Source: Gemmata palustris
GTDB taxonomy: Bacteria > Planctomycetota > Planctomycetia > Gemmatales > Gemmataceae
Direction of reading: 5' to 3'
DNA: 64,000 nucleotides
Assembly (NCBI RefSeq): GCF_017939745.1
Contig: NZ_JAGKQQ010000001.1
Coordinates: 5,084,001-5,148,000, forward strand
Shown: positions 1-64,000 of the stretch, in pieces
Position numbering within the stretch: the stretch's first letter is position 1
Layout of the letters: each line of letters begins with the position of its first letter
Notes under the pieces: generated by a model
Told to the model about the DNA's origin: nothing
Database searches by the model: none
Seen by the model: only the letters and a program-made list of their open reading frames with translations
Program-made: the position numbers and the translations under genes

Positions 1-1084
1 TGAAGGAACCGGGGCTGACGCGGACGAGTCCGTCCGGCGCGGTACCGAGCGCTTTGTGGATGTACGGCGCACAGTGCAGCCCGGGGCGCACCGCGATGTT
101 GAACGACTGATCGAGAAGCCCCGCGAGTTCCGGCGCGGCGAGCGCCTCGCACCGGAAGCTGAGCGCACTCACTCTTCGGGCCGGGTCCGCGTGGCCGAAC
201 AGCTCGAAGCCGGGCAGTTCCAAGAGTGCCGCACGCAGTCGCTCGCAGAGCCCCAGTTCGTGCCGGCGAATCGCTTCAACGCCCTTTTCCTCCACGTAGT
301 CCAACCCCGCAACGAGCCCGACGACACCGAGCACGTTCGGCGTGCCGCCCTCGAGGTGGTGCGGGAAGTCGGTCGGCTGCGTGGGCGTGAGCGAGTCCCC
401 GCCGGTCCCCCCCTCGCGCCACGGGCGCAGCGTGACGCGCGGACCGACGAACAGCGCGCCGGTACCGGTCGGCCCGAGCAGCGACTTGTGACCGGGGAAC
501 GCGAGCAGGTCAATGTTCGCGCTTTGTATATCGACCGGGAGCACGCCCACGGTCTGGGCCGCGTCGACGAGGAACAGCAGGTCGTGTTCGCGCGCGATGC
601 GCCCCACGTCCGCGATCGGCTGCACGGTCCCGAGCACGTTGCTCGCGTGCGTCATCGCGATGAGCTTGGTCTTCGGGCCGATCGCGGCGCGGATCGCTTC
701 CGGGTCGATGGTCCCGCCCGCGTCGGCCGGCACGCGCGTGAGCGTGATGCGGTTGGCCTGCGCGAGCGCGACGAGCGGGCGCGACACGCTGTTGTGTTCG
801 AGGTCGGTGGTGATGACGTGGTCGCCGTCGTTCAGCACGCCCTTGAACGCCATGTTGAGCGCATCAGTACAGTTGAGCGTGAACGCCCAGTGGTCCGCGT
901 CGCGCCCGTTGAAGAACCGGTTGAGCCGGTGCCGGGCGTCGGACAGCGCGTGTTCGGACTCCAGGGCCATCTTGTGCCCGGAGCGCCCGGGGTTGGCCAG
1001 CGAGGTCCGCGCGAAGCGGTCCATCGCGACGTACACGCCCTCGGCCTTGGGGAAACTGGTCGCGGCGTTATCGAGGTAGATCAT
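1..1084 (-). CDS. Cysteine desulfurase-like class V aminotransferase (3' end outside window)
   Basis: PLP-dependent enzyme of the NifS/SufS/Csd fold, expected to take sulfur from cysteine as an enzyme persulfide. The N-terminus reads MIYLDNAATSFPK, the usual start of this family. Further in are a THASNVLGT segment, the PLP-phosphate-contacting VDAAQTVG segment and the PLP lysine in FPGHKSLLGPTGTGAL. About 361 codons are visible and the frame is open to the window edge, so the protein is nearly complete against a family length near 380-400. It is the last visible gene of the leftward sulfur operon, 39 bp after the E1-like gene, which places it as sulfur donor for the carrier encoded at 2650-2922. 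A selenocysteine-lyase-like role is possible but fits the context less well. Confidence 0.88.
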   Translation of the reverse strand, partial: MIYLDNAATSFPKAEGVYVAMDRFARTSLANPGRSGHKMALESEHALSDARHRLNRFFNGRDADHWAFTLNCTDALNMAFKGVLNDGDHVITTDLEHNSVSRPLVALAQANRITLTRVPADAGGTIDPEAIRAAIGPKTKLIAMTHASNVLGTVQPIADVGRIAREHDLLFLVDAAQTVGVLPVDIQSANIDLLAFPGHKSLLGPTGTGALFVGPRVTLRPWREGGTGGDSLTPTQPTDFPHHLEGGTPNVLGVVGLVAGLDYVEEKGVEAIRRHELGLCERLRAALLELPGFELFGHADPARRVSALSFRCEALAAPELAGLLDQSFNIAVRPGLHCAPYIHKALGTAPDGLVRVSPGSF

Positions 1085-1123
1085 GTGAGCGGGTCACGAA
1101 ACGTGGAGGGGGCGTAATGGCAA

Positions 1124-2179
1124 TCAGTGCCCGACGTACTTCGCGTAAAGGGTACGAGCCTTGTCCGGTTCGCTCGTGCCCTTGATGATCGCGCGCCCGT
1201 CCTCGAACACGGTGAACTCGTAGGGGTCGCCGTTCTCGGTGAGCTGGAACTTCAGCAGGAACTTGTTGTAGCTCACTTCGCCGGACTGTTTCAGCACGCT
1301 CGCGAGGTACGCGAAGTCGAGCTTGCCCTTCACGCGGTGGCTCACCTGGACCGCGTTGCGCCCGCACAGAGAGGTCGTTTGCGTGCCGTGCGCGCCGTCG
1401 AGCCACTCGAAATTGCGTTTCGCGCAGCACGGGCACTGCCCCTTCCGCCCGGCCAACGGCGCCACCTTCACGCGCTTGTTCGTGTTCTCCCACACGTCGA
1501 GAATGAGCAGTTCGCGGTTCACCGCGGCCTTGTTGCCGGAGAGCAACTTGATCGCTTCCGTGGACTGGTAACTCGCGACGATGTTCACCGCGGGAGCCAG
1601 TACGCCCGCGGTTTCGCAGGTGCCGGTTTCGCCCGGAGCGGGAGCTGCCTCGAACACACAGCGCAGGCACGGCGTTTCACCGGGGATGATGGTCATGCTC
1701 ATCCCCTGGCTGCCGACCGCGCCGCCGTACACCCACGGCTTGTTATGTTTGATGGCGACGTCGTTGATGAGGTACCGGATCTCGAAGTTATCGCTCCCGT
1801 CGAGAATGAGATCGGCGCCTTCGCAGAACTCCTCAATGTTGGTGCGATTGATGTCCGCGACGATCGGCTCCACCGTGATCGATGAGTTGATCTGCCGGAG
1901 CTTGGTTGCCGCGGCCTCCGCTTTGGGCAGGTTGTTTGCCACGTCGGATTCGTCGAACAGCACCTGGCGCTGGAGGTTCGACGGCTCGACGAAGTCGCGG
2001 TCGATGACGCGCACGAACCCGACGCCCGCGCGGACCAGCACGTTCGCGAGCACGGTGCCGAGCGCCCCGCACCCGCACAGCGTGACGCGCGACGCGAGCA
2101 GTTTCTCCTGCCCGACTTTGCCGAGACCGGGGAAGCGCATCTGCCGGGAGTATCGTTCGAGCGGGTTGGTGTCGATCAT
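1124..2179 (-). CDS. ThiF/MoeB/HesA-type E1-like adenylyltransferase
   Basis: 351 aa enzyme that should adenylate the C-terminal glycine of a ubiquitin-like sulfur carrier. Visible parts are the family N-terminus RYSRQMRFPGLGKVGQ (about residues 9-24), the nucleotide loop GCGALG (36-41), D61, the LDGSDNFEIRYLIND stretch (126-140), a zinc site made of C171/C174 and C249/C252, and the likely catalytic C188 in GTCETAGVLAP. The C-terminal ~100 residues are not a rhodanese; they form a small domain ending FEDGRAIIKGT...ARTLYAKYVG, seen in several stand-alone HesA/MoeB proteins. An upstream in-frame extension of ~158 residues is open but is an Arg-rich shadow, so the ATG at MIDTNPLERY is chosen. 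Neighbours are a GG-ending carrier and a cysteine desulfurase. Confidence 0.93.
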   Translation of the reverse strand: MIDTNPLERYSRQMRFPGLGKVGQEKLLASRVTLCGCGALGTVLANVLVRAGVGFVRVIDRDFVEPSNLQRQVLFDESDVANNLPKAEAAATKLRQINSSITVEPIVADINRTNIEEFCEGADLILDGSDNFEIRYLINDVAIKHNKPWVYGGAVGSQGMSMTIIPGETPCLRCVFEAAPAPGETGTCETAGVLAPAVNIVASYQSTEAIKLLSGNKAAVNRELLILDVWENTNKRVKVAPLAGRKGQCPCCAKRNFEWLDGAHGTQTTSLCGRNAVQVSHRVKGKLDFAYLASVLKQSGEVSYNKFLLKFQLTENGDPYEFTVFEDGRAIIKGTSEPDKARTLYAKYVGH

Positions 2180-2244
2180 GGGTACGTTAAGTAGTAAGGG
2201 GGAGCGGTTCGCGCTCCCCCTTCGGTGTGGAGTCGGCGCAGGGC

Positions 2245-2577
2245 CTATTGACCTATTCCGTTTTCTTTGAGGAAGTCTTGCAGGAAGCGCACGTGTTGCT
2301 TGGGCCACTTCTCGGACTTCGCGAACCCGACAAGGGTGGCCATGTCCTCGCGGGCGCGGCGCAGGTCGTTGCCGTCGAGCCGCTGGAGGTACGACACGAC
2401 GTAGTTCATCGCCTCTTCCGCGACCGCCGCGTTCAGCACAGCGGCTTCGGAGCCTTCGAGGAACACGTAGGCGTGGATCGCGGCGAGTAACAAAGGGTGT
2501 ACGCCGAGTTCCGCCGGAATCTCCGGGAACACCGCGGCCCCTTCGGGGGTCTCTTGTTGCGCCGGTTCGTCTGCCAT
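2245..2577 (-). CDS. Small alpha-helical protein of unknown function in sulfur operon
   Basis: 110 aa, acidic, predicted mostly helical, no signal peptide, membrane segment or cysteine. The N-terminal ~20 residues are low complexity (EPAQQETPEGAAV); the rest reads as one small domain with the helical runs VAEEAMNYVVSYLQRL and WPKQHVRFLQDFLKENG. I do not recognise a family. It lies between the sulfur carrier and the activating enzyme with short gaps (72 and 65 bp) on the same strand, so it is probably co-transcribed and may be an accessory factor for carrier activation or delivery. It has no metalloprotease JAMM motif, so it does not replace the Mec-type peptidase of the mycobacterial CysO pathway. 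Confidence 0.75.
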   Translation of the reverse strand: MADEPAQQETPEGAAVFPEIPAELGVHPLLLAAIHAYVFLEGSEAAVLNAAVAEEAMNYVVSYLQRLDGNDLRRAREDMATLVGFAKSEKWPKQHVRFLQDFLKENGIGQ

Positions 2578-2649
2578 TCGCGCCGCCCGTGTGAGGCTCG
2601 TAAGGGCGAAGGAACGCCCGGTTCCGTCGCCCGTTCTGTCCGTCTCGAA

Positions 2650-2922
2650 TCACCCGCCCGCGACGGCCGGGATCAGCGCGAGAACGACGCCGTCCGTGAC
2701 CGCGGTGTCCATCTCGTCGAGGTAGCGGATGTCCTCATCATTGAGGAACACGTTGATGTAGGGGCGAATTTTGCCGTTATCGAACAGCTTCGGCCCCATC
2801 GCGGGGTACTGGCGGAGCAGGTCTTCGAGCGCGGCCTTGACCGTCGCGCCGGTGACTTCGACTTCCGCCTTGCCGCCCGACTGCTCGCGCATCGGCGTCG
2901 GGATCTGGATCTTGATCGCCAT
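2650..2922 (-). CDS. ThiS/MoaD-family sulfur carrier protein
   Basis: 90 aa beta-grasp protein ending in AVAGG, the exposed Gly-Gly tail that is adenylated and converted to a thiocarboxylate in ThiS, MoaD and CysO. It has the MoaD-like layout: an N-terminal strand (MAIKIQIPTPM), a variable region with EVTGATVKAALEDLLRQYP (the usual helix after the second strand), then INVFLNDEDIRYLDEMDTAVTDGVVLALIPAVAGG-type strands, including the family's ND(E/D)-D-IR element. With the E1-like enzyme and the cysteine desulfurase downstream it forms a full sulfur-relay set. No molybdopterin or thiazole genes are nearby. It is therefore more likely a biosynthetic sulfide donor for an amino acid than part of cofactor synthesis. 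Confidence 0.93.
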   Translation of the reverse strand: MAIKIQIPTPMREQSGGKAEVEVTGATVKAALEDLLRQYPAMGPKLFDNGKIRPYINVFLNDEDIRYLDEMDTAVTDGVVLALIPAVAGG

Positions 2923-2952
2923 ATCTCCTCGGTCGTTAATCCAATTCGTGCG

Positions 2953-4329
2953 TTACGGTCGGTAGGCGTCGAACTCGGCGCGGGTCGCATCGGTGTCGAA
3001 GAACACCGGCTTGCCGGACGCCAACAGTTGTTCGACGTTCCCCCGTGACATCCACCACAACAGTGGCGGTGTTACTACCACCATATCAACCGTTGGTAGT
3101 ATGGTGGCGAACCACTCGTGAAACTTCTCGCGCCCGAGCAGGTGCAGTGCGTTGGGGTCGGTCGCGTAATAATCGGCGGGCAGGCGCTTTCCGGCCAGTA
3201 CTGCGATGCGCCCGTCCGCTACCAGCACCACGTCCCCGGGAGCGTTCCGCACGGCCGCAACGCAGGCCGCGTGTTCGTCGTTCGGGTGGAGCTGAACGAG
3301 AATCACGCCCACGATTACCGGAACCCGCACCGTGATGGCCACCAGCGGCACGAGCGCAAACAAGCGCGATACCCCTTCCGCCAACCGAACCACCGCCACC
3401 GCCGCGCACGCCGCGAACAGCGGCAGCACCGGCAGGTAGTACATCACCGAGAGCGTCTTCCCCGCCACACTGATGCACACCGCCGAAAGTAGCCCGTGTG
3501 CCGCAATTCCGCGGAGTTTGGGCGGCCCGCTGCACAAGAACCACAACGCGGCCGGCACTCCCAGGATGACCGCGGGCTCCGACAGAAACTCGCGGATCTG
3601 CCCGGCGCGGTCGCTCCAGTCCGTCCGCACACGGTTCGACTGAAAGCCGACCACGTTATCAAAGTAACCGGGCAGCGCCAGCACACACGTCAAGTGAATG
3701 ACAGCGCACCCCACGCCCAGCGCACCGAGGAACCACGCGGCTCGCGCCAGGAACCCGCTGCGCCCGTCCGCGAACCCAGTGAGCAATAACAGCCCCGGTG
3801 CGGCAATCAGCGACGGGAGTCGGACAGCGGTCGCGAAAGCGATCACAAACCCGGCGAGCGCGAATCGTCGCTTATTCGTGCCGAGAATCAGCAAGCTCGC
3901 GGCCACTTCCAAACACGCGGCCGGGGTGTTCGTAGCTCCGTGAATCGACTGGTACGCGAACACGACTGTCGCAGCCACCAGCGCGACCCCGAACGGTTCT
4001 GCGTGCCGAATTCCGGTACCCTCGCAAACGCGCCGCGTTAGCCGGAACGTTTGGGCCAACAGCACGAGCCCGCAGGCCCAGTTGAACGCCCGCACGCCAG
4101 CGATACCAGAACCGATCCACTCGCACGCGGCGCCAATCAGCAAGATCCCGGGCGGTTGCGGAACAAAGTAATCCGTGTAGGGTACTTGTCCGCGCGTGAG
4201 TAGCACCGCCTGGTAGTAATAAACGCCTTCATCGTACATCGTGAACGCAGTTCGGGGAACGGCGGCGAGTAGGGCCGCCACCCCGATGAGCACTGCACAC
4301 GCGCCGAGCAGACCGGCCCATCGGGTCAC
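2953..4329 (-). CDS. Polytopic GT-C-type glycosyltransferase-like membrane protein
   Basis: 458 aa with about nine to ten hydrophobic segments. The first loop reads MYDEGVYYYQAVLLTRGQVPYTDYF, with the acidic D-E pair just after TM1 that is typical of GT-C enzymes (PMT/ArnT/GT39, GT87) using polyprenyl-phosphate sugars. A C-terminal non-membrane stretch (HPNDEHAACVAAVRNAPGDVVLVADGR) resembles the soluble end of this family. Its start overlaps the stop of the preceding PLP-enzyme gene by 4 bp (ATGA), so the two are translationally linked. That is odd, because nothing in its sequence points to sulfur metabolism. Substrate unknown. Confidence 0.8.
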   Translation of the reverse strand: MTRWAGLLGACAVLIGVAALLAAVPRTAFTMYDEGVYYYQAVLLTRGQVPYTDYFVPQPPGILLIGAACEWIGSGIAGVRAFNWACGLVLLAQTFRLTRRVCEGTGIRHAEPFGVALVAATVVFAYQSIHGATNTPAACLEVAASLLILGTNKRRFALAGFVIAFATAVRLPSLIAAPGLLLLTGFADGRSGFLARAAWFLGALGVGCAVIHLTCVLALPGYFDNVVGFQSNRVRTDWSDRAGQIREFLSEPAVILGVPAALWFLCSGPPKLRGIAAHGLLSAVCISVAGKTLSVMYYLPVLPLFAACAAVAVVRLAEGVSRLFALVPLVAITVRVPVIVGVILVQLHPNDEHAACVAAVRNAPGDVVLVADGRIAVLAGKRLPADYYATDPNALHLLGREKFHEWFATILPTVDMVVVTPPLLWWMSRGNVEQLLASGKPVFFDTDATRAEFDAYRP

Positions 4330-5597
4330 GCCAACACCGGCTCGGCCACCGCTTCAGCAACGCCCGTGAGCGCCTCGAAATCGGCCAGCGCCGGTTTGAT
4401 GGTCGCCGGTTCGTCGAGCGCGTCGAACACCGCGTCCTGAGTCTTCAGCCCGTTGCCGGTGATGCAGATCACGATCTCTTCGTTCCGCGGGATGCGGCCC
4501 GATTCGATCAGCTTTTTCGTGACGGCAAGTGTGGTTCCGCCGGCCGTCTCCGCGAACACGCCTTCCGTCTTCGCGAGGAGCAGCATCGATTCCACGATTT
4601 CGGCGTCGGTCACGTCTTCCGCCCAACCGCCGCTGTCGCGGATCAGTTTCGCGGCGAAGTACCCGTCGGCCGGGTCGCCGATCGCGAGGCTCTTGCAGAT
4701 CGTGTTCGGCGTCTTGATCGGCTTGTGGCGCTCGCGGTTGCTCTTCACGCAATCGCTGATCGGGTTGCACCCGCTCGCCTGCGCGCCGTACATCTTCGTC
4801 GTCACCGGGGCGTCCACGAGCCCCAACCGGCTCAGTTCGGTGAAACCCTTGTGGATCTTGCCGATGAGCGCGCCGCCGGCCATCGGGCACACGACGTGTT
4901 GCGGGAACCGCCAGCCGAGGTCTTCGGCGATCTCGAATCCGACCGTCTTCGAGCCCTCGGCGTAGAACGGCCGCAGGTTCACGTTCACAAAGCCCCAACC
5001 GTACTTCATCACGATTTGAGTGCAGAGTCGGTTCACCTGATCGTAGGTGCCGGACACCTTCACCACCTTCGCACCGTAGAGCGCGGTGCCGTAAATCTTC
5101 ACGCGCTCCAGATCGGCCGGCACGAGAATAACCGTCTCCAACCCGGCGGACGCGGCCAGCGCCGCGACGCTGTTCGCGAGGTTGCCGGTGCTGGCGCAGC
5201 CGACCATCCGCATCCCGAGTTCGCGGGCCTTCGAGAGCGCCACCGACACCACGCGGTCCTTGAACGAGAGCGTCGGGAAGTTGACCGCGTCGTTCTTGAT
5301 CCAGAGGCGCTCGACGCCGAGTGCGTCCGCGAGCCGGTCGGCGCGGATGAGCGGTGTTCCGCCGACTTGCGGGCCGACCGTGGGCTCGCCGTCGAGCGGG
5401 AGCAACTCGCGGTAGCGCCACATGTTGCGGGGGCGGGAAGTGAATTTCGCCCGGCTGACGTTCGGTTTGATGCGGTCGTAATCGTAGGCGACTTCGAGCG
5501 GCCCGGAATCGTCCGGGCAGAAGAAGCTCGCGGCCTTCGGATAGAGCTTGCCGCACACGCGACACTTCAGCCCCAGAACGAAGTCGTTACTCGGCAC
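4326..5597 (-). CDS. Threonine synthase-like PLP enzyme under SAM riboswitch control
   Basis: 423 aa fold-type II PLP enzyme. An N-terminal zinc-ribbon-like segment (C12, C15, C27) precedes the catalytic core. The PLP lysine is K113 in LSFKDRVV; canonical threonine synthases have GSFKDRG, so the flanking glycines are changed. The PLP-phosphate loop CASTGNLANSVAA follows, and PMAGGALIGKIHKG lies later. By family the substrate would be O-phosphohomoserine. The SAM-I riboswitch in the leader and the sulfur-carrier genes downstream suggest that the gamma-replacement nucleophile here may be sulfide from the carrier, giving homocysteine instead of threonine; this is inference. A GTG start is used; no better ATG lies near it. 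A standard threonine synthase that is merely co-regulated is the main alternative. Confidence 0.88.
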   Translation of the reverse strand: MPSNDFVLGLKCRVCGKLYPKAASFFCPDDSGPLEVAYDYDRIKPNVSRAKFTSRPRNMWRYRELLPLDGEPTVGPQVGGTPLIRADRLADALGVERLWIKNDAVNFPTLSFKDRVVSVALSKARELGMRMVGCASTGNLANSVAALAASAGLETVILVPADLERVKIYGTALYGAKVVKVSGTYDQVNRLCTQIVMKYGWGFVNVNLRPFYAEGSKTVGFEIAEDLGWRFPQHVVCPMAGGALIGKIHKGFTELSRLGLVDAPVTTKMYGAQASGCNPISDCVKSNRERHKPIKTPNTICKSLAIGDPADGYFAAKLIRDSGGWAEDVTDAEIVESMLLLAKTEGVFAETAGGTTLAVTKKLIESGRIPRNEEIVICITGNGLKTQDAVFDALDEPATIKPALADFEALTGVAEAVAEPVLA

Positions 5598-5684
5598 AGC
5601 ACAACCTCAGAGAAGAGAAACGCACGGACCGCATCACGCGGCGAAATTTCGTTTTGAGTGGGTGGGTTTGCTTAGCCAGAAGTG

Positions 5685-5754
5685 CCGCCGTATTTGGCGG
5701 TTGTGGTGAGATAAGAGTACGGCGGGGCCGTGAGCCCCGCGCGAGATCTTATCT
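5685..5754 (-). promoter_or_regulatory. Riboswitch expression platform with alternative pairing
   Basis: The 3' strand of the aptamer P1 helix, AGATAAGA (minus strand, 5754-5747), is perfectly complementary to TCTTATCT at 5716-5709. A GC-rich hairpin (GCGGGGCcgtgaGCCCCGC on plus) lies between the two. P1 and this downstream helix are therefore mutually exclusive. A second hairpin (5685-5700, CCGCC-GTATTT-GGCGG) follows. There is no U-tract after either, so control is probably Rho-dependent or translational and not by an intrinsic terminator. Confidence 0.7.
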
Positions 5755-5911
5755 TCCCCGGCCATACCGCTTCCCCCGTTGTTCGGGAGCCGCGGCGTTT
5801 GCCGGGCAGGAGTTAGCACCTGCATCGCGTGCCGCACGTTGGGAACGTGCAACAGTAGACCGGTTGCTGTGGCGTCGTCGGGCCTGGCCCCTCAGCCACT
5901 CTGGATAAGAT
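5746..5911 (-). promoter_or_regulatory. SAM-I (S-box) riboswitch aptamer
   Basis: Read on the minus strand, an 8-bp P1 helix is perfect: ATCTTATC (5911-5904) pairs with GATAAGAT (5753-5746). Directly after the 5' strand come the S-box conserved blocks in order: CCAGAGTGG, CTGAGGG, the GGCCC of P2, GACGACGCC, GCAACC, then the P3-region GGTGCTAACTCCTGC and a P4 hairpin before GGGGAAGATAAGAT. This is the signature of the S-adenosylmethionine riboswitch family RF00162. At 166 nt it is somewhat longer than usual because of the P2/P4 arms. It sits 149 nt upstream of the PLP-enzyme start, so SAM would switch the sulfur operon off. Confidence 0.93.
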
Positions 5912-5987
5912 ACTCACCAACTTAAGTTTTCAATAACGGCTGCGCACGCACAGCGCGTTGGAAGAAAGATACGGTACTCTCGCGAGG

Positions 5988-6096
5988 GCGGCAACAGCAT
6001 TCGGGCGAAATTCGTTCTGTTCCGGTCCAGACTCGCGCCCGTGACCGTGAATTCCGCGGTGCGGCAACAGCATTCGGGCGAAATTCGTTCTGTTCC
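5988..6096. repeat. Two perfect 36-bp direct repeats
   Basis: The 36-bp unit beginning GCGGCAACAGCATTCGGG and ending TTCTGTTCC occurs at 5988-6023 and again, without mismatch, at 6061-6096 (73 bp period). The pair lies just 3' of the leftward beta-propeller gene and near the promoter side of the riboswitch operon. There are only two units and no further array, so it is not a CRISPR. Confidence 0.85.
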
Positions 6097-6112
6097 TCGG
6101 TAACGATTTCCG

Positions 6113-7690
6113 TCACGGGGTCGCGATCTTACCAGTTTCGGCGTTGTACAGTTCGAGCGCTCCGTTACGCCAGACCCCGACGGTGCTACCATTTCCGAGG
6201 ATGGGCATCAGGGTGAAATGCTGTTTGTAATCCGGTCCGACCTGTCGCAGCGTTTTACTGGACACGTCGTAGCTCCAACACTTCCCCACAGACATCCCAG
6301 ACATCAAAACCGAATAGCCACAAACCACGCGGTTACCGTCCGCACTAACACTCAACGGCAGGAAAGACGGATCTTCACTCTCGATGGGAAGTGGCACCTG
6401 TGCCTTTAATTGTTTCGATACCACGTCGTAGACGTGTACGAGCCACTTGGGTTTAAGAGGTGTGGTTCGGTCCTCAATGTACGCTACGACAGTCTTTCCA
6501 TCGGCCGAGATATCGGGGCGACGTCTGAGCCGTTCATCTTCTTTGAGAGGCAAGACGAGAGACGCCTCCGGTCGACTCAAATCCGCTACACGCAATTCGC
6601 CTACAGCGTTCGGCAAAAGAGCGTTGTAAACGGCCAAGTTCTTTTCGGGGCAGTAGCTGATGTCGTGGATCTCGATGTCCTTGAGAAGAACCTTCTCCAT
6701 CCCGGTTTCGAGATCCACACGGAGCAACGTTCCTTCGTATGCGGCCACGATCGCCTTACCGTTTGGTGTGTAGGTGGCAAACGCGGGCACACCGCCAGAT
6801 TTTGTTTCTGGCGACAGTTTGATGGTCTTCTCCAGAACCCCAGAGGCAACATTCCAAAGAGTCAGGGACTTCGCCTCTTTGGACACGATCGCAACTTGTT
6901 TTCGATTGGGCGAAATCCCAACGGCATCGGGGAAAAACAGGCTCTTCTTGTCTTCAATCAAAACGAGCGGATCACTCGTCCGGACATCCCAAACCCCAAA
7001 CGCCTGGCGCCTTTCTCTCGTGATGTACGGCGCCAGAATCAATTCCCCGTCGGTCGTCCATTGAGGGCTATCAACTCGCGCGGCCTGCAGTTTGAGTTTC
7101 TCACCTCCGGACGGAGGATTCGGCCCGGGGTTGTTCGGCTCCGGCAACTGCGGTCCCGGGCCTTTAGGCATCACTGGCCCCGGACCTTGCGGACCCGGCC
7201 TCTGCGGCCCGGCGGGTGGGTCACCTGCGGGCGGAGTGTTCGACGCAACCTCTTCCTTCTTGCCGAACTTGTCCCAGAAGACGAAGGCGACCACACCCAA
7301 CAGGACGATCAGCACCACGCCGCCGACGATGTTGCGCGCCATCGACGAGCCACCCGCGGCCGACTTCTTCTTTTTCTTTCGCGGCCGATCGTCTTCGTCG
7401 TCCTCGACCACGGCCCGAGCGCGCTTCTTAGCGGGCCGTACCTCGTCTTCATCATCCTCGTCAACGACCACATCGGCTTTGACCTGCGGCTTGGCGACAG
7501 GTCGCGGCGCGGGCTTCTTCACGGGCTGCGTCGGCTCGTCCTCCACCACCTCGAAGGCCGGAGCGTCTACGACCAGCTCCGGAACCGCGAGCACCTTCTG
7601 ACACTTGGGGCACTTGACCTTCTTGCCGGCCGCCGCATCGGGCGCGTTCATCCGGGCCGAGCAACCGGGGCACGTAACGGGAATCGGCAT
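6113..7690 (-). CDS. Zinc-ribbon, membrane-anchored beta-propeller protein
   Basis: 525 aa. Residues 1-35 form a double CxxC zinc ribbon (PVTCPGC...VKCPKC) of the MJ0042-like type common in planctomycetes. An acidic then Lys/Arg-rich linker follows (DEDDEDE, RKKKKKS), then one transmembrane helix (NIVGGVVLIVLLGVVAFVFW), a Pro/Gly-rich spacer and a C-terminal ~330-residue WD40/TolB-like propeller (repeats such as SPNRKQVAIVSKEAKSLTLWN, SADGNRVVCGYS). The ribbon should be cytoplasmic and the propeller extracytoplasmic. Start chosen at MPIPVTCPGC; an upstream in-frame start adds 13 unlikely residues. Function unknown, probably protein-protein interaction. Confidence 0.85.
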   Translation of the reverse strand: MPIPVTCPGCSARMNAPDAAAGKKVKCPKCQKVLAVPELVVDAPAFEVVEDEPTQPVKKPAPRPVAKPQVKADVVVDEDDEDEVRPAKKRARAVVEDDEDDRPRKKKKKSAAGGSSMARNIVGGVVLIVLLGVVAFVFWDKFGKKEEVASNTPPAGDPPAGPQRPGPQGPGPVMPKGPGPQLPEPNNPGPNPPSGGEKLKLQAARVDSPQWTTDGELILAPYITRERRQAFGVWDVRTSDPLVLIEDKKSLFFPDAVGISPNRKQVAIVSKEAKSLTLWNVASGVLEKTIKLSPETKSGGVPAFATYTPNGKAIVAAYEGTLLRVDLETGMEKVLLKDIEIHDISYCPEKNLAVYNALLPNAVGELRVADLSRPEASLVLPLKEDERLRRRPDISADGKTVVAYIEDRTTPLKPKWLVHVYDVVSKQLKAQVPLPIESEDPSFLPLSVSADGNRVVCGYSVLMSGMSVGKCWSYDVSSKTLRQVGPDYKQHFTLMPILGNGSTVGVWRNGALELYNAETGKIATP

Positions 7691-7745
7691 GGATGACCTC
7701 GTGAACTCGATGCTGGGTCGGACGAACACTTATTCTATTCGTGAA

Positions 7746-8627
7746 TCACGTACCCATGATGTTGTAACCGCAGTCCACATAGAGGATCTGACCGGTCACG
7801 GCGCTGGCGAACGGGCTGCACAGGTAGAGGGTCGCGTTCGCGACCTCTTCCGGCTCGATCGGCCGGCGCAGCGGGGAGTGTTCGGCCGCGTGCGTGATGA
7901 GTTTGTCGAAGTCCGGGTTGATCGCCCGCGCCGCGCGACTCGCGTAGGGGCCGGCGGAGATCAGGTTCACGCGCACGTTCTTGTCGCCCACGAACCACGA
8001 GAGCTGCTTCGCGTCCATCTGGAGCGCGGCCTTGCACGTCCCCATGCCGCCGCCGTAGTGCGGGACCACCCGCTCCCCGGCAACGTAGGTCAGGCCCACC
8101 ACACTCCCACCGCCCGGACGGTTCGCCATGTGCGGGGCCGCCGCCCGAACCATGCTGACGAGCGAGTACGACGACACGCCCATCGCCTCGTGGTACGCCT
8201 TCCGGCTCGTCTCGATCAGCGACTTCTTGATTTCCGAACTGAACGCGATTGAGTGAATGAGAATGTCGATCCCGCCGAACTCGGCCGCGACCGCGTCCAC
8301 GGTGCCCTTGATCGAGTATTCCGGGAACTGGGCGTAGCGGCGGTTGGTGCGGACCTCTTCCGGCACGTCGGCCATCGTGTCGTAGCTCGCGTCGCACGGG
8401 AACAGCTTCGCCGGCTTGAACTCGCTCCCGTCCGGGAGCAGGCGCGATTCCCGGTCCATGTCGCGGGTGAGAACGCCCTCAACGATCCCCATCACGCGCG
8501 GGTGGCACGCGAGCACGACCGTGGCCCCGGCCGCCTGGAGCGTCTTCGCGATGTACCACGCGAAGCTGATGTTGTCGCCGACACCGGAAACGAGTGCGAC
8601 TTTGCCGGAGAGATCGATGGGAAGCAT
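7746..8627 (-). CDS. fabI: Enoyl-[acyl-carrier-protein] reductase (NADH), plant-type FabI
   Basis: 293 aa SDR enzyme that reduces enoyl-ACP in the last step of each type II fatty-acid elongation cycle. It has the ENR form of the Rossmann start, LSGKVALVSGVGDNISFAWYIAKTL, and the active site reads PHYGGGMGTCKAAL, a Tyr-x7-Lys spacing with the GGGM insert of plant and apicomplexan ENR; E. coli FabI has Tyr-x6-Lys. A long insert near residues 40-90 (DMDRESRLLPDGSEFKPAKL) also matches the plant-type group. The end IEPEEVANATLYLCSPFASAVTGQILYVDCGYNIMG is intact. Start set at MLPIDLSGK. It stands alone between unrelated genes. Confidence 0.95.
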   Translation of the reverse strand: MLPIDLSGKVALVSGVGDNISFAWYIAKTLQAAGATVVLACHPRVMGIVEGVLTRDMDRESRLLPDGSEFKPAKLFPCDASYDTMADVPEEVRTNRRYAQFPEYSIKGTVDAVAAEFGGIDILIHSIAFSSEIKKSLIETSRKAYHEAMGVSSYSLVSMVRAAAPHMANRPGGGSVVGLTYVAGERVVPHYGGGMGTCKAALQMDAKQLSWFVGDKNVRVNLISAGPYASRAARAINPDFDKLITHAAEHSPLRRPIEPEEVANATLYLCSPFASAVTGQILYVDCGYNIMGT

Positions 8628-8768
8628 GGGAACCTCGGAAAATGACACGGCACGCGGACCGTTCTTGTCCGCGTGCCGTTTTATTGATCCGGTTCCGCTA
8701 CGGCTTCCGCTCCCGACCTGACACGCTCGGGCGCCGAGCCCAAGTACAAGCCGCGCCGAAACGGTCGC

Positions 8769-9815
8769 TTATCGCCAGCGGAAGATGCGGAGCGCGAGCG
8801 CGAAACTGATGCCGCCCCACAAAGTGAGAACCAAGAGCGGGTACGGGAGCGCCTCCCAACCCGCGCCGTCGTTCATCACCGCGCGCAGGCCGTCGTTCAA
8901 CGCGGTGAGTGGGAGGGCCTGAACGAACGGTTGCATCCCTTCTGGAAACCGCGCCGCGGAGAAAAACACACCCGACAGTATGTACATCGGGAGCATGACC
9001 GCGTTCACCAGCCCCGCGACCGTTTCCATCGTGCGTGCGCGCGAACCGATGAGTAACCCCAGCCCGGCGAACCCGGCTCCCCCGATCGCGACGAGCGCGA
9101 GAAAAACGAGCGGGTTCCCGCGCACGCGGATGTCAAACACGAGATGTGTGATCCCGAGCAAAAGCCCGATATCGATGAACGTGAAGATGAGCCGACTCAA
9201 CATCATACTCAGCAGAAAATCGGACCGGCGCATCGGCGTCGCCTGGAAGCGCTTCAGGAGCTTCCGCACGCGCAAGTCGCCGACCGCGAAGCCCACACCG
9301 AACAGCCCACCCCCAAGCAAGTTCATGCCGAGCAAGCCCGGAATCAGGAAGTCGATGTAGCGCCCGCCCGGCTCGGCCACAACGGTTTCGGTCGGGAGCG
9401 CCTGATTCGGGTGCGCGGACCGCAACAGGGCACGGTCCGCGGCGTTGCGCGCGAGCACACTTTCGGAACGAGTCTCATTAAACAGGTACTCGTGCCCGGC
9501 CGCGGTTCCCGGGCGCGGAACGACGACCACGTCGGTTTTCGACGTGCGGAGCCGCTTGCGGCTGGTCGCGTCGTCGTTGAACGCGACTTTGAGGCCCGGA
9601 TCGGCCCCGAGCTTCTCGCGCAGCGCCTCGGCCGCGCCGGGGTTCTCCGGGTCGAACAGGATGTCCACATTCGAGGCGGGTACGGGCTTCTCGCTGAACG
9701 CCATCCCCAGTATGCACGCGAGGATCAGCGGGAACCCGTATACCCAGAAGAGCGCGGCCGGCTCGCGGTAGAACTCGCGGAACCGGGCCAGCGTCAGTTG
9801 CGAGAGTGGAGACAT
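8769..9815 (-). CDS. ABC-2 type exporter permease
   Basis: 348 aa. One N-terminal TM helix (ALFWVYGFPLILACILGMAF) precedes a ~130-residue extracytoplasmic domain, then five further hydrophobic segments including GLLGMNLLGGGLFGVGFAVGDLRVRKLLKRFQATPMRRSDFLLS, the ABC-2 signature of NatB/DrrB-like permeases. It is co-directional with and 3' of the ATPase gene at 9934-10878, its obvious partner. The ATG at MSPLSQ is chosen over a GTG six codons upstream. Substrate cannot be read from the sequence; drugs, lipids or peptides are typical for this group. Confidence 0.9.
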   Translation of the reverse strand: MSPLSQLTLARFREFYREPAALFWVYGFPLILACILGMAFSEKPVPASNVDILFDPENPGAAEALREKLGADPGLKVAFNDDATSRKRLRTSKTDVVVVPRPGTAAGHEYLFNETRSESVLARNAADRALLRSAHPNQALPTETVVAEPGGRYIDFLIPGLLGMNLLGGGLFGVGFAVGDLRVRKLLKRFQATPMRRSDFLLSMMLSRLIFTFIDIGLLLGITHLVFDIRVRGNPLVFLALVAIGGAGFAGLGLLIGSRARTMETVAGLVNAVMLPMYILSGVFFSAARFPEGMQPFVQALPLTALNDGLRAVMNDGAGWEALPYPLLVLTLWGGISFALALRIFRWR

Positions 9816-9850
9816 AATTCGGTCCCAAGTCACATGTCGTAAAGTCGTAA

Positions 9851-9882
9851 AGTCGAAGACTTGATGGATTCAGTCTTCGACT
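9851..9882. terminator. 11-bp perfect hairpin between ABC genes
   Basis: AGTCGAAGACT (9851-9861) and AGTCTTCGACT (9872-9882) form an 11-bp stem with a 10-nt loop, directly after the ATPase gene and before the permease. No U-tract is present on either strand, so it may attenuate read-through or protect the upstream mRNA rather than terminate fully. Confidence 0.5.
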
Positions 9883-9933
9883 TCGCGGCGTTCGACTTTC
9901 GGATATTACGGCTTATTGCAGGCGCGCGACGAG

Positions 9934-10878
9934 CTATTCGGCGTCGCGCAGGTGGCGCCCGGTGAGTGTCACGAACACGTCTTCGAGGGTCGCGGTGCGC
10001 GTGGTTAGCCCCGCGATCTTGACTCCCGCGGCGCGCACGAGGTCGAGTAGCGCCGGCAGCGCGCGGTGCGGCTCACCGGCTGTGAGCGTGATGCGATCGC
10101 CTTCTTCGCGCACCGAGTTCACGGTAGGAAGGGCGCTGAGTTCGGCGGACTGGGGGCGCGACGTGCTGGTCGGATCGATGTCGAGATCGATAACGTGCTC
10201 GCCGCCGACACGCGCGATCAGTTCCGCGGGCGTGCCGAGCGCGATCACCTTCCCGTGATCGATCACCGCGACGCGGTCGCACAACCGCTCGGCTTCGTCC
10301 ATGTAGTGCGTGGTGATAACGACCGTGCGCCCGCGGTCCTTCAGGGTGCGAATCACGTCCCAGAGCTGGCGCCGGGATTGCGGATCGAGGCCGGTCGTCG
10401 GCTCGTCGAGGAAGAGCAATTCCGGGTCGCCGACGAGCGCGGTCGCGACCGCGAGGCGCTGGCGCTGGCCGCCGGAGAGTTTGTCGACGTAGGCGTTGAC
10501 CTTTTCTTCGAGGCTGACGCGCCCGATGGCCTCATCCGGCGTGATGCCGATCGCGTAGAACGACCGGAACAGCGTGACCGTTTCGCGCACCGTGAGCTTG
10601 TCGGAGAGGCGCGTTTCCTGGAGCGAGATCCCGATCTTGTTGCGGATCTCGGTGTCGTTCGTGCCCCACTTCAGCCCGAGCACTTCCACCTCGCCCGCGG
10701 TCGGGTCGAGTAGCCCCTCGATGATTTCGAGGGTGGTGGTCTTCCCGGCCCCGTTGGGACCGAGGAGCCCGAAGCACTCGCCGACGTTCACCTCTAAATC
10801 GAGACCGCGCACGGCCTCGACCGGGGGTCGAGCGGGGTACGTCTTCACGAGACCGCGGACGCGAATGGCAGGGGTCAT
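9934..10878 (-). CDS. ABC transporter ATP-binding protein (export type)
   Basis: 314 aa NatA/CcmA-like ATPase. Walker A GPNGAGKTTT, Q-loop SLQE, ABC signature LSGGQRQRL, Walker B ELLFLDEPTTGLD and the switch region TTHYMDEAE are all intact, and the ~75-residue C-terminal extension typical of drug/lipid exporter ATPases is present. It lies upstream of the permease at 8769-9815 on the same strand and should energise it. Confidence 0.95.
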   Translation of the reverse strand: MTPAIRVRGLVKTYPARPPVEAVRGLDLEVNVGECFGLLGPNGAGKTTTLEIIEGLLDPTAGEVEVLGLKWGTNDTEIRNKIGISLQETRLSDKLTVRETVTLFRSFYAIGITPDEAIGRVSLEEKVNAYVDKLSGGQRQRLAVATALVGDPELLFLDEPTTGLDPQSRRQLWDVIRTLKDRGRTVVITTHYMDEAERLCDRVAVIDHGKVIALGTPAELIARVGGEHVIDLDIDPTSTSRPQSAELSALPTVNSVREEGDRITLTAGEPHRALPALLDLVRAAGVKIAGLTTRTATLEDVFVTLTGRHLRDAE

Positions 10879-10999
10879 ACGTTCAGTTTTAGGAAAACGG
10901 AAACGGAATGGTCACTGTTCCGGGCGCGAGAAATGTAACACTGGCGCCGAACCCATCCGGGCCGGCGACCGACACAGACACCGCAGCACACAATTTGGT

Positions 11000-11842
11000 T
11001 CACAGCAATCCGCGGCGCATTAGACACGCGCAATCCATCCCCCACGCGACGCCGATGTGAAGCGCGGCGCCGAGCCAGACCGACCGCGTCACGAGGCTCA
11101 TGAACCCGAGCACGACGCCCGCGATGATCGACGCGGTCGCTTCCGGCATGGGCTTACCAAAGTGAATGAGGACGTAGGGCACGACCGAGACGAACACCGC
11201 GTACATGCCGAACCGGTGCTTGGTACCGTGGATGATGAACCCGCGGAAGAAGAACTCCAGACTCACGAACTGTGCGGCGTAGGCGAGTTCCCATTTCCAC
11301 AGATCCTCCCGAACGTGCTCGGGCGACCAGAACCGCAGAAACGGGTACGTTTGTTGGAACCGCTCCTCGGCGGAGCACACCCACACGAGCGGAGCCATGA
11401 CCAGCACGAACAACACGTACAGCGGCCACGCATTCAGAACGCCGCGCACTTTCAGCCCGTAATCGGCCGGTCGTGCGCGGAACACGAGTCTCAGGACCAA
11501 CAGCGGAATGATTGCGTAGGTGAGCACCGAGACGCCCGCCCACCACAAGCGGCCCGCGAACTGGTCGCGGCCCCATTTGCAGAGCAGTATTTCGACCTCG
11601 GCGGCGGAATTCGGCCCGCCGAATGTAGACGCCACAAACCGGGCGGCCCCGAGTACCTGAGTCGGGTTCGCGGTATATTGCTGGAGTGTGAGACAAATCG
11701 CGGCAGTGAGCAGAACGGCGGGGGTCTTCCAGTCGAGCTTCCGACCCTCGTCGGAAAGTCGGTACGCGAGCGATTCCGCTTCGACCCGACGGAGCGGTTC
11801 GCCGAACCACGTTTGCCAAACGTGCAGCAACAGTTTGGTCAT
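11000..11842 (-). CDS. CPBP-family intramembrane protease-like protein
   Basis: 280 aa with about six membrane segments. The conserved glutamate/arginine motif of CPBP (Rce1/CAAX-like) proteases appears as SLEFFFRGF, motif 2 as VLIHFGKPMPEA and a third His as GAALHIGVAW. The canonical first motif is EExxxR; here the first Glu of the pair is Leu, so catalysis is likely but not certain. It stands alone on the minus strand after the ABC operon. Confidence 0.85.
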   Translation of the reverse strand: MTKLLLHVWQTWFGEPLRRVEAESLAYRLSDEGRKLDWKTPAVLLTAAICLTLQQYTANPTQVLGAARFVASTFGGPNSAAEVEILLCKWGRDQFAGRLWWAGVSVLTYAIIPLLVLRLVFRARPADYGLKVRGVLNAWPLYVLFVLVMAPLVWVCSAEERFQQTYPFLRFWSPEHVREDLWKWELAYAAQFVSLEFFFRGFIIHGTKHRFGMYAVFVSVVPYVLIHFGKPMPEATASIIAGVVLGFMSLVTRSVWLGAALHIGVAWGMDCACLMRRGLL

Positions 11843-11918
11843 CGGTCCGAATCACCGCGGAGAACGAACGAAAGCGTCTGCGAAAGTGTACCGGCTCGCT
11901 AATGGATGAGGAAGAGGA

Positions 11919-12593
11919 CTACTCCTTGCCGAGCACGAGATCCACGACCCAGCACCCGCGCACGTGCGGCCCCGGTCCGCGGCAGTGGTCGAGCACATCG
12001 GCGCTGTCGCACCCGGCGTCCTGGAGCGCGTCGGCCAGGATCGGCATCGCGTTGAAGTCGCGCCACTCGTACATATGCGAAGCGATTGCGACCGCGGTAG
12101 AAGTGCGCCACTCCGGGGTGAAGGCGACCGAGCGGAACGGGTTCCCGAAGATATCGCGAACCAGATGAGCGAGCGCCGCCGCTTCGCCTTTCCGGCCACC
12201 CGCTCCAACCGCGGCGAGCACTTCGGTGACGACACTTTTGGCATACTCATTTGGACGACACGCTTTGGCAGCAGCGTTAGCAGCGTGCAGTTCTGCCTCC
12301 AGTTTCACACTCCGATTGCGGCTGAATCGTGCATCGCAATACACAGTGACTCCGAAGGCTTCGCGGTATGCAACGGCGAGTTCGTCAGCTTTTACCACAC
12401 CGTCTGCGTAATCCTCAGTCGTTCGCAGCGCGTGTCGACTGGAGATGTCAACGAGCAGATCCAAGTGCCGACGGCAGCACGCGACGCCGAATAGGCGACT
12501 GCGGCGCTCGGGCAGTCGGTTTCGACTGGCGCCGCGTATGAATGTTAGCATTGCAGACGGCCCTTCGCACGCCAGCCATTCCGCTTCGGTCAT
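11919..12593 (-). CDS. Paralogous family protein of unknown function (Gemmata type)
   Basis: 224 aa soluble protein. It begins MTEAEWLACEGPSAMLTFIRG, then SRLFGVACCRRHLDLLVD, and ends with NPFRSVAFTPEWRTSTAVAIASHMYEWRDFNAMPILADALQDAGCDSADVLDHCRGPGPHVRGCWVVDLVLGKE-like blocks. This layout is one I recognise as a large paralog family in Gemmata-like genomes with no known role. It sits immediately left of the integrated element, so it was probably next to the DUF72 gene before integration. Confidence 0.8.
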   Translation of the reverse strand: MTEAEWLACEGPSAMLTFIRGASRNRLPERRSRLFGVACCRRHLDLLVDISSRHALRTTEDYADGVVKADELAVAYREAFGVTVYCDARFSRNRSVKLEAELHAANAAAKACRPNEYAKSVVTEVLAAVGAGGRKGEAAALAHLVRDIFGNPFRSVAFTPEWRTSTAVAIASHMYEWRDFNAMPILADALQDAGCDSADVLDHCRGPGPHVRGCWVVDLVLGKE

Positions 12594-12643
12594 CGGTCGC
12601 TCCCTGGAACCGCTCCCAGCATGACTGATCCGCGGCCACGAGT

Positions 12644-12688
12644 CTACTCGTCGAACAAGCTCGGTGGTTGCGGCGGGTCGATCACGCG
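12644..12688. other. Putative left attachment site
   Basis: The first ~40 bp (CTACTCGTCGAACAA, then a diverged stretch, then GGGTCGATCAC) match 27526-27565 with four substitutions. Both copies are the last codons of a leftward gene and encode a xVIDPPQPPxLFDE tail, here of the recombinase and there of the DUF72 gene. This is where one junction of the element with the chromosome is expected. The exact crossover cannot be fixed from sequence alone. Confidence 0.65.
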
Positions 12689-14425
12689 AACGGCGGGCGC
12701 GATTTCTTTCAGGATGATGCAGAGTCGTTCGGCGTTGGTGATGGCCTGAATCCCCTCTCGGTTGACAAGATTGGAAGTCATCCAGCCGGCTTCGTTCAGA
12801 TACAGCAATCCGCGGGCAAACAGAGATTGTTTGTTCTTGCCTTCTTGCTTGTACGTAAAGAAAACTTCCACGCGATCCAGGAGCGCGCGGAGCAGTTCCG
12901 ACACTACCGCGGGTTCGGCCCGTGTCACGGCTTCATCCAGCCTCGTGATGAGCGATATCAGGCGCTCAACGCGCTCGCCCGTGGGCGCGGTCGCAACGGC
13001 AGCGGCCTTCACCGTGGCCAGTTCGGAGCGGGCCTTGTCGCGATCGTCGGTGAGGGTCTTCAGCCGGTTTCGCACATCGACCATTGCCGCTTCCGGCAAG
13101 TCGTCTTCCATGCGTTCCACGAGCTTACCGATTCGTCGGTCCAAGTCGCTCACCCGGGCTTCCAGTTCGTCCGTTCGATCGGGCGATGTGGCTTCTCCCT
13201 CTTGGCGCTGGATCTCGGCCCGCAGCAGCGCCACGGACTCTGGCGCGGTGAACTTGTCGGCTAACTTCCGCACTATAGCCCGAAGCATCTGCGCATCATT
13301 AACCGTGTTGCGACCGCATCCCGAGGCGGTGCCGTGCGTGTGGTAGTTGGCGCACGTGTAAATCCTGTATTTGTGCGACTTCACCCGTTGCGTTTCGGAG
13401 ACCATCCGGCGACCGCACGCGGCACATATCAACAAGCCAGAAAGCACGAACGGCGCGGTCTTCCGCGGTGACTTGCGCTTCTGGTTCGCGGCGAGCCGCA
13501 CTTGAACCCTGTCGAACGTCTCACGGTCCACGAGCGCTGGGTAAGCGTTGGGAACGGTGATCCAATCCGCCTCGGCCTTTGGCTGTCCGGAGATGAGCTT
13601 TCGCCTCTTGGATTTTACCACCACCGATCCGGCGAACTCAGCGTAATGTGCCCGTCCGAAGATGGCGTCTCCAAGATAGAGAGGATTCCGCAGTACCTTC
13701 GAGATGGTCGCGGGCAACCATCGCTCTTTGCCCTTCGGTGAGTTAACGCCGCGCTCGTGGAGCTTCTCGACAAGCCCCCACATGCTGATATCTGTGGTGG
13801 CGTAAGTCGCGAACATCCACTTCAAATGTTCCGCCTCGGGCGGGTGCGGCACGAGTTTCCCGCTCGTCCGCTCTTTACGGCCCTGCGCGACAGGGTCCGG
13901 TCGGTTGACCGTGTACCCGAAAGGCGGCTTCCCACCCAACCAGTGCCCTTTTCGGGCGAAATCCTTCTTCCCACGGAGTGACGCTTGTGAAAGGTCGCGG
14001 CTGTACTTGTGCGCTCCGTATTCTTGCTTCATCGCGAACATCATGCGGTCGTTCGGTTCGTTGAAGTCAACCCAGCCGTCAGCTTGGTTGAACATCAAGG
14101 AAACGCCAACGTCCCGCAGTTCGTCCACGTAACGACTGGTCTTGACGGAATCGACCCGCCCAAAGCGCGCCTGCTCCCAGCACACAATAGCTTCGATCGG
14201 CTCACCGAGGCGGGCTTGTTCCTTGCAGAACGCAAGCATCTGCTGGAAGCCGGAGCGTGTCTTCGTTTTCAGCCCGGACACGCTCTGGTCTTCAAACTCG
14301 CGGACGATCACAACGTCTTCGCGGGCCGCGGCCTCGGTCGCCCACTGGCGCTGTTGGGCGATACTCTCGCCTACCTCACCAACGTCGTCGTTGCTCTTTC
14401 GGCCGTAGAACACTGCGCGGATCAT
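12644..14425 (-). CDS. Large serine recombinase (integrase)
   Basis: 593 aa. The N-terminal resolvase domain starts IRAVFYGRKSNDD and has the nucleophile region GESIAQQRQWA (an Ser after the family's E-S-I), VREFEDQSVSG and the VCWEQARFGR helix. The recombinase domain follows (KPPFGYTVN, TISKVLRNPLYLGDAIFGR), then a zinc ribbon LSGLLICAACGRRMV...YTCANYHTHGTASGC and a coiled coil (about residues 410-480). The last 11 residues, DPPQPPSLFDE, copy the end of the DUF72 protein at the other edge of the element, so the gene's 3' end overlaps the attachment site. ATG chosen; a GTG one codon upstream is possible. Confidence 0.95.
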   Translation of the reverse strand: MIRAVFYGRKSNDDVGEVGESIAQQRQWATEAAAREDVVIVREFEDQSVSGLKTKTRSGFQQMLAFCKEQARLGEPIEAIVCWEQARFGRVDSVKTSRYVDELRDVGVSLMFNQADGWVDFNEPNDRMMFAMKQEYGAHKYSRDLSQASLRGKKDFARKGHWLGGKPPFGYTVNRPDPVAQGRKERTSGKLVPHPPEAEHLKWMFATYATTDISMWGLVEKLHERGVNSPKGKERWLPATISKVLRNPLYLGDAIFGRAHYAEFAGSVVVKSKRRKLISGQPKAEADWITVPNAYPALVDRETFDRVQVRLAANQKRKSPRKTAPFVLSGLLICAACGRRMVSETQRVKSHKYRIYTCANYHTHGTASGCGRNTVNDAQMLRAIVRKLADKFTAPESVALLRAEIQRQEGEATSPDRTDELEARVSDLDRRIGKLVERMEDDLPEAAMVDVRNRLKTLTDDRDKARSELATVKAAAVATAPTGERVERLISLITRLDEAVTRAEPAVVSELLRALLDRVEVFFTYKQEGKNKQSLFARGLLYLNEAGWMTSNLVNREGIQAITNAERLCIILKEIAPAVRVIDPPQPPSLFDE

Positions 14426-14619
14426 CACTTGGCCCCTTTCAATCGGCGGATGCGGTCCGCCTCACGTTTGGCCGCGAGCCTCACCGCGTCCGTGCGGGAA
14501 TGGTTGATCCCCGTTTCGGCCGTGTGGTGTTCCGCGATGTAGTCCAGGTCGGCCAAAGTGTCGTCCCCCAACCGGAACTGCCGCGGGACCGTCGGCCCCT
14601 TCTTCTCGTCGTCTTTCAT
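14425..14619 (-). CDS. Ribbon-helix-helix (CopG/Arc-like) regulator
   Basis: 64 aa. After a charged start (MKDDEKKG), the strand PRQFRLGDDTLADLDYI and the two helices ending SRTDAVRLAAKREADRI match the CopG/Arc ribbon-helix-helix pattern. Its stop overlaps the recombinase start (TGATG), so the two are co-translated. It is the natural candidate to bind the GTAGCTAC palindromes in the divergent promoter region just upstream (14643-14720) and so to control integration genes. Confidence 0.78.
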   Translation of the reverse strand: MKDDEKKGPTVPRQFRLGDDTLADLDYIAEHHTAETGINHSRTDAVRLAAKREADRIRRLKGAK

Positions 14620-14642
14620 GTGTCGAACCTCCCGCCAGAATT

Positions 14643-14720
14643 GTAGCTACGACATCGCTACGTATCAAGCGAAGCAATCCGGCAATTTGTATTGACACTG
14701 TAGCTACAGAAATGTATCAT
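14643..14720 (+). promoter_or_regulatory. Sigma70-like promoter with palindromic operator
   Basis: TTGACA (14692-14697) and TATCAT (14715-14720) are spaced by 17 bp. The spacer contains a perfect 12-bp palindrome, CTGTAGCTACAG (14698-14709), and its core GTAGCTAC recurs at 14643-14650 closer to the leftward regulator/recombinase genes. This is the layout of a repressed divergent control region serving 14813 on the plus strand and the RHH/recombinase pair on the minus strand. Confidence 0.75.
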
Positions 14721-14812
14721 ACCAGTGTTGGGTGGGTGTCACCCAACGACGCGGCCGGCTGGTGCTGTAACACCAACCGGCCACTTCCCGAACCCTGACG
14801 AGAGGGACGAGC

Positions 14813-15157
14813 ATGAATCAGTTTACCGAGTTGTTGCCGGTGACCAAGAGCGAGAAGCACGGGGCGCTGGTGTGGGAACCGTCGACGGACAACGAGTTCT
14901 CGCCGGTCGCGGGCGTTCTCACCCTGACCAGCAAGCGGTGCCACTGCCAGTACACGATCCAGGAGTTCACGGCGGACCACGGGCGCGGGTTCATGCTGTT
15001 CAAGATGGGTGCCGGTTCGGACACGAGCGCCGAACGGTACGGCGTGTTCTGTGGGCGCGACGGGTCGAAGCTGTGTGAGTGCAAGGGGTTCATTTCAACC
15101 GGCCGCTGCAAGCACGCTGACGCGGTCGAACTTCTGATTACGAACGGGAAGCTGTAA
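14813..15157 (+). CDS. Small SWIM-type zinc-finger protein
   Basis: 114 aa. The C-terminal part reads CECKGFISTGRCKHADAVELLI, a CxCxn-CxH SWIM zinc-finger layout used for DNA or protein binding. The N-terminal ~70 residues carry paired cysteines (KRCHCQY) and no recognisable domain. It is the only gene behind the plus-strand promoter at 14692-14720 and has an upstream GAGGGACGAGC ribosome-binding stretch. Role in the element unknown; regulation or DNA processing is plausible. Confidence 0.75.
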   Translation: MNQFTELLPVTKSEKHGALVWEPSTDNEFSPVAGVLTLTSKRCHCQYTIQEFTADHGRGFMLFKMGAGSDTSAERYGVFCGRDGSKLCECKGFISTGRCKHADAVELLITNGKL

Positions 15158-15247
15158 GTGAAAACCCAGTAGCTCCGGCCAGTCCGGGGCTACATTCGTT
15201 AGACTCGCACTCAGCGGGCGAACTCGACCGGCAGAAACAGTCGGAAC

Positions 15248-16234
15248 TCAAGAACCTTCCATTGCCTTCTCGATTGCTTTGCTGGCAACACCCGTACCGA
15301 TCTTCGTAGCGACATCCAAAGCCCACTTCCCGGCGCTCTTGAGGTAAGACAATACCCCCTTTGCATCCCCCTTCTTCGCCGCGCTCTCTGCTTCTGCGAT
15401 GGCAGCTACGGACGCATCCTGTTCTGCGTTTTTCGACTCAGCAAGCATCGACCCGCGCAGCCGTTCTAACTCTTTCGCCAAATCCGCAAGGCTGCTCTCT
15501 CCGATGCTGTCCCGCAGGATCTGAATGAAGTTGATGTTCTCGGCTTTCGCGCCCGGACCCATTGCGCCTGCTTGACCGGCTTGGTAACTGTCTCGCATCT
15601 CTGCTGGCCCCTCAAATACAGTGCAATTTTGGTAAAGTTTGTGGCTCATTACAGACTCAATCTCAGCTTCGCTAACTCGTGAGACGGCAGCATCGTCTTT
15701 GTCAAGTTCCGGGTGCTGGTCGCGCAGTTCGAGAAGGAACTCAAGCATCCGGGATCGCACGCTTGTAAGTACAGCGTGCAGAGCGTTCTTGGAAGTACGC
15801 TTCACCGCATAATTGAGAATCATGTCCTCAACATGATCGCCGTATTTGCGAAGGTAAGAAACCTCTTGGATGTCCAAAACTCGTTCGCAATTGCCACCAG
15901 ACGCAAGGCTCTCGATTGAGGCGATTCCTTGATAAAATTTTGTAGTCGAGAAATACTCTCTCGTGTCCTCGGGCAATATACACACAGAAATGGAAACGTT
16001 GCGGAGATAGGATTGGAAATACCCTGCAAAATCTCCCCAGACTGTGCAAGGGACCACGCGATACTCTGGAAGTGGGAGTGTGTCGTCGTAGCCATCAAGT
16101 TCGGCATTCACCCACTGACGGAATTTCCGTCCTTTTAGTTGGAACGCCAAAACCTTCGTCTTCAGCAATACGTCCACAAGACTGTAGTTCTTCTGGTCCG
16201 CAATTTGATCGACCAAATCAGAAAAACGGCTCAT
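15248..16234 (-). CDS. AbiTii-domain abortive-infection-like protein
   Basis: 328 aa. Residues ~5-190 have the AbiTii pattern: SDLVDQIADQKNYSLVDVLLKTKVLAFQLKGRKFRQWVNAELDGYDDTLPLPEYR, meaning L-x-I then LLxKxKVLA, WxxxELxGY and the PEYR motif, with a later helical part containing ILNYAVKR and VLTSVRSRMLEFLLEL. Residues ~220-328 form a separate coiled region (GPGAKAENINFIQIL...LAKELERLRG) and an alanine-rich tail ending in a short hydrophobic helix. AbiTii proteins act against phage infection. Here the gene is moderate in GC and carried by a phage-like element, consistent with superinfection defence. Start at MSRFSDLV; an upstream in-frame M is less likely. Confidence 0.8.
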   Translation of the reverse strand: MSRFSDLVDQIADQKNYSLVDVLLKTKVLAFQLKGRKFRQWVNAELDGYDDTLPLPEYRVVPCTVWGDFAGYFQSYLRNVSISVCILPEDTREYFSTTKFYQGIASIESLASGGNCERVLDIQEVSYLRKYGDHVEDMILNYAVKRTSKNALHAVLTSVRSRMLEFLLELRDQHPELDKDDAAVSRVSEAEIESVMSHKLYQNCTVFEGPAEMRDSYQAGQAGAMGPGAKAENINFIQILRDSIGESSLADLAKELERLRGSMLAESKNAEQDASVAAIAEAESAAKKGDAKGVLSYLKSAGKWALDVATKIGTGVASKAIEKAMEGS

Positions 16235-16690
16235 GGGCGTTCGACCCCTCTTCAACAAATACCAACACAATCCTCCACACGAATGTTACCCCCGAGCACG
16301 GTAAGGCAAAAGGTCGGTAGCGAATCACTTTGTCAGGGGAAATGAACGCGGGGCAAATCTTTGCCCCGTCGGACGTGGCACGCGGGCCGGTCGATCCTGT
16401 ACACTCATCCTCACACCCGACCGTGTGGTCGGGGCACTCACTCGGAGAGCAGTAAGCAGAGCAAAAGCGGGGCGCGTGCGCCCCATAACAACTTGAACCA
16501 TGCGTTGAGCATGGTCTCGCTTCCAGCGAACCGGCCAAACGTGACCCGCAAGGGTCACGGTGTTTTCAATGAAGCGGACTTAGCCACGCCCCGAAAGGGG
16601 CGGCGGCCAGGGTCCGTTCATTGAAGGCTCTTGGCCGGGCCTGCTGGAGCGGCTCTGCGTCCGCCGCTCCGCACTTTTGGGGGTCCGCCC
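16235..16690. other. Gene-free stretch rich in hairpins
   Basis: 456 bp between divergent genes with no convincing ORF. It holds the first GGGGCAAATCTTTGCCCC palindrome (16350-16367) and then, on the plus strand, a series of hairpins: GGGGCGCGTGCGCCCC, ACCATGC-gttga-GCATGGT, GTGACCC-gcaa-GGGTCAC followed by GGTGTTTTC (terminator-like, about 16541-16562), and GCCCCGAAAGGGGC (about 16587-16600). A small structured RNA or promoter/leader region is possible. Confidence 0.5.
16350..16367. repeat. Element-specific palindrome, copy 1
   Basis: GGGGCAAATCTTTGCCCC: two 8-bp arms with a 2-nt centre, extended by one more base pair on each side here. It lies in the gene-free stretch upstream of the AbiTii gene. 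No U-tract follows on either strand. Confidence 0.8.
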
Positions 16691-17209
16691 GTGCCCTTTA
16701 TCGTCACCTGCCCGACGTGCCACCAAGCGCTCACCGTTCACGAAATGACCGCCGGTCAAGCTGTCGGCTGTCCCCACTGTCGCCAACCGCTGACCGTTCC
16801 CGCACCGGTCACCAAAGCACCCGATCCACCAGAGTTAGAGTTCTCTACCGGTCCCGTCACCAAACGCTACTCCACTCGATCCAAATACCACCGGAACGAC
16901 ACCGGGAGTGGCGTCAAGCTCCTGTTCATCTGTGCGGCCGTGGCCGTGGCTGTGTCTCTTGTCGTCGGTGCTGCGTGGTACTTTGCGCGCCCAAACCCAG
17001 AGATTGCGCGCGTTGAGGCTGAATACTCGGAAGTGTGCGACGAACTGGATCGGATGAAGAAGGCCGGGGTACCGGAGCACAGCGAACAATACAACCGGGT
17101 ATTCCGCCGGTGGATTGATCTCCAGATCCAGTTCAACAACAAGTACGGGCGTACCCCGCGTCACCTCAAGTACGAGGATCGCGACTACAGCACGACACCT
17201 ATCAGATAG
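16691..17209 (+). CDS. Zinc-ribbon single-pass membrane protein
   Basis: 172 aa. The GTG start gives MPFIVTCPTCHQALTV...VGCPHCRQPLTVP, a double CxxC ribbon like that of host planctomycete proteins (compare the gene at 6113-7690). A linker follows, then one TM helix (LLFICAAVAVAVSLVVGAAWYF) and a charged ~65-residue C-terminal domain with heptad-like spacing. Upstream in-frame codons are Pro/Gly-rich and not believed. It is the only plus-strand structural gene in this half of the element and may be cargo picked up from a planctomycete host. Confidence 0.78.
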   Translation: MPFIVTCPTCHQALTVHEMTAGQAVGCPHCRQPLTVPAPVTKAPDPPELEFSTGPVTKRYSTRSKYHRNDTGSGVKLLFICAAVAVAVSLVVGAAWYFARPNPEIARVEAEYSEVCDELDRMKKAGVPEHSEQYNRVFRRWIDLQIQFNNKYGRTPRHLKYEDRDYSTTPIR

Positions 17210-17235
17210 ACACGTGGCGCGACGGGGTACGCGCG

Positions 17236-18747
17236 TTAGTTCTTTGTGTTCGCCTGGATCGCGGCCCCGGTCCGCGTGCTCCGGGCCGCGTCGGTGATCT
17301 TCGCTTCGGTAACTTTGAGTAGTCGTCCGATCACCGGTCCCAAACTCTCCGCGAGCTTCGAGGCCAGCGCTTCCTCGTCAAGCTGGATCTTCACCTGTAC
17401 ATCGGCCTGGAGCTTGTCGAGGTATTTGTACTGGTCCTTAATCGACTTATCGAAGTCACTCCCGCCCATGCCGTCCGGGAAGTACCGTTTCAGTTCATCC
17501 GGCAAGAACATGCCCCTCACGGCCTTCTCACCGGATTTCCGCTTGGCGTCCGCGACGTACCCGGGCGCGATCGATCCTGCCGAGGCGAGGATCTCAGGGG
17601 GAAGGTTCTCGGCTCCCACGCGATCGATCAACCGGAGCGCGTTAACCCCCATCATCCGCTCGCCTCGGTTCATGCCCCCGATGCGTTCGGCCGCACCCGA
17701 CGCGCGTTCAACTTTCCTGTTCGCGATCTCCAGTTCCGTCTTGGACATCTCGATATCGGCCTTGCGCACTTGGGACTGCGCTTGCGCCAGGGCCAACTGG
17801 CGCTCCTTGAGGCGGTTGATCTCCTCTTCCTTCATCTTCTGCGCGGTCATCAACTCGCCCTGTGCGATGTCTACTGCCCGCTGCGCCTTATCGATCTCAC
17901 TTTTCTGGCGGATGCCACGGGATTCCAGGATCTCGACTTGGCGCAACTCCTCGCGCCTCTTGTTCACGGTGCCCTCGCGCTCGCCGATTAACTTGTCGGT
18001 CCCACTCATCAGCCCCTCGGACCGGGCCACGCCCTGACGGGCCGCGTGCTCGTCGCGTAGCGCGCGGGTGAGTTGGTCCCGTGCCGACCCGTACATCGCC
18101 TCGTTCGCGTGCCCGATGCGCCCGCCTTCTGTGGTTCGGTCGAACGTGTCCCGCGCCCCGTACTTGAACCTCTCCGCGGCCTGAGCCATGAATGATGCGT
18201 TCGATGCCTCGTACCGCGCGCCCCGCACTTTCGCGTATTCCGAGTACGCAACCCCCTCCGTGGCTTTCTCAACGCGGTGGTTCAGTTCCTGACGCGCCAT
18301 CTTGTCCGAGGTGCCGTCCAGCGCGTCGGTGAACTTGATGAGGGACTCGCCCAGTGGGATGAACTCGCTCACCAGGGCGCGCGTCTTCTGCGCGCTGCTG
18401 GTGAACGAGTCGTTCATGATCTCCAGCCCCTTCGCGGTCTTGTTCAGTGCCACGTCGAGGGACTGGACCACGGCCCCGATCACTCGCCCGGCCGGTCCCG
18501 CGCTGCCGATGAGGGACGTGATACCGCCCGTTGCGCCTCGGGCGCGCCCCGCCCACTTGTCGGCGGCTTCCATGCGCTCCTTGTACTGGCGCTCGGAGCG
18601 CGCCTGCTCTCCCCGGAGGTTCGACCGGCTCCCGTGTGCGTTCTCGATGAGCTTACCCGATGGTTCGCCCTCGGCCGCTTTTGCGAGATTGGAGAGCACC
18701 TGTGCGGCGTCCCCGACCTTCAGGACGATGTTTACGGTCTGGTCCAT
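17236..18747 (-). CDS. Coiled-coil, tape-measure-like phage protein
   Basis: 503 aa. The N-terminus MDQTVNIVLKVGDAAQVLSNLAKA resembles the start of tail tape-measure proteins. It has glycine/alanine hydrophobic stretches (GGITSLIGSAGPAGRVIGAVVQ) and a long central coiled coil (about residues 240-370: KRREELRQVEILESRG...EEEINRLKERQLALAQAQSQV). The C-terminal ~60 residues are helical and soluble (VQVKIQLDEEALASKLAESLG). It directly follows the terminase nuclease gene (1-bp gap). Size and position fit a short tape measure or an internal/scaffold protein. An upstream 42-residue extension in frame is rejected as shadow. Confidence 0.7.
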   Translation of the reverse strand: MDQTVNIVLKVGDAAQVLSNLAKAAEGEPSGKLIENAHGSRSNLRGEQARSERQYKERMEAADKWAGRARGATGGITSLIGSAGPAGRVIGAVVQSLDVALNKTAKGLEIMNDSFTSSAQKTRALVSEFIPLGESLIKFTDALDGTSDKMARQELNHRVEKATEGVAYSEYAKVRGARYEASNASFMAQAAERFKYGARDTFDRTTEGGRIGHANEAMYGSARDQLTRALRDEHAARQGVARSEGLMSGTDKLIGEREGTVNKRREELRQVEILESRGIRQKSEIDKAQRAVDIAQGELMTAQKMKEEEINRLKERQLALAQAQSQVRKADIEMSKTELEIANRKVERASGAAERIGGMNRGERMMGVNALRLIDRVGAENLPPEILASAGSIAPGYVADAKRKSGEKAVRGMFLPDELKRYFPDGMGGSDFDKSIKDQYKYLDKLQADVQVKIQLDEEALASKLAESLGPVIGRLLKVTEAKITDAARSTRTGAAIQANTKN

Positions 18748-18748
18748 T

Positions 18749-19468
18749 TCACTCGTCTCCGAAAAGGGCCGGTAGATCGTCCGCCAGTTCCTCGGCGCGC
18801 GTGCGGACGTACTCGCCCGCCGCGGCGCTCTTGTAATCGCGAGTCGGCACCGAGGCAGGTTCGTTGAGGACAAGGTTCCGCACCTGCTCGTCCGTGAGCG
18901 GGCCGGGGACGTTCTCCGCGAGCCACGCGGCCAGACCGAGCGACAGAACTAAGTCGTCGTGGTCGCGCTCGCGCCACGTGCCGAACTGCTCGTTCCCCGC
19001 GGGCGTGATCTTCACCCGGAACACCTGCAACTCGGTCTGGAGGACCGGGAACAGGGCCAGTTCATTGGACATCTTCAACCGGCGCTCGGACATGAGCGCC
19101 TGAAAGGTGTGGACGATGAGTTTCTTGGGTACGCGGACGTCGTGCGCGTGCTCGCCGCGTGTGGTTGTGCTCCCCGCGGTGATGGTGACACCGATCACCC
19201 GGCGCCCGGGGAGCGCGTCCCGGAGCATGTCGACGACGGGGGAACCGACTCCGGTCTGGTCCACGCACAGCGTCGCGGCCCGTAGATCGCGGTGGTTCGC
19301 AAGTTTCACGACCCGTTCCACGGTCTTCGGGTACGGTTCCCGCCACCGGTCCAGGTGCCCGCAGAAGTGCATCCGCTTCTGGTCCGCCGCGTCGAGGAAC
19401 TTCGACCGCACGACCGAGGCCGCGGTGAAGTCGTGTTGCTTTCCGAGGTCTACGCCGATGGTGTGCAT
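18749..19468 (-). CDS. Terminase large subunit, nuclease domain only
   Basis: 239 aa RNase H-fold nuclease that normally forms the C-terminal half of phage TerL. Acidic residues fit the metal site: D7 in IGVDLGKQHDFTA, D70 in LCVDQTGVGSP and D171/D172 in RDHDDLVLSLGLAAW. No ATPase motifs are present; these are in a separate gene at 20111-20956. The start overlaps the end of the intervening HNH gene by 19 bp. The protein would cut concatemeric DNA during packaging after re-association with the ATPase chain. Confidence 0.85.
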   Translation of the reverse strand: MHTIGVDLGKQHDFTAASVVRSKFLDAADQKRMHFCGHLDRWREPYPKTVERVVKLANHRDLRAATLCVDQTGVGSPVVDMLRDALPGRRVIGVTITAGSTTTRGEHAHDVRVPKKLIVHTFQALMSERRLKMSNELALFPVLQTELQVFRVKITPAGNEQFGTWRERDHDDLVLSLGLAAWLAENVPGPLTDEQVRNLVLNEPASVPTRDYKSAAAGEYVRTRAEELADDLPALFGDE

Positions 19469-20091
19469 TGGCTCTCCTTCGCGCGCTTCACGAGTTCACC
19501 CAGAAGCGTTGTGCTAATACCGAACCGCCGTGACACCGCAGTCGCCTTACGCCCCGCCAGCCGTTGACGCACGGCCTCGGCGCGTTGCTCCGGGGGGCAC
19601 AGTGTCGCGTGGTGAGCGACCGCGGCCACGGACCGACCGCGGCGGACGTAGTTCTTGCACAGGTTGGTCATGGTGGCCACGGAAACGCCGAACTCGCGGG
19701 CCAAGTCGGTCAGTTGCTCGCCCGCCTCGGCGCGCTCCAGGGCGTCCGCCTGTTTCCACTTGGTGAGCGTGCGCGGCCGACCCACGCGCTTCTGTGACCA
19801 TTCCAGGTTCTTCGGTCTCAGGTTCTCCCGGTTCCCGTCCAGGAACCGAACCGACCAGCCACGGCCACCGGGTTCGCCGTGCCACGCGGAACAGACCATG
19901 CGGTGCGCCCGGATGAGAACCTGCCGCCCGTTCATTCTGATCGTCGAACTGAGCCTCTCGTAGCGCTCCCAGACTCCACCCCTCAACCGCCACAACCGCC
20001 CGCGCTCGTCGGCGCGGAACCCGGGAACCCCCGGAACCGGTGCCGACCGCACCCCCTTCAGTTCATCCGGGTTGTAGTCCCGCGGTTTCAT
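19450..20091 (-). CDS. HNH homing-endonuclease-like protein inserted between terminase halves
   Basis: 213 aa. Residues ~20-95 follow the phage HNH pattern: PGFRADERGRLWRL (NUMOD4-like strand), RAHRMVCSAWHGE, then VRFLDGNRENLRPKNLEWSQKR. In active members the position before LDGN is usually His; here it is Phe, so cleavage may be lost. Two helix-turn-helix segments follow (LTDLAREFGVSVATMTNLCKNY and ATAVSRRFGISTTLLGELVKRA), as in the DNA-binding tails of such enzymes. It lies exactly between the ATPase and nuclease genes, the position expected after homing into a contiguous terL. Confidence 0.85.
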   Translation of the reverse strand: MKPRDYNPDELKGVRSAPVPGVPGFRADERGRLWRLRGGVWERYERLSSTIRMNGRQVLIRAHRMVCSAWHGEPGGRGWSVRFLDGNRENLRPKNLEWSQKRVGRPRTLTKWKQADALERAEAGEQLTDLAREFGVSVATMTNLCKNYVRRGRSVAAVAHHATLCPPEQRAEAVRQRLAGRKATAVSRRFGISTTLLGELVKRAKESQCTPSA

Positions 20092-20110
20092 TCTTTCGCT
20101 CTTGCGAATC

Positions 20111-20956
20111 TCAATAGGTCAAGGGAAAGTCCGCGTGGGGCAAATCTTTGCCCCGGGGTCGCGCGGGCTCGAAGAACGGTGCCTCGTCGCTCCCCGCGGC
20201 CAAGATGTCGTCCGTGTCGAACACGGCCCCTTCCGCGTCCTCGAACGAGCAGAAGTATTCCTGCTTCCAGTGCCGCTCGCCCAGTGCCTTGCGCTCGCTC
20301 TCCAGGAACGCGGAGGTGATGCGTGGGCACTTGTCGGCCGTGATCCTGAGCCGGTACCACGGTTCCGATCCGCTGTAGGCGTCGTAGAACCAGCCGCGCT
20401 TCCCGAACGCCGTGGTACACGCCAGCAACCTCCCGCCGCTCACCGCGAGCATCGGCCGCACACCGGCCATCAGAGCGTCGGGCACGCGGGCCGCTTCGTC
20501 CACCACCAGGAGCGAGACCGCACTGAACCCGCGGATGGTCTTCTCAGAACCGGGAACCGCGAGCAACCGTGAGCCGTTCGCGAGTTCCATGAAGGTGGCG
20601 TTCACCTTACCCGGGACCGGCCGTCCCAACCGCTCGTAGCGCTCCGCGGCCTTACGGAAACATTCGATGGCTTGGCGCTGCGAAGGGGCCGTGATGAGGA
20701 CCAACGCGCCCGCTCGTGCGAGTACCGTGTGAAGCGCTGCCGCTGCCGAGGTCTCAGACTTCCCAACCTGTCGGGAAGCCAGGAGTAGGCACTGAGCCCA
20801 ATGGCTCCGCAGTAACGCTGCTTGCCACGGGTCCGCACCCTTCATGATTGCGGCCGGGTCCGCCTTGAGTGCCGTGAGCGTTGCCGTGGCTAACGGGTTC
20901 ACTCGGCGACTCGCCGCGATCTTGCGGAGGCGCGCCACCTCCGACCGCAGATTCAT
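20111..20956 (-). CDS. Terminase large subunit, ATPase domain only
   Basis: 281 aa packaging motor domain. An adenine-binding DPWQ motif (42-45) is followed by Walker A SRQVGKS (61-67), Walker B LLVVDEA (149-155), the coupling motif TTAFGKRGWFYDAY and a C-terminal EYFCSFEDAEGAVFDTDDI segment that in full TerL precedes the nuclease domain. The chain then stops. The last codons run through one of the GGGGCAAATCTTTGCCCC palindromes, which encodes GKDLP. The start overlaps the small-terminase gene by 203 bp; an internal ATG at MKGADPWQ would shorten the overlap but lose a plausible N-terminal helix. Confidence 0.88.
   Translation of the reverse strand: MNLRSEVARLRKIAASRRVNPLATATLTALKADPAAIMKGADPWQAALLRSHWAQCLLLASRQVGKSETSAAAALHTVLARAGALVLITAPSQRQAIECFRKAAERYERLGRPVPGKVNATFMELANGSRLLAVPGSEKTIRGFSAVSLLVVDEAARVPDALMAGVRPMLAVSGGRLLACTTAFGKRGWFYDAYSGSEPWYRLRITADKCPRITSAFLESERKALGERHWKQEYFCSFEDAEGAVFDTDDILAAGSDEAPFFEPARPRGKDLPHADFPLTY
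20137..20154. repeat. Element-specific palindrome, copy 2
   Basis: GGGGCAAATCTTTGCCCC inside the last codons of the terminase ATPase gene, read there as Gly-Lys-Asp-Leu-Pro. It is close to the boundary with the HNH gene. Confidence 0.8.
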
Positions 20957-21311
20957 GGATACTCGCCCTCAGTTCGGCTACTTCGCGGGTCAGCGTCGCG
21001 TGCTCTCGGACACGGATGACGGCATCAATCATCGCCCGGCACGCACCCAGCGCGACCACATCACTCTTGCTGTCCACCAACTGCTCTAACCGGTTCAGCG
21101 TCGCACCCAACTTGCTCGCCGCCCCGCCGGTGAACCGCTCGATAATGGCAACCTGCTCGGCATCGACCGACCGGCGGAACGCGGGATCGGCCATCCGCCG
21201 GGCCACGGTACGAAGACTCACGTTCGCGGCCGCTGCCGCTTGCTCGTGAGTCGCCCCGGTCGCGAGGGCCGCGATCAGAAGGGCGTCGGTTTTGTTGCCA
21301 CCACGTGCCAT
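20754..21311 (-). CDS. Terminase small subunit-like HTH protein
   Basis: 185 aa. The N-terminal domain MARGGNKTDALLIAALATGATHEQAAAAANVSLRTVARRMADPAFRRSVD is a helix-turn-helix of the type in phage small terminases, followed by a helical part (IERFTGGAASKLGATLNRLEQLVDSKSDVVALGACRAMIDAVIRVREHATLTREVAELR). The final ~70 residues are low complexity and overlap the ATPase gene by 203 bp in another frame. The start lies 12 bp after the portal gene. Function by position: recognises packaging DNA and hands it to the split TerL. Confidence 0.78.
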   Translation of the reverse strand: MARGGNKTDALLIAALATGATHEQAAAAANVSLRTVARRMADPAFRRSVDAEQVAIIERFTGGAASKLGATLNRLEQLVDSKSDVVALGACRAMIDAVIRVREHATLTREVAELRASIHESAVGGGAPPQDRGESPSEPVSHGNAHGTQGGPGRNHEGCGPVASSVTAEPLGSVPTPGFPTGWEV

Positions 21312-21322
21312 TGCGTGCCAAC

Positions 21323-22759
21323 TCACTCCAGCGAAATTGGGCGCCCGCTCCGATGTGCTGCGTTCCGAGCGAACACATTCCGCCGCTCGGCTTCCGACAG
21401 CAGATCCCACGTCCGCACGCCCTTCGGTGGGTCGGGATTGGGTTTCGGTTCCGCGGGATCAGGTTTCTGTTCCACGGGCGCCGGCCCTGATTTCACCCAG
21501 ACGTCGCCGTCCGGGTCGGCCGGTAAGCCGTGTTCGGCCCGCAGTTCGTTCACCTTGATCGCGCCGGCACCGATCAGTTGTTGAAGGTCCGCCCGCCGCC
21601 CGTCCGGGTCGCGGGGACGAGGCGGTTCCAGCCAGACGACGAGACTGGCGTCCTCGTACACCACACGAAAGAAGTTCGTGAGGTGATCGCTAATCAGCCG
21701 GCAGATGGGAGCGCACTTCGAGAAGCAGAACGTTTCGTCCGACACGACCGCGGACGCGCGGTTCGCATCGTCGGTCATGCCCAACGACACTTTCGGTGTA
21801 CCGAACGCGGCCAACACCCGGTCGCGCGTGAGTAGCGACGAGGCCGTGAAGTCCATCTCCGCGGGCGTGTTGCTGATCCGTGTCACCTCTTTAATGATCG
21901 CGTCGAGGATGATCGGCTCGCCCGCATTCGCCGCGCCGGAAGTGGCTTCCTTGATTCGCTGCGTCAGGACGCGCCTCTGCGTCGCTGTGAGCGCGGGCGA
22001 GTCGTCCTGGTCACCAATTCCCGACCCCGATGCGTCCTGTCCTACCTTAACCAGAAGACCAGGGCGCCCGCCGTTGCGGAAGCTCGTAACTTGTGAGTCG
22101 AGAATCTGTTCGTCGGCCAACACGGACCGGAACGCTGCTTTCAGCGGGGAGAGTGACTGAAACGGGTTGGCGGGGTCCGGGTAGCTCATCCGAATCAACT
22201 CAGCCGAACCGAGGCGGTACTCGTCAGTCGAGTTTTCGGCACGAACGATGAATCGCGTGAGCGGTAGCCCCACGTAGTCCGGGTCTTCACGCACCCATCC
22301 CGTGGGGAGGTACCATAGACGCGGGTTTCCGCTCTCTTGCTCATCGAACCAGAGGAATGCCGTCCCCGTAACCTCCAGCGAGGCCACGATGAGCGAGATG
22401 AGCGTCGATTCCGTCAGGTACGGGTTCGGTTGGTCGAGGATGTCGTGAAGGGGATGTTCCGGGGCCTCCTTCACGTCCGAACCACTGGCCGCGGGGTTCC
22501 GCGAGCCCGTGGACTTCGCCCCAGAGGGACGGTTCTTTGCGTTCTTCTGCTTGCGGCCAACCTTAATGGGTTGTGCCGCGATGCGTTGCGAGGTGGCACG
22601 CACGGCCGCGTACACCCACTCAGCGAGGTGTCGCCGGGTGTCGTTGTCGTTCCAGGTCGGGCTACTCCCGCCCGTTGAGCCGGGTCCGATGGCCGCGGTG
22701 AGAGTGGCACCGCGGGGAGCCTTCACAGAGGGCACGCCGTTATTCAGCCAATCGAACAT
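21323..22759 (-). CDS. HK97-type phage portal protein
   Basis: 478 aa. It has the standard portal order: MFDWLNNG start, WVYAAVRATSQRIAAQPIKV, HPLHDILDQPNPYLTE, TGTAFLWFDEQESGNPRLWYLPTGWV, the FQSLSPLKAAFRSV helix, SFRNGGRPGLLVKV, and DFTASSLLTRDRVLAAFGTPKVSLGM. The C-terminal ~80 residues are Pro-rich (PDPAEPKPNPDPPKG). It forms the dodecameric DNA gate of the capsid. It follows the capsid and 177-aa genes on the same strand, so the head genes run in the opposite order to most tailed phages. Confidence 0.93.
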   Translation of the reverse strand: MFDWLNNGVPSVKAPRGATLTAAIGPGSTGGSSPTWNDNDTRRHLAEWVYAAVRATSQRIAAQPIKVGRKQKNAKNRPSGAKSTGSRNPAASGSDVKEAPEHPLHDILDQPNPYLTESTLISLIVASLEVTGTAFLWFDEQESGNPRLWYLPTGWVREDPDYVGLPLTRFIVRAENSTDEYRLGSAELIRMSYPDPANPFQSLSPLKAAFRSVLADEQILDSQVTSFRNGGRPGLLVKVGQDASGSGIGDQDDSPALTATQRRVLTQRIKEATSGAANAGEPIILDAIIKEVTRISNTPAEMDFTASSLLTRDRVLAAFGTPKVSLGMTDDANRASAVVSDETFCFSKCAPICRLISDHLTNFFRVVYEDASLVVWLEPPRPRDPDGRRADLQQLIGAGAIKVNELRAEHGLPADPDGDVWVKSGPAPVEQKPDPAEPKPNPDPPKGVRTWDLLSEAERRNVFARNAAHRSGRPISLE

Positions 22760-22797
22760 CGGAAATACCTATCGAATGGGCGACGAAAAAACCGACC

Positions 22798-23331
22798 TCA
22801 CTTCGCGACAGCCAACCCTCCGGCCAATTCCTTCCGCTCCGCGGGCGAGAGCTTGCTGGTTAGCAGTGCCACCAGTTGGTTAATCGTGGTGTCCCGTGGG
22901 TCCGCCTTTTCCGTGTAGTACATGCCGCGGCGCATGTCCGGCGGGTCCGAATCTGGGAGTTTCCCCTTCACCACCCGAGCCACACCCGCGACCACTGCCC
23001 GCCGCATCCACCCGAGCCACGTGCCCGCGTGGGCGTTCGGGAACTCCTTCACCGGCTTGTCGAAGTCCACGGCACCCCCGATGCGCTTCTCAATAGCCGC
23101 GCGTGTGGCCGTGTACTGAAAGTCGTGGAGGGGTTCCACGATCGCACCGGTTCCCGTCGTCGGGTCGAAGCGGATTACCTGTCCCGGCACGCCATTCGGC
23201 AGGTCGCGCACCAGCGTCCCGATTTCCGGCGAGTTGATCGCCCGCACGTCGAACCGGCCGCGGACGCGCTCGCCGGTCGGGTGAAAGAGAAGATCGCCGT
23301 TCCGCTCGTTGTTGATCTCGATTTCAACCAT
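22798..23331 (-). CDS. Unknown protein of the head gene cluster
   Basis: 177 aa, soluble, no cysteines. It starts MVEIEINNERNGDLLFHPTGERVRGRFDVRAINSPEIGTLVRDLPNG, then has a central FDPTTGTGAIVEPLHDFQYTATRAAIEKRIGG and a C-terminal helical part ending SPAERKELAGGLAVAK. I do not recognise a family and see no protease catalytic motif. Being between capsid and portal on the same strand, it is likely a structural or assembly factor such as a head-completion or decoration protein. Confidence 0.72.
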   Translation of the reverse strand: MVEIEINNERNGDLLFHPTGERVRGRFDVRAINSPEIGTLVRDLPNGVPGQVIRFDPTTGTGAIVEPLHDFQYTATRAAIEKRIGGAVDFDKPVKEFPNAHAGTWLGWMRRAVVAGVARVVKGKLPDSDPPDMRRGMYYTEKADPRDTTINQLVALLTSKLSPAERKELAGGLAVAK

Positions 23332-23398
23332 GATTCCCCCGGGCCGTAAAAGGCCACAGAATGACGTGTGAAGTACGTGAGAACAGTGTGAGATGCTC

Positions 23399-23416
23399 GG
23401 GGCAAAGATTTGCCCC
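23399..23416. repeat. Element-specific palindrome, copy 3
   Basis: GGGGCAAAGATTTGCCCC, the reverse complement of the other copies. Here the stem extends to 12 bp (GCTCGGGGCAAA / TTTGCCCCGAGC, about 23395-23420). It lies 10-31 bp after the capsid stop codon on the minus strand. No U-tract follows. Confidence 0.82.
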
Positions 23417-23429
23417 GAGCGGTTACGTT

Positions 23430-24842
23430 TTACGACTGCGCGTCGGTCATCAGCGCGAAGGCGTTGGGGTCGATTGGTTGACCGCCGAAGCGAGCGCGGA
23501 TCACGACGAGCGTCGTGTTGGTGAGCGTGAGTTGCCGACCTTCGCGAGTCACCACAACTTCAGAGCCGAGGCGCTGGTACGCACGGTAGCGCTTCCAGCA
23601 TCCGAACAGGATGCGAGTATTCGGGATGTCGTTCTGAACCTTGTACTGATAGTCCAACAAGGTGTAGGACTGGTTGTCCATCCCCATCACCCGGCGCTCA
23701 TCACCGGGACCAACCGGGATCGCACGGGCGCGACGGTAAGACGTGTCGTTGGCCACGAACGCGGGGTTCCAGTCTTTCTGACGGTACTGCTTCTGGACGC
23801 TGAAGATCAACGACTCGTAATCGCTCACCGTCGGCGGTCCACCCGTGCCGTTGTCCGCGTTCACGGTCACCAGCCCCGACGTGTTGGTGACCCCCAAAGG
23901 CTCGTTGTAGCCGTTCCCGTTGACGATCACGCGATCCAGTTCGGCCTTCAGGCGCTCGCTGTACAGTTCCGTCACTTTCGCCCCGATGTTCACGGGCGAG
24001 TCGACGAGCATGTTGTTGTCGAGTTCGATCGCGCCCGCGACCGGGTATGTAGGCGTCGGGATTTCACTGACGAGCGAGGCCGTGTTGAAGGGCGTGAGCG
24101 CGGTCCCGGGATTTTGTCCCCAAGTCAGAGACAGGTTGTTTAGGCGCGCGGTGTCGATGCGCCGCGCGCTCACGGGCACGACATCGCAGAGACTAAAGAC
24201 CTCTGAGTGAAGCAGCGGAAGCGTGACGATGTTGCTGTCGAACTCGTAGGGCGTCAGGAACAAGCCGCCACTCACAGTGTCGTCCATCAGCGCCTTAACG
24301 TGCGTGTTGGGCACGTAGTCCGACGGGTCGGCCCCGCCACCGTAGTAGGCACCGGCGACGTCTCCGACCCACCGCCCCTTTTCCACGTGGTCCGCCAGGA
24401 GCGACTTTTCCCAATCGGTGAGCGTGATGCCCGGTACACCAGCCTTTTGCATGGTCCTCTTGAACCACACGCCTACGATCGCATGATCTTTTTCCGAGGC
24501 GGTCTCGACGTTCTTCGAGCCCCACCGCAGGGGGTTCCCGTCGCGGCCCTTGATCGCGTACTTCTTCTCGGAGAGCCGATCGCCCGCGTCCTTGACCTTC
24601 GCGCCGGCGAAAATCTTCCCCGCCTTAGTCCCCGCCCCGACCGAGGCCGGGGTGTTCTTCAACTTTGCCATTTTCGATCTCACACCCCGGACTTGTTTCG
24701 TGGTCGCCTTCGCGTCCGGTGCGCTCAGGTGCCCTCCCCACCGCAACAGCGCCACAGTAGCGTGTGCGGTATTTTTCGGGAGCGCTCCACCCTTTACGGC
24801 GTCGGCAATCGCTCGTTCGACCTGCTTCGTTATGTTCTTCAC
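23430..24842 (-). CDS. HK97-fold major capsid protein
   Basis: 470 aa. The first ~170 residues are charged and helical (a possible scaffold or delta-domain: LKNTPASVGAGTKAGKIFAG). The HK97 core follows from about residue 190: SGGLFLTPYEFDSNIVTLPLLHSEVFSLCDVVPVS, GAIELDNNMLVDSPVNIGAKVTELYSERLKAELDRVIVNGNGYNEPLGV, FAVND-type VANDTSYRR, and NTRILFGCWKRYRAYQRLGSEVVV near the end. No prohead protease gene is found, so the N-terminal region may stay attached. Start overlaps the upstream zinc-finger gene by 4 bp. Confidence 0.93.
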   Translation of the reverse strand: MKNITKQVERAIADAVKGGALPKNTAHATVALLRWGGHLSAPDAKATTKQVRGVRSKMAKLKNTPASVGAGTKAGKIFAGAKVKDAGDRLSEKKYAIKGRDGNPLRWGSKNVETASEKDHAIVGVWFKRTMQKAGVPGITLTDWEKSLLADHVEKGRWVGDVAGAYYGGGADPSDYVPNTHVKALMDDTVSGGLFLTPYEFDSNIVTLPLLHSEVFSLCDVVPVSARRIDTARLNNLSLTWGQNPGTALTPFNTASLVSEIPTPTYPVAGAIELDNNMLVDSPVNIGAKVTELYSERLKAELDRVIVNGNGYNEPLGVTNTSGLVTVNADNGTGGPPTVSDYESLIFSVQKQYRQKDWNPAFVANDTSYRRARAIPVGPGDERRVMGMDNQSYTLLDYQYKVQNDIPNTRILFGCWKRYRAYQRLGSEVVVTREGRQLTLTNTTLVVIRARFGGQPIDPNAFALMTDAQS

Positions 24843-25015
24843 CGTTTCCCCCTAGTGTCCGCGTAGTCGGCCCGCCGGTCCACATGGCGACCGCGTCGAT
24901 ACCCGGTTCGTCGAAGTGCGAAGCACCAGCACGTTTCACAGACTCGGACCACCCGCCCACGGTCGCGGAGCACGTACTCAGGCTCAGCCGGGTTCGGGCA
25001 CCGCTCGCACTTCAT
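24839..25015 (-). CDS. Small zinc-finger protein
   Basis: 58 aa with two CxxC pairs (MKCERCPNP and VCETCWCF), basic C-terminus. Its stop overlaps the capsid start by 4 bp, which supports translation. Start taken at MKCERCPN; upstream in-frame codons are Gly/Arg-rich. Function unknown, probably nucleic-acid binding. Confidence 0.6.
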   Translation of the reverse strand: MKCERCPNPAEPEYVLRDRGRVVRVCETCWCFALRRTGYRRGRHVDRRADYADTRGKR

Positions 25016-25677
25016 CGAACGCTCCCACCAGACCGAGGCTGAGTGAGGAATAGAGCCATCACCGCCCCCAGCACGAACCCCACCACCGCGACGAACCCGA
25101 CGCACACCAGGGAGATCACTTATCCACCTCGCCTCGGTCCTGATTGGCGGGGTGGAAGATGCCGTGCCGCCTGAATTTCACGACACCCCCCACCCCATTT
25201 GTCTCGTTCACTCAGTCATTCCCGGAGGAGGGAGGGAGCAGACCGACCCCTGTGGAGTCGGTCGGAAGGCACCCCCGTCGTCGGTTGGTCACATCCCGGC
25301 CCGGGTGTTTGGTTCGCGCATCCCGGGCTTTCACCCTGCGCGCTGACCCGCAGCTAAGCCCGGCAGGGTGTCGGACGCACACCGGGGCAGGTCAGTAAGG
25401 TGGCCCCCTCCGGGTCCACCGTGTCCCTGGTTACTCGCCTATTGGCGTCTGGCCTTCTGCCGGGTCAGCAGTACCCACTTGTTGCTGTGCTTTCGCCTCT
25501 GCGCGCCCTGCATCATGCAGCGGTGCCCGTTTCCGGATAGGTGTGGATAACACCTAGCAGCGCCCTTCAGGGCTTCCATTCGGAGGCTGTCATCTGTACG
25601 ATGATTGTGTGGCACGGCCCTGCTATACCGCGTCACAATCACAGGCCGAGTGTCGTTTGCCGCGACACTCGGCCTTT
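25016..25677. other. Gene-free stretch of the element
   Basis: About 660 bp with no gene I can support. The minus strand could encode a 46-residue basic peptide starting MEALKGAARCY (about 25439-25579), but nothing backs it. Several GC-rich inverted segments are visible, for instance GCCGGGCTT and AAGCCCGGG around 25325-25370 on the minus strand. The plus strand ends in the terminator at 25644-25678, so a plus-strand small RNA is conceivable. Confidence 0.4.
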
Positions 25678-25678
25678 T
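25644..25678 (+). terminator. Intrinsic terminator on the plus strand
   Basis: GGCCGAGTGTCG (25644-25655), loop TTTGCCG, CGACACTCGGCC (25663-25674), followed by TTTT. A 12-bp perfect stem with a short U-run. No plus-strand gene precedes it in the gene-free stretch. Confidence 0.7.
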
Positions 25679-25857
25679 CATTTCTGGGGCAAATCTTTGC
25701 CCGGCTCTCTTTTTCCCGTGACGATCACAATTCGGTTTGTGAGTCCTGTGCCCGCCATAACCACCGGCACAATGTCGTCCCGCACACTGCGTAGGAGCCG
25801 CGCCAGGGCGCTAATTGCGTCCGACGACGGGACCATCTCCGGTTCACTCGCTGGCAT
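25678..25857 (-). CDS. Possible small protein of the element
   Basis: 59 aa starting MPASEPEMVPSSDAISALARLLRSVRDDIVPVVMAGTG. Its start overlaps the preceding gene end by 14 bp. The last codons cross palindrome copy 4 and read GKDLPQ, echoing the GKDLP end of the terminase ATPase. No family recognised; the coding call is tentative. Confidence 0.45.
   Translation of the reverse strand: MPASEPEMVPSSDAISALARLLRSVRDDIVPVVMAGTGLTNRIVIVTGKREPGKDLPQK
25686..25702. repeat. Element-specific palindrome, copy 4
   Basis: GGGGCAAATCTTTGCCC (one C shorter than the others), directly beside the plus-strand terminator and followed on plus by GGCTCTCTTTTTCCC. Confidence 0.75.
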
Positions 25858-26308
25858 CACGCACCCCCTCTGTGGCCGCGGTAACTGCCGCTCGCAGGTC
25901 CACATAAAGCGGGGCAATGTCGATCGCAGTTATTTGCAGTCCGGCCGCACTGAGTTGTTCCGCGTGGGCTTTGGCGGACTTCTCGACATTCGCGCGAAAC
26001 AGCAACTCCGGCATCGCCTGATGACCGACCAGCATCACCCAGGAGCGCCCGTCAGCAATCGCGGCCTCGCACATCTCGTCGGAGGCGATTGAGGCTATGG
26101 CGCGTCCTACGGCTTCAGCCTCGGTCCCACGCACGCCACGGCCGATGAGCGCGGATGTGGTGAGGACTGCGAGCAGGTGTCGCACACCCCACCGACGTCG
26201 CCCGTCGCTGAGGGTTCGCGGAACGCAGCCCAGACCGAGCAACATGCGGTGCGCGTGTAATCGCGAGATGCGCAGGATTCGCGCTGCTGTCGGTGTCGAC
26301 ACGTCCAT
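25844..26308 (-). CDS. Helix-turn-helix protein of the element
   Basis: 154 aa. The start MDVSTPTAARILRISRLHAHRMLLGLGCVP resembles a MerR/excisionase-like winged helix, followed by RRWGVRHLLAVLTTSALIGRGV, and a C-terminal helical part (ANVEKSAKAHAEQLSAAGLQITAIDIAPLYVDL). Likely a DNA-binding regulator near the right end of the element. Upstream of it are a CCCGGCCGGG palindrome and a TTGACA-like box. An 18-residue longer start is possible. Confidence 0.6.
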   Translation of the reverse strand: MDVSTPTAARILRISRLHAHRMLLGLGCVPRTLSDGRRRWGVRHLLAVLTTSALIGRGVRGTEAEAVGRAIASIASDEMCEAAIADGRSWVMLVGHQAMPELLFRANVEKSAKAHAEQLSAAGLQITAIDIAPLYVDLRAAVTAATEGVRDASE

Positions 26309-26532
26309 AGGGGCACTCCGGGTAGCAGTTACCCTGAATGTTACCCGGCCGGGTGTCAACAATCAATATTTATCGCGCGATCGTTGTCTTATTTGAAATT
26401 TTATTAGTAAAACATTTTACGCTTACAAAAATACCCTTGACAGCTTGAAGTGCATAAATGCTTGAAATGCAGGTGAAAATGAAAAACCCGGGGCAAGGAT
26501 GCCCCGGGTCGCGAGATTGCTAAAACGAATGT
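26309..26532. other. AT-rich gene-free spacer
   Basis: 224 bp, clearly lower GC than the surroundings between about 26370 and 26470. It contains the palindrome GTAAAACATTTTAC (26407-26420) and the terminator at 26482-26509. It probably holds the promoter of the leftward HTH gene. Confidence 0.55.
26482..26509 (-). terminator. Intrinsic terminator of the PadR cassette
   Basis: Minus strand: ACCCGGGGCA, loop TCCT, TGCCCCGGGT, then TTTTC and ATTTT. A 10-bp GC stem followed by a U-run, 24 bp after the stop of the 196-aa gene. Confidence 0.85.
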
Positions 26533-27123
26533 TCACATCAGTCTGAACCATCGTGCGAGCCACGTTCGGATCGCCTCGGAACTTTGAGTGCCAGCAATGC
26601 CAACAAGAAGTACGAGTGCGGTCTTCCGAAATTTTGAGCCGAGTGCTGCCCAGAGGCTCTGGTTCACAAGGATCATTGTCCTGACGGTGAAGCAAAATGA
26701 TAGCCATCGCTTACTGAACCAACCCTCCCGGAGGGCATGGGCGAGCAGATAGTCTTCCTTCAATTCTTCATGAGCCGGCTCGTACACTTTTTCTCTGACT
26801 GAGCGTGGGAGGAGGAAGGGGAATAAATTCCACCAGCGAATGAGAGCCCCTTTCAACTCTTCGGATGCGACTACTCTTTCAAAATCAGACAACTCCACCC
26901 TGTTATTCGCCTCGTCAAGCGTTATGGTTTTCGGTTTGTACGACGTCGAATTCACATGCTCAACCAACCTACTTATCACATCATGATCGAATTTATCCGA
27001 TTCCATGTTAAACGATACAGCAATGCCCCTTTTGTACTCTGTTATCACGACCGATGACGATCTGAACGAGCAGAGGCGTTTCAGCAACTGATTTTTCAAG
27101 AATTTATCGTCCCGATCAGCCAT
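26533..27123 (-). CDS. Unknown protein with a C-terminal membrane helix
   Basis: 196 aa, low GC and with Phe/Ile/Lys-rich usage unlike host genes. Mostly soluble (MADRDDKFLKNQLLKRLCSF), with a central ELSDFERVVASEELKGALIRWWNLFPFLLP and a near-C-terminal hydrophobic helix FRKTALVLLVGIAGTQS before LARWFRLM. Its start overlaps the PadR gene by 8 bp, so the two form one unit ended by an intrinsic terminator. No family recognised; in such cassettes the PadR controls a membrane effector. Confidence 0.72.
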   Translation of the reverse strand: MADRDDKFLKNQLLKRLCSFRSSSVVITEYKRGIAVSFNMESDKFDHDVISRLVEHVNSTSYKPKTITLDEANNRVELSDFERVVASEELKGALIRWWNLFPFLLPRSVREKVYEPAHEELKEDYLLAHALREGWFSKRWLSFCFTVRTMILVNQSLWAALGSKFRKTALVLLVGIAGTQSSEAIRTWLARWFRLM

Positions 27124-27445
27124 TGCTGAGGCCTCCCAAATTGAGCCCTCTGGCAGCATCTAACCCAGCGTAAAAATCACGGACGGTACCAAGCGCCGAA
27201 ACGCCCGCGGCTGCTACTTTGTAGACTCGCTCCTTAATAGTTTGCCCCGCAACAATCTTCTGCTCGTACCGACCTTCTACGAATTTGGACTCTTCGAGCC
27301 GAGCCATCAACTGATAGAACGCAGGGGCCGATTTGCGATGCCCCTCTTGCTCCAAGAGGGCGCGAAGCGATCTTCCCGATTGCTCGCCATCCAAGAGCGC
27401 GGCGAGCAGCAGAAACTGCAAGTGAGTAATGTCTGGCAGTGGCAT
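27116..27445 (-). CDS. PadR-family transcriptional regulator
   Basis: 109 aa. PadR winged-helix pattern: LQFLLLAALLDGEQSGRSLRALLEQEGHRKSAPAFYQLMARLEESKFVEGRYEQK, then IKERVYKVAAAGVSAL. It lies between the right attachment site and a membrane-protein gene it overlaps. A perfect 7+7 bp palindrome 19 bp upstream of its ATG is the obvious autoregulatory operator. Confidence 0.88.
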   Translation of the reverse strand: MPLPDITHLQFLLLAALLDGEQSGRSLRALLEQEGHRKSAPAFYQLMARLEESKFVEGRYEQKIVAGQTIKERVYKVAAAGVSALGTVRDFYAGLDAARGLNLGGLSNG

Positions 27446-27464
27446 GGCACCCCCTAAGTAACGC

Positions 27465-27479
27465 GACCTTACTAAGGTC
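27465..27479. promoter_or_regulatory. Candidate PadR operator
   Basis: GACCTTA-C-TAAGGTC, a 15-bp palindrome with a single central base, located between the PadR start codon and the right attachment site. Confidence 0.65.
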
Positions 27480-27525
27480 ATGTTATCTCGACCAGCGGCT
27501 GATGTCAAGCACACGGGTAGGATCG

Positions 27526-27570
27526 CTACTCGTCGAACAAATTCGGGGGTTGCGGTGGGTCGATCACGGT
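27526..27570. other. Putative right attachment site
   Basis: The 3' end of the DUF72 gene; about 40 bp match 12644-12683 with four substitutions, encoding VIDPPQPPNLFDE here. It marks the other junction of the element. Confidence 0.65.
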
Positions 27571-28401
27571 GAGGCCGGGCGTGTCGCGCAGCACCTTTTC
27601 TAGCCGTTTGGCGTTCGCAATGGCGTCCGGCATCCCGGCGCGCTGGTACTCGTCGGCGGTGATCTCCAAACTTATCGCCCGTGTACCCACGCAGTTGTTG
27701 AAGAAGATCAGCGCCTCGTCCGCGCGGCCCTTTTCGGCCGCGGCCTTTAGCCCGGCGGCCCACTCGCGCAGCTCGGCCTCGGTGTAGTCGTAGGCGTAGC
27801 GCAGCTTGCCGTCCTGATACCAGTTATCGGCGTTCTGAGAGTGGAGACGGGCGTAGATGCGACGGTTCGCGATTCGTAGTCCGCGTGGGAACAGAGTAGG
27901 CACATCCGGGACGCCCACACTCACCAAATCCAGATCGACGTGCTCCATCCACTCGCGCAAGTTCGGCGCGTTCCAGGACCGGTGCCGGAACTCCACCGCC
28001 ACCCGGTGCGGCTTCAGTTGCGCGCCGACGTGCGTGATCCACGCGCGGTTGTCGGCGGTGTTGTGGAACGCTTCCGGCACCTGGAAGATCAGCCCGAGCG
28101 ACTTGCCCGTCGCGGCGAGGTGGTCGGCGGCCTGCTTGAACGCCGGGATGTCGTCGATCGATCTCTCGTGGCTCACGGACTTCGGCACCTTGAGCGTGTA
28201 GCCGAACCCGGGCGACGACCGGCGGGCCATCTTCGTGATCTGCTCGCGCGTCGGCGGGCGGTAGAACGACGAGTTGATTTCGACGGCCGCGAACCGCGTC
28301 GCGTAGTACGGCAGCATGTCGTGTTGTGTGGTGCCGCGCGGGTAGAACCCGCCGACCCACGCGGGGTACGCATATCCCGCCGTACCGATCCGAACGTTCA
28401 T
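27526..28401 (-). CDS. DUF72 (YecE-like) protein, integration target
   Basis: 291 aa TIM-barrel-like DUF72 protein: MNVRIGTAGYAYPAWVGGFYP, YYATRFAAVEINSSFYRPPTREQ, FGYTLKVPKSVSHERSI, GLIFQVPEAFH, VAVEFRHRSWN and YARLHSQNADNWY are the usual blocks. Biochemical role unknown. The gene is intact and ends DPPQPPNLFDE, nearly the same as the recombinase C-terminus. This means the element inserted at its 3' end and the reading frame was restored at this junction. Confidence 0.93.
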   Translation of the reverse strand: MNVRIGTAGYAYPAWVGGFYPRGTTQHDMLPYYATRFAAVEINSSFYRPPTREQITKMARRSSPGFGYTLKVPKSVSHERSIDDIPAFKQAADHLAATGKSLGLIFQVPEAFHNTADNRAWITHVGAQLKPHRVAVEFRHRSWNAPNLREWMEHVDLDLVSVGVPDVPTLFPRGLRIANRRIYARLHSQNADNWYQDGKLRYAYDYTEAELREWAAGLKAAAEKGRADEALIFFNNCVGTRAISLEITADEYQRAGMPDAIANAKRLEKVLRDTPGLTVIDPPQPPNLFDE

Positions 28402-28573
28402 TCGAGCTTACAGTTTGTATGCGCGGAGCGGGCGAGAGAGATATTCTAACCGCACTCTGTCATGCGCGGTAACTCGGTGAACCGCACGCGCACACGCCGT
28501 TACGGTTCAGTTGCGCGACACCAGCCACCGCCGCGGTTACACTGTGCAGATCCACAAGCCCCGGAGACCGTTC

Positions 28574-29272
28574 ATGTCCGCTCAGATGTTCGGCGAAGTG
28601 ATCCCGAACGGCATCTCCATTCTCATCGGCATCTGTGTGACGCTGGTCGGTTTTCGCGTCTTCGGGAAGAAACCGGGCGTGAGCGAAGAAGCCGATCGGT
28701 GGCACGCGAAGACCGGGAAGTGGCTCAAGCTCCTCGGCCCGGTGATCGTGCTCGGTGGCCTCGTGTCACTCGTCGCAACGACCGGCAAGTATTGGTCGCG
28801 GCCGGCCGATGGCTGGAGCCGCCACACCACTACAGACGGGGCGTGCAGTGTCGAATTCCCACACGCCCCGCAACACGAAGTGCAATCGGCCCCCGGCAAT
28901 AACGGCGAGAGCCTGAACGTGGCGGACACGAGCCACAACACAAATTACTCGCTCACATTCTCGGACCTCTCGGCCAAAGATGCCGCGCACCCAATTGATG
29001 AGCAGTTCGACGACATCCGCGACATCTTCATGAGTGCGTCGCCGGGCGGCACAACGCCGGTGCTACTCGATGATCGCGTGCTCGTTGAGAACGGCTTCCC
29101 CGGTCGGGAATATCGCATCGCGGTCGGGCACCAGTTCGTGACGCGGATCAAGGTGTTCATCAACGGCTCGCGCGTCTACCGTGCCATCGCGGTGAACCCG
29201 CCCGATATCGAACTCGATCGCAAATCCCAGCGGTTCATCGGCTCCTTCCGCTTCGAGATCCGCAAGCCGTGA
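28574..29272 (+). CDS. Two-helix membrane protein with extracytoplasmic domain
   Basis: 232 aa. Two N-terminal TM helices (VIPNGISILIGICVTLVGF and LKLLGPVIVLGGLVSLVAT) precede a ~150-residue extracytoplasmic domain (WSRHTTTDGACSVEFPHAPQHEV...REYRIAVGHQFVTRIKVFINGSRVYRAIAV...RFIGSFRFE), a fold seen in planctomycete proteins that carry a short lipid- or surface-binding domain. Function unknown. Start at MSAQMFGEV. Confidence 0.75.
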   Translation: MSAQMFGEVIPNGISILIGICVTLVGFRVFGKKPGVSEEADRWHAKTGKWLKLLGPVIVLGGLVSLVATTGKYWSRPADGWSRHTTTDGACSVEFPHAPQHEVQSAPGNNGESLNVADTSHNTNYSLTFSDLSAKDAAHPIDEQFDDIRDIFMSASPGGTTPVLLDDRVLVENGFPGREYRIAVGHQFVTRIKVFINGSRVYRAIAVNPPDIELDRKSQRFIGSFRFEIRKP

Positions 29273-29350
29273 CCGGGCACGTTTTCTCTACTCCATCGCC
29301 ATTTGCAGAGTCCCGCGGTACGATGCACTCTCACCACTGAGAGTCGCACC

Positions 29351-30370
29351 ATGTCCAAAGCCAAGAAGCCGGTGCTGGCGAAGCTGTCCGATCTCCAAGC
29401 AGGAAACTACGTCGATTGCTTCGTGCAACTCGCGGAGAAGCAGCGTAAGACGCTGACGGACGGCAAACCGTTCATCACCTGCAAGTACCGCGACGCCAAG
29501 CGCACCGTCGGGGCCGTGCCCATTTGGGGCGACGTGCCGCTGTTCGATCAGGCCCAAGAGTGGCAGGTCGGGCAGTTCTTCAAGGTGCGCGCGACCTACA
29601 CCGAGCACGAGAAGTACGGCCCGCAGCTCGATGTCGAGCAGATTCGGCAGGTCGAGGACCGCGACCGCGCGGACGGGTTCAGTGAACTCGATTTCGTCGA
29701 GCGCTCCCGTCACGACCCCGCCGAGATGTTCGCGGAACTCGAAGCTCTCGTAAGTGGGGAAGTCGCAGACGGCCCGCTCCGCGCACTCACTCTGAATCTG
29801 CTCACGACACACGCCGACACGCTGAAAACGCTGCCGGCCTCCACGCGGCACTTCTACCCGTTCGCGGGCGGCTGGCTCGAACACACGCTCTCGGTCGCGC
29901 GCTCGTGTGCGTGGTTGGCGGACCGATACGCGGCCCAATTCCCCGAACTGAACCCGCCCCTGAATCGCGGTCTGGTAATCGCGGCCGCCGTGCTGCACGA
30001 CATCGGCCGGGTCCGCGGGGTAGATTTGCCGCCCGGTCAACCCGGGCACGTCAACGTCCCCGGCGAGTTGTTCGGGCACCTGTTCCTCGGTTACGACATG
30101 ATCCGCACGGCCGCAAGCGCGGTACCCGACCTCGACCCCGAACTGCTCAACCTGCTGTTGCACTGTGTCATCACACCGCTGAGGCTCCCGGAGCGCGGGG
30201 CGTCGCGGTTCCCGTGCATCCCCGAAGCCCTGATCCTCCACCACGCGGACGAACTCGACGGGAAGTTGGAAATGCACGTCCGGTGCCTCACGCGCGACAC
30301 GTCCGACGGCCCGTTCACCGACCGCGACCCCGTCCTCGGGCGCCCGCTGTTAAAGGCACGCAAGGTGTGA
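29351..30370 (+). CDS. OB-fold plus HD-domain nuclease (YhaM-like)
   Basis: 339 aa. An N-terminal OB-fold (LSDLQAGNYVDCFVQLAEKQRKTLTDGKPFITCKYRDAKRTVGAVPIW, about residues 9-110) binds nucleic acid. The HD domain (about 165-310) has HTLSVARSCAWLAD, LVIAAAVLHDIGRV with the metal-binding HD pair, GHLFLGYDMI and ILHHADELDGK. This order matches YhaM/CBF1 3'-5' exonucleases. Expected role: RNA or single-strand DNA turnover in the cytoplasm. Start at MSKAKKP, 20 nt from the line of Arg-rich upstream codons. Confidence 0.88.
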   Translation: MSKAKKPVLAKLSDLQAGNYVDCFVQLAEKQRKTLTDGKPFITCKYRDAKRTVGAVPIWGDVPLFDQAQEWQVGQFFKVRATYTEHEKYGPQLDVEQIRQVEDRDRADGFSELDFVERSRHDPAEMFAELEALVSGEVADGPLRALTLNLLTTHADTLKTLPASTRHFYPFAGGWLEHTLSVARSCAWLADRYAAQFPELNPPLNRGLVIAAAVLHDIGRVRGVDLPPGQPGHVNVPGELFGHLFLGYDMIRTAASAVPDLDPELLNLLLHCVITPLRLPERGASRFPCIPEALILHHADELDGKLEMHVRCLTRDTSDGPFTDRDPVLGRPLLKARKV

Positions 30371-30453
30371 CGGTATCTGAGGTACGCCCCGGTGCGCCTT
30401 CTTCCCCTCGCCGTGACGAGGAGGAATGAAAAACCCGGATACGGAGAACCAAC

Positions 30454-30948
30454 GTGAGCACGACCGCAACGAGCCTCTACGACATTCCCGTTTCTACGAT
30501 CGACAACACGCCCATCACACTGGAGCCGTACCGCGGTAAGGTGCTGCTCGTCGTGAACGTCGCCAGCAAGTGCGGGTTCACCGGGCAGTACAAGGGGTTG
30601 GAAGAACTGTACCGCAAGTACAAGGATCGCGGGCTGGTGATCCTGGGGTTCCCGTGCAACCAGTTCATGGCCCAGGAACCGGGCAACGCGGAAGAGATTC
30701 AATCGTTCTGCTCGCTGAAGTACGACGTGACGTTCCCGATGTTCGCGAAGGTGGACGTGAACGGGAAGAACGAACACCCGCTGTACACGCACCTCAAGGG
30801 CGCCGCGCGCGGTACCCTGGGCACGCGGGGCATCAAGTGGAACTTCACCAAGTTCCTCGTGGACCGCACCGGGAACGTGGTCGCGCGCCGCGGACCGACG
30901 ACCGCGCCGCACCAACTCACCGCCGATATCGAACACCTGTTGGGATGA
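30454..30948 (+). CDS. Glutathione peroxidase-family thiol peroxidase
   Basis: 164 aa, full family length. The catalytic cysteine is C40 in NVASKCGFTGQY, followed by GFPCNQF and KWNFTKFLV, which supply the Gln, Trp and Asn of the active site. It uses cysteine, not selenocysteine, and likely takes electrons from thioredoxin. GTG start. Its stop lies 4 bp before the next gene. Confidence 0.95.
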   Translation: MSTTATSLYDIPVSTIDNTPITLEPYRGKVLLVVNVASKCGFTGQYKGLEELYRKYKDRGLVILGFPCNQFMAQEPGNAEEIQSFCSLKYDVTFPMFAKVDVNGKNEHPLYTHLKGAARGTLGTRGIKWNFTKFLVDRTGNVVARRGPTTAPHQLTADIEHLLG

Positions 30949-30952
30949 CGCA

Positions 30953-31597
30953 GTGAACGACGAAGCCGGCTTTCTGCAAGCGATCGCGGACCAACCGGGC
31001 GAGCGCGTCACGCGACTCGCCTACGCCGATTGGCTGGAGGAAAACGGACGCTCCCAAGAAGCCGAGTTCCTGAAGGCGCAACTTCAGATCGAGGAAATGA
31101 GCGCCCGACTCATCGCTCTCGGCGGGAAGCTCGATACGAAGTGGCTCGCAGGCATCGGCAATCCTGCACCGGAGCAAATGAGCCTAACTTTAAATTCCGG
31201 TCGTGAGATTGAACTGACTGGATTGAACCAACGACCCGTTTATGGGCATTTCACACTTGGAGCACCGCGCATTACGGACAATGACCGAAGAGTAGACAAC
31301 CTTGTAACTGCTGAGCAAGAACGCATCGGACGGGCGCCTTACCTTATTCACCCGCGGCAGCGACCAGTAGAATCAGGCAGCCCGGATCGTCTCATTCAAG
31401 GCCGCGCGCTCTTACCCGGTATAGTCTGCGTCGCCACTTTCACATCATTCAAGCCAGCGCGTGACGAAGATCTCGTCTACTCCGAATTGGATATCATCTG
31501 GTTCCAATACTTTCCGGCACTTCCCATCGATCCGGGCGTGCGCGAGCAAATCCGAGCCATTGATTGGAATCAGCACGCACACGATTTCGATTGGTGA
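30953..31597 (+). CDS. TIGR02996 repeat-companion domain protein
   Basis: 214 aa. Residues ~3-48 are the planctomycete TIGR02996 domain: DEAGFLQAIADQPGERVTRLAYADWLEENGRSQEAEFLKAQ. The rest (RPVYGHFTLGAPRITDNDRR...) is unlike anything I know and lower in GC. GTG start 4 bp after the peroxidase gene, probably co-transcribed. Function unknown. Confidence 0.85.
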   Translation: MNDEAGFLQAIADQPGERVTRLAYADWLEENGRSQEAEFLKAQLQIEEMSARLIALGGKLDTKWLAGIGNPAPEQMSLTLNSGREIELTGLNQRPVYGHFTLGAPRITDNDRRVDNLVTAEQERIGRAPYLIHPRQRPVESGSPDRLIQGRALLPGIVCVATFTSFKPARDEDLVYSELDIIWFQYFPALPIDPGVREQIRAIDWNQHAHDFDW

Positions 31598-31599
31598 CG

Positions 31600-32583
31600 T
31601 CACTTCACCGGCACGTCCCACAGTTTCACGGTGCCGTCACTGCCGGCGGAGACGAGCGTCTTGCCGTCCGGGGTGAATCCCACGCCGAACACCGCGCCGC
31701 GATGCCCGGTCAGCGTTTTCACTTCCGCGCCGTCTAACGCAGACCACAACTTCACGCTGCCGTCTTCGTGGCCGGTCGCCAGAAACTTGCCATCACGATC
31801 GAACGCAACCGCGCGCGTTCCGCCGGCGCTGCCCAGTTTCGGGCGCTCGGATTTGTCGGCCAGTGCCCACCAGCGCGGACCGCCGGTCGCAGCCGCAGCG
31901 AGCACTTTGCCATCTGCGGATACGGCCAGAGTGTGAACGCGGTGCTTCTCAACTGGCAACAGACCGAGCGGTGAGCCCGTCGGCCAGTTCCACAAGCGCA
32001 CGCCGCCATCTTCGCCCGCAGAAGCCAGTGTCTTGCCGTCCGCGAACGCGAGCGCGTGAATCCGTCGCGTGTGGCCCTTTAAGGTGCGAATCGGTTTCCC
32101 ATCCGGCACGGTCCACAGGCGAACGATGTGATCGCTACCTGCCGAAGCGAGCGTTTTGCCATCAGGGGCGAACGCGACACATTCAACGGTCGCGTCCGAT
32201 GCGGTGACGACCGCGCCGGGCGCTCCCGTGGCCGCGTCCCAAAGGCGCACGGTCCGGTCGTCACCACAAGAACTGAGGGTTTTGGAGTCGGGAGAAAAGG
32301 CAAGGCCGAACACCTTCCCCGTGTGGCCTTCGAGCGTGAATTTCGTGATGGTCGCACCAGCGTCCCACACGCGGATCACTTTGTCTTCACCCGCTGCGGC
32401 AATCAGTGCCCCATCAGGCGACACCGCGACCACGCGAACGCTTCCGCCGGCGCTCAAACTGACGCGCTCCTGACCGCGTGGCCACAGCAGCCACACGCCA
32501 ACGCCGACGAGAATAACAGGGAGGAAAAAAGTCGCGCCGCGAACCCATCCGCGGCGCGAAGAAGTCGTAGTGTCCGTGGTCAT
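31600..32583 (-). CDS. Membrane-anchored WD40-repeat protein
   Basis: 327 aa. One N-terminal TM helix (GATFFLPVILVGVGVWLLW) is followed by seven WD40 blades, visible as repeated GHTGKVFGLAFSPDSKTL...DRTVRLWD, PDGKTLASAGSDHIVRLW, ADGKTLASAGEDGGVRLWN, FTPDGKTLVSAGSDGTVKLWD. Probably an extracytoplasmic scaffold. It converges with the TIGR02996 gene with only 2 bp between the stop codons. Confidence 0.9.
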   Translation of the reverse strand: MTTDTTTSSRRGWVRGATFFLPVILVGVGVWLLWPRGQERVSLSAGGSVRVVAVSPDGALIAAAGEDKVIRVWDAGATITKFTLEGHTGKVFGLAFSPDSKTLSSCGDDRTVRLWDAATGAPGAVVTASDATVECVAFAPDGKTLASAGSDHIVRLWTVPDGKPIRTLKGHTRRIHALAFADGKTLASAGEDGGVRLWNWPTGSPLGLLPVEKHRVHTLAVSADGKVLAAAATGGPRWWALADKSERPKLGSAGGTRAVAFDRDGKFLATGHEDGSVKLWSALDGAEVKTLTGHRGAVFGVGFTPDGKTLVSAGSDGTVKLWDVPVK

Positions 32584-32590
32584 AGATGGC

Positions 32591-33508
32591 TCAATAGTCC
32601 CCGACCACTTCCCCGCCCGCGCGGGTGCCGAGCCGCTCCCAGGTTACCGGGTTGATGGTGTTCTGGATGACACGCACGGACCCGTCACACAGCAGGAAGT
32701 TGACGCCCTGCGTGTGATTACTGTTGGAATCTTCGACGTGATCGAGCGGGTTGTTCGGAACACGCCCGTCGACCGCTTCACCCGTATTCGTCAGGCACAG
32801 CGTCGGCGGTCCCTCGAAATCGTAGGTCGGGTTGACCGGAGGGTTCGCGCAACCGGTAACAGCACCCACCCACGTCGTTTGCGGCGATCGCCGGCTCCCG
32901 CGCTCACCAACCATGAGCGTGTTGCTCAGGCCATCGGTGATGTCGCCCGCACGAACCTTGCTGTTGCGGTACAGCACGCCGTTAGCCGTGTCCGGGTAGG
33001 CCGTTACCTCGAACGTGCCGCCCACACCGACGTAATTGGCGAACGCGACCGTTGTTAGCACAGTTCCGCCTTCGTCCACCGCATTGAACGTTGGCGAAGC
33101 CGGGTTATCCGACGGGCACAGGAACACCGCGAGCGGCCGCACGCGCGCTGATGCGTTTGCGGGATCGCGGATGTCCAGAGTGTAGTTGATGGTGCGAGCG
33201 AGGTTGTCTTGCTCCAGATCGGGAAGCAGCACTGCAGCCCACCCCCAACCCGGCCCGGTACCGTCACTATTGGTCGAAGCGGCACCGGAGGTGAACCCCG
33301 CCGGGAACCGCTCCATCCGCGAGTGGTAGCTGTGCATTCCCAGGCCGATTTGCTTCAAGTTGTTCTGACACTTCATCCGGGCGGCGGCTTCGCGAACCTT
33401 CTGCACCGCCGGGAGCAGCAATCCGATGAGGATCGCAATGATGGCAATGACGACCAGCAGTTCAATCAGGGTGAACCCGCGCGGCGACTTCAGATGATAC
33501 TTGGACAT
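32591..33508 (-). CDS. DUF1559 pilin-like secreted protein
   Basis: 305 aa. Class III prepilin start [46 protein letters not shown] with E at +5 after the Gly cleavage site, then the DUF1559 domain and the C-terminal H-x9-DG motif ([12 protein letters not shown]). One of the very numerous planctomycete pseudopilins; likely exported by a type II-like system. Start at [11 protein letters not shown]. Confidence 0.95.
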
Positions 33509-33613
33509 CGTATGACCTCCGCGAGCAATCAATAACCTTCAATACGAGGATACGGACAGAGTAGTTCAAAGTAAAACCAGTTTCGCCTATTTTATTCCCG
33601 CACTCAACGAAGA

Positions 33614-33774
33614 CACAGGGCTTCCGCCCTGTGCTACGAACGCCGGCCCCTCCGGGGCGGAAAGACATTGGCCTTCACCGCCACATCGAGAACGGGATGA
33701 ATGCGACGCGGTTGTTGATTGTTGGTTCTCGCCCCGGAGGGGCCGGCGGACGTAGCACAGGGCGGAAGCCCTGT
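33614..33774. repeat. 44-bp inverted repeat with 73-bp spacer
   Basis: Arms 33614-33657 and 33731-33774 match at 42 of 44 positions. Each arm itself contains short palindromes (CAGGGCTTCCGCCCTG and GGCCCCTCCGGGGC). It lies 21 bp after the stop of the leftward gene at 33795. Repeat of the kind scattered in Gemmata-like genomes. Confidence 0.85.
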
Positions 33775-33794
33775 GGTCCTATTTGGAAATGCGG

Positions 33795-34550
33795 TTACTT
33801 CTTCGGTGGTGCGAGTAGTGCGTCGGCCTTTGTGGGGTGCTTCTGCACGTAGTCGGCGATGCCGTTGAAGAACTCCAGGAACTGCTCCGCACCCTGCTCC
33901 GCCACTTTGGGGGCAGCCGGCCCCATCAGGCGCAGTGCCAGAGTTGCGGCCTTGCTGTCACTCACGAGGAAGATTTGCACGCTGGTGCTGAACGACGCGA
34001 CGCCGTCCTTTGTCGCCTTCCGCGGGTGCGTGAGGATCGCGACCGCCTTCACCGGAACCGCGGGCGCGGCGACGCCGGGCTTCACCTTGCCCGTGGCGTA
34101 CCACACGCGCCCGTCCTGGAACGTGCCGACCGTGCGCCACACGACTTCGCTGCCGTTCTCATCGGTCCACGCGAACAGCCCGTTTCCCGCGTCGGAAATG
34201 GGCACGGCCTGGACCTTCAGCCGGTTCCAAGCCGCCGCGACGCGGTCCGGGTGGTCGAACAGCCACTCGTACATCGAAACGGTGCAGATGACGTCCGGGG
34301 CGGCCGCGCGGGTGGAGACGGTCGGCTTCTGCACCACCTTCATCACCGCGTCGCGGTAGTCCGCGTGGACGGCGTCGGCGAGGTTCACGCGGACCGCGCC
34401 GGCCGTGTTCGGGAGAGTCGCCGGCATCGCGGCCGGCATTGCGGGGGTCGCGCCCGGCTCGGCGGATGCGGGCAGCGGCGGTGCCGCACACGCGACTCCG
34501 GCCACCGTACTACCAAACAGCACGCCCAGCACCTTCGCGGGTCCGGTCAT
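33795..34550 (-). CDS. Secreted protein of unknown function
   Basis: 251 aa with a signal peptide (MTGPAKVLGVLFGSTVAGVACAAPP). An alanine/proline linker is followed by ~190 residues (VRVNLADAVHADYRDAVMKVVQKPTVSTRAAAPDVICTVSMYEWLFDHPDRVAAAWNRL...GSEVVWRTVGTFQDGRVWYATGKVKPG) that look like a single domain of a planctomycete-specific periplasmic family. No catalytic motif seen. Confidence 0.8.
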   Translation of the reverse strand: MTGPAKVLGVLFGSTVAGVACAAPPLPASAEPGATPAMPAAMPATLPNTAGAVRVNLADAVHADYRDAVMKVVQKPTVSTRAAAPDVICTVSMYEWLFDHPDRVAAAWNRLKVQAVPISDAGNGLFAWTDENGSEVVWRTVGTFQDGRVWYATGKVKPGVAAPAVPVKAVAILTHPRKATKDGVASFSTSVQIFLVSDSKAATLALRLMGPAAPKVAEQGAEQFLEFFNGIADYVQKHPTKADALLAPPKK

Positions 34551-34844
34551 GGGGCACCTCGTCCGTGATTGCCGCGCGGTCCGGGGCCGGTTGGGGGACC
34601 GAACCACCGAGGGGGACCGCGCAATACGTCATAATGAATCGAACCGGCGCGACCGCGATCATGAGCAATTCTGGTTGCCCAGTCCGGTTGCCCTTGCCGC
34701 GTCGCGATCAAACGGGGTAACCTCCCGCCGCGAGTGCAACTTACCAGCGCGGCCGTTTTTCGCGGCGTCGCCTCGGTTCCGGGCAATCGGGCCACCGAGC
34801 GAAAAAGGCACCAGAAGTTCGGCGAAGGTCAGGAGGACCGGCAA

Positions 34845-35885
34845 ATGACACGCAAGAAATGGACGACGCGCGCGGCCGGGGTGGTGGCGCTGGTCGTGGT
34901 AATCGGCGGTACTTGGGCCGGCTTCAACGCATCCGTTCTCCGTGCGAAGTTCGCCGCGCAGAAGCTCGCCGCCGCGACCACTGATGAAGACCGCACACAA
35001 CGGGCCGACCAGCTCGTGAGTTACGGCACGCCGGGCATCGACCAACTCATCGGCTTCGTGAAGACGGGCGACGACGCCACGCGCACGGCGGCCGTCGGCG
35101 CGCTCGACCGGCACCTGAACGCGATGCCGGACGGCGACGCCCGCGCGGTCGCCATCGGTGGCTCGGTTCTCGACGCTTTCCCCAATGCGAACGAAGCCGG
35201 GAAGCACGCCGTCTTGGTGCTCGTGCCCACCATCTTGAACCGCACCAACGGCACGCACGCGGACCGCTGCCGCGCCATCGTGACCGAGGGATTGAAACTA
35301 CCGGACCTCAACGCCCGGCTCGCAGCGGTCCGGCTCGCGATCCACCCCGACATCAAATTGCGGACCGAGATCGTCCCCCTCCTCGCGGCGAAAGAACCGG
35401 AACTCCGCGGCGCGAGCCTGTTCGCGGTGGCGGCCAATTCCGACGGCGAGCAGGTGATCGGCGACGAGGAACTGTTCCGCTGGCTGCACGACCCGGACGC
35501 GGGCGTGCGCCAGGTGTGCCACGATGCGCTCGTGGGTCGGAACCGCTCCGACGTGGACATCACACTCGGTCGGCGCCTCACGCATACTGACCCGAACGAG
35601 CGGCTGAAGTTGCTCCTCGACCTGCGGTACGACGACGATGTCACCGACCCGGAACCGTGGCTGGAGCGCCTCAGTCGCGACCCCGAACCCGCCGTGCGCG
35701 CCGGCGCCGCGCGCGTGATGGTCGAGATCGCGGCCGCGCGCAAGATCCCCTGCCCCGCGTGGATCGCCCGCGTCACCGATGGGGATGTTCACCCGACCGT
35801 GCGCTTCATCGCCAATTACTACCGCCAACTCCCCGCGCCCGCACCGGCCGGGGCGGTTCCCGCTGGTGGATCAAAGCAGAACTGA
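34845..35885 (+). CDS. Membrane-anchored HEAT-repeat protein
   Basis: 346 aa. An N-terminal TM helix (AAGVVALVVVIGGTWAGF) precedes HEAT-like helical repeats across most of the protein (ADQLVSYGTPGIDQLIGFVKTGDDATRTAAVGALDRHL, WLHDPDAGVRQVCHDALVG, LERLSRDPEPAVRAGAARVMVEIA). A strong ribosome site AGGAGG precedes the ATG at MTRKKW. Probably a protein-binding scaffold outside the membrane. Confidence 0.85.
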   Translation: MTRKKWTTRAAGVVALVVVIGGTWAGFNASVLRAKFAAQKLAAATTDEDRTQRADQLVSYGTPGIDQLIGFVKTGDDATRTAAVGALDRHLNAMPDGDARAVAIGGSVLDAFPNANEAGKHAVLVLVPTILNRTNGTHADRCRAIVTEGLKLPDLNARLAAVRLAIHPDIKLRTEIVPLLAAKEPELRGASLFAVAANSDGEQVIGDEELFRWLHDPDAGVRQVCHDALVGRNRSDVDITLGRRLTHTDPNERLKLLLDLRYDDDVTDPEPWLERLSRDPEPAVRAGAARVMVEIAAARKIPCPAWIARVTDGDVHPTVRFIANYYRQLPAPAPAGAVPAGGSKQN

Positions 35886-36375
35886 CTTTCGGGAGATTTG
35901 AGAGATTCCCGCCCGCTCGTTTGTCAGTGACGCGGGTGAAGCACCTGCGATCCCGGGAAGTGCCCCCGCCGATCCGATTCGGCTGCGATTGCCCAACAAA
36001 TACGGGCAATTCGCACCCCCGACGAACATTCTAGCAAACTTCTTTTAATCCACATCCGAACCGCGCCGTCAACCAAAAAATTAGAAAATCTGTCCTTCTT
36101 GGACACATTGCTCCTTGACGTCGCAACTTACCCGCTTTTACAGTGGATGAAAGATGAGCGCGCGCCTGAAGGTTTACACTTACAAAAGGTGTAAGCCCAA
36201 ACAGGTTCCGCACCCTTCCCGTGAAGTGGAGATCGGGACGGGGCACCGAAGCCGGTTCGCCACAGCCGTGTTGTTCGGTCGCGGAGGTGTGGGTTCGCTC
36301 TCGGAGGATAAAGAGCATTGGGTTCGGTGTTTAACGGCACCGGCCCAGGAATTACTCACGGAAAGATAGACACCA
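35886..36375. other. Gene-free stretch upstream of csrA
   Basis: 490 bp with no believable ORF. It carries ATTGCCC...GGGCAAT (35988-36010) after the HEAT gene and a possible promoter TTGACG (36115-36120) with TTTACA 16 bp downstream, some 230 bp before the csrA start. The stretch between is AT-richer than the flanks. Confidence 0.45.
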
Positions 36376-36588
36376 ATGCTCGTGCTGTCCAGGAAAAAAA
36401 ACGAGTCGATTGTAATCAACAACGACATCGTCATTACGGTGGTCGAGATCCGCGGGGATAAGGTGCGCCTCGGCATCGAAGCCCCGAAAGACGTGCCCGT
36501 TCACCGCCAGGAAGTGTACGAGGCGATCCACGGCGCAAAGGCCCCGGTAGTCGCGACGAAAACGGACGCCACCGACCCGCCCGCCTGA
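36376..36588 (+). CDS. csrA: Carbon storage regulator CsrA
   Basis: 70 aa RNA-binding dimer. The fold is fully conserved: MLVLSRKKNESIVINNDIVITVVEIRGDKVRLGIEAPKDVPVHRQEVYEAI, with the RNA-contacting R6 near the start and the VHRxEV end. A short C-terminal tail follows. It binds GGA loops to block translation or alter mRNA stability. Confidence 0.96.
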   Translation: MLVLSRKKNESIVINNDIVITVVEIRGDKVRLGIEAPKDVPVHRQEVYEAIHGAKAPVVATKTDATDPPA

Positions 36589-36669
36589 AGAAACGCACGC
36601 ACCGCCTGCCACTCAATCCGCCCCGCGACTCCCGGGACGGCTCCCTCCCCCATTTCCGACCGCACCAAC

Positions 36670-37053
36670 ATGAGCCGCACCGTTGCGGTACTCGGGGCCA
36701 GCCCCGAGCGCCGAAAGTTTGGCAACAAGTCCGTTCGCGCGCACCTCACGGCCGGGTTCACGGTCTACCCCGTTACGCCGAACGTGACGGAAGTCGAAGG
36801 GCTCCCCGCGTACCCGTCCGTCACCGAAGTTCCCAGCGGACACATCGACCGCGTGACGGTGTACCTCCCGCCCGCGATCGGGTTGAAGGTGCTGCCGGCG
36901 ATCGCGGCGCGTGCGCCGGGCGAGGTGTGGTTCAACCCCGGCGCGGACGGCCCCGAAGTGCTGGCCGAAGCGCGCCGATTGGGGCTGAACGTGATCGCGG
37001 GGTGCAGTATCGTTGATCTGGGCATGTCCCCGCGACAGTTCGGTGATGAGTGA
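36670..37053 (+). CDS. CoA-binding domain protein
   Basis: 127 aa stand-alone CoA_binding_2 Rossmann domain: SRTVAVLGASPERRKFGNKSVRAHLTAGFTVYPVTPN at the N-terminus, IDRVTVYLPPAIGLKVL, and EVWFNPGADGPEVLAEARRLGLNVIAGCSIV with the cysteine typical of the YccU family. Ligand may be CoA or a nucleotide. Follows csrA on the same strand at 81 bp. Confidence 0.92.
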   Translation: MSRTVAVLGASPERRKFGNKSVRAHLTAGFTVYPVTPNVTEVEGLPAYPSVTEVPSGHIDRVTVYLPPAIGLKVLPAIAARAPGEVWFNPGADGPEVLAEARRLGLNVIAGCSIVDLGMSPRQFGDE

Positions 37054-37106
37054 GGAACTGAAGCCACAATTGTTGGCGCCTTGCCCCTCACGTATCACCG
37101 AGTTCG

Positions 37107-37763
37107 TCACTTCGTCGACAGGTCCGTGAACTTGATGTCCTTGAACTCGACGCGCATCTTCGGGTAGCCGGTGTGCATTTGGAACGCGATGATGCCGTCC
37201 TTCGGCGCGTCCTTCGCTTCCTTGCCCGGGAGCTTGGCGAAGTCTTGGTCAACCATCGCTTCACCGTTGATCTTGATCGTGATCTTGGTACCCTTCGCGA
37301 TGATGAGGTAGTCGTTAAACTCGCTTTCCTTCACGGCCTTCTTGATCGTGTCCGGGCTGGACGCCTTCATCATCCCGCCGACGCCTTCCCCGTAAAGGCT
37401 GCCCCAGTACCCCTTACCCACGTCCACTTGCGGCCCCTTCACTTTGAACAGTTTGCCATCGAACACTTCGCTGCGGATCTGCACGCCGCTGTTGCCAACG
37501 CCGTCGCGGAGCTGGACCTTGCACGAGAGCTCGAAGTCGCTGTACTTCTTCTTCGAGCAGAAGAACGTGTTGTATTGCAGGTTCTCGGACGTCTCGCCGA
37601 CAACCGTCTTGGCCTTCGGGTCGAGCTTCCAGAGGTTGGCGTGCCCCTCCCAGTTCTCCGGCTTGAGGAAATCTTCGGTATCATCGGCGCGAACGAATTG
37701 CGGCGCGAGGACGAGCGCGACGACCGCGAGCGGCGCGGCGCGGAAGAGGCGGGCACTACGCAT
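37107..37763 (-). CDS. Secreted DUF1080 (concanavalin-like) protein
   Basis: 218 aa with a signal peptide (FRAAPLAVVALVLAPQFVRA) and one DUF1080 beta-sandwich: WEGHANLWKLDPKAKTVVG, YSDFELSCKVQLRDGVGNSGVQIRSE, VDVGKGYWGSLYGEG, FNDYLIIAKGTKITIKINGE and GIIAFQMHTGYPKMRVEFKDIKFTDL. The family includes 3-keto-disaccharide hydrolases; most planctomycete members are untested. Confidence 0.93.
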   Translation of the reverse strand: MRSARLFRAAPLAVVALVLAPQFVRADDTEDFLKPENWEGHANLWKLDPKAKTVVGETSENLQYNTFFCSKKKYSDFELSCKVQLRDGVGNSGVQIRSEVFDGKLFKVKGPQVDVGKGYWGSLYGEGVGGMMKASSPDTIKKAVKESEFNDYLIIAKGTKITIKINGEAMVDQDFAKLPGKEAKDAPKDGIIAFQMHTGYPKMRVEFKDIKFTDLSTK

Positions 37764-38001
37764 GACTGAACTCCGTGAGAGTGTAAGGACCAGAAGTCCC
37801 GGTGGGTAACTGGAGGCGGGACGGTGACATGGTTACGTCGCGCGCGCCGGAACGCAAGGGGCTGGCCGCGATCGGGTGCGGCGGGTATGTCGGGTATGTC
37901 GGGTATCGGCCGACTCCCGCAGAACCCCTGCCACCCTCCGCCCTCTTGCCGGTGCCCGATTCCCGACACACCCGACATACCCGATTCCTCGGAGGCTGCT
38001 C

Positions 38002-39531
38002 GTGTCGTCCCCCCCTCCCGGCGCTGCCGCCGGTCTGTCGCCCGTTACCCGCTGGCTCGTGGTCACCGTCGCCGCCATCGGGTTCCTCTTCGATACCTAC
38101 GAACTGCTCATGTTCCCGGTGATCGGGGCACAGGCACTTTCCGAACTGCTGAAGGTGGCGCCGGACAGTGACGCGGTGCGCCTGTGGTCGGGCCGGATGC
38201 TGTGGATCGCGGCGCTCGCCGGCGGCGTGTTCGGGTTGCTCGGCGGCATCCTCATCGACCGCCTCGGGCGCAAGACGGTGATGGTCGGGAGCATCCTCGC
38301 GTACTCGCTCTCGCCGGTCGCGGCCGCGTACAGTACCGAGCTGTGGCAACTGATTCTGTTCCGCTGCACCACGTTCATCGGCGTGTGCGTGGAACTGGTC
38401 GCGGCGGTCACTTGGCTGGCGGAACTGTTCACCGACAAGCGGCAGCGGGAAATGGTGATCGGGTGGACGCTCGCGTGCGCTTCGCTCGGCGGCATCTTCG
38501 TGACCGAAGTGTTCAACGAAATCGGTTCGTTCATGCGCTCGCACCCCGAGGGGGTGTCGTGGTTGCCGGTACCGCCGGCCGCGTGGCGGTACACGCTCCT
38601 GACGGGGCTGATCCCCGGCGCGCTGATTCTGCTCCTGATGCCGTTCGTCCCCGAGAGCCGCGTGTGGAAAGAGCGGAAACTGTCCGGCACGCTGAAGCGG
38701 CCGAGCTTCGGTGAACTGTTCTCGCCGGCGCTTCGCAAGACCACCATCGTGACGACCCTGCTCTCGGCCTGTGGGTACGCGGCCGCGTTCGGCGCGCTGC
38801 AACTCACACCGCTCCAGATGACGCCCGGCCTGCCCGTCCTCGATCCGATCAAGAAGGAACACGGCCCCGCGGTGAAGGCGGCGACCGGGAAAGTCAAAGC
38901 GGCCGACGAAAAGCTCGCCAAGGCCGAAACCGAGAGCGACAAGAAAGCCGCGACCGAACAAAAGACCGCGGCCGAAAAAGACCTCCGCGCCGCTCAGAAG
39001 CCGATCACCGACGAGATCAACGCGACGCGGGGGAACATTCAGCGGTGGCAGGAACTCGGCGGTTTGACCGGCCGCATCCTGTTCGCCATTCTGCTCCTGT
39101 ACGTTGCAAGCCGCGTGCTGATCCGCATCTTCCTGCTGCCCGGAGTGGTGCTGTTCCCGGTCGCGTACCTCGTGCTGTACCAGGGCGATTACACAGTTTT
39201 CGCAGCGGCGATTTTCCTCTGCGGGCTCGTCACGATCGCGCAGTTCAGTTACGTGAGTGAGTACCTGCCCAAAGTGTTCCCGGTTCACCTGCGCGGCACC
39301 GGTAGCGGGTTCGCAACGAACGTGGGGGGCCGCATGCTCGGTACGATGGCCGCGACCCTGAACACGGAACTGCTGGCACCGATGCTCAGCGGTGAGGGGA
39401 ACCCGGCGAAGGTGGCGAAGGCCGCCGCGATCATCGGTTCGGCCGTGTACGCGATCGCTCTGGTGCTGTCCTTCATGCTGCCCACGCCGAAGGAAGAAAC
39501 CCCACCCGCTCCGCCTGCGCCTCCCGCGTAA
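38002..39531 (+). CDS. MFS transporter with charged helical insert
   Basis: 509 aa, twelve predicted TM helices. The MFS loop motif reads GILIDRLGRKTVMV between TM2 and TM3, with ELVAAVTWLAELF in TM4-5. Between the halves a charged, Ala/Lys/Glu-rich region (about residues 285-345: AATGKVKAADEKLAKAETE and KKAATEQKTAAEKDLRAAQ) forms a likely coiled coil, which is unusual for the family. TM11 region has VHLRGTGSGFATNVGGRMLGT. GTG start after GGAGG at 37991. Sugar or metabolite/H+ symport likely; substrate unknown. Confidence 0.88.
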   Translation: MSSPPPGAAAGLSPVTRWLVVTVAAIGFLFDTYELLMFPVIGAQALSELLKVAPDSDAVRLWSGRMLWIAALAGGVFGLLGGILIDRLGRKTVMVGSILAYSLSPVAAAYSTELWQLILFRCTTFIGVCVELVAAVTWLAELFTDKRQREMVIGWTLACASLGGIFVTEVFNEIGSFMRSHPEGVSWLPVPPAAWRYTLLTGLIPGALILLLMPFVPESRVWKERKLSGTLKRPSFGELFSPALRKTTIVTTLLSACGYAAAFGALQLTPLQMTPGLPVLDPIKKEHGPAVKAATGKVKAADEKLAKAETESDKKAATEQKTAAEKDLRAAQKPITDEINATRGNIQRWQELGGLTGRILFAILLLYVASRVLIRIFLLPGVVLFPVAYLVLYQGDYTVFAAAIFLCGLVTIAQFSYVSEYLPKVFPVHLRGTGSGFATNVGGRMLGTMAATLNTELLAPMLSGEGNPAKVAKAAAIIGSAVYAIALVLSFMLPTPKEETPPAPPAPPA

Positions 39532-39542
39532 CAACACGCGAT

Positions 39543-39617
39543 CGCTCTTCCTGCAGTCGCCGATCTCGAACCGGTGTAACGACACGTGGTTCGAGGTCGG
39601 CGACTGCAGGAAGAGCG
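39543..39617. terminator. 30-bp inverted repeat 3' of the MFS gene
   Basis: Arms 39543-39572 (beginning CGCTCTTCCTGCAGTCGCCG) and 39588-39617 match at 29 of 30, the exception being a G-T pair in RNA; loop 15 nt. Starts 12 bp after the MFS stop. No U-tract. Confidence 0.75.
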
Positions 39618-39994
39618 GCACCGTCTCATCAGCTCCATCGCCGCACACAGCTACGAGCCTCGGCTAACATTGGCTAACATTTTCGGTCCGCCCAATTGTT
39701 AGTCAATCGCCGCAAATCATTTACAGTAAAAGCCTTACTAGCAGCCAACACTGACCACATTGAAGGGGTTTGTTAGCCCCGGCTGCGCTCCGTGATTCTG
39801 CCTTCAATGCCCGCACAAACCCGTTTGGATGCTGGCAATCGGGCAGTTTACATATTTACACTATTCTACACTCGCCGCGCGAGAAAATAAAGACATAATC
39901 CGCGCGTGTCGCGTGCCCGCCCGCAGCACGAATTCAACAACACCGCCGAACTGTGGTAGAACAGGAGCGTATCGCCGCACGTCGCAGGGAATCG
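39618..39994. other. Gene-free, AT-richer stretch before the kinase genes
   Basis: 377 bp. GGCTAACATT is repeated in tandem (about 39662-39682). CATTGAAGGGGTTTGT (about 39758) and ACAAACCC plus CCTTCAATG further right can pair to form a larger folded region. TTTACA/TATTTACACTATT-type boxes around 39846-39870 may be a promoter. No ORF supported. Confidence 0.4.
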
Positions 39995-41836
39995 ATGAGT
40001 ACGCTACCCGAACACCCCTACCAGGAGGGGACGAAGCCGGCCAACGGACCGCCCGCGTGGACCAACGCGGACGCGGTCCCGGCGCGCTTCGGCGATTTCG
40101 AGATCGTCTCCAAACTCGGCCAGGGCTCCTTCGGGCAAGTCTTCCTCGCGCGCCAAGTGTCGCTCGAACGCAACGTTGCGCTGAAAGTAATTGATGGCGA
40201 ACCGGCCGGGCACAACGAGGGCCAGTTGCTCGCGGGCCTGGAACACGATCACATCGTGAAGGTGTACTCCGCGTTCCTGGACCCCCCGAGCGGGCTGAGC
40301 GGGCTGTGCCTCCAGTACGTGCCCGGCGCGGACCTCGGGGTGCTCATTCGCCACATCTACGAGGGCGGGCGCGTCCCGGAATCGGGGCGGGCGCTGCTCA
40401 AGGCGCTCGACCAGTTGCGCCGCGGAGATCCGGGCTTCGACCCGGCCGCGCTCCGGGACCGCGAAGCGCTCGCGGCCGACGATTTCCCGCAAGCGGTGTG
40501 TCGGCTCGGGGGCCGGATGGCCGAAGCGCTCGCGTTCGCCCACGCGCACGGCATCCTGCACTGCGACATCAAGCCCGGGAACATTCTGCTCACGCCCTAC
40601 GGCCGACCGATGCTCGCCGACTTCAACGTGGCGTTCGATCGCAAGCGGCACCGCTCCGAGGACACGCGATACGGGGGTACGCTCGCGTACATGGCCCCCG
40701 AGTACCGCGCCGTGATGCTCAACCTGCCCGGTGGGAAGGCCGACGAGCAGTGCGACATCTATTCGCTCGGCGTGGTGCTGTACGAACTCGCGACGGGCAC
40801 GCGCCCGACCCGGACGAGCGATTCGTCCGAGACGCGGGAAACGGTGGTCCCGGGCACCGTGCCCGCGCGTGCGCCCCTGCCCAACGTGCGCCCGTCACCC
40901 GATGCACTGGACCGCGTGCCGCGTGAACTGGCCGCGGTGATTTGCCGCGCGATCGACCCCGAGCCGGTCAACCGGTACCAGACCGGCACGGAACTCGCGA
41001 ACGCACTGGCGAGCGCGGGGCAGTTATTGACGGCCCGCCGCGCGCTCCCCGCGCCGTCGCCCCTCGGCCGCTGGGCGACCGCGAACCCGATTCGCGCGCT
41101 CGCGGTGGCCGGCATCTTCCCGCACGTCGTCGCGTCCGTCGTGCAGATCGGCTACAACACGGTCAAAATCCAACTGGTCGGGCACCAAGAATTTGTCTTC
41201 CTGTGCCTCGTCATTGCCTACAACCTCTTTGCCTACCCCGTTTTGGGCGGCACCGCGCTGTACCTGTTCCGGCAAGTCAAGCACCGGCTCCCGAAGGTGC
41301 CCGCGATGCCCGGCCCGGAGCTCGACACGTTCCGCGGCCGGGTGTGCCAACTGTGCTGGCGCGCGGCGGCGCTGGGCGCGATCGGGTGGCTCCCCGGCGG
41401 GCTGATCTTCCCGCTCGTCATCGATCTCTTTGCCGGCCCGATTTCGTGGCAAACCTACGCGCACTACGTGATCTCGTTCACCCTCGGGGGGCTCATCGGC
41501 GTGGTGTTCAGTTACCTGAGCATCGCCTACGTGGTGCTCCGCGCGCTGCTCCCACAACTGGGGAACCCGGACACGTATACGCCCGCGAAGGCCTGGGACG
41601 AGATACGCCCGCTCACGACCCCGTTCGGGGCGATGGTGATGCTAGCGAGCGGCGTCCCCCTGGTAGGCGCGGTGCTGCTGTTGACGCTCGCGGACACCGC
41701 GTTCACGTTCGGCTTCCGGGTGCTAGTCGCGGGCCTGATCGGTGCGGGCGTCGCGGGTGTTGGGCTGGCGGAGCGTATCGTCCGCCGGTTGCGCCAACTC
41801 GCCGCGGTCTGGCAGAAGGATGTGGAAGTGCGGTGA
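39995..41836 (+). CDS. Ser/Thr protein kinase with polytopic C-terminus
   Basis: 613 aa. The kinase domain (about residues 30-315) has the G-loop GQGSFGQV, VAL-K in ALKVIDGE, catalytic HCDIKPGN, DFN (for DFG) in LADFNVAF and GTLAYMAPE. The C-terminal ~270 residues contain about five TM helices (FPHVVASVVQIGYNTVKIQL, FLCLVIAYNLFAYPVLGG, LGAIGWLPGGLIFPLVIDLF and others). Start taken at MSTLPEHPYQEG. DFG-Phe/Gly is replaced by DFN, but the rest of the active site is kept. It probably reports a membrane or cell-wall signal. Confidence 0.92.
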   Translation: MSTLPEHPYQEGTKPANGPPAWTNADAVPARFGDFEIVSKLGQGSFGQVFLARQVSLERNVALKVIDGEPAGHNEGQLLAGLEHDHIVKVYSAFLDPPSGLSGLCLQYVPGADLGVLIRHIYEGGRVPESGRALLKALDQLRRGDPGFDPAALRDREALAADDFPQAVCRLGGRMAEALAFAHAHGILHCDIKPGNILLTPYGRPMLADFNVAFDRKRHRSEDTRYGGTLAYMAPEYRAVMLNLPGGKADEQCDIYSLGVVLYELATGTRPTRTSDSSETRETVVPGTVPARAPLPNVRPSPDALDRVPRELAAVICRAIDPEPVNRYQTGTELANALASAGQLLTARRALPAPSPLGRWATANPIRALAVAGIFPHVVASVVQIGYNTVKIQLVGHQEFVFLCLVIAYNLFAYPVLGGTALYLFRQVKHRLPKVPAMPGPELDTFRGRVCQLCWRAAALGAIGWLPGGLIFPLVIDLFAGPISWQTYAHYVISFTLGGLIGVVFSYLSIAYVVLRALLPQLGNPDTYTPAKAWDEIRPLTTPFGAMVMLASGVPLVGAVLLLTLADTAFTFGFRVLVAGLIGAGVAGVGLAERIVRRLRQLAAVWQKDVEVR

Positions 41837-42030
41837 CGGATCAAGGATTCCCGGGGTGCGCGTGCGCACCCCGGGAACTGATAATCGCCCCTTTTTAAGC
41901 TCCCCGGCCCAACCAAAAACCCTCACTTCGTCCCATCCGACCGGTTCTTCAGCCCCGGCCGGAAATCCTGTGCTACGGTTCGATTAGTACGTCCGCACGC
42001 AAGACACCCCTCTGTGCCGGGGCCGCCCGA

Positions 42031-45000
42031 ATGTCCGTCCGTCCCGAAGCCCAGGTCGAGCCGATACCCGGTTACAAACTCCTCGATCGCCTCGGCGCGG
42101 GCGGGTTCGGAGAGGTTTGGCGCTGCGAAGCGCCCGGCGGGATCTTCAAAGCTGTAAAAATCATCCACGGCGACCTGCGGTCCAAAGACAGCGACCTCGT
42201 CCGCTACGCCGAACAGGAACTCAAGTCCCTCAAGCGCGTGAAGCAGGTCCGGCACCCGTACCTCCTCGCGCTCGACCGCTTCGACATCATCGAAGGCCGG
42301 CTCATGATCGTCATGGAGCTGGCCGACTGCAACCTCTGGGACCGGTTCCGCGCGTGCCGCGAGGCGGGGTTAATCGGCATCCCGCGCGACGAGCTGCTCC
42401 AGTACATGTCCGAGATCGCCGAGGTGCTGGACCTGTTCAACGACCAGTTCCAGCTCCAGCACCTGGACATCAAACCGCAGAACCTGTTCCTGCTCTACAA
42501 CCACGTCAAGGTGGCCGACTTCGGACAGGTCAAAGACCTGCAGGGGCTGATGGCCCAGGTCACCGGCGGCATCACGCCGGTGTACGCGGCCCCCGAAACG
42601 TTCGACGGCGTCATTACTCGTTACTGCGACCAGTACAGCCTCGCGTGCGTGTACCAGGAGTTGCTGACCGGGGCGCGCCCGTTCGACGGCAGCAGCATGA
42701 GTCAACTGCTCATGCAGCACTTGAACCTGCCACCGCACCTGGACCCGAGCCCGCCCGCGGACCGCCCCGCACTGGCTCGCGCGCTCTCCAAGAAGCCGGA
42801 CGACCGGTGGCCGAGCGTCTCCGCGTTCGTGCGCAACTTGATGGGCGGACCGCCCCTGAGCGGGATCTCGCAACCGATACGGTTCAGCGCGTCCGAAGTG
42901 GACACGCCCAATCTGATTAGCATGCCGGCCGCGCCCGGTTCCGTGTTCATGTCGGTGGCCGACGACACGCCCCCGCGCGAAACCTACGGCCCAATATTCA
43001 CGCCGGCGCCGCCGGAACTGTCCGGCGACGGCCCGCTCCAACCGGCACTGGTGCTCGGGCTCGGGAACGCCGGGCTGCGCGTCATTCAGCGGTTGCGGTT
43101 CGACCTCACCGAGCGCTACGGGCACGCCGGTTTGACGCCGGCGCTCCGCACGCTGTTCATCGACACCGACGCCGACGCCCTCGATGATGCGACCCGGGCG
43201 CGCGCCGCGGACCGGCTCGCGCAACTCGGGCCGGACGAGGTGTACGCGGCCAAACTGAACCGCGCCGGGCACTACATGAAGCCGCGGTTCAACGGGCGCA
43301 GCCTCACCGAGGGCTGGTTCGACCCGCAACTGCTCTACAAGCTCCCGCGCACGCCCCAAACCCTGGGCGTGCGGTCGTTCGGTCGGCTCGCGTTCCTCGA
43401 CCACTACCGCACGCTGATGACGAAGGTGCAGGCCGACCTCGACGCGGCCGTGGCGCCCGATGCGATACTCCTCACCGAGGCCCGCACCGGGCTGAAGCGG
43501 CGCACGAACCGCCCCCGCGTGTACCTGGTCAGCAGTTTGGCCGGCGGAACCGGCGGCGGGATGTTCCTCGACCTCGCATACGCGGTGCGCAGCCGGCTCA
43601 AGCGCATGGGGTACGACCGCCCCGAAATCATCGGGCTCTTCGTCCTGCCGCCCGCGGACGCGACGCTCACGCACCCCCAAGCGCTGGGGAACACGTTCGC
43701 CGCGCTCACCGAACTGAACCACTACAGCCGCCCCGACACCGTGTTCACCGCGCACTTTGACGAGCGGAGCGGGTACGTCAAAGAACAGGACGCGCCGTTC
43801 ACCCGGTGCTACCTGCTGCCGGGATCGGCGTCCGGGAACGTGCCGCAATCCGGGTCCAGTATCAGCCCGCCGCCGCGCCGCACCCCGCTGAGCATCCCGA
43901 ACCCCGGCTCGCGCCCGCGGCTCGGGTCCGGGGGCGTCCAGAAGCCCGGTTCGCGCATCATCACGCCCGGCCCCCAGCGCACCCCGGACCCGAGCGCCGC
44001 GTCCGCCGCGCTCAAGCCGTTCGGCGACGCGGCCGAGCGCATCCGGCTGGATCTCTTCTCTCCGATCGGGCGCGGCGCGGACGAGGCCCGCGCTGCCGAA
44101 GAATTCACCGAGCACCCCGGACCGGTTACGGTTTCGGCGTTCGGCGTGGCGACGTTCGATTGGCCCCGCGCCGAAGTGATAAGCCGAACCGCCGCGTCCG
44201 TCGGGCGCGCGATCCTGCGGCGCTGGGCGGCCCCCGACCTGAAGCGCGTCCGCGAAGTGATGCCCGGCATCGCCGCGAGCCGGTGGACCCAACTGGGGCT
44301 CGACCCCGACACCATTCTCGGCCGGCTCCAGCGCGCCGCGGACCAATCGGCCGGCGGCCGGGTGGACGCACTGGTGGAATCGGTCACCGAGCCGCTCGTC
44401 CCGCGCGGGTGGCTCAACCGGCTCCCGGAACCGACCCAAGTCAACCTCGCCCTCGACGGGCTGAACCGCGTGCTCGGTCCGCCGGCGTCTTCCCTGAAGC
44501 GCCCGCCGACCGCACTCGAAGAGGGGGTGGCGCGGGCCGCCGGGGACGCGGGCGCCGCGTTCGCCCTGGACCTGCGCACGCTCGCACCGGTGCTCGTGGA
44601 CGACGCGGAGTTCCGGCTCGCCGGGACCGAAGAGCTGTTCCGCCAGTTCCTCGCCACCACGGACCGCCTCATCGACCGGTACACGCAACTCGCGGTCGAA
44701 CTCGATTCCAAGGCCGTTACCGGGTTCGAGTGCCTCTCGCGGTACGCGCACTTCCAGAAGGGCATGTGGAAGCCCACGGCCGCGGAACTGACGGACGCGC
44801 TGCGCCAGTACCCGCGCGCCCGGTTCCAGGCGCTCACCTTCCGACAACTGGTCACCACTTACCAGACCGTGCGCGACGTGCTCGCGGGCCAGGTCGCCGA
44901 CGTCGCGGTGGCCCGGCAGCGCATGGCGGCCGCCAGCGCGAGCGTGCCCGACGAGCCGCCCGAACCGCCCGCGTCGCTCCGCCGGCTCATGCCGCCCGGG

Positions 45001-45603
45001 TGCCCGACCATCGGGGACGCGGTCGACCGGTTCCTGAAGGTGCTCACCGACGCGGACCTGGTCGAGATCGACCGGCGCGTGCAGTCGGTCCTCGAGCCGG
45101 AAACGGGCGGGCTGTTCCAGGTCTGTCTGAACTCGTCGGCCGGGGTCGAGGGCGTGATCGCGGTGGTGTTTGAAGAGACCCGCGCGCACCTGGACCAGCG
45201 GCTCGGCGAGGTCGGGTTGGCGTCCATGTTCGCGGAGCGGTTCCGCACGCCGCAGCAGGCGGAGCGGGCCATCGAACAGGCGTACCAGGAAGCGGAACCG
45301 GCGTGGACCGGGTACGGCCCGTGGGCCGCGTCGGAAGTGGCGGTGCTCACGTGCCCCGGCGGGTCATCCGGCGAAGCGCTGCGCGAACTGGCGCGGCGCG
45401 CGATCCCGATCGCCGGGCTCCCGATCGCGGACAGTTGCGACGACCTCACGATCTACCGCGAGTGGAACGCGGTCCCGCTGGCCGCGCTCCCGCACCTCGG
45501 CCCGGCCGCGGCCGCGGCTTACGGGGCGATGCCCGAAACGAACCAGTGTTCGCCCCACACCCGCCTCGACGTAACCACCTGGCTGGACGTGGACGCACTG
45601 TAA
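42031..45603 (+). CDS. Ser/Thr kinase fused to tubulin-like GTPase domain
   Basis: 1190 aa. Residues 14-275 are a kinase: GAGGFGEV (22-29), lysine in AVKII, HLDIKPQN, ADFGQVKD and the APE-like AAPETFDGV. A Pro-rich linker follows. From about residue 345 there is a tubulin/FtsZ-like domain of the Tubulin_2 type: ALVLGLGNAGLRVIQRLRFDL near the start, FIDTDADAL, and the nucleotide signature LAGGTGGGMFLDLAYAVR at about 503-520. A ~600-residue C-terminal region is mostly helical with a Ser/Pro/Arg-rich insert (about 605-665). It sits 194 bp after another kinase gene on the same strand. Expected to link phosphorylation with a polymer-forming GTPase. Confidence 0.88.
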   Translation: MSVRPEAQVEPIPGYKLLDRLGAGGFGEVWRCEAPGGIFKAVKIIHGDLRSKDSDLVRYAEQELKSLKRVKQVRHPYLLALDRFDIIEGRLMIVMELADCNLWDRFRACREAGLIGIPRDELLQYMSEIAEVLDLFNDQFQLQHLDIKPQNLFLLYNHVKVADFGQVKDLQGLMAQVTGGITPVYAAPETFDGVITRYCDQYSLACVYQELLTGARPFDGSSMSQLLMQHLNLPPHLDPSPPADRPALARALSKKPDDRWPSVSAFVRNLMGGPPLSGISQPIRFSASEVDTPNLISMPAAPGSVFMSVADDTPPRETYGPIFTPAPPELSGDGPLQPALVLGLGNAGLRVIQRLRFDLTERYGHAGLTPALRTLFIDTDADALDDATRARAADRLAQLGPDEVYAAKLNRAGHYMKPRFNGRSLTEGWFDPQLLYKLPRTPQTLGVRSFGRLAFLDHYRTLMTKVQADLDAAVAPDAILLTEARTGLKRRTNRPRVYLVSSLAGGTGGGMFLDLAYAVRSRLKRMGYDRPEIIGLFVLPPADATLTHPQALGNTFAALTELNHYSRPDTVFTAHFDERSGYVKEQDAPFTRCYLLPGSASGNVPQSGSSISPPPRRTPLSIPNPGSRPRLGSGGVQKPGSRIITPGPQRTPDPSAASAALKPFGDAAERIRLDLFSPIGRGADEARAAEEFTEHPGPVTVSAFGVATFDWPRAEVISRTAASVGRAILRRWAAPDLKRVREVMPGIAASRWTQLGLDPDTILGRLQRAADQSAGGRVDALVESVTEPLVPRGWLNRLPEPTQVNLALDGLNRVLGPPASSLKRPPTALEEGVARAAGDAGAAFALDLRTLAPVLVDDAEFRLAGTEELFRQFLATTDRLIDRYTQLAVELDSKAVTGFECLSRYAHFQKGMWKPTAAELTDALRQYPRARFQALTFRQLVTTYQTVRDVLAGQVADVAVARQRMAAASASVPDEPPEPPASLRRLMPPGCPTIGDAVDRFLKVLTDADLVEIDRRVQSVLEPETGGLFQVCLNSSAGVEGVIAVVFEETRAHLDQRLGEVGLASMFAERFRTPQQAERAIEQAYQEAEPAWTGYGPWAASEVAVLTCPGGSSGEALRELARRAIPIAGLPIADSCDDLTIYREWNAVPLAALPHLGPAAAAAYGAMPETNQCSPHTRLDVTTWLDVDAL

Positions 45604-45623
45604 CCCGGCCGTCACTCTTCGGT

Positions 45624-48386
45624 TCACCCCAGAGTGACCTCGATGCCGGCCATGTCCTCCTGCCCGAGGCCCAGCGCGATGCGGGCGAACACCTCGTCGC
45701 GGGTCTTGTTCCGCATCTCGTAGTCCTTCAGGAACCACCAGAACCGGTACTCTACGACCTTGACGTGCCCCTTCTGGCTGTACCGCACCACGGTCACGCC
45801 GTTGTCGGCCGAGACGTTCTTGCACTGGCTCATCGCGCCGCGGAGCACGGTGACGACCTTCCCCGCGTCCTTGTCCGTGCTCACGGTCACCGCGATCGCG
45901 TCATAGGTTTCACCGCCCCGAGACAGGTTCTCCACGGTCAGCTCGGTCACCTTTCGGTTGGGCACGCTGACCACCAGCCCGTTCGTGTTCTTGAGCGCGG
46001 TCGAGCGCCACGTGAGCCCGACGACGCGGGCCGGGTCGCCGGTTCCCAGGCGCACGACGTCCCCCACCTTGAACCGGCGCTCGGCGAATATCACCACCGA
46101 ACCGAGCACGTCGGCAATCATCGGTCGCGCCGCAAGCGCGATTGCAAGAGCGCCGATCGCCAGTGCGATCACGAGCGCGGTTACATCGAAGCCGAGAGTG
46201 CTGAGAACGAGCGCGACGGCGGCGATCCACGTTCCCGCCTTCAGCACCCCGCGCAGCGCGGCGAGCACCGGCGACGGGCTGCCGGCCTCGCTGCTACCGC
46301 CTCGGATCTTCCGGCCCAAAACGAACAGCAGCACGTGCGGGAGGAGTAACGCACCGAGCAGGATGATGCCGATCTTGATGCCGGTCTCGCGCATCCCGCG
46401 GATTCGGGCCGCGCGCAATTCCGCTCGCGCTTTGCCGATCTCACCGCCCGCAGCCGGGAGTTTGGTCTGCTCCGTGACCTTGCTCGCCTCGGTCGCGCTG
46501 TTGCCCGTGAGTGCTTCGACGCGCCGGGCGTTCGCGAGTGCGGCCGCGTTCAATTTGGCCACTTCATCGCGGTAGACATCCTCCTCGACTTTCAGCCCGT
46601 TTGGAGCGATCCGCGACCGGAGCCAGTCGTCCCACTTCCGCGCGCCTTCGGAGGTCGTGACGCGCTTCTCCAGAACCGTCCGCAATTTCGCGATGTCGGC
46701 GGCCTCGTGCCGGCCGAGATCGATCAAGCTCTCCAGTGCTTCCTTTTGCCGCTTCAGGATATCGGCCCGTTCGTCGTGATCGATGAGTTCCCGGTAGTCC
46801 GCAGTAAGGAGTTCGGCGGCGTCTGCACCGGCCTTCGATCGATCGAAGGCCAGGAGCCAGTCCCACTCGCCGGTATCTTTGTTCACGCGCTCGGTGGTGC
46901 GCTGGTCGAGGCGCTTCTGTTCGGCCTCCGGCCGGTCCTTGCGCGCGGTGGCGTAGTCGCCCGCGAGCTTCTTCAAATCGACGAGCAAGTTCAGCCGCTC
47001 GTTCACCCGCGCGAGCAGGTGCGTCGTCAGCGACTTGATGTTCTCGGTTTCTGGGTCGGGCTTGCGGAGCTGCTCGCGCTCCTGTCGGAGTTGGCTGATC
47101 GCGAGCGCAACGGCCCGCGCCTCAATATCGAACGGGGCACGGTCGCCCCCGTCGAATCCGCCAGAAACTTTGGCCGCATCGAGGTCCCCGCGCCCGACTC
47201 GGCGTTCAGTCTCCGTCGCGAGCGCCGTCACCTGAGCCACGAGCCGCCGAACGTCATCGAGCGTCGCCAAGTACGCGACCGCTCGCTTCTCCAGTTCGTC
47301 GAGCGCCGAGACCAGCGCGTTCACCTTCTCCTCGCGTTCGTCCAGGTTTCGCACCCGAGCCGCGAGGTGCTGTTGAACGCCCGCGAGCCGCCGGGCCGTT
47401 CGCTCCAGCGGCGCGAGCGCCTCGAACGGCTCCGTGTCGACCGGCGGGGGCGGTTCTTTGAGCGCGCCGAGCGCGGCCCGGGCCTCGGCCGCAACCCCGG
47501 ACGCTTTCTGGTAATCGCCCGCATCCCCGGCAATCGCGCCCGTCTTCTCAGTAAGTGATTTGCGCGACTTGGCGAACTCGTCCGCGAGTTGCGCCGGCGT
47601 CATCACGCACGCCTGCTCATCGAACTTGAATGACGCGAGTGTGTCCGCCTGCGCGCCCTTCAGCGCGTCGAGCTTTACCGCAGCCGCGTCGGACGCAGCG
47701 CGCGCGGACGCGCGTTGCTTTTCGACCTCCGCTGAATCGCTTTTCGCTTTATCGAGAGCCGTTTGCACGTCAGCGCCGAGGGTCTTGAGTCGCGCCGCGG
47801 CGTCATCGATCGACTTTGCCCCCGCCGCATCAGGCCGTTTGCCGGCGCCCGCCTTCGCCGCTAACGGCGCCGCCGTGCGCAGGGTCCAGAGGTGATCGTC
47901 CGCAGCGCGCGCGGCACGGCCGAATTCCGCGCACGCGGTCGCGAGTGCGGCCAAAGCGTCCTTCCACGCTTCGAGGTGTTTGACGCGGGTCGCGTGGTAG
48001 TCGACCACGGCTTGCTCCGCCTTGAGAGCGGCTTCAACATCGGCCGCACGCAGCACGAGCGGAACGGGCGCGGGGGGCTTGAGATCATCGAGCCGCTGCC
48101 GGGCTTTACCCGCTTCGGCCATCTGAGCGGTGAATCGGTGGTGCGCCAATTCGTAGGCGCCCTTCCGCGCGATCCACTCCTGCGCCAACTGTTCCACGAA
48201 CGCGACCACTTCGGCCGGCGCGCGGCCCGCGAGCTTCGCCTCCATTTCCTCGCGCGCCTGCGAACGATCGGTGGAAGCGGACTTGGGTGGCGGAGCCTTT
48301 TCGTCCGATCGACCGGAGCCGGGAAGTAACAGGCACACGGCGCCGAGGAGCACAGCGCCGGCGGAGAGGACCCGAGTGTGGAGCAT
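45624..48386 (-). CDS. Large MscS-family mechanosensitive channel
   Basis: 920 aa. Signal peptide (MLHTRVLSAGAVLLGAVCLLLPGSG), then ~620 residues of mostly coiled-coil periplasmic domain (for example DLKPPAPVPLVLRAADVEAALKAEQA, LDEREEKVNALVSALDELEKRAVAYL). TM helices start near residue 670 (IGIILLGALLLPHVLLFVLG). The channel core follows: ALVIALAIGALAIALAARPMIADVLGSVVIFAERRFKVGDVVRL, VVGLTWRSTALKNTNGLVVSVPNRKVTELTVENLS, with a C-terminal alpha-beta domain. The architecture is like E. coli MscK/YbiO giants. It converges with the kinase-tubulin gene. Confidence 0.9.
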   Translation of the reverse strand: MLHTRVLSAGAVLLGAVCLLLPGSGRSDEKAPPPKSASTDRSQAREEMEAKLAGRAPAEVVAFVEQLAQEWIARKGAYELAHHRFTAQMAEAGKARQRLDDLKPPAPVPLVLRAADVEAALKAEQAVVDYHATRVKHLEAWKDALAALATACAEFGRAARAADDHLWTLRTAAPLAAKAGAGKRPDAAGAKSIDDAAARLKTLGADVQTALDKAKSDSAEVEKQRASARAASDAAAVKLDALKGAQADTLASFKFDEQACVMTPAQLADEFAKSRKSLTEKTGAIAGDAGDYQKASGVAAEARAALGALKEPPPPVDTEPFEALAPLERTARRLAGVQQHLAARVRNLDEREEKVNALVSALDELEKRAVAYLATLDDVRRLVAQVTALATETERRVGRGDLDAAKVSGGFDGGDRAPFDIEARAVALAISQLRQEREQLRKPDPETENIKSLTTHLLARVNERLNLLVDLKKLAGDYATARKDRPEAEQKRLDQRTTERVNKDTGEWDWLLAFDRSKAGADAAELLTADYRELIDHDERADILKRQKEALESLIDLGRHEAADIAKLRTVLEKRVTTSEGARKWDDWLRSRIAPNGLKVEEDVYRDEVAKLNAAALANARRVEALTGNSATEASKVTEQTKLPAAGGEIGKARAELRAARIRGMRETGIKIGIILLGALLLPHVLLFVLGRKIRGGSSEAGSPSPVLAALRGVLKAGTWIAAVALVLSTLGFDVTALVIALAIGALAIALAARPMIADVLGSVVIFAERRFKVGDVVRLGTGDPARVVGLTWRSTALKNTNGLVVSVPNRKVTELTVENLSRGGETYDAIAVTVSTDKDAGKVVTVLRGAMSQCKNVSADNGVTVVRYSQKGHVKVVEYRFWWFLKDYEMRNKTRDEVFARIALGLGQEDMAGIEVTLG

Positions 48387-48556
48387 GGTGTCTCACGGGT
48401 GCGGATCGGGTGCGCGAACGGGGCAACGGCCGGGCACCGTGAGTTTATCTATTCCACCGTGTGCCGAAAGTGCCCAAAAGGTTGCGGTTGCACCTCAACG
48501 CCCGCGGGGGTATTCCGGCTCGAAATTCGGCCGAGTCGAACCGGGGGACGTTCAGA

Positions 48557-50263
48557 ATGGAGCGATTCCGCCGCGCGCTGTTCGCGTGGACCATCGCGGG
48601 CCTGGGGACCGCGACCGGGTGCGCAACAGATACGGGCTCCGACGGACCGAAGGAAACGGCCCGCGCACAACAGCCCGGTCGCCCCGCTCCGCGCAGTTAC
48701 CCGCCGGCCCCGCCCGTGTCCCTGGCGGCGGGAAAGAACCCGCCCACGAGCGCGGCACCGGCACCCGAAACTGCACCCGCGCCGTTACCCATTAACCTCG
48801 CGACCGCGTTCAAGCTCTCGACCGCACGCCCGCTCGATGTGCAAATCGCCACACAACAAGTGACTGCGGCCGCCACGATCTATGATCGGGCGCGCGTCCT
48901 GTGGCTCTCGAACGTCTCTCTGGGTACGGATTACTCAGCGAAAACCGGGCTGCAACAGGTGGCGGCTCCCGGTGCCGCTGGGAAATCGAACCGGAACGCC
49001 TTCGTGGTCGGGTCCGGGTCGAATGCCATGTTCGCGCTCTCGGACGCGATTTACACGCCACTCGCCGCGCGCCGGGAACCTCGCCCGCGACAAACATTAA
49101 ATGATCCCGCACTCGCGACCGCGGAAGCCTACTTCACCCTGCAGCAAGCGCGCGGCGATTTGGCCGGCGCGCGTGCGACCGAAGCCCGCGCAGAAGAACT
49201 CTTACGCGAGACGACCGAGCCCACCGAAGAACCCAAAGCACGGACGGAACTCGGGCGCTGGAAGCAGGCGGTTTCGACCGCACGCGAGCGCGAGCGCTTA
49301 GCCAGTGCCGAACTCGCACGTGTTCTGGGCCTCGTGCCCTCCACAATCGTCGAACCGGCCGAACCCTCATTCCTGCCGATCACGGTCATCGACCCGTCGG
49401 TGACTCTCGACGAACTTGTTCCCATCGCGCTGACCACGCGCCCCGAGTTGGCCGAGAACCAAGCCCTTGTGCGAGCCGTGCTCGTGCGCTTGAAGCAAGA
49501 CAACCTCGGACCGCTCGTACCGAGCCAAGCAGTGCGAAATGTGCCCGCAAACGCGAGCGCATCGGACGGTGCTGAGCATTTCGCCATCGACGCGGGACGG
49601 CTCCGAGAGTTCGTAGCACTCGGCTTCGGCGACAAAGCACAAACGAACGAGCGCCGCGACCAACTCGAGGGCGCCACGATCGACCTGTTCCGCACGCAGG
49701 ACCGCATCGCCACGGAAGTGGCTACGGCGTTCACGCACGTGCGCACTGCGGCACAACGATTGAACGCTGCGGAACCGGCATTAAGAGAGGCCCTGGAACG
49801 CGCGCCGAAGAATGCAAGTCCGCAAGAAACGACTAGCGCGATTCAGGCACTTGCACAAGCTAACACCGAGTTCTTCGCCGCTGTCGCCGATTACAACCGG
49901 GCGCAGTTCCGGCTCTATTGCGCACTCGGGCACCCGACTCAATGCCTCGCCAATCCGGTTCCGCAACTCCCGCTCGCGGTGATGCCGATCGTCCCCACGC
50001 CGGAAATGAATCCACCAGCGCAACCGGCCCCACTTGCCAACGTTCCTCAAGTGCCCGGAGGAGCACTTCCGCTACCGATCGCACCCCCGGCACCCGTGTC
50101 CCCATCGGCGCCGGTGCCCAACCCGCGGCAACCGTTGCCGGTACAAGAATGGACATCGATTCCCATGCCCGGAGTGAGCCGACCGCCGACCGTCGTTGAG
50201 GAACCGCCGCTACCTTCGACTCCACTGCCCCCGCCGGTCGTGGTACCCGAATCGGGCAATTGA
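48557..50263 (+). CDS. TolC-like outer membrane efflux lipoprotein
   Basis: 568 aa. Start MERFRRALFAWTIAGLGTATGCATD carries a lipobox cysteine. Two helical hairpin regions typical of outer-membrane factors are visible (AEAYFTLQQARGDLAGARATEARAEELL; LDELVPIALTTRPELAENQALVRAVLVRLKQD; TFVRTAAQRLNAAEP and TSAIQALAQANTEFFAAVADYNRAQFRLYCALG). The C-terminus is a long Pro-rich tail (MPIVPTPEMNPPAQPAPLANV...). No inner-membrane pump is next to it. Export partner unknown. Confidence 0.85.
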   Translation: MERFRRALFAWTIAGLGTATGCATDTGSDGPKETARAQQPGRPAPRSYPPAPPVSLAAGKNPPTSAAPAPETAPAPLPINLATAFKLSTARPLDVQIATQQVTAAATIYDRARVLWLSNVSLGTDYSAKTGLQQVAAPGAAGKSNRNAFVVGSGSNAMFALSDAIYTPLAARREPRPRQTLNDPALATAEAYFTLQQARGDLAGARATEARAEELLRETTEPTEEPKARTELGRWKQAVSTARERERLASAELARVLGLVPSTIVEPAEPSFLPITVIDPSVTLDELVPIALTTRPELAENQALVRAVLVRLKQDNLGPLVPSQAVRNVPANASASDGAEHFAIDAGRLREFVALGFGDKAQTNERRDQLEGATIDLFRTQDRIATEVATAFTHVRTAAQRLNAAEPALREALERAPKNASPQETTSAIQALAQANTEFFAAVADYNRAQFRLYCALGHPTQCLANPVPQLPLAVMPIVPTPEMNPPAQPAPLANVPQVPGGALPLPIAPPAPVSPSAPVPNPRQPLPVQEWTSIPMPGVSRPPTVVEEPPLPSTPLPPPVVVPESGN

Positions 50264-50386
50264 ATAATAATTCGATTTTTTATCTTGCCGAATTGCGGTT
50301 GATTTTCTATGAGACGTGCGTCATGGTTGATGTAGAGATCAGCGCCCCGCCCCCAGCCCGGCGAACGAACGGAGGACCGAGCGACC

Positions 50387-50929
50387 ATGTGGAACCCACC
50401 CCCTGAGCACCCGCTGCGGCGGATGTTCGCGGGGCTCGCCGAACACGCCTTCTTCTCCCATCTCGGCGTGGCCGACCCGCCCCTCACGGACTACCTCTCC
50501 ACACTGCTCACGCGCTTTATTCATAACGACGACGTGTACCGCTTGCGCGGCGCCGCCGGTCAACCGCTCACGGAGCTGACCGAAATGGTCATCGAAGCGG
50601 AGCGCTTACCGGCCGGCGGAAAGACGCGCCGCGAGTACTACCGGCACATCGGCGACTTCGCCCTGTTCTGGACCGGCGTTTACCCCGAGGCCGTAGAGCG
50701 CATCCGGTCGCGCGCGTCCAAAGACGCCTTCGTCAATTACACGACGCAGGGCAAGCGCGGGTACATGCTCACGAGCCGGATGGAAGAAGAGCAGCACCAC
50801 GACGCGGAAGCCGACCTGTTCCGCCGACTGAGTGACCAGTTCGAGGTGTGCGCGCTCGGCTTGCGGAAGGTGCGCGAGGAGTGGGAAGAACTAAGCCCGT
50901 CACCGCCGACCGGTGGACTGATTAGCTGA
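50387..50929 (+). CDS. Unknown soluble protein
   Basis: 180 aa, mostly helical. It starts MWNPPPEHPLRRMFAGLAEHAFFSHLGVADPPLTDYLSTLLTRFIHNDDVYRLR and continues with KTRREYYRHIGDFALFWTGVYPEAVERIRS and MEEEQHHDAEADLFRRLSDQFEVCALGLRKVREEWEE. I recall similar unnamed proteins in planctomycetes but no function. Followed directly by a repeat region. Confidence 0.78.
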   Translation: MWNPPPEHPLRRMFAGLAEHAFFSHLGVADPPLTDYLSTLLTRFIHNDDVYRLRGAAGQPLTELTEMVIEAERLPAGGKTRREYYRHIGDFALFWTGVYPEAVERIRSRASKDAFVNYTTQGKRGYMLTSRMEEEQHHDAEADLFRRLSDQFEVCALGLRKVREEWEELSPSPPTGGLIS

Positions 50930-50937
50930 GGTGCAAA

Positions 50938-51108
50938 AGAGTTTCACCGCAGAGGGCACAGGGCCGGACGGACAGGCTCACCCGCGAACGATGCAGAAGA
51001 GTTTCACCGCAGAGGGCACGAGAGGGCGCGGAGAAAAGCAAAGACCAGAATGCCTTGTTCACAATCCGGTCTTTTCTCCGCGCCCTCTCGTGCCCTCTGT
51101 GGTGAAAC
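50938..51108. repeat. Direct plus 38-bp inverted repeats between convergent genes
   Basis: GTTTCACCGCAGAGGGCAC occurs at 50941 and again at 51001 (60-bp period). The second copy continues into an arm (51001-51038) whose reverse complement lies at 51071-51108 with one mismatch (G-T in RNA). The hairpin lies exactly between the plus gene ending 50929 and the minus gene ending 51127, so it may end both transcripts. Confidence 0.85.
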
Positions 51109-51126
51109 GCTCTTCCAAATGGCGAT

Positions 51127-51450
51127 TTACATCACGAAGGACGTCAATTCCTGGTAAGTGAGCGGTTCGGCGAACGTTCCCCCGACGAGGAACCCGCCGT
51201 GCGACGCGGTGACGTGCGCGACCCGGACCAGCACCGTTTTGGACAACTTCTGGGTCGCGTTCGTGAGCGTGATCGCCAGGAGCGTCCCGATCTCCACCCG
51301 GCGCGTCAAAACGAGTCCGATGCCGTCGAGCGACACGTCCCGGACCTTGCCCGGTCCGAAGTTCTCCGCGACCGGCCCGACGAACCCGCACCCCGTCCCG
51401 GCGTTCACGGCCATGCGCTCGGCCGCGCGCCGGTCTTTTGCGTCTGCCAT
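51127..51450 (-). CDS. PilZ-domain protein (c-di-GMP binding candidate)
   Basis: 107 aa. An N-terminal arginine motif DRRAAERMAV (RxxxR) and RDVSLDGIGL (D-x-S-x-x-G) at the expected spacing define PilZ. The rest of the barrel follows (GTLLAITLTN, VLVRVAHVTASHGGFLVGGTF). c-di-GMP binding is likely but untested. Start at MADAKDRRAAERM. Confidence 0.88.
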   Translation of the reverse strand: MADAKDRRAAERMAVNAGTGCGFVGPVAENFGPGKVRDVSLDGIGLVLTRRVEIGTLLAITLTNATQKLSKTVLVRVAHVTASHGGFLVGGTFAEPLTYQELTSFVM

Positions 51451-51911
51451 CTTCGCCCCTGTTCTCCGTTCCACCGGGCGAGCCAACCTGATCTAACGCG
51501 ACCCATTCTAGCACCGGTTCGCAACAAATGCGTGCAGCCCGGGCGTTACCTTGCGGCCGCACCGACAAAGCAAAACGACACCGGGGAAGCGCTGAAGCTT
51601 CCCCGATTCGTGCGTGTCGAATCACCGCGTTTACTTCTTTTCCTGGCGCGCGGAACGCTCACGGCACCGCCGACCGCGGTGACCTCATCAGTGAGGCGGA
51701 ACCACGACCGGCGGGGTTGCTCCCGACCGCCTCACTGATGAGGTCACCGCGGTCGAAAGCGGTGCTGGAACAGCGGTCCCCGAGGTGTTTGGAAGAGCAG
51801 GCGCTCGGACGACGCAACATCGTCCTGTGGGAAACCCACGAGCTAAACGCAATACCCGACACGTTGGGTGCAGTTCTAACCGCAAACGCGCCGCGCTGCA
51901 AGCAGCGGGAT
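51451..51911. other. Gene-free stretch with 28-bp hairpin
   Basis: 461 bp. The inverted repeat 51672-51699 (GACCGCGGTGACCTCATCAG...) and 51727-51754 is perfect over 28 bp with a 27-nt loop. Nothing else is evident apart from the promoter side of the PilZ gene. Confidence 0.6.
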
Positions 51912-52235
51912 TCACTCACCCGCGAAGGGCGATCCTTCGAGCACGATCAATTTGGAGATCCACACGAGCGGCTTCGTGTTGTGAACCGCGTACTCGACAC
52001 TGATGCCGGCGGGAAGAATGGCGCGGCTGTAGCTGGTCGCGTCCAGAGCCCGGTAGTTGTGAAACGGGTCGCCCCACTCGCGCGGGCGCGTTTCGAGCGA
52101 TTGAATGATCTGCCAGTAAACTGCTGCGAGCAGCGCCCGCAGATCCAGTTGCTCGGCCCGCGCGGTGAGTTGTTCGAGTTGCTCCACGGCCTTTCCGACC
52201 AGCCCAACAGAGAACCGGGGCGATTCCGGGCTCAT
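51912..52235 (-). CDS. Possible RelE/ParE-like small protein
   Basis: 107 aa. It reads FSVGLVGKAVEQLEQLTARAEQLDLRALLAAVYWQIIQSLETRPREWGDPFHNYRALDATSYSRAILPAGISVEYAVHNTKPLVWISKLIVL; the alternating helices then strands and the ending VEYAVHNTKPLVWISKLIVL look like the RelE/ParE fold, where the last strand carries the toxin surface. Its ATG overlaps the stop of the coiled-coil gene upstream (4 bp). Toxin activity is an inference only. Confidence 0.65.
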   Translation of the reverse strand: MSPESPRFSVGLVGKAVEQLEQLTARAEQLDLRALLAAVYWQIIQSLETRPREWGDPFHNYRALDATSYSRAILPAGISVEYAVHNTKPLVWISKLIVLEGSPFAGE

Positions 52236-52486
52236 CGCTTCTCCAACCGGCGGACCAGTTGCTCGATGAACGGCCGGGCCGGAGTCGCGCTCGCGAGGTC
52301 TTCCGCGGTCAACGGCGTGGCGTTCCGAGCGAGTTCGCCGAGGTACAGCGTCTTGAACTGATCTCGCTCGGCGTGGGCGTCGTCCAATTGCCGGCGCAGG
52401 CGCTCGTTCTCGCGCAACAACTCGGCGAGGAGTTGGTCTGGCGTCATCGGGGGCGGATTGAGCGCCGCGTTCGGGTCCACCGACAT
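52232..52486 (-). CDS. Small coiled-coil protein
   Basis: 84 aa. It contains a clear coiled coil (LLAELLRENERLRRQLDDAHAERDQFKTLYLGELARN, about residues 18-55) and a short C-terminal helix (FIEQLVRRLEKR). It overlaps the 107-aa gene by 4 bp, so the two form a pair of the antitoxin-toxin size class, though no DNA-binding domain is visible. Confidence 0.75.
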   Translation of the reverse strand: MSVDPNAALNPPPMTPDQLLAELLRENERLRRQLDDAHAERDQFKTLYLGELARNATPLTAEDLASATPARPFIEQLVRRLEKR

Positions 52487-52567
52487 TGCGAGCTCCGTGA
52501 GGCCGCGGGGCGTGGGAAACTGTTTTAGAATTGTACCACGGCCCCGCGGCGGATCGAAGCGCCGCTA

Positions 52568-53599
52568 TCACTCCTTTGGCGGGGTGAAGTCGGCGATGTA
52601 GATTTGGGCCGCCTTGCCGCCCTCGCGGGACGAGGTCCACATCACCTTCGTGCAGTCCGGGCTGAAAACCGGGAGCACGTCCTGGCCGGGCGCGAAGGTG
52701 ATCCGCGCCTTCTTGCCCGATTCGGTGTCCATCCAGTGCAGGTCGTAGTTGGGCGGGGCCAGCGGGTTCGAGTGGTCCGCGCCGGTGTAGATGATGTGCT
52801 TGTTGTCCTTGTACCAGTACGGCGCCCAGAACACCCACTTGTCATCGGCCGTGAGCGCCTTCTCGCCGGTGCCGTCGCTGTTGATGACGTAGAGCTGGAG
52901 GCGGTCCTTTTCTTTGCGGTCGGCGCGGAACACGACCTTCTTCCCGTCCGGGCTGAAGAACGGGCCGCCGTTGTAGCAGTTGGGCGCATCCGTGATGCGC
53001 TTCGCGTTCGTGCCGTCGGCGCTCATCGTGAACAGTTGCACGTTGCCGGCGTTGCCCGCGCTGTACACGATCCGCTTACCGTCCGCGGAATAACTCCCCT
53101 CGGCGGTGTACACTTTCGCGTCCGGGGTGAGGCACTTCAGGCCCGTCCCGTCGAGGTTCGCTTCGTAGATCTTCATGTGCGGGTCGAAGTCCCACGAGTA
53201 CCGGCGGCGCACGCCCTTCTTCTTGTCGTCCTCGCGCTGCTTGTACTCGGCCTCCTGGTGCTTCTTCGCGTCCGGGTCGCCGTGGCTGGACGCGAAAAGA
53301 ACCTTCTTACCGTCGGGGTGGAAGTAGCCGCAAGTGGTGCGCCCGATTCCGGGACTGATGCGCGTGGCTTTGCCCGTCTTCAGGTCCATGATGAAGATCT
53401 GGTAGAACGGGTTGCCCGTGTCCTTCTCTTCGGCCTGGAAGATGATCTTCGCACCGTCCGGCGCGAAGTAGCCCTCGCCGGCCCGCACGAAGTCGGTCGT
53501 GAGCTGTTTGATGTTCTTCAGGTGCGCGGTTTCGGCGGCCTTCCAGTCGTCCGGCTCGGCCCCCGGAGCGAGCGCGAGGGAGAGCAGTAGCACGTTCAT
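52568..53599 (-). CDS. Secreted TolB-like beta-propeller protein
   Basis: 343 aa with a short signal peptide (MNVLLLSLALAPGAEP). Repeats of the TolB/WD40-like PD40 type recur: GYFAPDGAKIIFQAEE, GYFHPDGKKVLFASS, GSYSADGKRIVYSAGN, PFFSPDGKKVVFRADR, PVFSPDCTKVMWTSSREGG. No protease domain is attached, unlike the acylaminoacyl-peptidase group. Confidence 0.9.
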   Translation of the reverse strand: MNVLLLSLALAPGAEPDDWKAAETAHLKNIKQLTTDFVRAGEGYFAPDGAKIIFQAEEKDTGNPFYQIFIMDLKTGKATRISPGIGRTTCGYFHPDGKKVLFASSHGDPDAKKHQEAEYKQREDDKKKGVRRRYSWDFDPHMKIYEANLDGTGLKCLTPDAKVYTAEGSYSADGKRIVYSAGNAGNVQLFTMSADGTNAKRITDAPNCYNGGPFFSPDGKKVVFRADRKEKDRLQLYVINSDGTGEKALTADDKWVFWAPYWYKDNKHIIYTGADHSNPLAPPNYDLHWMDTESGKKARITFAPGQDVLPVFSPDCTKVMWTSSREGGKAAQIYIADFTPPKE

Positions 53600-53709
53600 G
53601 CGGCGTGTCCTTTTGGGTAAGCGCGAACCAATCGCGGTTCAGTGTATCATTCCTGGAAGTGGGAAGTACACCGGCGTTCTTGGCGCCCCGCCGCTCGCGA
53701 GCACGTGGT

Positions 53710-54009
53710 ATGAACGAGCCGAAACCGACCCCCTGCGGCCTGTGCGGGCGCGGGTTCTCGCGGGCCGCTCTCACGCAGCACCACTGCCTGCCGAAGTCCA
53801 AGGGCGGCACGAGTGAAGACCTCGCGATGATCTGCTCGCAGTGCCACGGCATGGTCCACGCGACCTACACCAACGCGACGCTCGCGGCCGTGTACCCGAC
53901 GATTGAAGCACTGCGAAAAGCGCCCGAGTTGATCGCGTTCATCAAGTGGGTGCGCAAGCAGCCGGTCACGAGCCGGAAGCGCAACAAGGAGCGCCGGCAG
54001 AAGCTGTGA
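53710..54009 (+). CDS. Small HNH-type zinc protein
   Basis: 99 aa. It has CGLCGRGFSRAALTQHHCLPKSKGG and DLAMICSQCHGMVHATYTN: two CxxC pairs and the HH/H arrangement of an HNH nuclease fold, followed by a helical basic C-terminus (FIKWVRKQPVTSRKRNKERRQKL). Stand-alone members may be restriction- or repair-related; activity unknown. Start at MNEPKPTPCGL. Confidence 0.85.
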   Translation: MNEPKPTPCGLCGRGFSRAALTQHHCLPKSKGGTSEDLAMICSQCHGMVHATYTNATLAAVYPTIEALRKAPELIAFIKWVRKQPVTSRKRNKERRQKL

Positions 54010-54253
54010 CGCAGTGCGGACGCGGAGCGCGGGGTCCGACCCCTCACACCCCGTGCGGCAGTTCGATCACCGTACCCTGTCCCCTCCCTATCTGCGTGCT
54101 GGCGTTGAGAAAGAGGGTGCCGTCGATCTCCGATCGCCCGGCGGCTTCGTAAATGTGGCCGAACACATCGTCCGAGCCGCGGGGCGCGCATCGGCCCGTC
54201 ACCGCGTTTGATCTACTCTGCTCGTCTTCACCCTCTGCCCGAGAACCCGCACT

Positions 54254-54571
54254 TCAGGCCACCGGCGCAGCGCTCACCGCACCGACCCGCGTACCGTTCA
54301 CGAACACCGTGACCGTTCCCGCGCGCCACGTACTCGTGATGAGCAGGCCCGATGGGAGCGGGGGCAGAGGGGTGCGGAAGGAGACCTCGTCGGACTCGTC
54401 GGACACGCGCACCTCGAGTTCGCCGTTGGGGTGCTTCGTGGCCGCGACTCTCACGCCCTCCGGGGACGGGAGCGAGGGACCGAATTCGCAAACCTGATCG
54501 TCGGTTGCCCAGGTCGGGGACGGAGCGGGCGAAGTGAACGTGATGGTGCCGGTACCTTCGGCGAAAACCAT
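54254..54571 (-). CDS. Small beta-rich protein of unknown function
   Basis: 105 aa: MVFAEGTGTITFTSPAPSPTWATDDQVCEFGPSLPSPEGVRVAATKHPNGELEVRVSDESD and the end LLITSTWRAGTVTVFVNGTRVGAV, which resemble a LamG/concanavalin-like strand set. No signal peptide at the chosen ATG; a longer upstream frame is open. Expression is not certain. Confidence 0.5.
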   Translation of the reverse strand: MVFAEGTGTITFTSPAPSPTWATDDQVCEFGPSLPSPEGVRVAATKHPNGELEVRVSDESDEVSFRTPLPPLPSGLLITSTWRAGTVTVFVNGTRVGAVSAAPVA

Positions 54572-54988
54572 GTGACGTACTCCAGGGGTGGCAGGCCGCA
54601 GAGAGGAGGGAGAGAAACTTACCGTACCGGCCCTGAAATGCGGGCACAAGGGCCTAGTATTCGCCCCGAAGAACGAAGTTTCCTCTCCTGAAGGAATCAC
54701 ACCCCAACTTTGGCGGGATCAGAATCCCGCACCGGTATCCCGGTTGCGTTCGGGTTAAATCTCAAACAAAACCGGCGCTAAGCCGGCGCTCGAGAACTTG
54801 AAGAAGGTCACCGAAAAGTAGGAAAGAATGTCGCCCCCGGATGGCTGTGTGGCTCGAGATGGTACGTGCGGCACGGTATTGGTTATTGGTGAAGGAATAG
54901 CGGAGCGATACGCTGTGTCGACACCCGTGTTTACTGTGCGGCAATCGTCGCACAGTAAATAGCGATTAGACGTTGAAGAGACCTGCTA
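54572..54988. other. Gene-free stretch
   Basis: 417 bp; no ORF, repeat or terminator that I can support beyond short imperfect inverted segments such as AACCGGCGCTAAGCCGGCGCT (about 54768). Confidence 0.4.
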
Positions 54989-55276
54989 ATGGTTGACGTA
55001 CTCGAGACCGAGCCATCGGCCGCGCGCGAGTTGGCGTATGTCCTCGGCCGGCTAGCCGTTGTGCTTTTGCTCGTGGTGGGGTGTACCGTGACCCCACTCG
55101 TCGTGGCGAAGGTCGTCAACCCGTGGGTCGGGGTGGCAACGGCGATCGGATCATTCTGGGTGTGGGGTCGGTTCGGACCGCCCCCGATGCCGGGCCTCGT
55201 GTCGGGCGGCGTGTGTTTGTCGGGGCACATGTCCATCTTCTTCGTACTGGTGAGGTGTGTCGCGCTGGCCGTGTAA
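54989..55276 (+). CDS. Small membrane protein
   Basis: 95 aa with two or three hydrophobic segments (VLGRLAVVLLLVVGCTVTPLVVA; VGVATAIGSFWVWG; IFFVLVRCVALAV). No family recognised. A plausible but weak gene call. Confidence 0.5.
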   Translation: MVDVLETEPSAARELAYVLGRLAVVLLLVVGCTVTPLVVAKVVNPWVGVATAIGSFWVWGRFGPPPMPGLVSGGVCLSGHMSIFFVLVRCVALAV

Positions 55277-55537
55277 CTTCCGCACCTAACGCTTCCGCCC
55301 TCGGCACGACGGCCGGGCACAAGGGGGACAACCCAGCCGGCTTCACGTCTTTGCTCGCTGACCAGCACGCAGTTCGTTCACGATGACATCACCAACGACC
55401 GCCGGGTTGCGCGCCGACGCTCTTCCAAGTAGAGTCTTGAATTGACGCGACTATGCGGTTAGCATTCGACTCCGATCCACACATGCAAGTCGCTAAAGCG
55501 ATTTGAACCTACCCCGAACCGCCCACCAGGGGGGCAC

Positions 55538-55897
55538 ATGCTTTCTGCCGGTGTCGCTTATCTTCTTTGGTTCGGGTGCCTTTTTGGTCTGTGCGGGATT
55601 CACCGCTTCTACGCGGGCAAGCCCCTCACGGGTCTCCTCTGGCTGTTCACGCTCGGTCTGTTGGGGGTGGGGCAACTCATCGACCTTCTCCTCATTCCGT
55701 CAATGATCGCGAACGCGAACGCGCAGAACGGGTACGGGTATGGCAACCGCAACACGAACACCGTAATTGTGAACGTAAACAATAGCCGGCGTGGGCAGTA
55801 CGACGACGATGACGACGATCGGCCGCGCCGGAGGCGCAGCCGTTACGATGATGACGACGACGATGACCGGCCCCGTCGAAGGCAGAACCGGGATTAG
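55538..55897 (+). CDS. TM2-domain protein with repetitive acidic/basic tail
   Basis: 119 aa. Residues 1-52 are a TM2 domain ([48 protein letters not shown]) with the DRF/GxHRFYxG-like turn between two TM helices. An Asn-rich linker ([17 protein letters not shown]) is followed by two tandem units of poly-Asp then RPRRR. TM2 proteins are membrane proteins of unknown biochemical role. Confidence 0.88.
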
Positions 55898-56512
55898 GCA
55901 TGACCACGCCGGATTCAAATGGAATCGGGCGGACCACTCCGAGAGCGGAAGAACAGAGTGGACAGGGAGTGATTCCCGTGCGCTGCGACTGAATCGTTGA
56001 AGTTGCCGGAAGATGAGGTGACGGAAAGCCCGTGGTCGGAGAGTTGATGAAAAGCCATCGGGAAGTAGGACGGCTCTGTATTCCTGTGGCAGTGCCGACA
56101 TTCGGGATCACTGCCACAGTCTGAATTCGAGCGTGCGGGGCGGGATCTTCGATCTGGTGTTGGGTAAGCGTCGAGGTGGTAGTAAAGAACAGCGCCGGTG
56201 GGGTCCACGCACCGGCGCTGGCGCCGCACGTCCCCTTAACGCACGACGGTTAAACCTAACCGTCCATCCGCGCCGGTACAATGGCACCCGGACATTTCCA
56301 CGACTAATTGTCACTCCGTTCCGTCACCTGAGTTCGCCTATTATTCCTCGCCCTCAAGGGCCTTCTGGTGACAAAGAAGTTGAGCGACGGAACCTCGTGC
56401 GACCGCTGCCTTAAGTTAAGGCGCAAATACCCGGCAAACCCGTGCAATGTCTGCCGGGGTCGCACGCACGCGGCGCTCGAAATATGAGCTGATATCGAGG
56501 ACGGGTATAGGG
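55898..56512. other. Gene-free stretch with one hairpin
   Basis: 615 bp without a convincing ORF. An 11-bp stem CTGTGGCAGTG (56084-56094) / CACTGCCACAG (56109-56119) with a 14-nt loop lies about 190 bp after the TM2 gene. Confidence 0.45.
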
Positions 56513-56731
56513 TTACGTACCGAACCCCGGCCGGTACGATTTCGGCCACCGGGTCCAGTGGACGTCCCGGCCCCCCGTCAGGTCTTCGACGTACATGATG
56601 TACGCCCCCGGCGGGAGAAGGCGCGGGATGGCCTCCAGGTCGCCCTCGACGTCAACGGTCGCCACGTCAGCGCCCCCGTGGTGCTGGGTGGATGGCTTCA
56701 GGCTGTAGCGAACGCGATAGGTCTGGGACAC
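56513..56731 (-). CDS. Small protein of unknown function
   Basis: 72 aa from a GTG: SQTYRVRYSLKPSTQHHGGADVATVDVEGDLEAIPRLLPPGAYIMYVEDLTGG. The strand-rich, charged composition looks real, but no family is known to me. Confidence 0.5.
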   Translation of the reverse strand: MSQTYRVRYSLKPSTQHHGGADVATVDVEGDLEAIPRLLPPGAYIMYVEDLTGGRDVHWTRWPKSYRPGFGT

Positions 56732-56915
56732 GGTCTAACCTCGGAGGGGCCGTGCAAGGTACCGCAAAAACGAATCGGAAGCGCGGCGAGTTGTCACACA
56801 CTGCCGCACCCGTGTGTCGAGTCGGAACGCGAGGAAGCACGGCGACAGCCCCCGCGTTCGATGAACGCCCCGCTTAGGAAACAACACGGAAGCGCCGGGG
56901 CGGTCGGCGCTCGGG

Positions 56916-57170
56916 TCATCGAGTTCCCTCGGAACCGAGGCGCGGGGCACTCGGGCGCCCGGCCACCTCGGGCTCGAACCCGTGGTTCGGGGCCGATTGA
57001 AGGAAATCGTCGATCATCCGCTGGAGCACCACGGGCACGGTCTGGTGCGCCCGAGCGGCCATGCCCTCCAGGGCCACGAGTTGACGCGCGGGCAGCAACA
57101 ACTGGAGCTCGATGTTGTCGGGCACGCCCGAAACCGGCCACCCGACCATAGTTCCCTCTTGACCCGTCAT
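56916..57170 (-). CDS. Small protein, possible ribbon-helix-helix
   Basis: 84 aa: MTGQEGTMVGWPVSGVPDNIELQLLLPARQLVALEGMAARAHQTVPVVLQRMIDDFLQS. The strand followed by two helices resembles a ribbon-helix-helix unit; the Pro/Arg-rich C-terminus may be unstructured. Weak call. Confidence 0.45.
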   Translation of the reverse strand: MTGQEGTMVGWPVSGVPDNIELQLLLPARQLVALEGMAARAHQTVPVVLQRMIDDFLQSAPNHGFEPEVAGRPSAPRLGSEGTR

Positions 57171-57355
57171 ACCGCGGCCCTGCCTTTCGGTGTTGAGGGC
57201 GACTGTAATCCGTTACCGGAACTCGGTTCCCGGAAGCGCGCTCGGGTCGGAATCGCAGTGTGCGATCCGGATTCGCATTGTCCTTCGAGCGGCGGCGCCG
57301 ACGGTTCGGGGCGCGGGCGGAGCCCTTAGTCCGGTTCCGGGCCCCCTGTAGCGAG

Positions 57356-57402
57356 CCGCTTAGTAGTGGGCGCGGCTCGTTCGACCCGCTTAGTAGTGGG
57401 CG
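57356..57402. repeat. 17-bp direct repeat duplicating the end of the RRM gene
   Basis: CCGCTTAGTAGTGGGCG at 57356-57372 and 57386-57402. The second copy includes the RRM stop codon; the first lies in its 3' untranslated region, so it is a local duplication. Confidence 0.75.
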
Positions 57403-57698
57403 TCCCCGGGTGCGCGGCGGAATTTCCGGCTCGCCTCGACGGGCAGGTGCGCTTTTGGATTGGCCTCGCTCACTGTGAGCGTTAGCCCGTTTGCGATCTG
57501 CCCGTTCATCCCGGCGATGGCGTCCCGGGCCTCTTGTTCGGTTCCCATCTCGACGAACCCAAAACCCCTCGACCGGGCGGTTCCCTGGTCCATCGCCACT
57601 ACCGCCAACCGGACGCTCCCGTAGGGGCGGAACATCCCCCGCAGTTGGACGTCCGTCACGTCAGAGCCGAGGTTCCCGACGTGCAACTTGTTGTTCAC
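57390..57698 (-). CDS. RNA recognition motif (RRM) protein
   Basis: 102 aa single RRM: RNP2 KLHVGNL, RNP1 RGFGFVEM with both aromatic RNA-contacting positions, ending LTLTVSEANPKAH. It matches the bacterial Rbp group best known from cyanobacteria, which bind mRNA. GTG start at NNKLHVGNL; upstream in-frame codons are rejected. The final codons GDAHY* are copied 30 bp downstream (57356-57372). Confidence 0.92.
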   Translation of the reverse strand: MNNKLHVGNLGSDVTDVQLRGMFRPYGSVRLAVVAMDQGTARSRGFGFVEMGTEQEARDAIAGMNGQIANGLTLTVSEANPKAHLPVEASRKFRRAPGDAHY

Positions 57699-58138
57699 GG
57701 TCTCACACCTTACTGGACCCGAAGGTCCGAAAGCGGGGCACGGGATCAGGCGCCCGCGCCAACTGGGGCAGATGCGCACCGACTGCGCACGCGCTCTTTG
57801 CGGCAGTGACGGTTTGGCGATCTTGGGGTCGTGAGGTGTCAGCTCAGGAGAGGGCCAAGAGCAGTCAAATCGGGTTCGCGGCGGAAGTGGTGCCGACTGC
57901 GGTCGGGAGAAAATGATCCCCGCCTACAACGATCATACGCGACGGGCGGTCCGTCCCGCGCGCGATTCCCGCATTTCGCACATCGGTGGCCGACACCCGC
58001 ACAGCCCAACCGCGACGGGACGATCGCTCATCACGGGTGTCGGACCCGCGTATCCGGTCGCGAGTCCATCTCGAACGGATGAGGCGACCGATCGGCCCGG
58101 AATCACAGTTCTCGAGCCGACCACGGATGAAACAGCGG
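57699..58138. other. Gene-free stretch
   Basis: 440 bp upstream of the RRM gene and 3' of the TIGR03009-like gene; no supported ORF. GACACCCG (57993) and CGGGTGTC (58035) form a small inverted pair, otherwise nothing notable. Confidence 0.4.
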
Positions 58139-58966
58139 CTACGGCTTACCCCCGCCCGGGAGGGCGCCACCGTTGCCCGCGGGCGCCGGCGGGGCTTCCT
58201 GCACCTTCCAGCCCTTAATCTCCTCGTACTGGAAGTGCTTCGCGTCGACGCCCTGAACATCCAATTCCGGGTCTTTGAAGTTCCACACTTCGGTATCGCC
58301 GTTCGGCTTGAACATGCGCACCTGGGCCGGCAGGTACGAGATTTTCGCTGTCTTCGCCCCCGGGCCGTAGAGGGCCAACTGGAGAGACGTGAACTCGCGC
58401 TGGTCCTTGCCCAGGCGCGGCGTGATGTCCAGGTAAACGTAGTTCTCGTCGGTCTTGTTCAGCGCGACGTTGAACCGCGTCTTCACGTCCCGGGCCTTCA
58501 TTCCGAAGAGGAAGTCGATCATCAGGTTGTCCGCACCGGCACCGGCTTGCGGGATCTTGAACGCGGTAATGGTCTTGGCGACCCCGTTGTACACGTAAAC
58601 GGCTTTCCCGTCGCAGATGTACGCCTCGTAGTCCGTCTTCGTCGCGTCACCGATGTTATCGAGCCGGAGCCGCGCGAAAGCCGGTTTCATACAGAGCGCG
58701 GTACCACTGAATTTGGTCGTCTTCTTGAACACCGCGTCGGTGCGTGCCAGTTCGATCTTGGTGTGCAAGTTGACCACGTTCGCCATCCGCTTTTCCCACT
58801 CGGCGAGGTGCGGATCGAGTTTGGGATCGGACTTCGGCACCGGCGGATCGGGTTGCGCGGCCACGGGTTGCCCGGTGACCGGTGTGCCGGTTACTGCGGG
58901 AGGTTGCGCCCAGCCCACCGAGCCGGCGACCAGCACGATACTCAACGCGGAACCGCTGAATCGCAT
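58139..58966 (-). CDS. Secreted TIGR03009-like planctomycete protein
   Basis: 275 aa with a signal peptide (MRFSGSALSIVLVAGSVGWAQ). A Pro-rich spacer is followed by a LolA-like beta domain: HLAEWEKRMANVVNLHTKIELARTDAVFKKTTKFSGTALCMKPAFARLRL, AYICDGKAVYVYNGVAKTITAFKIPQ, DNLMIDFLFGMKARDVKTRFNVAL, DITPRLGKDQREFTSLQLAL. Likely periplasmic; function unknown. Confidence 0.88.
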   Translation of the reverse strand: MRFSGSALSIVLVAGSVGWAQPPAVTGTPVTGQPVAAQPDPPVPKSDPKLDPHLAEWEKRMANVVNLHTKIELARTDAVFKKTTKFSGTALCMKPAFARLRLDNIGDATKTDYEAYICDGKAVYVYNGVAKTITAFKIPQAGAGADNLMIDFLFGMKARDVKTRFNVALNKTDENYVYLDITPRLGKDQREFTSLQLALYGPGAKTAKISYLPAQVRMFKPNGDTEVWNFKDPELDVQGVDAKHFQYEEIKGWKVQEAPPAPAGNGGALPGGGKP

Positions 58967-59136
58967 ATGTTCTCCCAACTCGACAATCGCCCCAATCACC
59001 GCCCATTGCAATTAATGGACGATTCTTTGCGAACTCGAGTTCGGGTATAACGTCGGACCGGACCACTAAAAAGATGACCTCACCGCGCGAACCGTCAAAC
59101 GGCCACGAGATGAGGTCACGAAGATGTGTTGAATAC

Positions 59137-59203
59137 CCGCTCGTTAACACTCGCGGTTCGCCCAAGCCTCTTCTCTTGGCGAACCGCGAGTGTTAACGAG
59201 CGG
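59137..59203. terminator. 26-bp perfect inverted repeat
   Basis: CCGCTCGTTAACACTCGCGG... (59137-59162) and its exact reverse complement (59178-59203), 15-nt loop. It lies 51 bp after the stop of the leftward PQQ-type gene. No U-tract. Confidence 0.75.
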
Positions 59204-59254
59204 TTGGTGTAGCACTGCGGCTCAACAGCCCGCCAGAGCGCTTGCAGCACCCAG

Positions 59255-60457
59255 TTACTTCCCGATCGCGTAGAGCGCCTTGTCGGTGCGAATGTAGATG
59301 CGGCCGTTGGCGATCGCGGGGGTGCCGAGCGAGCCGTCGCCGAGGTCGTTGGTGGCGAGCGGCTCGTACTCGTCGGCCTTCGCACTCACCACGGTGCAGA
59401 GGCCCGTTTCGTTCAGGAAGTACACCTTTCCGTCGCCCGCGACCGGCGACGCCGAGTACGCGCCCTTCAATCGCTCCTTGTAAATCACTTTGCCGGTCTT
59501 CGCGCTCGTACACACCGCGAGTCCCTGGCTGCCGATCGTGAACACCCGGCCGTCGTACACGACCGGCGACGGGTACCCGGTCTGCATGTCCTTCGCGTTC
59601 CACTCGGGCTTCTCGGCCACGCCCTTCTCGTCGATCTTGAACTTGCTCACGCCCGCCACCGGGAGGTACAGCGCGTCGCCGTCAACCACGCCAACGGGGA
59701 TGGCCCCACCACCGCCCTTAAACGTCCACCGGTCCGCCCCGCTCGTAGCGTCGTAAGCGGTCAAGCCCTTTGGCCCGGCGAAGAGCAATTCGGTGGTCGA
59801 TCCGACCTGGCGCACGAGCGGCGTGGTCCAGTTGATCTCCCGCGGGCGCTCGGTCTTCCACACGTTCTTGCCGTACTTCGTGTCCACGGCCGCGAGGAAC
59901 GATTCCCCCGCGTTGTCCATCGGCACGATGAGTTTGCCCGTCACCAAAATCGGTGACGCGGCCATCCCGACGGCGTTCGTGATGGTCGGGTAATCGCTGA
60001 CGAGGGACCGGTACCAGCGCAGGGTGCCGTCTTTGTCAAACGCGGCCAAATCGCCGGTACCGAACAGCGCGTAAACGCCGGTCTCGTCCGCGACCGGGGT
60101 GTTCGCGGCCATACCCGATTTCGGGTGGCACGCGGTGCTCCCCGTGGCCTGCAACTGGCGGTGCCAGAGCTGTTTGCCGCTCTCCGCGTCGAAGCACAAA
60201 ACGTGCAGCCGGTCGCCCCGCGTACCGGACGCACACGTCACGTACACGCGGTCGCCGACCACGACGGGCGACGACACCCCGCGCGCCGGGAGCGCGGCCT
60301 TCCACTTGAAGCCCTTATCCTTTGACCACTCCGACGGCAGGTTCTTGTCCGCGGACACGCCGGCCGCGTTCGGGCCGCGGAACTGCGGCCAGTCCGTCGC
60401 GAAGAGTGCGGAGGGGAGTGCGAGCGCGACCGCGGAAACCAGAAGATTGCGAATCAC
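59255..60457 (-). CDS. Secreted PQQ-type beta-propeller protein
   Basis: 400 aa with a signal peptide (IRNLLVSAVALALPSALFA). It has the planctomycete DWPQFRGPNAAGVSADKNLP opening, then PQQ/quinoprotein-like blades (AGVSSPVVVGDRVYVTCAS, LHVLCFDAESGKQLWHRQL, GLTAYDATSGADRWTFKG, LAVCTSAKTGKVIYKE). No cofactor ligands are evident, so it is probably structural. ATG overlaps the stop of the next gene upstream by 4 bp. Confidence 0.92.
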   Translation of the reverse strand: MIRNLLVSAVALALPSALFATDWPQFRGPNAAGVSADKNLPSEWSKDKGFKWKAALPARGVSSPVVVGDRVYVTCASGTRGDRLHVLCFDAESGKQLWHRQLQATGSTACHPKSGMAANTPVADETGVYALFGTGDLAAFDKDGTLRWYRSLVSDYPTITNAVGMAASPILVTGKLIVPMDNAGESFLAAVDTKYGKNVWKTERPREINWTTPLVRQVGSTTELLFAGPKGLTAYDATSGADRWTFKGGGGAIPVGVVDGDALYLPVAGVSKFKIDEKGVAEKPEWNAKDMQTGYPSPVVYDGRVFTIGSQGLAVCTSAKTGKVIYKERLKGAYSASPVAGDGKVYFLNETGLCTVVSAKADEYEPLATNDLGDGSLGTPAIANGRIYIRTDKALYAIGK

Positions 60458-61653
60458 TTCTTCTCCTCCTTCGATTCCGGGAGCCAGCCGAGCTTGTGCG
60501 TCTGTGCCTTGCCATCAACGATGACCTTCTGCTCCAGCGGGAGCGGGCCACCGGTCGCGTCGCACACGCGCACCTGGAACTGCCAAACTTGTGCCCACTC
60601 TTCCCGCTGGTTGTTCTGACACACCTTCAGCAGAATCACGTTCTCGCCCTTCTGAAGCGTGCCCTTGCCGATGTTCGCATCGAACGGCGCGCCGTGGTGA
60701 TATTCCTCACGGGCGAACAGTTTCTTGCCGTTGAGGAAGATCTGAACCGCGGTCGGGCTGGTCACGCGGATCTCGGCCGGCGTCTCGGCCCCTGCAACAA
60801 CGATCGCCCGCGCGTAGGTCACGGCGTCCTTGTGCTTGTCGAGCATCTTATTCAGGTCGAACGTGCCGGACTTATCGGTGGTGGTGACCGCCCCCCACTT
60901 CAGCTCCTTATCCCCCTTGCCCTTAAATTTGCCCTCCATGTCCTTTGCACTCTCAGGAGGGTAGACGGTGGCGAACCCCTTCCCCGCGGTACTGTCGAAC
61001 GGGCCGATCAGGGCCGCGTGGGTGACGAACCCGAAGTGCTCGCTGACGCTGACCTTCCCGCCCTTCTCCTCGATCTTCTTCGCGAGCAGTTCCACCTGGT
61101 CCTGGTCGCGCGTGAACGCGAAGAGCTTCTCCAGATCGGCCCGAATGCTCGCGGGCGCGGTCTTCTCCAGGGCGCCCAGTTGGTGATCGATCGCGTCGCG
61201 GCGCAGGTCGGGCGACTTGTCATCAAGGAACCCCGGCAGGAGCCGGCTCTTGGCCACAGCATCCTGCGCGACGAGCAGTTCGTAGGCCACGAGCCGCGCA
61301 CTCGCCGCGTTCTTCGTGTCCTTCACGAACGCTTCGAGCTTGCCAGCCGGTAGTGGGCGGTTCGCGGCCTTCTCGCTTTCGGTGATCGCCTCCACCGCGG
61401 TGCGGAGCCAGTTGGCCGCAGTGGGATTGGTGTCGTCGAACGCTTCGAGCGTTGGCAGGAGCGCGGACGCGCCTTTGCCGACGAGCGTCTTCCACGCGGG
61501 GCCGGCGTCCTCGTTCCCGCGCCCCTCTTTCGTCACCGCCTTGAGCGCGGTCAGCGAGCGAGTCGTGTCGTCGTCCGCAGCGCGCGCGGGAGTGAGCGCG
61601 AGCGCGGCACCGAGTACCACGACCGCGGCCGTGATGCAGGTCCATCGCTGCAT
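60454..61653 (-). CDS. Secreted HEAT-like plus jelly-roll protein
   Basis: 399 aa with a signal peptide (ITAAVVVLGAALALTPARA). The N-terminal half is helical (LLPTLEAFDDTNPTAANWLRTAVEAITE, DLRRDAIDHQLGAL). The C-terminal half begins ALIGPFDSTAGKGFATVYPPE and contains a jelly-roll of the type found in planctomycete carbohydrate-related proteins (SPTAVQIFLNGKKLFAREEYHHG, LQKGENVILLKVCQNN). Co-translated with the PQQ-type protein, suggesting they work together outside the cell. Confidence 0.85.
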   Translation of the reverse strand: MQRWTCITAAVVVLGAALALTPARAADDDTTRSLTALKAVTKEGRGNEDAGPAWKTLVGKGASALLPTLEAFDDTNPTAANWLRTAVEAITESEKAANRPLPAGKLEAFVKDTKNAASARLVAYELLVAQDAVAKSRLLPGFLDDKSPDLRRDAIDHQLGALEKTAPASIRADLEKLFAFTRDQDQVELLAKKIEEKGGKVSVSEHFGFVTHAALIGPFDSTAGKGFATVYPPESAKDMEGKFKGKGDKELKWGAVTTTDKSGTFDLNKMLDKHKDAVTYARAIVVAGAETPAEIRVTSPTAVQIFLNGKKLFAREEYHHGAPFDANIGKGTLQKGENVILLKVCQNNQREEWAQVWQFQVRVCDATGGPLPLEQKVIVDGKAQTHKLGWLPESKEEKK

Positions 61654-61749
61654 AAATCCTCCTCAATAAGAACGCAGAACGTGATTACTGTGAGGGATTC
61701 GGGCGGGCGGGTCAAGGCTGTGCGCGGAGAACCGCGACGAGAAATGCGA

Positions 61750-62424
61750 TCACACCAACGGCGTTCGCGTGGCCGCGGACTGTTCCATCTTTTGGCGCAG
61801 GTCGGAGAAGTACGCGGTCAGTTCGTCGGCGGACTTCACCTTTCCCTTCGAGCACGACTTGGTCGAACAGCCCTTCTTCTCGCCGTCACCGCTGTCCGTG
61901 CCGCACGAGGAACAGCCCCCGCCCTCGGTACCACAGCCGGGCTTACCGCAAGTCGTGGCCGGTGGGGGCGGGTCTTTCGTAATCGCCGTTTGCGAGAGAT
62001 CGAGCAACCGAACGGACAGACCGAATCGCGCCGAGAGGTCGCCGAACAGTGAGGTCGCGTCGCAGGCGTCCCACGCGAGGCCGTGCAGAATGAGGTGGTC
62101 GTCGAGCGTGAGTTCCGCGTCCACGAACGTGAGCGGCAGCCCGCACTCGGACGCGGCCGCGTTCGCCGCCGCGAGCAGTTCGGATTCGCGCCCGGGAAAC
62201 GCAGCGGTGCGCGAATCGTCTTCGTCCGTTGCGATACGGAGCAGTTCGCCCTCGGTGGAAAGCGCAGAAGTGAACTTCTCGCCCGGCTCGCACAGCACCA
62301 CGCCCGGCTCGATGCCGCGCGGCCCGCGCACGATCACGCGCGCGCTGCGCGGGTGCGCGGCGGTCGAGGTGAACCGGCCGACGAACCCGGACCGGCCGAA
62401 CTGTACGAGGGCTGAGAGTGTCAC
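61750..62424 (-). CDS. PSP1-like protein with Cys-rich tail
   Basis: 224 aa. Residues ~1-150 follow the PSP1 pattern: VQFGRSGFVGRF, VIVRGPRGIEPGVVLCEPGEKF, LLRIATDEDDSR, GLPLTFVDAELTLDDHLILHGLAWDACDATSLFGDLSARFGLSVRL. The C-terminal ~60 residues are Cys/Gly-rich (CGKPGCGTEGGGCSSCGTDSGDG...CSTKSCSKGK), seven cysteines that could bind a metal or Fe-S cluster. Start overlaps the upstream TPR gene by 4 bp. Confidence 0.8.
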   Translation of the reverse strand: MTLSALVQFGRSGFVGRFTSTAAHPRSARVIVRGPRGIEPGVVLCEPGEKFTSALSTEGELLRIATDEDDSRTAAFPGRESELLAAANAAASECGLPLTFVDAELTLDDHLILHGLAWDACDATSLFGDLSARFGLSVRLLDLSQTAITKDPPPPATTCGKPGCGTEGGGCSSCGTDSGDGEKKGCSTKSCSKGKVKSADELTAYFSDLRQKMEQSAATRTPLV

Positions 62425-63050
62425 TGCGCGGCTTCCTGCTCGAACCCGAAGAACTCACGCATGTTCTTGTCGTACTCGTGCTGGCCGCCCTCGGAGCTGA
62501 GGTCGAGGCGCAGCTCGTTCACCACTTTCACGCTCAAGTCCTTCAACCACAGCGTCCAGCACGCGGAACAGATTTCCTGGTGAATGCGCAGCCCGATCGC
62601 GTCGGGAACCGGCGGCTTGTCGAGTTGCCGGGCGCGCTTGCCCTCCATGCACCCGGGCCGCTCGCACCGGAACCCGGTCCCGGGGGTGCCGTCGTCCACC
62701 GGGGCCGCCACTTCCTTCTTGGGGATCGGCGCGCCGAGTTGCTCCAGGTGCTTCGCCATCGCGTCACGCGGCACGCGGTCGCCGCGGTCGTCCGCGATCG
62801 CCCAGCCCTTCGTGAAGACCTCGATCGCCTCGTCCTTGCGGTCGAGCTTCAGCAGGCTCTCGCCGAGGAACTTGAACGCGGTGGAAAACTCCGGGGTGAT
62901 TTCGAGCGTGCGCCGGAAGCACTTCACCGCGTCCTCGAACTGCCCGTCTTCGAGCAGGAACTGACCGAGCCGGTAGTGCGCGAGGTCGTTCTCGGGGTCT
63001 TCCTGCGCCATGTTGCGGAAGCGAGCGATCTGGTCGGCAAGGTTGTTCAT
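62421..63050 (-). CDS. TPR protein fused to Fe-trafficking (YggX)-like domain
   Basis: 209 aa. Residues ~5-100 are TPR repeats (DLAHYRLGQFLLEDGQFEDAVKCFRRTLEITPEFSTAFKFLGESLLKLDRKDEAIEVFTKG). Residues ~128-200 read CERPGCMEGKRARQLDKPPVPDAIGLRIHQEICSACWTLWLKDLSVKVVNELRLDLSSEGGQHEYDKNMREFF, which follows the YggX layout (C...EG...P.P...G..I...W..W...VNE..L...M..F). Two cysteines are added. Expected role: Fe-S protection or iron handling; inference. Co-translated with the PSP1-like gene. Confidence 0.82.
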   Translation of the reverse strand: MNNLADQIARFRNMAQEDPENDLAHYRLGQFLLEDGQFEDAVKCFRRTLEITPEFSTAFKFLGESLLKLDRKDEAIEVFTKGWAIADDRGDRVPRDAMAKHLEQLGAPIPKKEVAAPVDDGTPGTGFRCERPGCMEGKRARQLDKPPVPDAIGLRIHQEICSACWTLWLKDLSVKVVNELRLDLSSEGGQHEYDKNMREFFGFEQEAAQ

Positions 63051-63165
63051 GAGTCGCGGATCAGTTAAGTGTGCGAAATCAGAGGTGAGGGTATTGTACG
63101 CACAGAAGGAAAGAACCTAACCCCTTGGGGAACGGTTCCTCAGCCGCTTGCTGTGTTGAGATCTC

Positions 63166-63235
63166 GCGAACGGCGCGGCGTAAGCCCGCCGGTAGTGCAT
63201 TGAAAACACCGGCGGGCTTACGCCGCGCCGTTCGC
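63166..63235. terminator. 28-bp perfect inverted repeat
   Basis: GCGAACGGCGCGGCGTAAGC... (63166-63193) and its exact reverse complement (63208-63235), 14-nt loop, 28 bp after the stop of the edge gene. No U-tract. Confidence 0.78.
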
Positions 63236-63263
63236 AAACACCTTTGAACACGCCCCCAACTAC

Positions 63264-64000
63264 TCAGTTCGAGGGGTTCACGGTGACGGGGAGCTTGTAA
63301 CTCGCGGTCTTCTTCGAGACCCGATCGGTCGCGCTGATCTCCAGCACGAACTTGCCCGGCCGGTTCATGTACAGGGGGAACGGGATCACGCGGAACATCC
63401 CGTCCGATTCCTTGATCGGCGCGACCGCGGCGGACGAGGTGGCGTCCTGAATGACCTTGAGCGGCTCCTTCATCGTCGGCGCCCCCTTGTCGTCGAACAA
63501 CTGGAACGAGAGCTCCACGTCCGGCTGCTTCGTCTTCATGTCGCGCTCGAACGTCGCGACGCTGAACTGTACGAAGACCATCTGACCGACCTGACCGGCG
63601 GTCGGGGCCGAGATCTCGCCCCGGGCGTCGTATGTGGTGTACAGCGCGACGACCGCGAACTCCTTTTTCGCGACCTCGAACTTCACGTCAATGTTCGTGC
63701 TCGCCTTCGACTTCGTGTCGGTGATGCTGACCTTGCACGTGTAGTTGCCCGGCGCCAGGTCCAGCCCGACGGTGACGAACACGCGCCCGGGCATCTTGTT
63801 GCCGCGCAGCGGGAAGAACTCGGCGGTCTTGCGCGGCTCCGGCTTCGGTTCGCTGGGGGGCGGGAGCACGCGCGCGCCGGCCGCGTTCACCACCTCCATC
63901 GTCATCGTGTATTCCGCGTTCCCCTTGTCGTCGATGGTGATGCCCTCGACGTCGTAGGCGATGAACAGGATGTCGCCCGGCAGGAGCTTGTTGTTCTCGC
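63264..64000 (-). CDS. Secreted/envelope protein of unknown function (5' end outside window)
   Basis: About 245 visible residues, open to the right edge; the internal methionine at TMTMEVVNAAG is not the start, since ENNKLLPGDILFIAYDVEGITIDDKGNAEY precedes it in frame. It shows repeated beta-sandwich-like units (GRVFVTVGLDLAPGNYTCKVSITDTKSKASTNIDVKFEV; MNRPGKFVLEISATDRVSKKTASYKLPVTV). Probably an extracytoplasmic structural protein; family not recognised. Confidence 0.75.
   Translation of the reverse strand, partial: ENNKLLPGDILFIAYDVEGITIDDKGNAEYTMTMEVVNAAGARVLPPPSEPKPEPRKTAEFFPLRGNKMPGRVFVTVGLDLAPGNYTCKVSITDTKSKASTNIDVKFEVAKKEFAVVALYTTYDARGEISAPTAGQVGQMVFVQFSVATFERDMKTKQPDVELSFQLFDDKGAPTMKEPLKVIQDATSSAAVAPIKESDGMFRVIPFPLYMNRPGKFVLEISATDRVSKKTASYKLPVTVNPSN

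Follow-up and report, generated by a model that had tools for sequence, protein, structure and literature searches.

Gene structure and domain content

The window analysed here comprises 64,000 nucleotides of the Gemmata palustris genome (contig NZ_JAGKQQ010000001.1, positions 5,084,001 to 5,148,000). One of its open reading frames encodes a Ser/Thr kinase fused to a tubulin-like domain (Table 1). An earlier note on this DNA had described kinase and tubulin-like domain as one polypeptide with an intact Hanks kinase and two nucleotide loops, and the limits of the frame, both domains and all of these motifs were confirmed. The Pfam profile for Pkinase matched residues 15-227 with 94.1 bits (cut-off 31.7, E 1.2e-26), and all hallmarks of a Hanks kinase were found, namely, the catalytic Lys, HxDxKPxN, DFG and APE. 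Tubulin_2 (FtsZl1, PF13809) matched residues 340-679 with 129.8 bits (cut-off 27, E 1.9e-37). Plain Tubulin (PF00091) reached 13.2 bits against a cut-off of 33, and FtsZ_C (PF12327) was absent from the Pfam matches of the fusion protein. Of the NCBIfam models, only kinase models matched the two fusions scanned, with scores far below cut-off, and none matched a kinase-less relative.

Table 1. Features of the kinase-tubulin gene and its neighbours (positions in the window)
Feature	Residues	Position	Strand	Basis
Whole gene, kinase-Tubulin_2 fusion, paralogue class A	1190 aa	42031..45603	+	ATG to stop
Hanks-type Ser/Thr kinase domain	15-270	42073..42840	+	Pfam; HLDIKPQN 144, ADFG 162, AAPE 186
Variable linker	271-330	42841..43020	+	dN/dS 0.35-0.48 vs three relatives
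Tubulin-like GTPase (N-terminal) domain	336-600	43036..43830	+	Pfam Tubulin_2; AlphaFold2 model; fold match
T1-type loop GLGNAG	343-348	43057..43074	+	Motif, alignment
T4 signature loop GGTGGGM	505-511	43543..43563	+	Motif, alignment
Proline-rich disordered loop	605-650	43843..43980	+	pLDDT <50 at model residues 275-320
H7/T7/H8/S7/H9-like elements	654-733	43990..44229	+	Model; element names inferred from order
Helical/coiled-coil domain, read as second-domain insertion	~734-1096	44230..45318	+	Models, fold searches
Tubulin second domain resumes (S8-H10-S9-S10-H11-like)	1097-1190	45319..45600	+	Model secondary structure; names by order
Neighbouring Ser/Thr kinase gene (context only)		39953..41836	+	Pkinase E 2.1e-34
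MscS-type mechanosensitive channel gene, convergent (context only)		45624..48386	-	Domain match; 3/6 same-genus class A loci

Conservation and paralogue classes

Relatives retain an intact reading frame, on which purifying selection acts. Of the seven segments compared, the kinase had the lowest dN/dS in each of three comparisons with relatives, at 0.066 (L118), 0.065 and 0.113; the tubulin GTPase part gave 0.21 (L118), 0.19 and 0.17 and the helical part 0.18 against L118, where the values for L118 and L138 are nearly equal and the two may be one species. In 60 of 77 related loci, a kinase match precedes the tubulin match by about 1 kb on the same strand; this is a count of paired matches, for which one continuous frame was checked in a subset of the proteins. 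Given the intact frame, the purifying selection and these 60 loci, the fusion is not a product of chance. In every one of the 60 loci with both matches, the kinase match had the higher identity, and the kinase motifs were intact in all 37 kinase-bearing alignment rows.

The modelled alignment contained the window and 49 of the 77 related loci. It left out the partial loci L137, L147, L154, L162, L178 and L182, the distant loci L187-L207 and L168, which carries a stop. The gene caller was trained on the window; it called no kinase-tubulin protein in L104, L108, L113, L114, L115 and L124 and hardly any protein in L213 and L220, which were read from plain open reading frames. None of these loci was counted as an absence.

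The fusion family falls into three paralogue classes, A, B and C, each of which spans several Gemmataceae genera; the window gene belongs to class A. Rows with the T4 pattern GGTG[GS]G make up 15/19 of class A and 13/14 of class B but 0/9 of class C, where the GTP loop is one residue short throughout (9/9). Among the class A exceptions, L087 lacks one T4 residue and three more rows depart from the pattern. The kinase motifs of class C were seen intact in seven rows, and the other two rows have a kinase match. Together with the stronger conservation of the kinase, this suggests that kinase output is what the classes have in common.

Predicted fold of the tubulin-like and helical parts

The AlphaFold2 model of the tubulin and helical parts had a pLDDT of 87.8. 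It suggests that the tubulin fold is complete and that a helical/coiled-coil region of ~360 residues is inserted within the second tubulin domain. In VIA, the model matched CetZ (3zid_A) with Z 22.8 (306 residues aligned, rmsd 3.3) and tubulins with Z 21-23. Over the VIA rows, 306-343 residues were aligned at an rmsd of 3.3-3.9 and an identity of 8-16%, and the alignments ran from model residues 1-7 to 840/860 and up to residues 345-433 of the matched chains. The best Foldseek match was TubZ (2xka), with a best E of 3.7e-4 and TM values by query length of 0.14-0.22 in the rows shown. Tubulins, CetZ and TubZ being the best matches, the tubulin-like fold presumed in the earlier note was not contradicted, and the predicted model supports a tubulin-fold GTPase domain joined to the kinase. 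Judged by the alignment ranges, the model also has a second domain joined through H7; the names H7, H9 and S8 rest on these ranges and on element order. The search against viral structures returned a phage tubulin as its best match (E 7.4e-3), and a sequence-profile search of the tubulin and helical parts against solved structures had no significant match, the best being the ZorA coiled coil at E 0.02.

The window protein shares its predicted fold with CetZ, tubulin and TubZ. It differs from them in its N-terminal kinase, the large helical insertion and the disordered loop before H7. For T7, a conserved N-x-D-x-x-D motif was not recognised in the family alignment rows. A [DE]-L-x-[ST]-x-x-G-R stretch lies near the expected T7 position in most class A and B rows and is a candidate only.

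Helices of 30, 45 and 54 residues are predicted after the GTPase domain. Modelled alone, the helical domain had a pLDDT of 90.0. It gave no clear fold match in Foldseek (best E 0.24), and its best Z in VIA was 7.0, with none at 8 or above; helical bundles reach such values by chance. No function was therefore read from the insertion, and these searches exclude no known fold for it.

Relation to known FtsZ-like proteins

The kinase-tubulin architecture is already known (PMC2875224, PMC9871819, PMC11032199). Makarova and Koonin (2010) reported the fusion of a kinase with an FtsZ-like domain in four planctomycete proteins. According to the available text of a 2024 survey, the tubulin-like domain is the most frequent of the partner domains that occur in planctomycete kinases of the cytoplasmic type only, and Gemmataceae are rich in kinases, with 98-140 of them (PMC11032199). 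The window protein agrees in domain pair and phylum with those kinases, which the survey treats as cytoplasmic, whereas paralogue classes, fold and gene neighbours are not given in that text. New are the modelled complete tubulin fold with its insertion, the three paralogue classes, the scpA neighbourhood described below and the FtsZ_C-negative Gemmataceae. No assay of kinase-tubulin proteins was found in the papers searched; neither a link of their genes with scpA nor an account of the FtsZ-like domain with AlphaFold and the insertion was met in a search that left out most subscription journals and bioRxiv preprints.

Like FtsZl1, the window protein matches the family profile far over cut-off, and its FtsZ-like domain is followed by a coiled-coil and helical part; the N-terminal kinase is that of the four proteins from 2010. 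In FtsZl1, however, H7 and the second tubulin domain were not identifiable to the 2010 authors, and they left open whether it has the parts needed for filaments. The confident model with its H7-like and second-domain elements favours their first option, that these are present but diverged, and predicts an unusually large insertion. FtsZl1 proteins are widespread.

Gene neighbourhood

At least 14 of the 76 genomes with both families, representing 11 genera, carry a kinase-tubulin gene directly upstream of scpA, which encodes the condensin kleisin, with both genes on one strand; adjacency was judged by eye from coordinates, and related genomes among the 14 are not independent. In the 12 loci read in sequence, the spacing ranged from an overlap to 77 nt in ten and was 194 nt and 864 nt in one each; the pairs of G478 and G481 were taken from coordinates only. 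A tandem order of class B and class A genes with scpA directly behind was also observed. The pairing is absent in the genome of the window, where scpA is 2.3 Mb away, and was not seen among the matches listed in seven members of the order outside Gemmataceae. A 4HFCP synthase gene recurred in nine loci (class B) and an FtsH-type gene in six (mostly class C). As neighbours without obvious link recur too, gene order may mean little here.

Possible functions

The explanation favoured, still tentatively, is a soluble scaffold that assembles under the control of GTP and clusters a kinase, with SMC-ScpAB chromosome organisation as the leading candidate process. The latter leads because a kinase-tubulin gene and scpA form a same-strand, mostly tight pair in many relatives. 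The tubulin-like part would bind GTP and self-associate, perhaps together with paralogue B, which would bring the N-terminal kinase domains together. Clustered kinases could then activate one another and phosphorylate bound partners, and the inserted helical arm may serve as docking or spacing element.

A cytoskeletal switch, as suggested in the earlier note, appears rather unlikely; here the kinase would control filament assembly, working chiefly in cis on the tubulin or helical part of the same polypeptide. The physical fusion and the complete tubulin-like predicted fold agree with such a switch, but class C keeps its kinase despite the shortened GTP loop, and the kinase is better conserved than its supposed substrate. 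Membrane remodelling, as proposed for FtsZl1 in 2010, is likewise judged unlikely. There, the GTPase would assemble at membranes, its partners being vWA, GTPase and OmpA proteins and its regulator the kinase. This agrees with the Tubulin_2 membership and with a non-fused relative in the phylum (L112) that adjoins a vWA gene. Yet none of the five scanned neighbours of the window gene matched vWA, OmpA or P-loop GTPase domains, the usual though not strictly defining FtsZl1 partners, and the recurrent neighbours in Gemmataceae are scpA, 4HFCP synthase and FtsH. The convergent MscS-type channel gene would fit membranes as well; among same-genus class A loci, it is kept in the window, L085 and L118 but missing in L092, L093 and L121.

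Defence genes are usually patchier in distribution than these paralogue classes with their spread over several genera, which speaks against the fusion being part of a system for conflict or anti-phage signalling whose sensor assembles. Such a role is regarded as very unlikely, even though the kinase matches PADLOC kinase models: the PADLOC matches (25 of 26 shown) are confined to the kinase, and the 860-residue tubulin part alone gave none. Tubulin-domain proteins do occur in GTPase-centred conflict systems, according to the available text of PMC7159879. Replacement of FtsZ in cell division is highly improbable. It would account for FtsZ_C matching 0/95 Gemmataceae genomes and for Tubulin_2 being present in 82/95, 68 of these with 2-4 copies. 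Among the genomes at least 90% complete, however, Tubulin_2 was found in 60/66, and in the six others, four of which were rechecked at E <= 0.1 with none found, division does without it. As these six good-quality genomes lack both FtsZ_C and Tubulin_2 matches, the kinase-tubulin protein is no obligatory FtsZ substitute; the idea was set aside, and the tie to odd cell division drawn in the earlier note is weakened.

The scpA pairing and the three classes lead to a concrete hypothesis, for which class C offers a natural control in bacteria without an FtsZ_C match. A bolder reading, which seems distinctly improbable, is that A and B are the two components of a tubulin-like polymer that bears kinases and works with SMC-ScpAB and that C is a nucleotide-free pseudo-tubulin. 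Each subunit would carry the helical arm in its second domain, and assembly would trigger phosphorylation, by which chromosomes might be organised or moved. The tandem B-A-scpA order, the GTP loops that A and B largely retain but that are altered in C, and the complete predicted fold support this reading without proving it.

The second kinase noticed upstream of the fusion is real (Table 1), but as a functional partner it was set aside, since its cluster recurs little and Gemmataceae are rich in kinases: among the loci compared, L118 and L117 are the only ones with the cluster close to a class A gene. In L118, which is of the same genus, one called open reading frame separates the cluster from the class A gene. 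In a single further locus, L103, the cluster adjoins a class C gene.

The kinase-tubulin gene and its predicted fold

The open reading frame that the earlier note had read as a kinase fused to a tubulin/FtsZ-like GTPase is real, and both parts were confirmed with Pfam profiles (see table). The kinase aligned over its full length to solved kinases, with 7naa_A as best match (E 3.7e-24), and the closest named relative found, the protein of Gemmata sp. IIL30 (L138), shares 86-87% identity with it over the tubulin and helical parts. The window's own genome (9.23 Mb, three contigs) contains three Tubulin_2 genes. The window gene looks functional and belongs to a family already known. FtsZ-like 1 (FtsZl1) was described in 2010 with four planctomycete members carrying an extra N-terminal kinase domain (PMC2875224), and the same addition was restated for Tubulin_2 (PMC9871819); the fusion itself, presented in the earlier note as the surprise, is therefore already in print. 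The literature searched contained neither the fold reading nor the paralogue classes nor the scpA pairing.

Coordinates of the window gene, its parts and related features at other loci
Feature	Location	Strand	Details
Window gene	42031-45603	+	1190 aa
Kinase part (Pkinase)	residues 15-227		E 1.2e-26
Tubulin-like part (Tubulin_2)	residues 340-679		E 1.9e-37
Helical domain	model 404-766		~360 residues
Final strands and helix	model 772-841
Class C copy of the own genome	L096, C2:30000-49900		0.9 Mb contig, separate from the 8.3 Mb one
Kinase-tubulin gene broken in the kinase part	L214:4447-7872 (G417)		one in-frame TAG, two ORFs
Tandem pair of kinase-less Tubulin_2 genes	L110:7951-13558		distant phylum member
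FHA-EAL protein beside kinase-tubulin gene	L106:6167-7357		other family of the class
Non-fused kinase, own genome	L208:3258-5312		52% identity; PilZ 20.8 bits
Non-fused kinase, own genome	L209:3414-5387		48% identity; PilZ 23.4 bits

Residues 331-1190 were modelled with AlphaFold2 from 50 sequences (pLDDT 87.8, pTM 0.81). In Foldseek, the best match was TubZ (2xka_D, E 3.7e-4) followed by gamma-tubulin; among the matches listed, TM-scores were modest because the model is long (0.14-0.22 by query, 0.26-0.49 by target). VIA aligned 306 residues with CetZ (3zid_A; Z 22.8, 16% identity at rmsd 3.3, over model residues 6-840) and 325-343 residues with tubulins (Z 21-23, rmsd 3.5-3.9), where model residues up to 860 were paired with chain positions 1 to about 419-433. 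With TubZ, CetZ and tubulins as best matches, the model predicts the tubulin-like fold on which the earlier note had made its reading depend. The GTPase part of tubulin comprises about 205 residues, so that the VIA alignments to tubulins would also cover H7 and a large part of the second domain. The simplest reading of the model is a complete tubulin fold that is interrupted between its H9-like and S8-like elements by the helical domain, after which come the final strands and helix. Modelled separately (pLDDT 90.0, pTM 0.82), the helical domain had no clear structural relative in structure searches. Makarova and Koonin, replying to a reviewer, gave three options, the first being that the elements are present and strongly diverged (PMC2875224); the model speaks for this option.

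Distribution and paralogue classes

Tubulin_2 was present in 82 of 95 Gemmataceae genomes (60/66 of those at least 90% complete), with two to four copies in 68 and one in 14. It was found in 89/102 genomes of the order and in 22 of 392 of the phylum sample, 19 of these above cut-off. In 60 of 77 related loci of named genomes, a same-strand kinase precedes the tubulin part at a distance of ~1 kb, and 58 of these 60 were titled as planctomycetes, the others being L176 ('Bacteroidales') and L186 ('Bacterium'). The 17 loci lacking the kinase were titled as cyanobacteria (14), Acidobacteria, Blastocatellia and Armatimonadetes. The L176 contig bears a Gemmataceae-type gene and its record is probably mislabelled or contaminated; the L116 copy (G411:C265) is class B. 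The fusion also occurs at four loci in other families of Planctomycetia (L105, L106, L107, L109), but a kinase match was absent beside the tubulin part at L110, L111 and L112, farther away in the phylum, so that within the sample it appears characteristic of the class and not of the whole phylum. The second L110 gene matched just the later half of the profile and is possibly a pseudo-tubulin partner.

A tree of 48 proteins, built by a quick method with SH-aLRT support only and weak at its deepest forks (74), resolved three classes within the family with 98-99 support each: A with 19 rows, among them the window gene, B with 14 and C with nine. Two long-branched rows of a single genus fell outside, as did four from other families. 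Class A and B genes are often in tandem. The T4 loop reads GGTG[GS]G in 15/19 class A and 13/14 class B rows and in none of nine class C rows; it is one residue short in all class C rows, one class A row (L087) and both long-branched rows. Kinase motifs were intact in 37/37 kinase-bearing rows, seven of them class C; a 38th, L117, is truncated at a contig end. Compared with L118, dN/dS was 0.066 for the kinase, 0.12 for the H7-S7 part, 0.18 for the helical part, 0.21 for the tubulin GTPase part, 0.32 for the last part, 0.35 for the linker and 0.42 for the disordered loop. The kinase was again lowest against L131, with a smaller gap (0.11 vs 0.17). The contig of the own genome's class C copy is possibly a second replicon, and the split at L214 reflects gene decay or an assembly error.

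Gene neighbourhood

The window gene is flanked by a kinase, an MFS transporter, a convergent MscS-type channel gene, retained at 3/6 same-genus class A loci, and two further ORFs. Class A surroundings are poorly conserved with the sole exception of scpA (SMC_ScpA), which lies directly downstream on the same strand in at least 14 genomes from 11 genera, counted over the 76 genomes having both families among 95 listed. At 12 loci read, the spacing ranged from overlap to 77 nt in ten and was 194 and 864 nt in the others; at nine of these loci the gene next to scpA was class A, at L214 it was class B and at L213 and L220 it was of the long-branched form, which fits B-A-scpA as an old gene order. 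No pairing was seen at the places listed for seven order members outside the family, and in the own genome scpA lies 2.3 Mb from the window gene. Recurrence is also seen for a 4HFCP synthase gene (nine loci, with class B) and for one of FtsH type (six loci, mostly class C), so kept gene order alone is weak evidence.

Possible function

The preferred reading is that the tubulin-like part would act as a GTP-gated assembling scaffold that clusters the kinase, since proteins whose GTP loop is one residue short still retain the kinase. Condensin is the leading candidate for the process served because of the scpA pairing. The cytoskeletal switch proposed in the earlier note appears unlikely, and the membrane remodelling suggested in 2010 slightly more so. 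A defence role is improbable. Least probable of all is a replacement of FtsZ. FtsZ_C was found in 0/95 family genomes by a search that was positive in 13/14 control genomes, but six family genomes at least 90% complete have neither Tubulin_2 nor FtsZ_C.

Besides the FHA-EAL protein at L106, a reviewer of the 2010 paper mentioned that the gene in Pirellula staleyi has a diguanylate phosphodiesterase as a neighbour (PMC2875224). The own genome's two non-fused kinases show weak C-terminal PilZ matches around the cut-off of 22.5 bits, and these sequence matches suggest that the kinase subfamily may also be joined to c-di-GMP-type domains.
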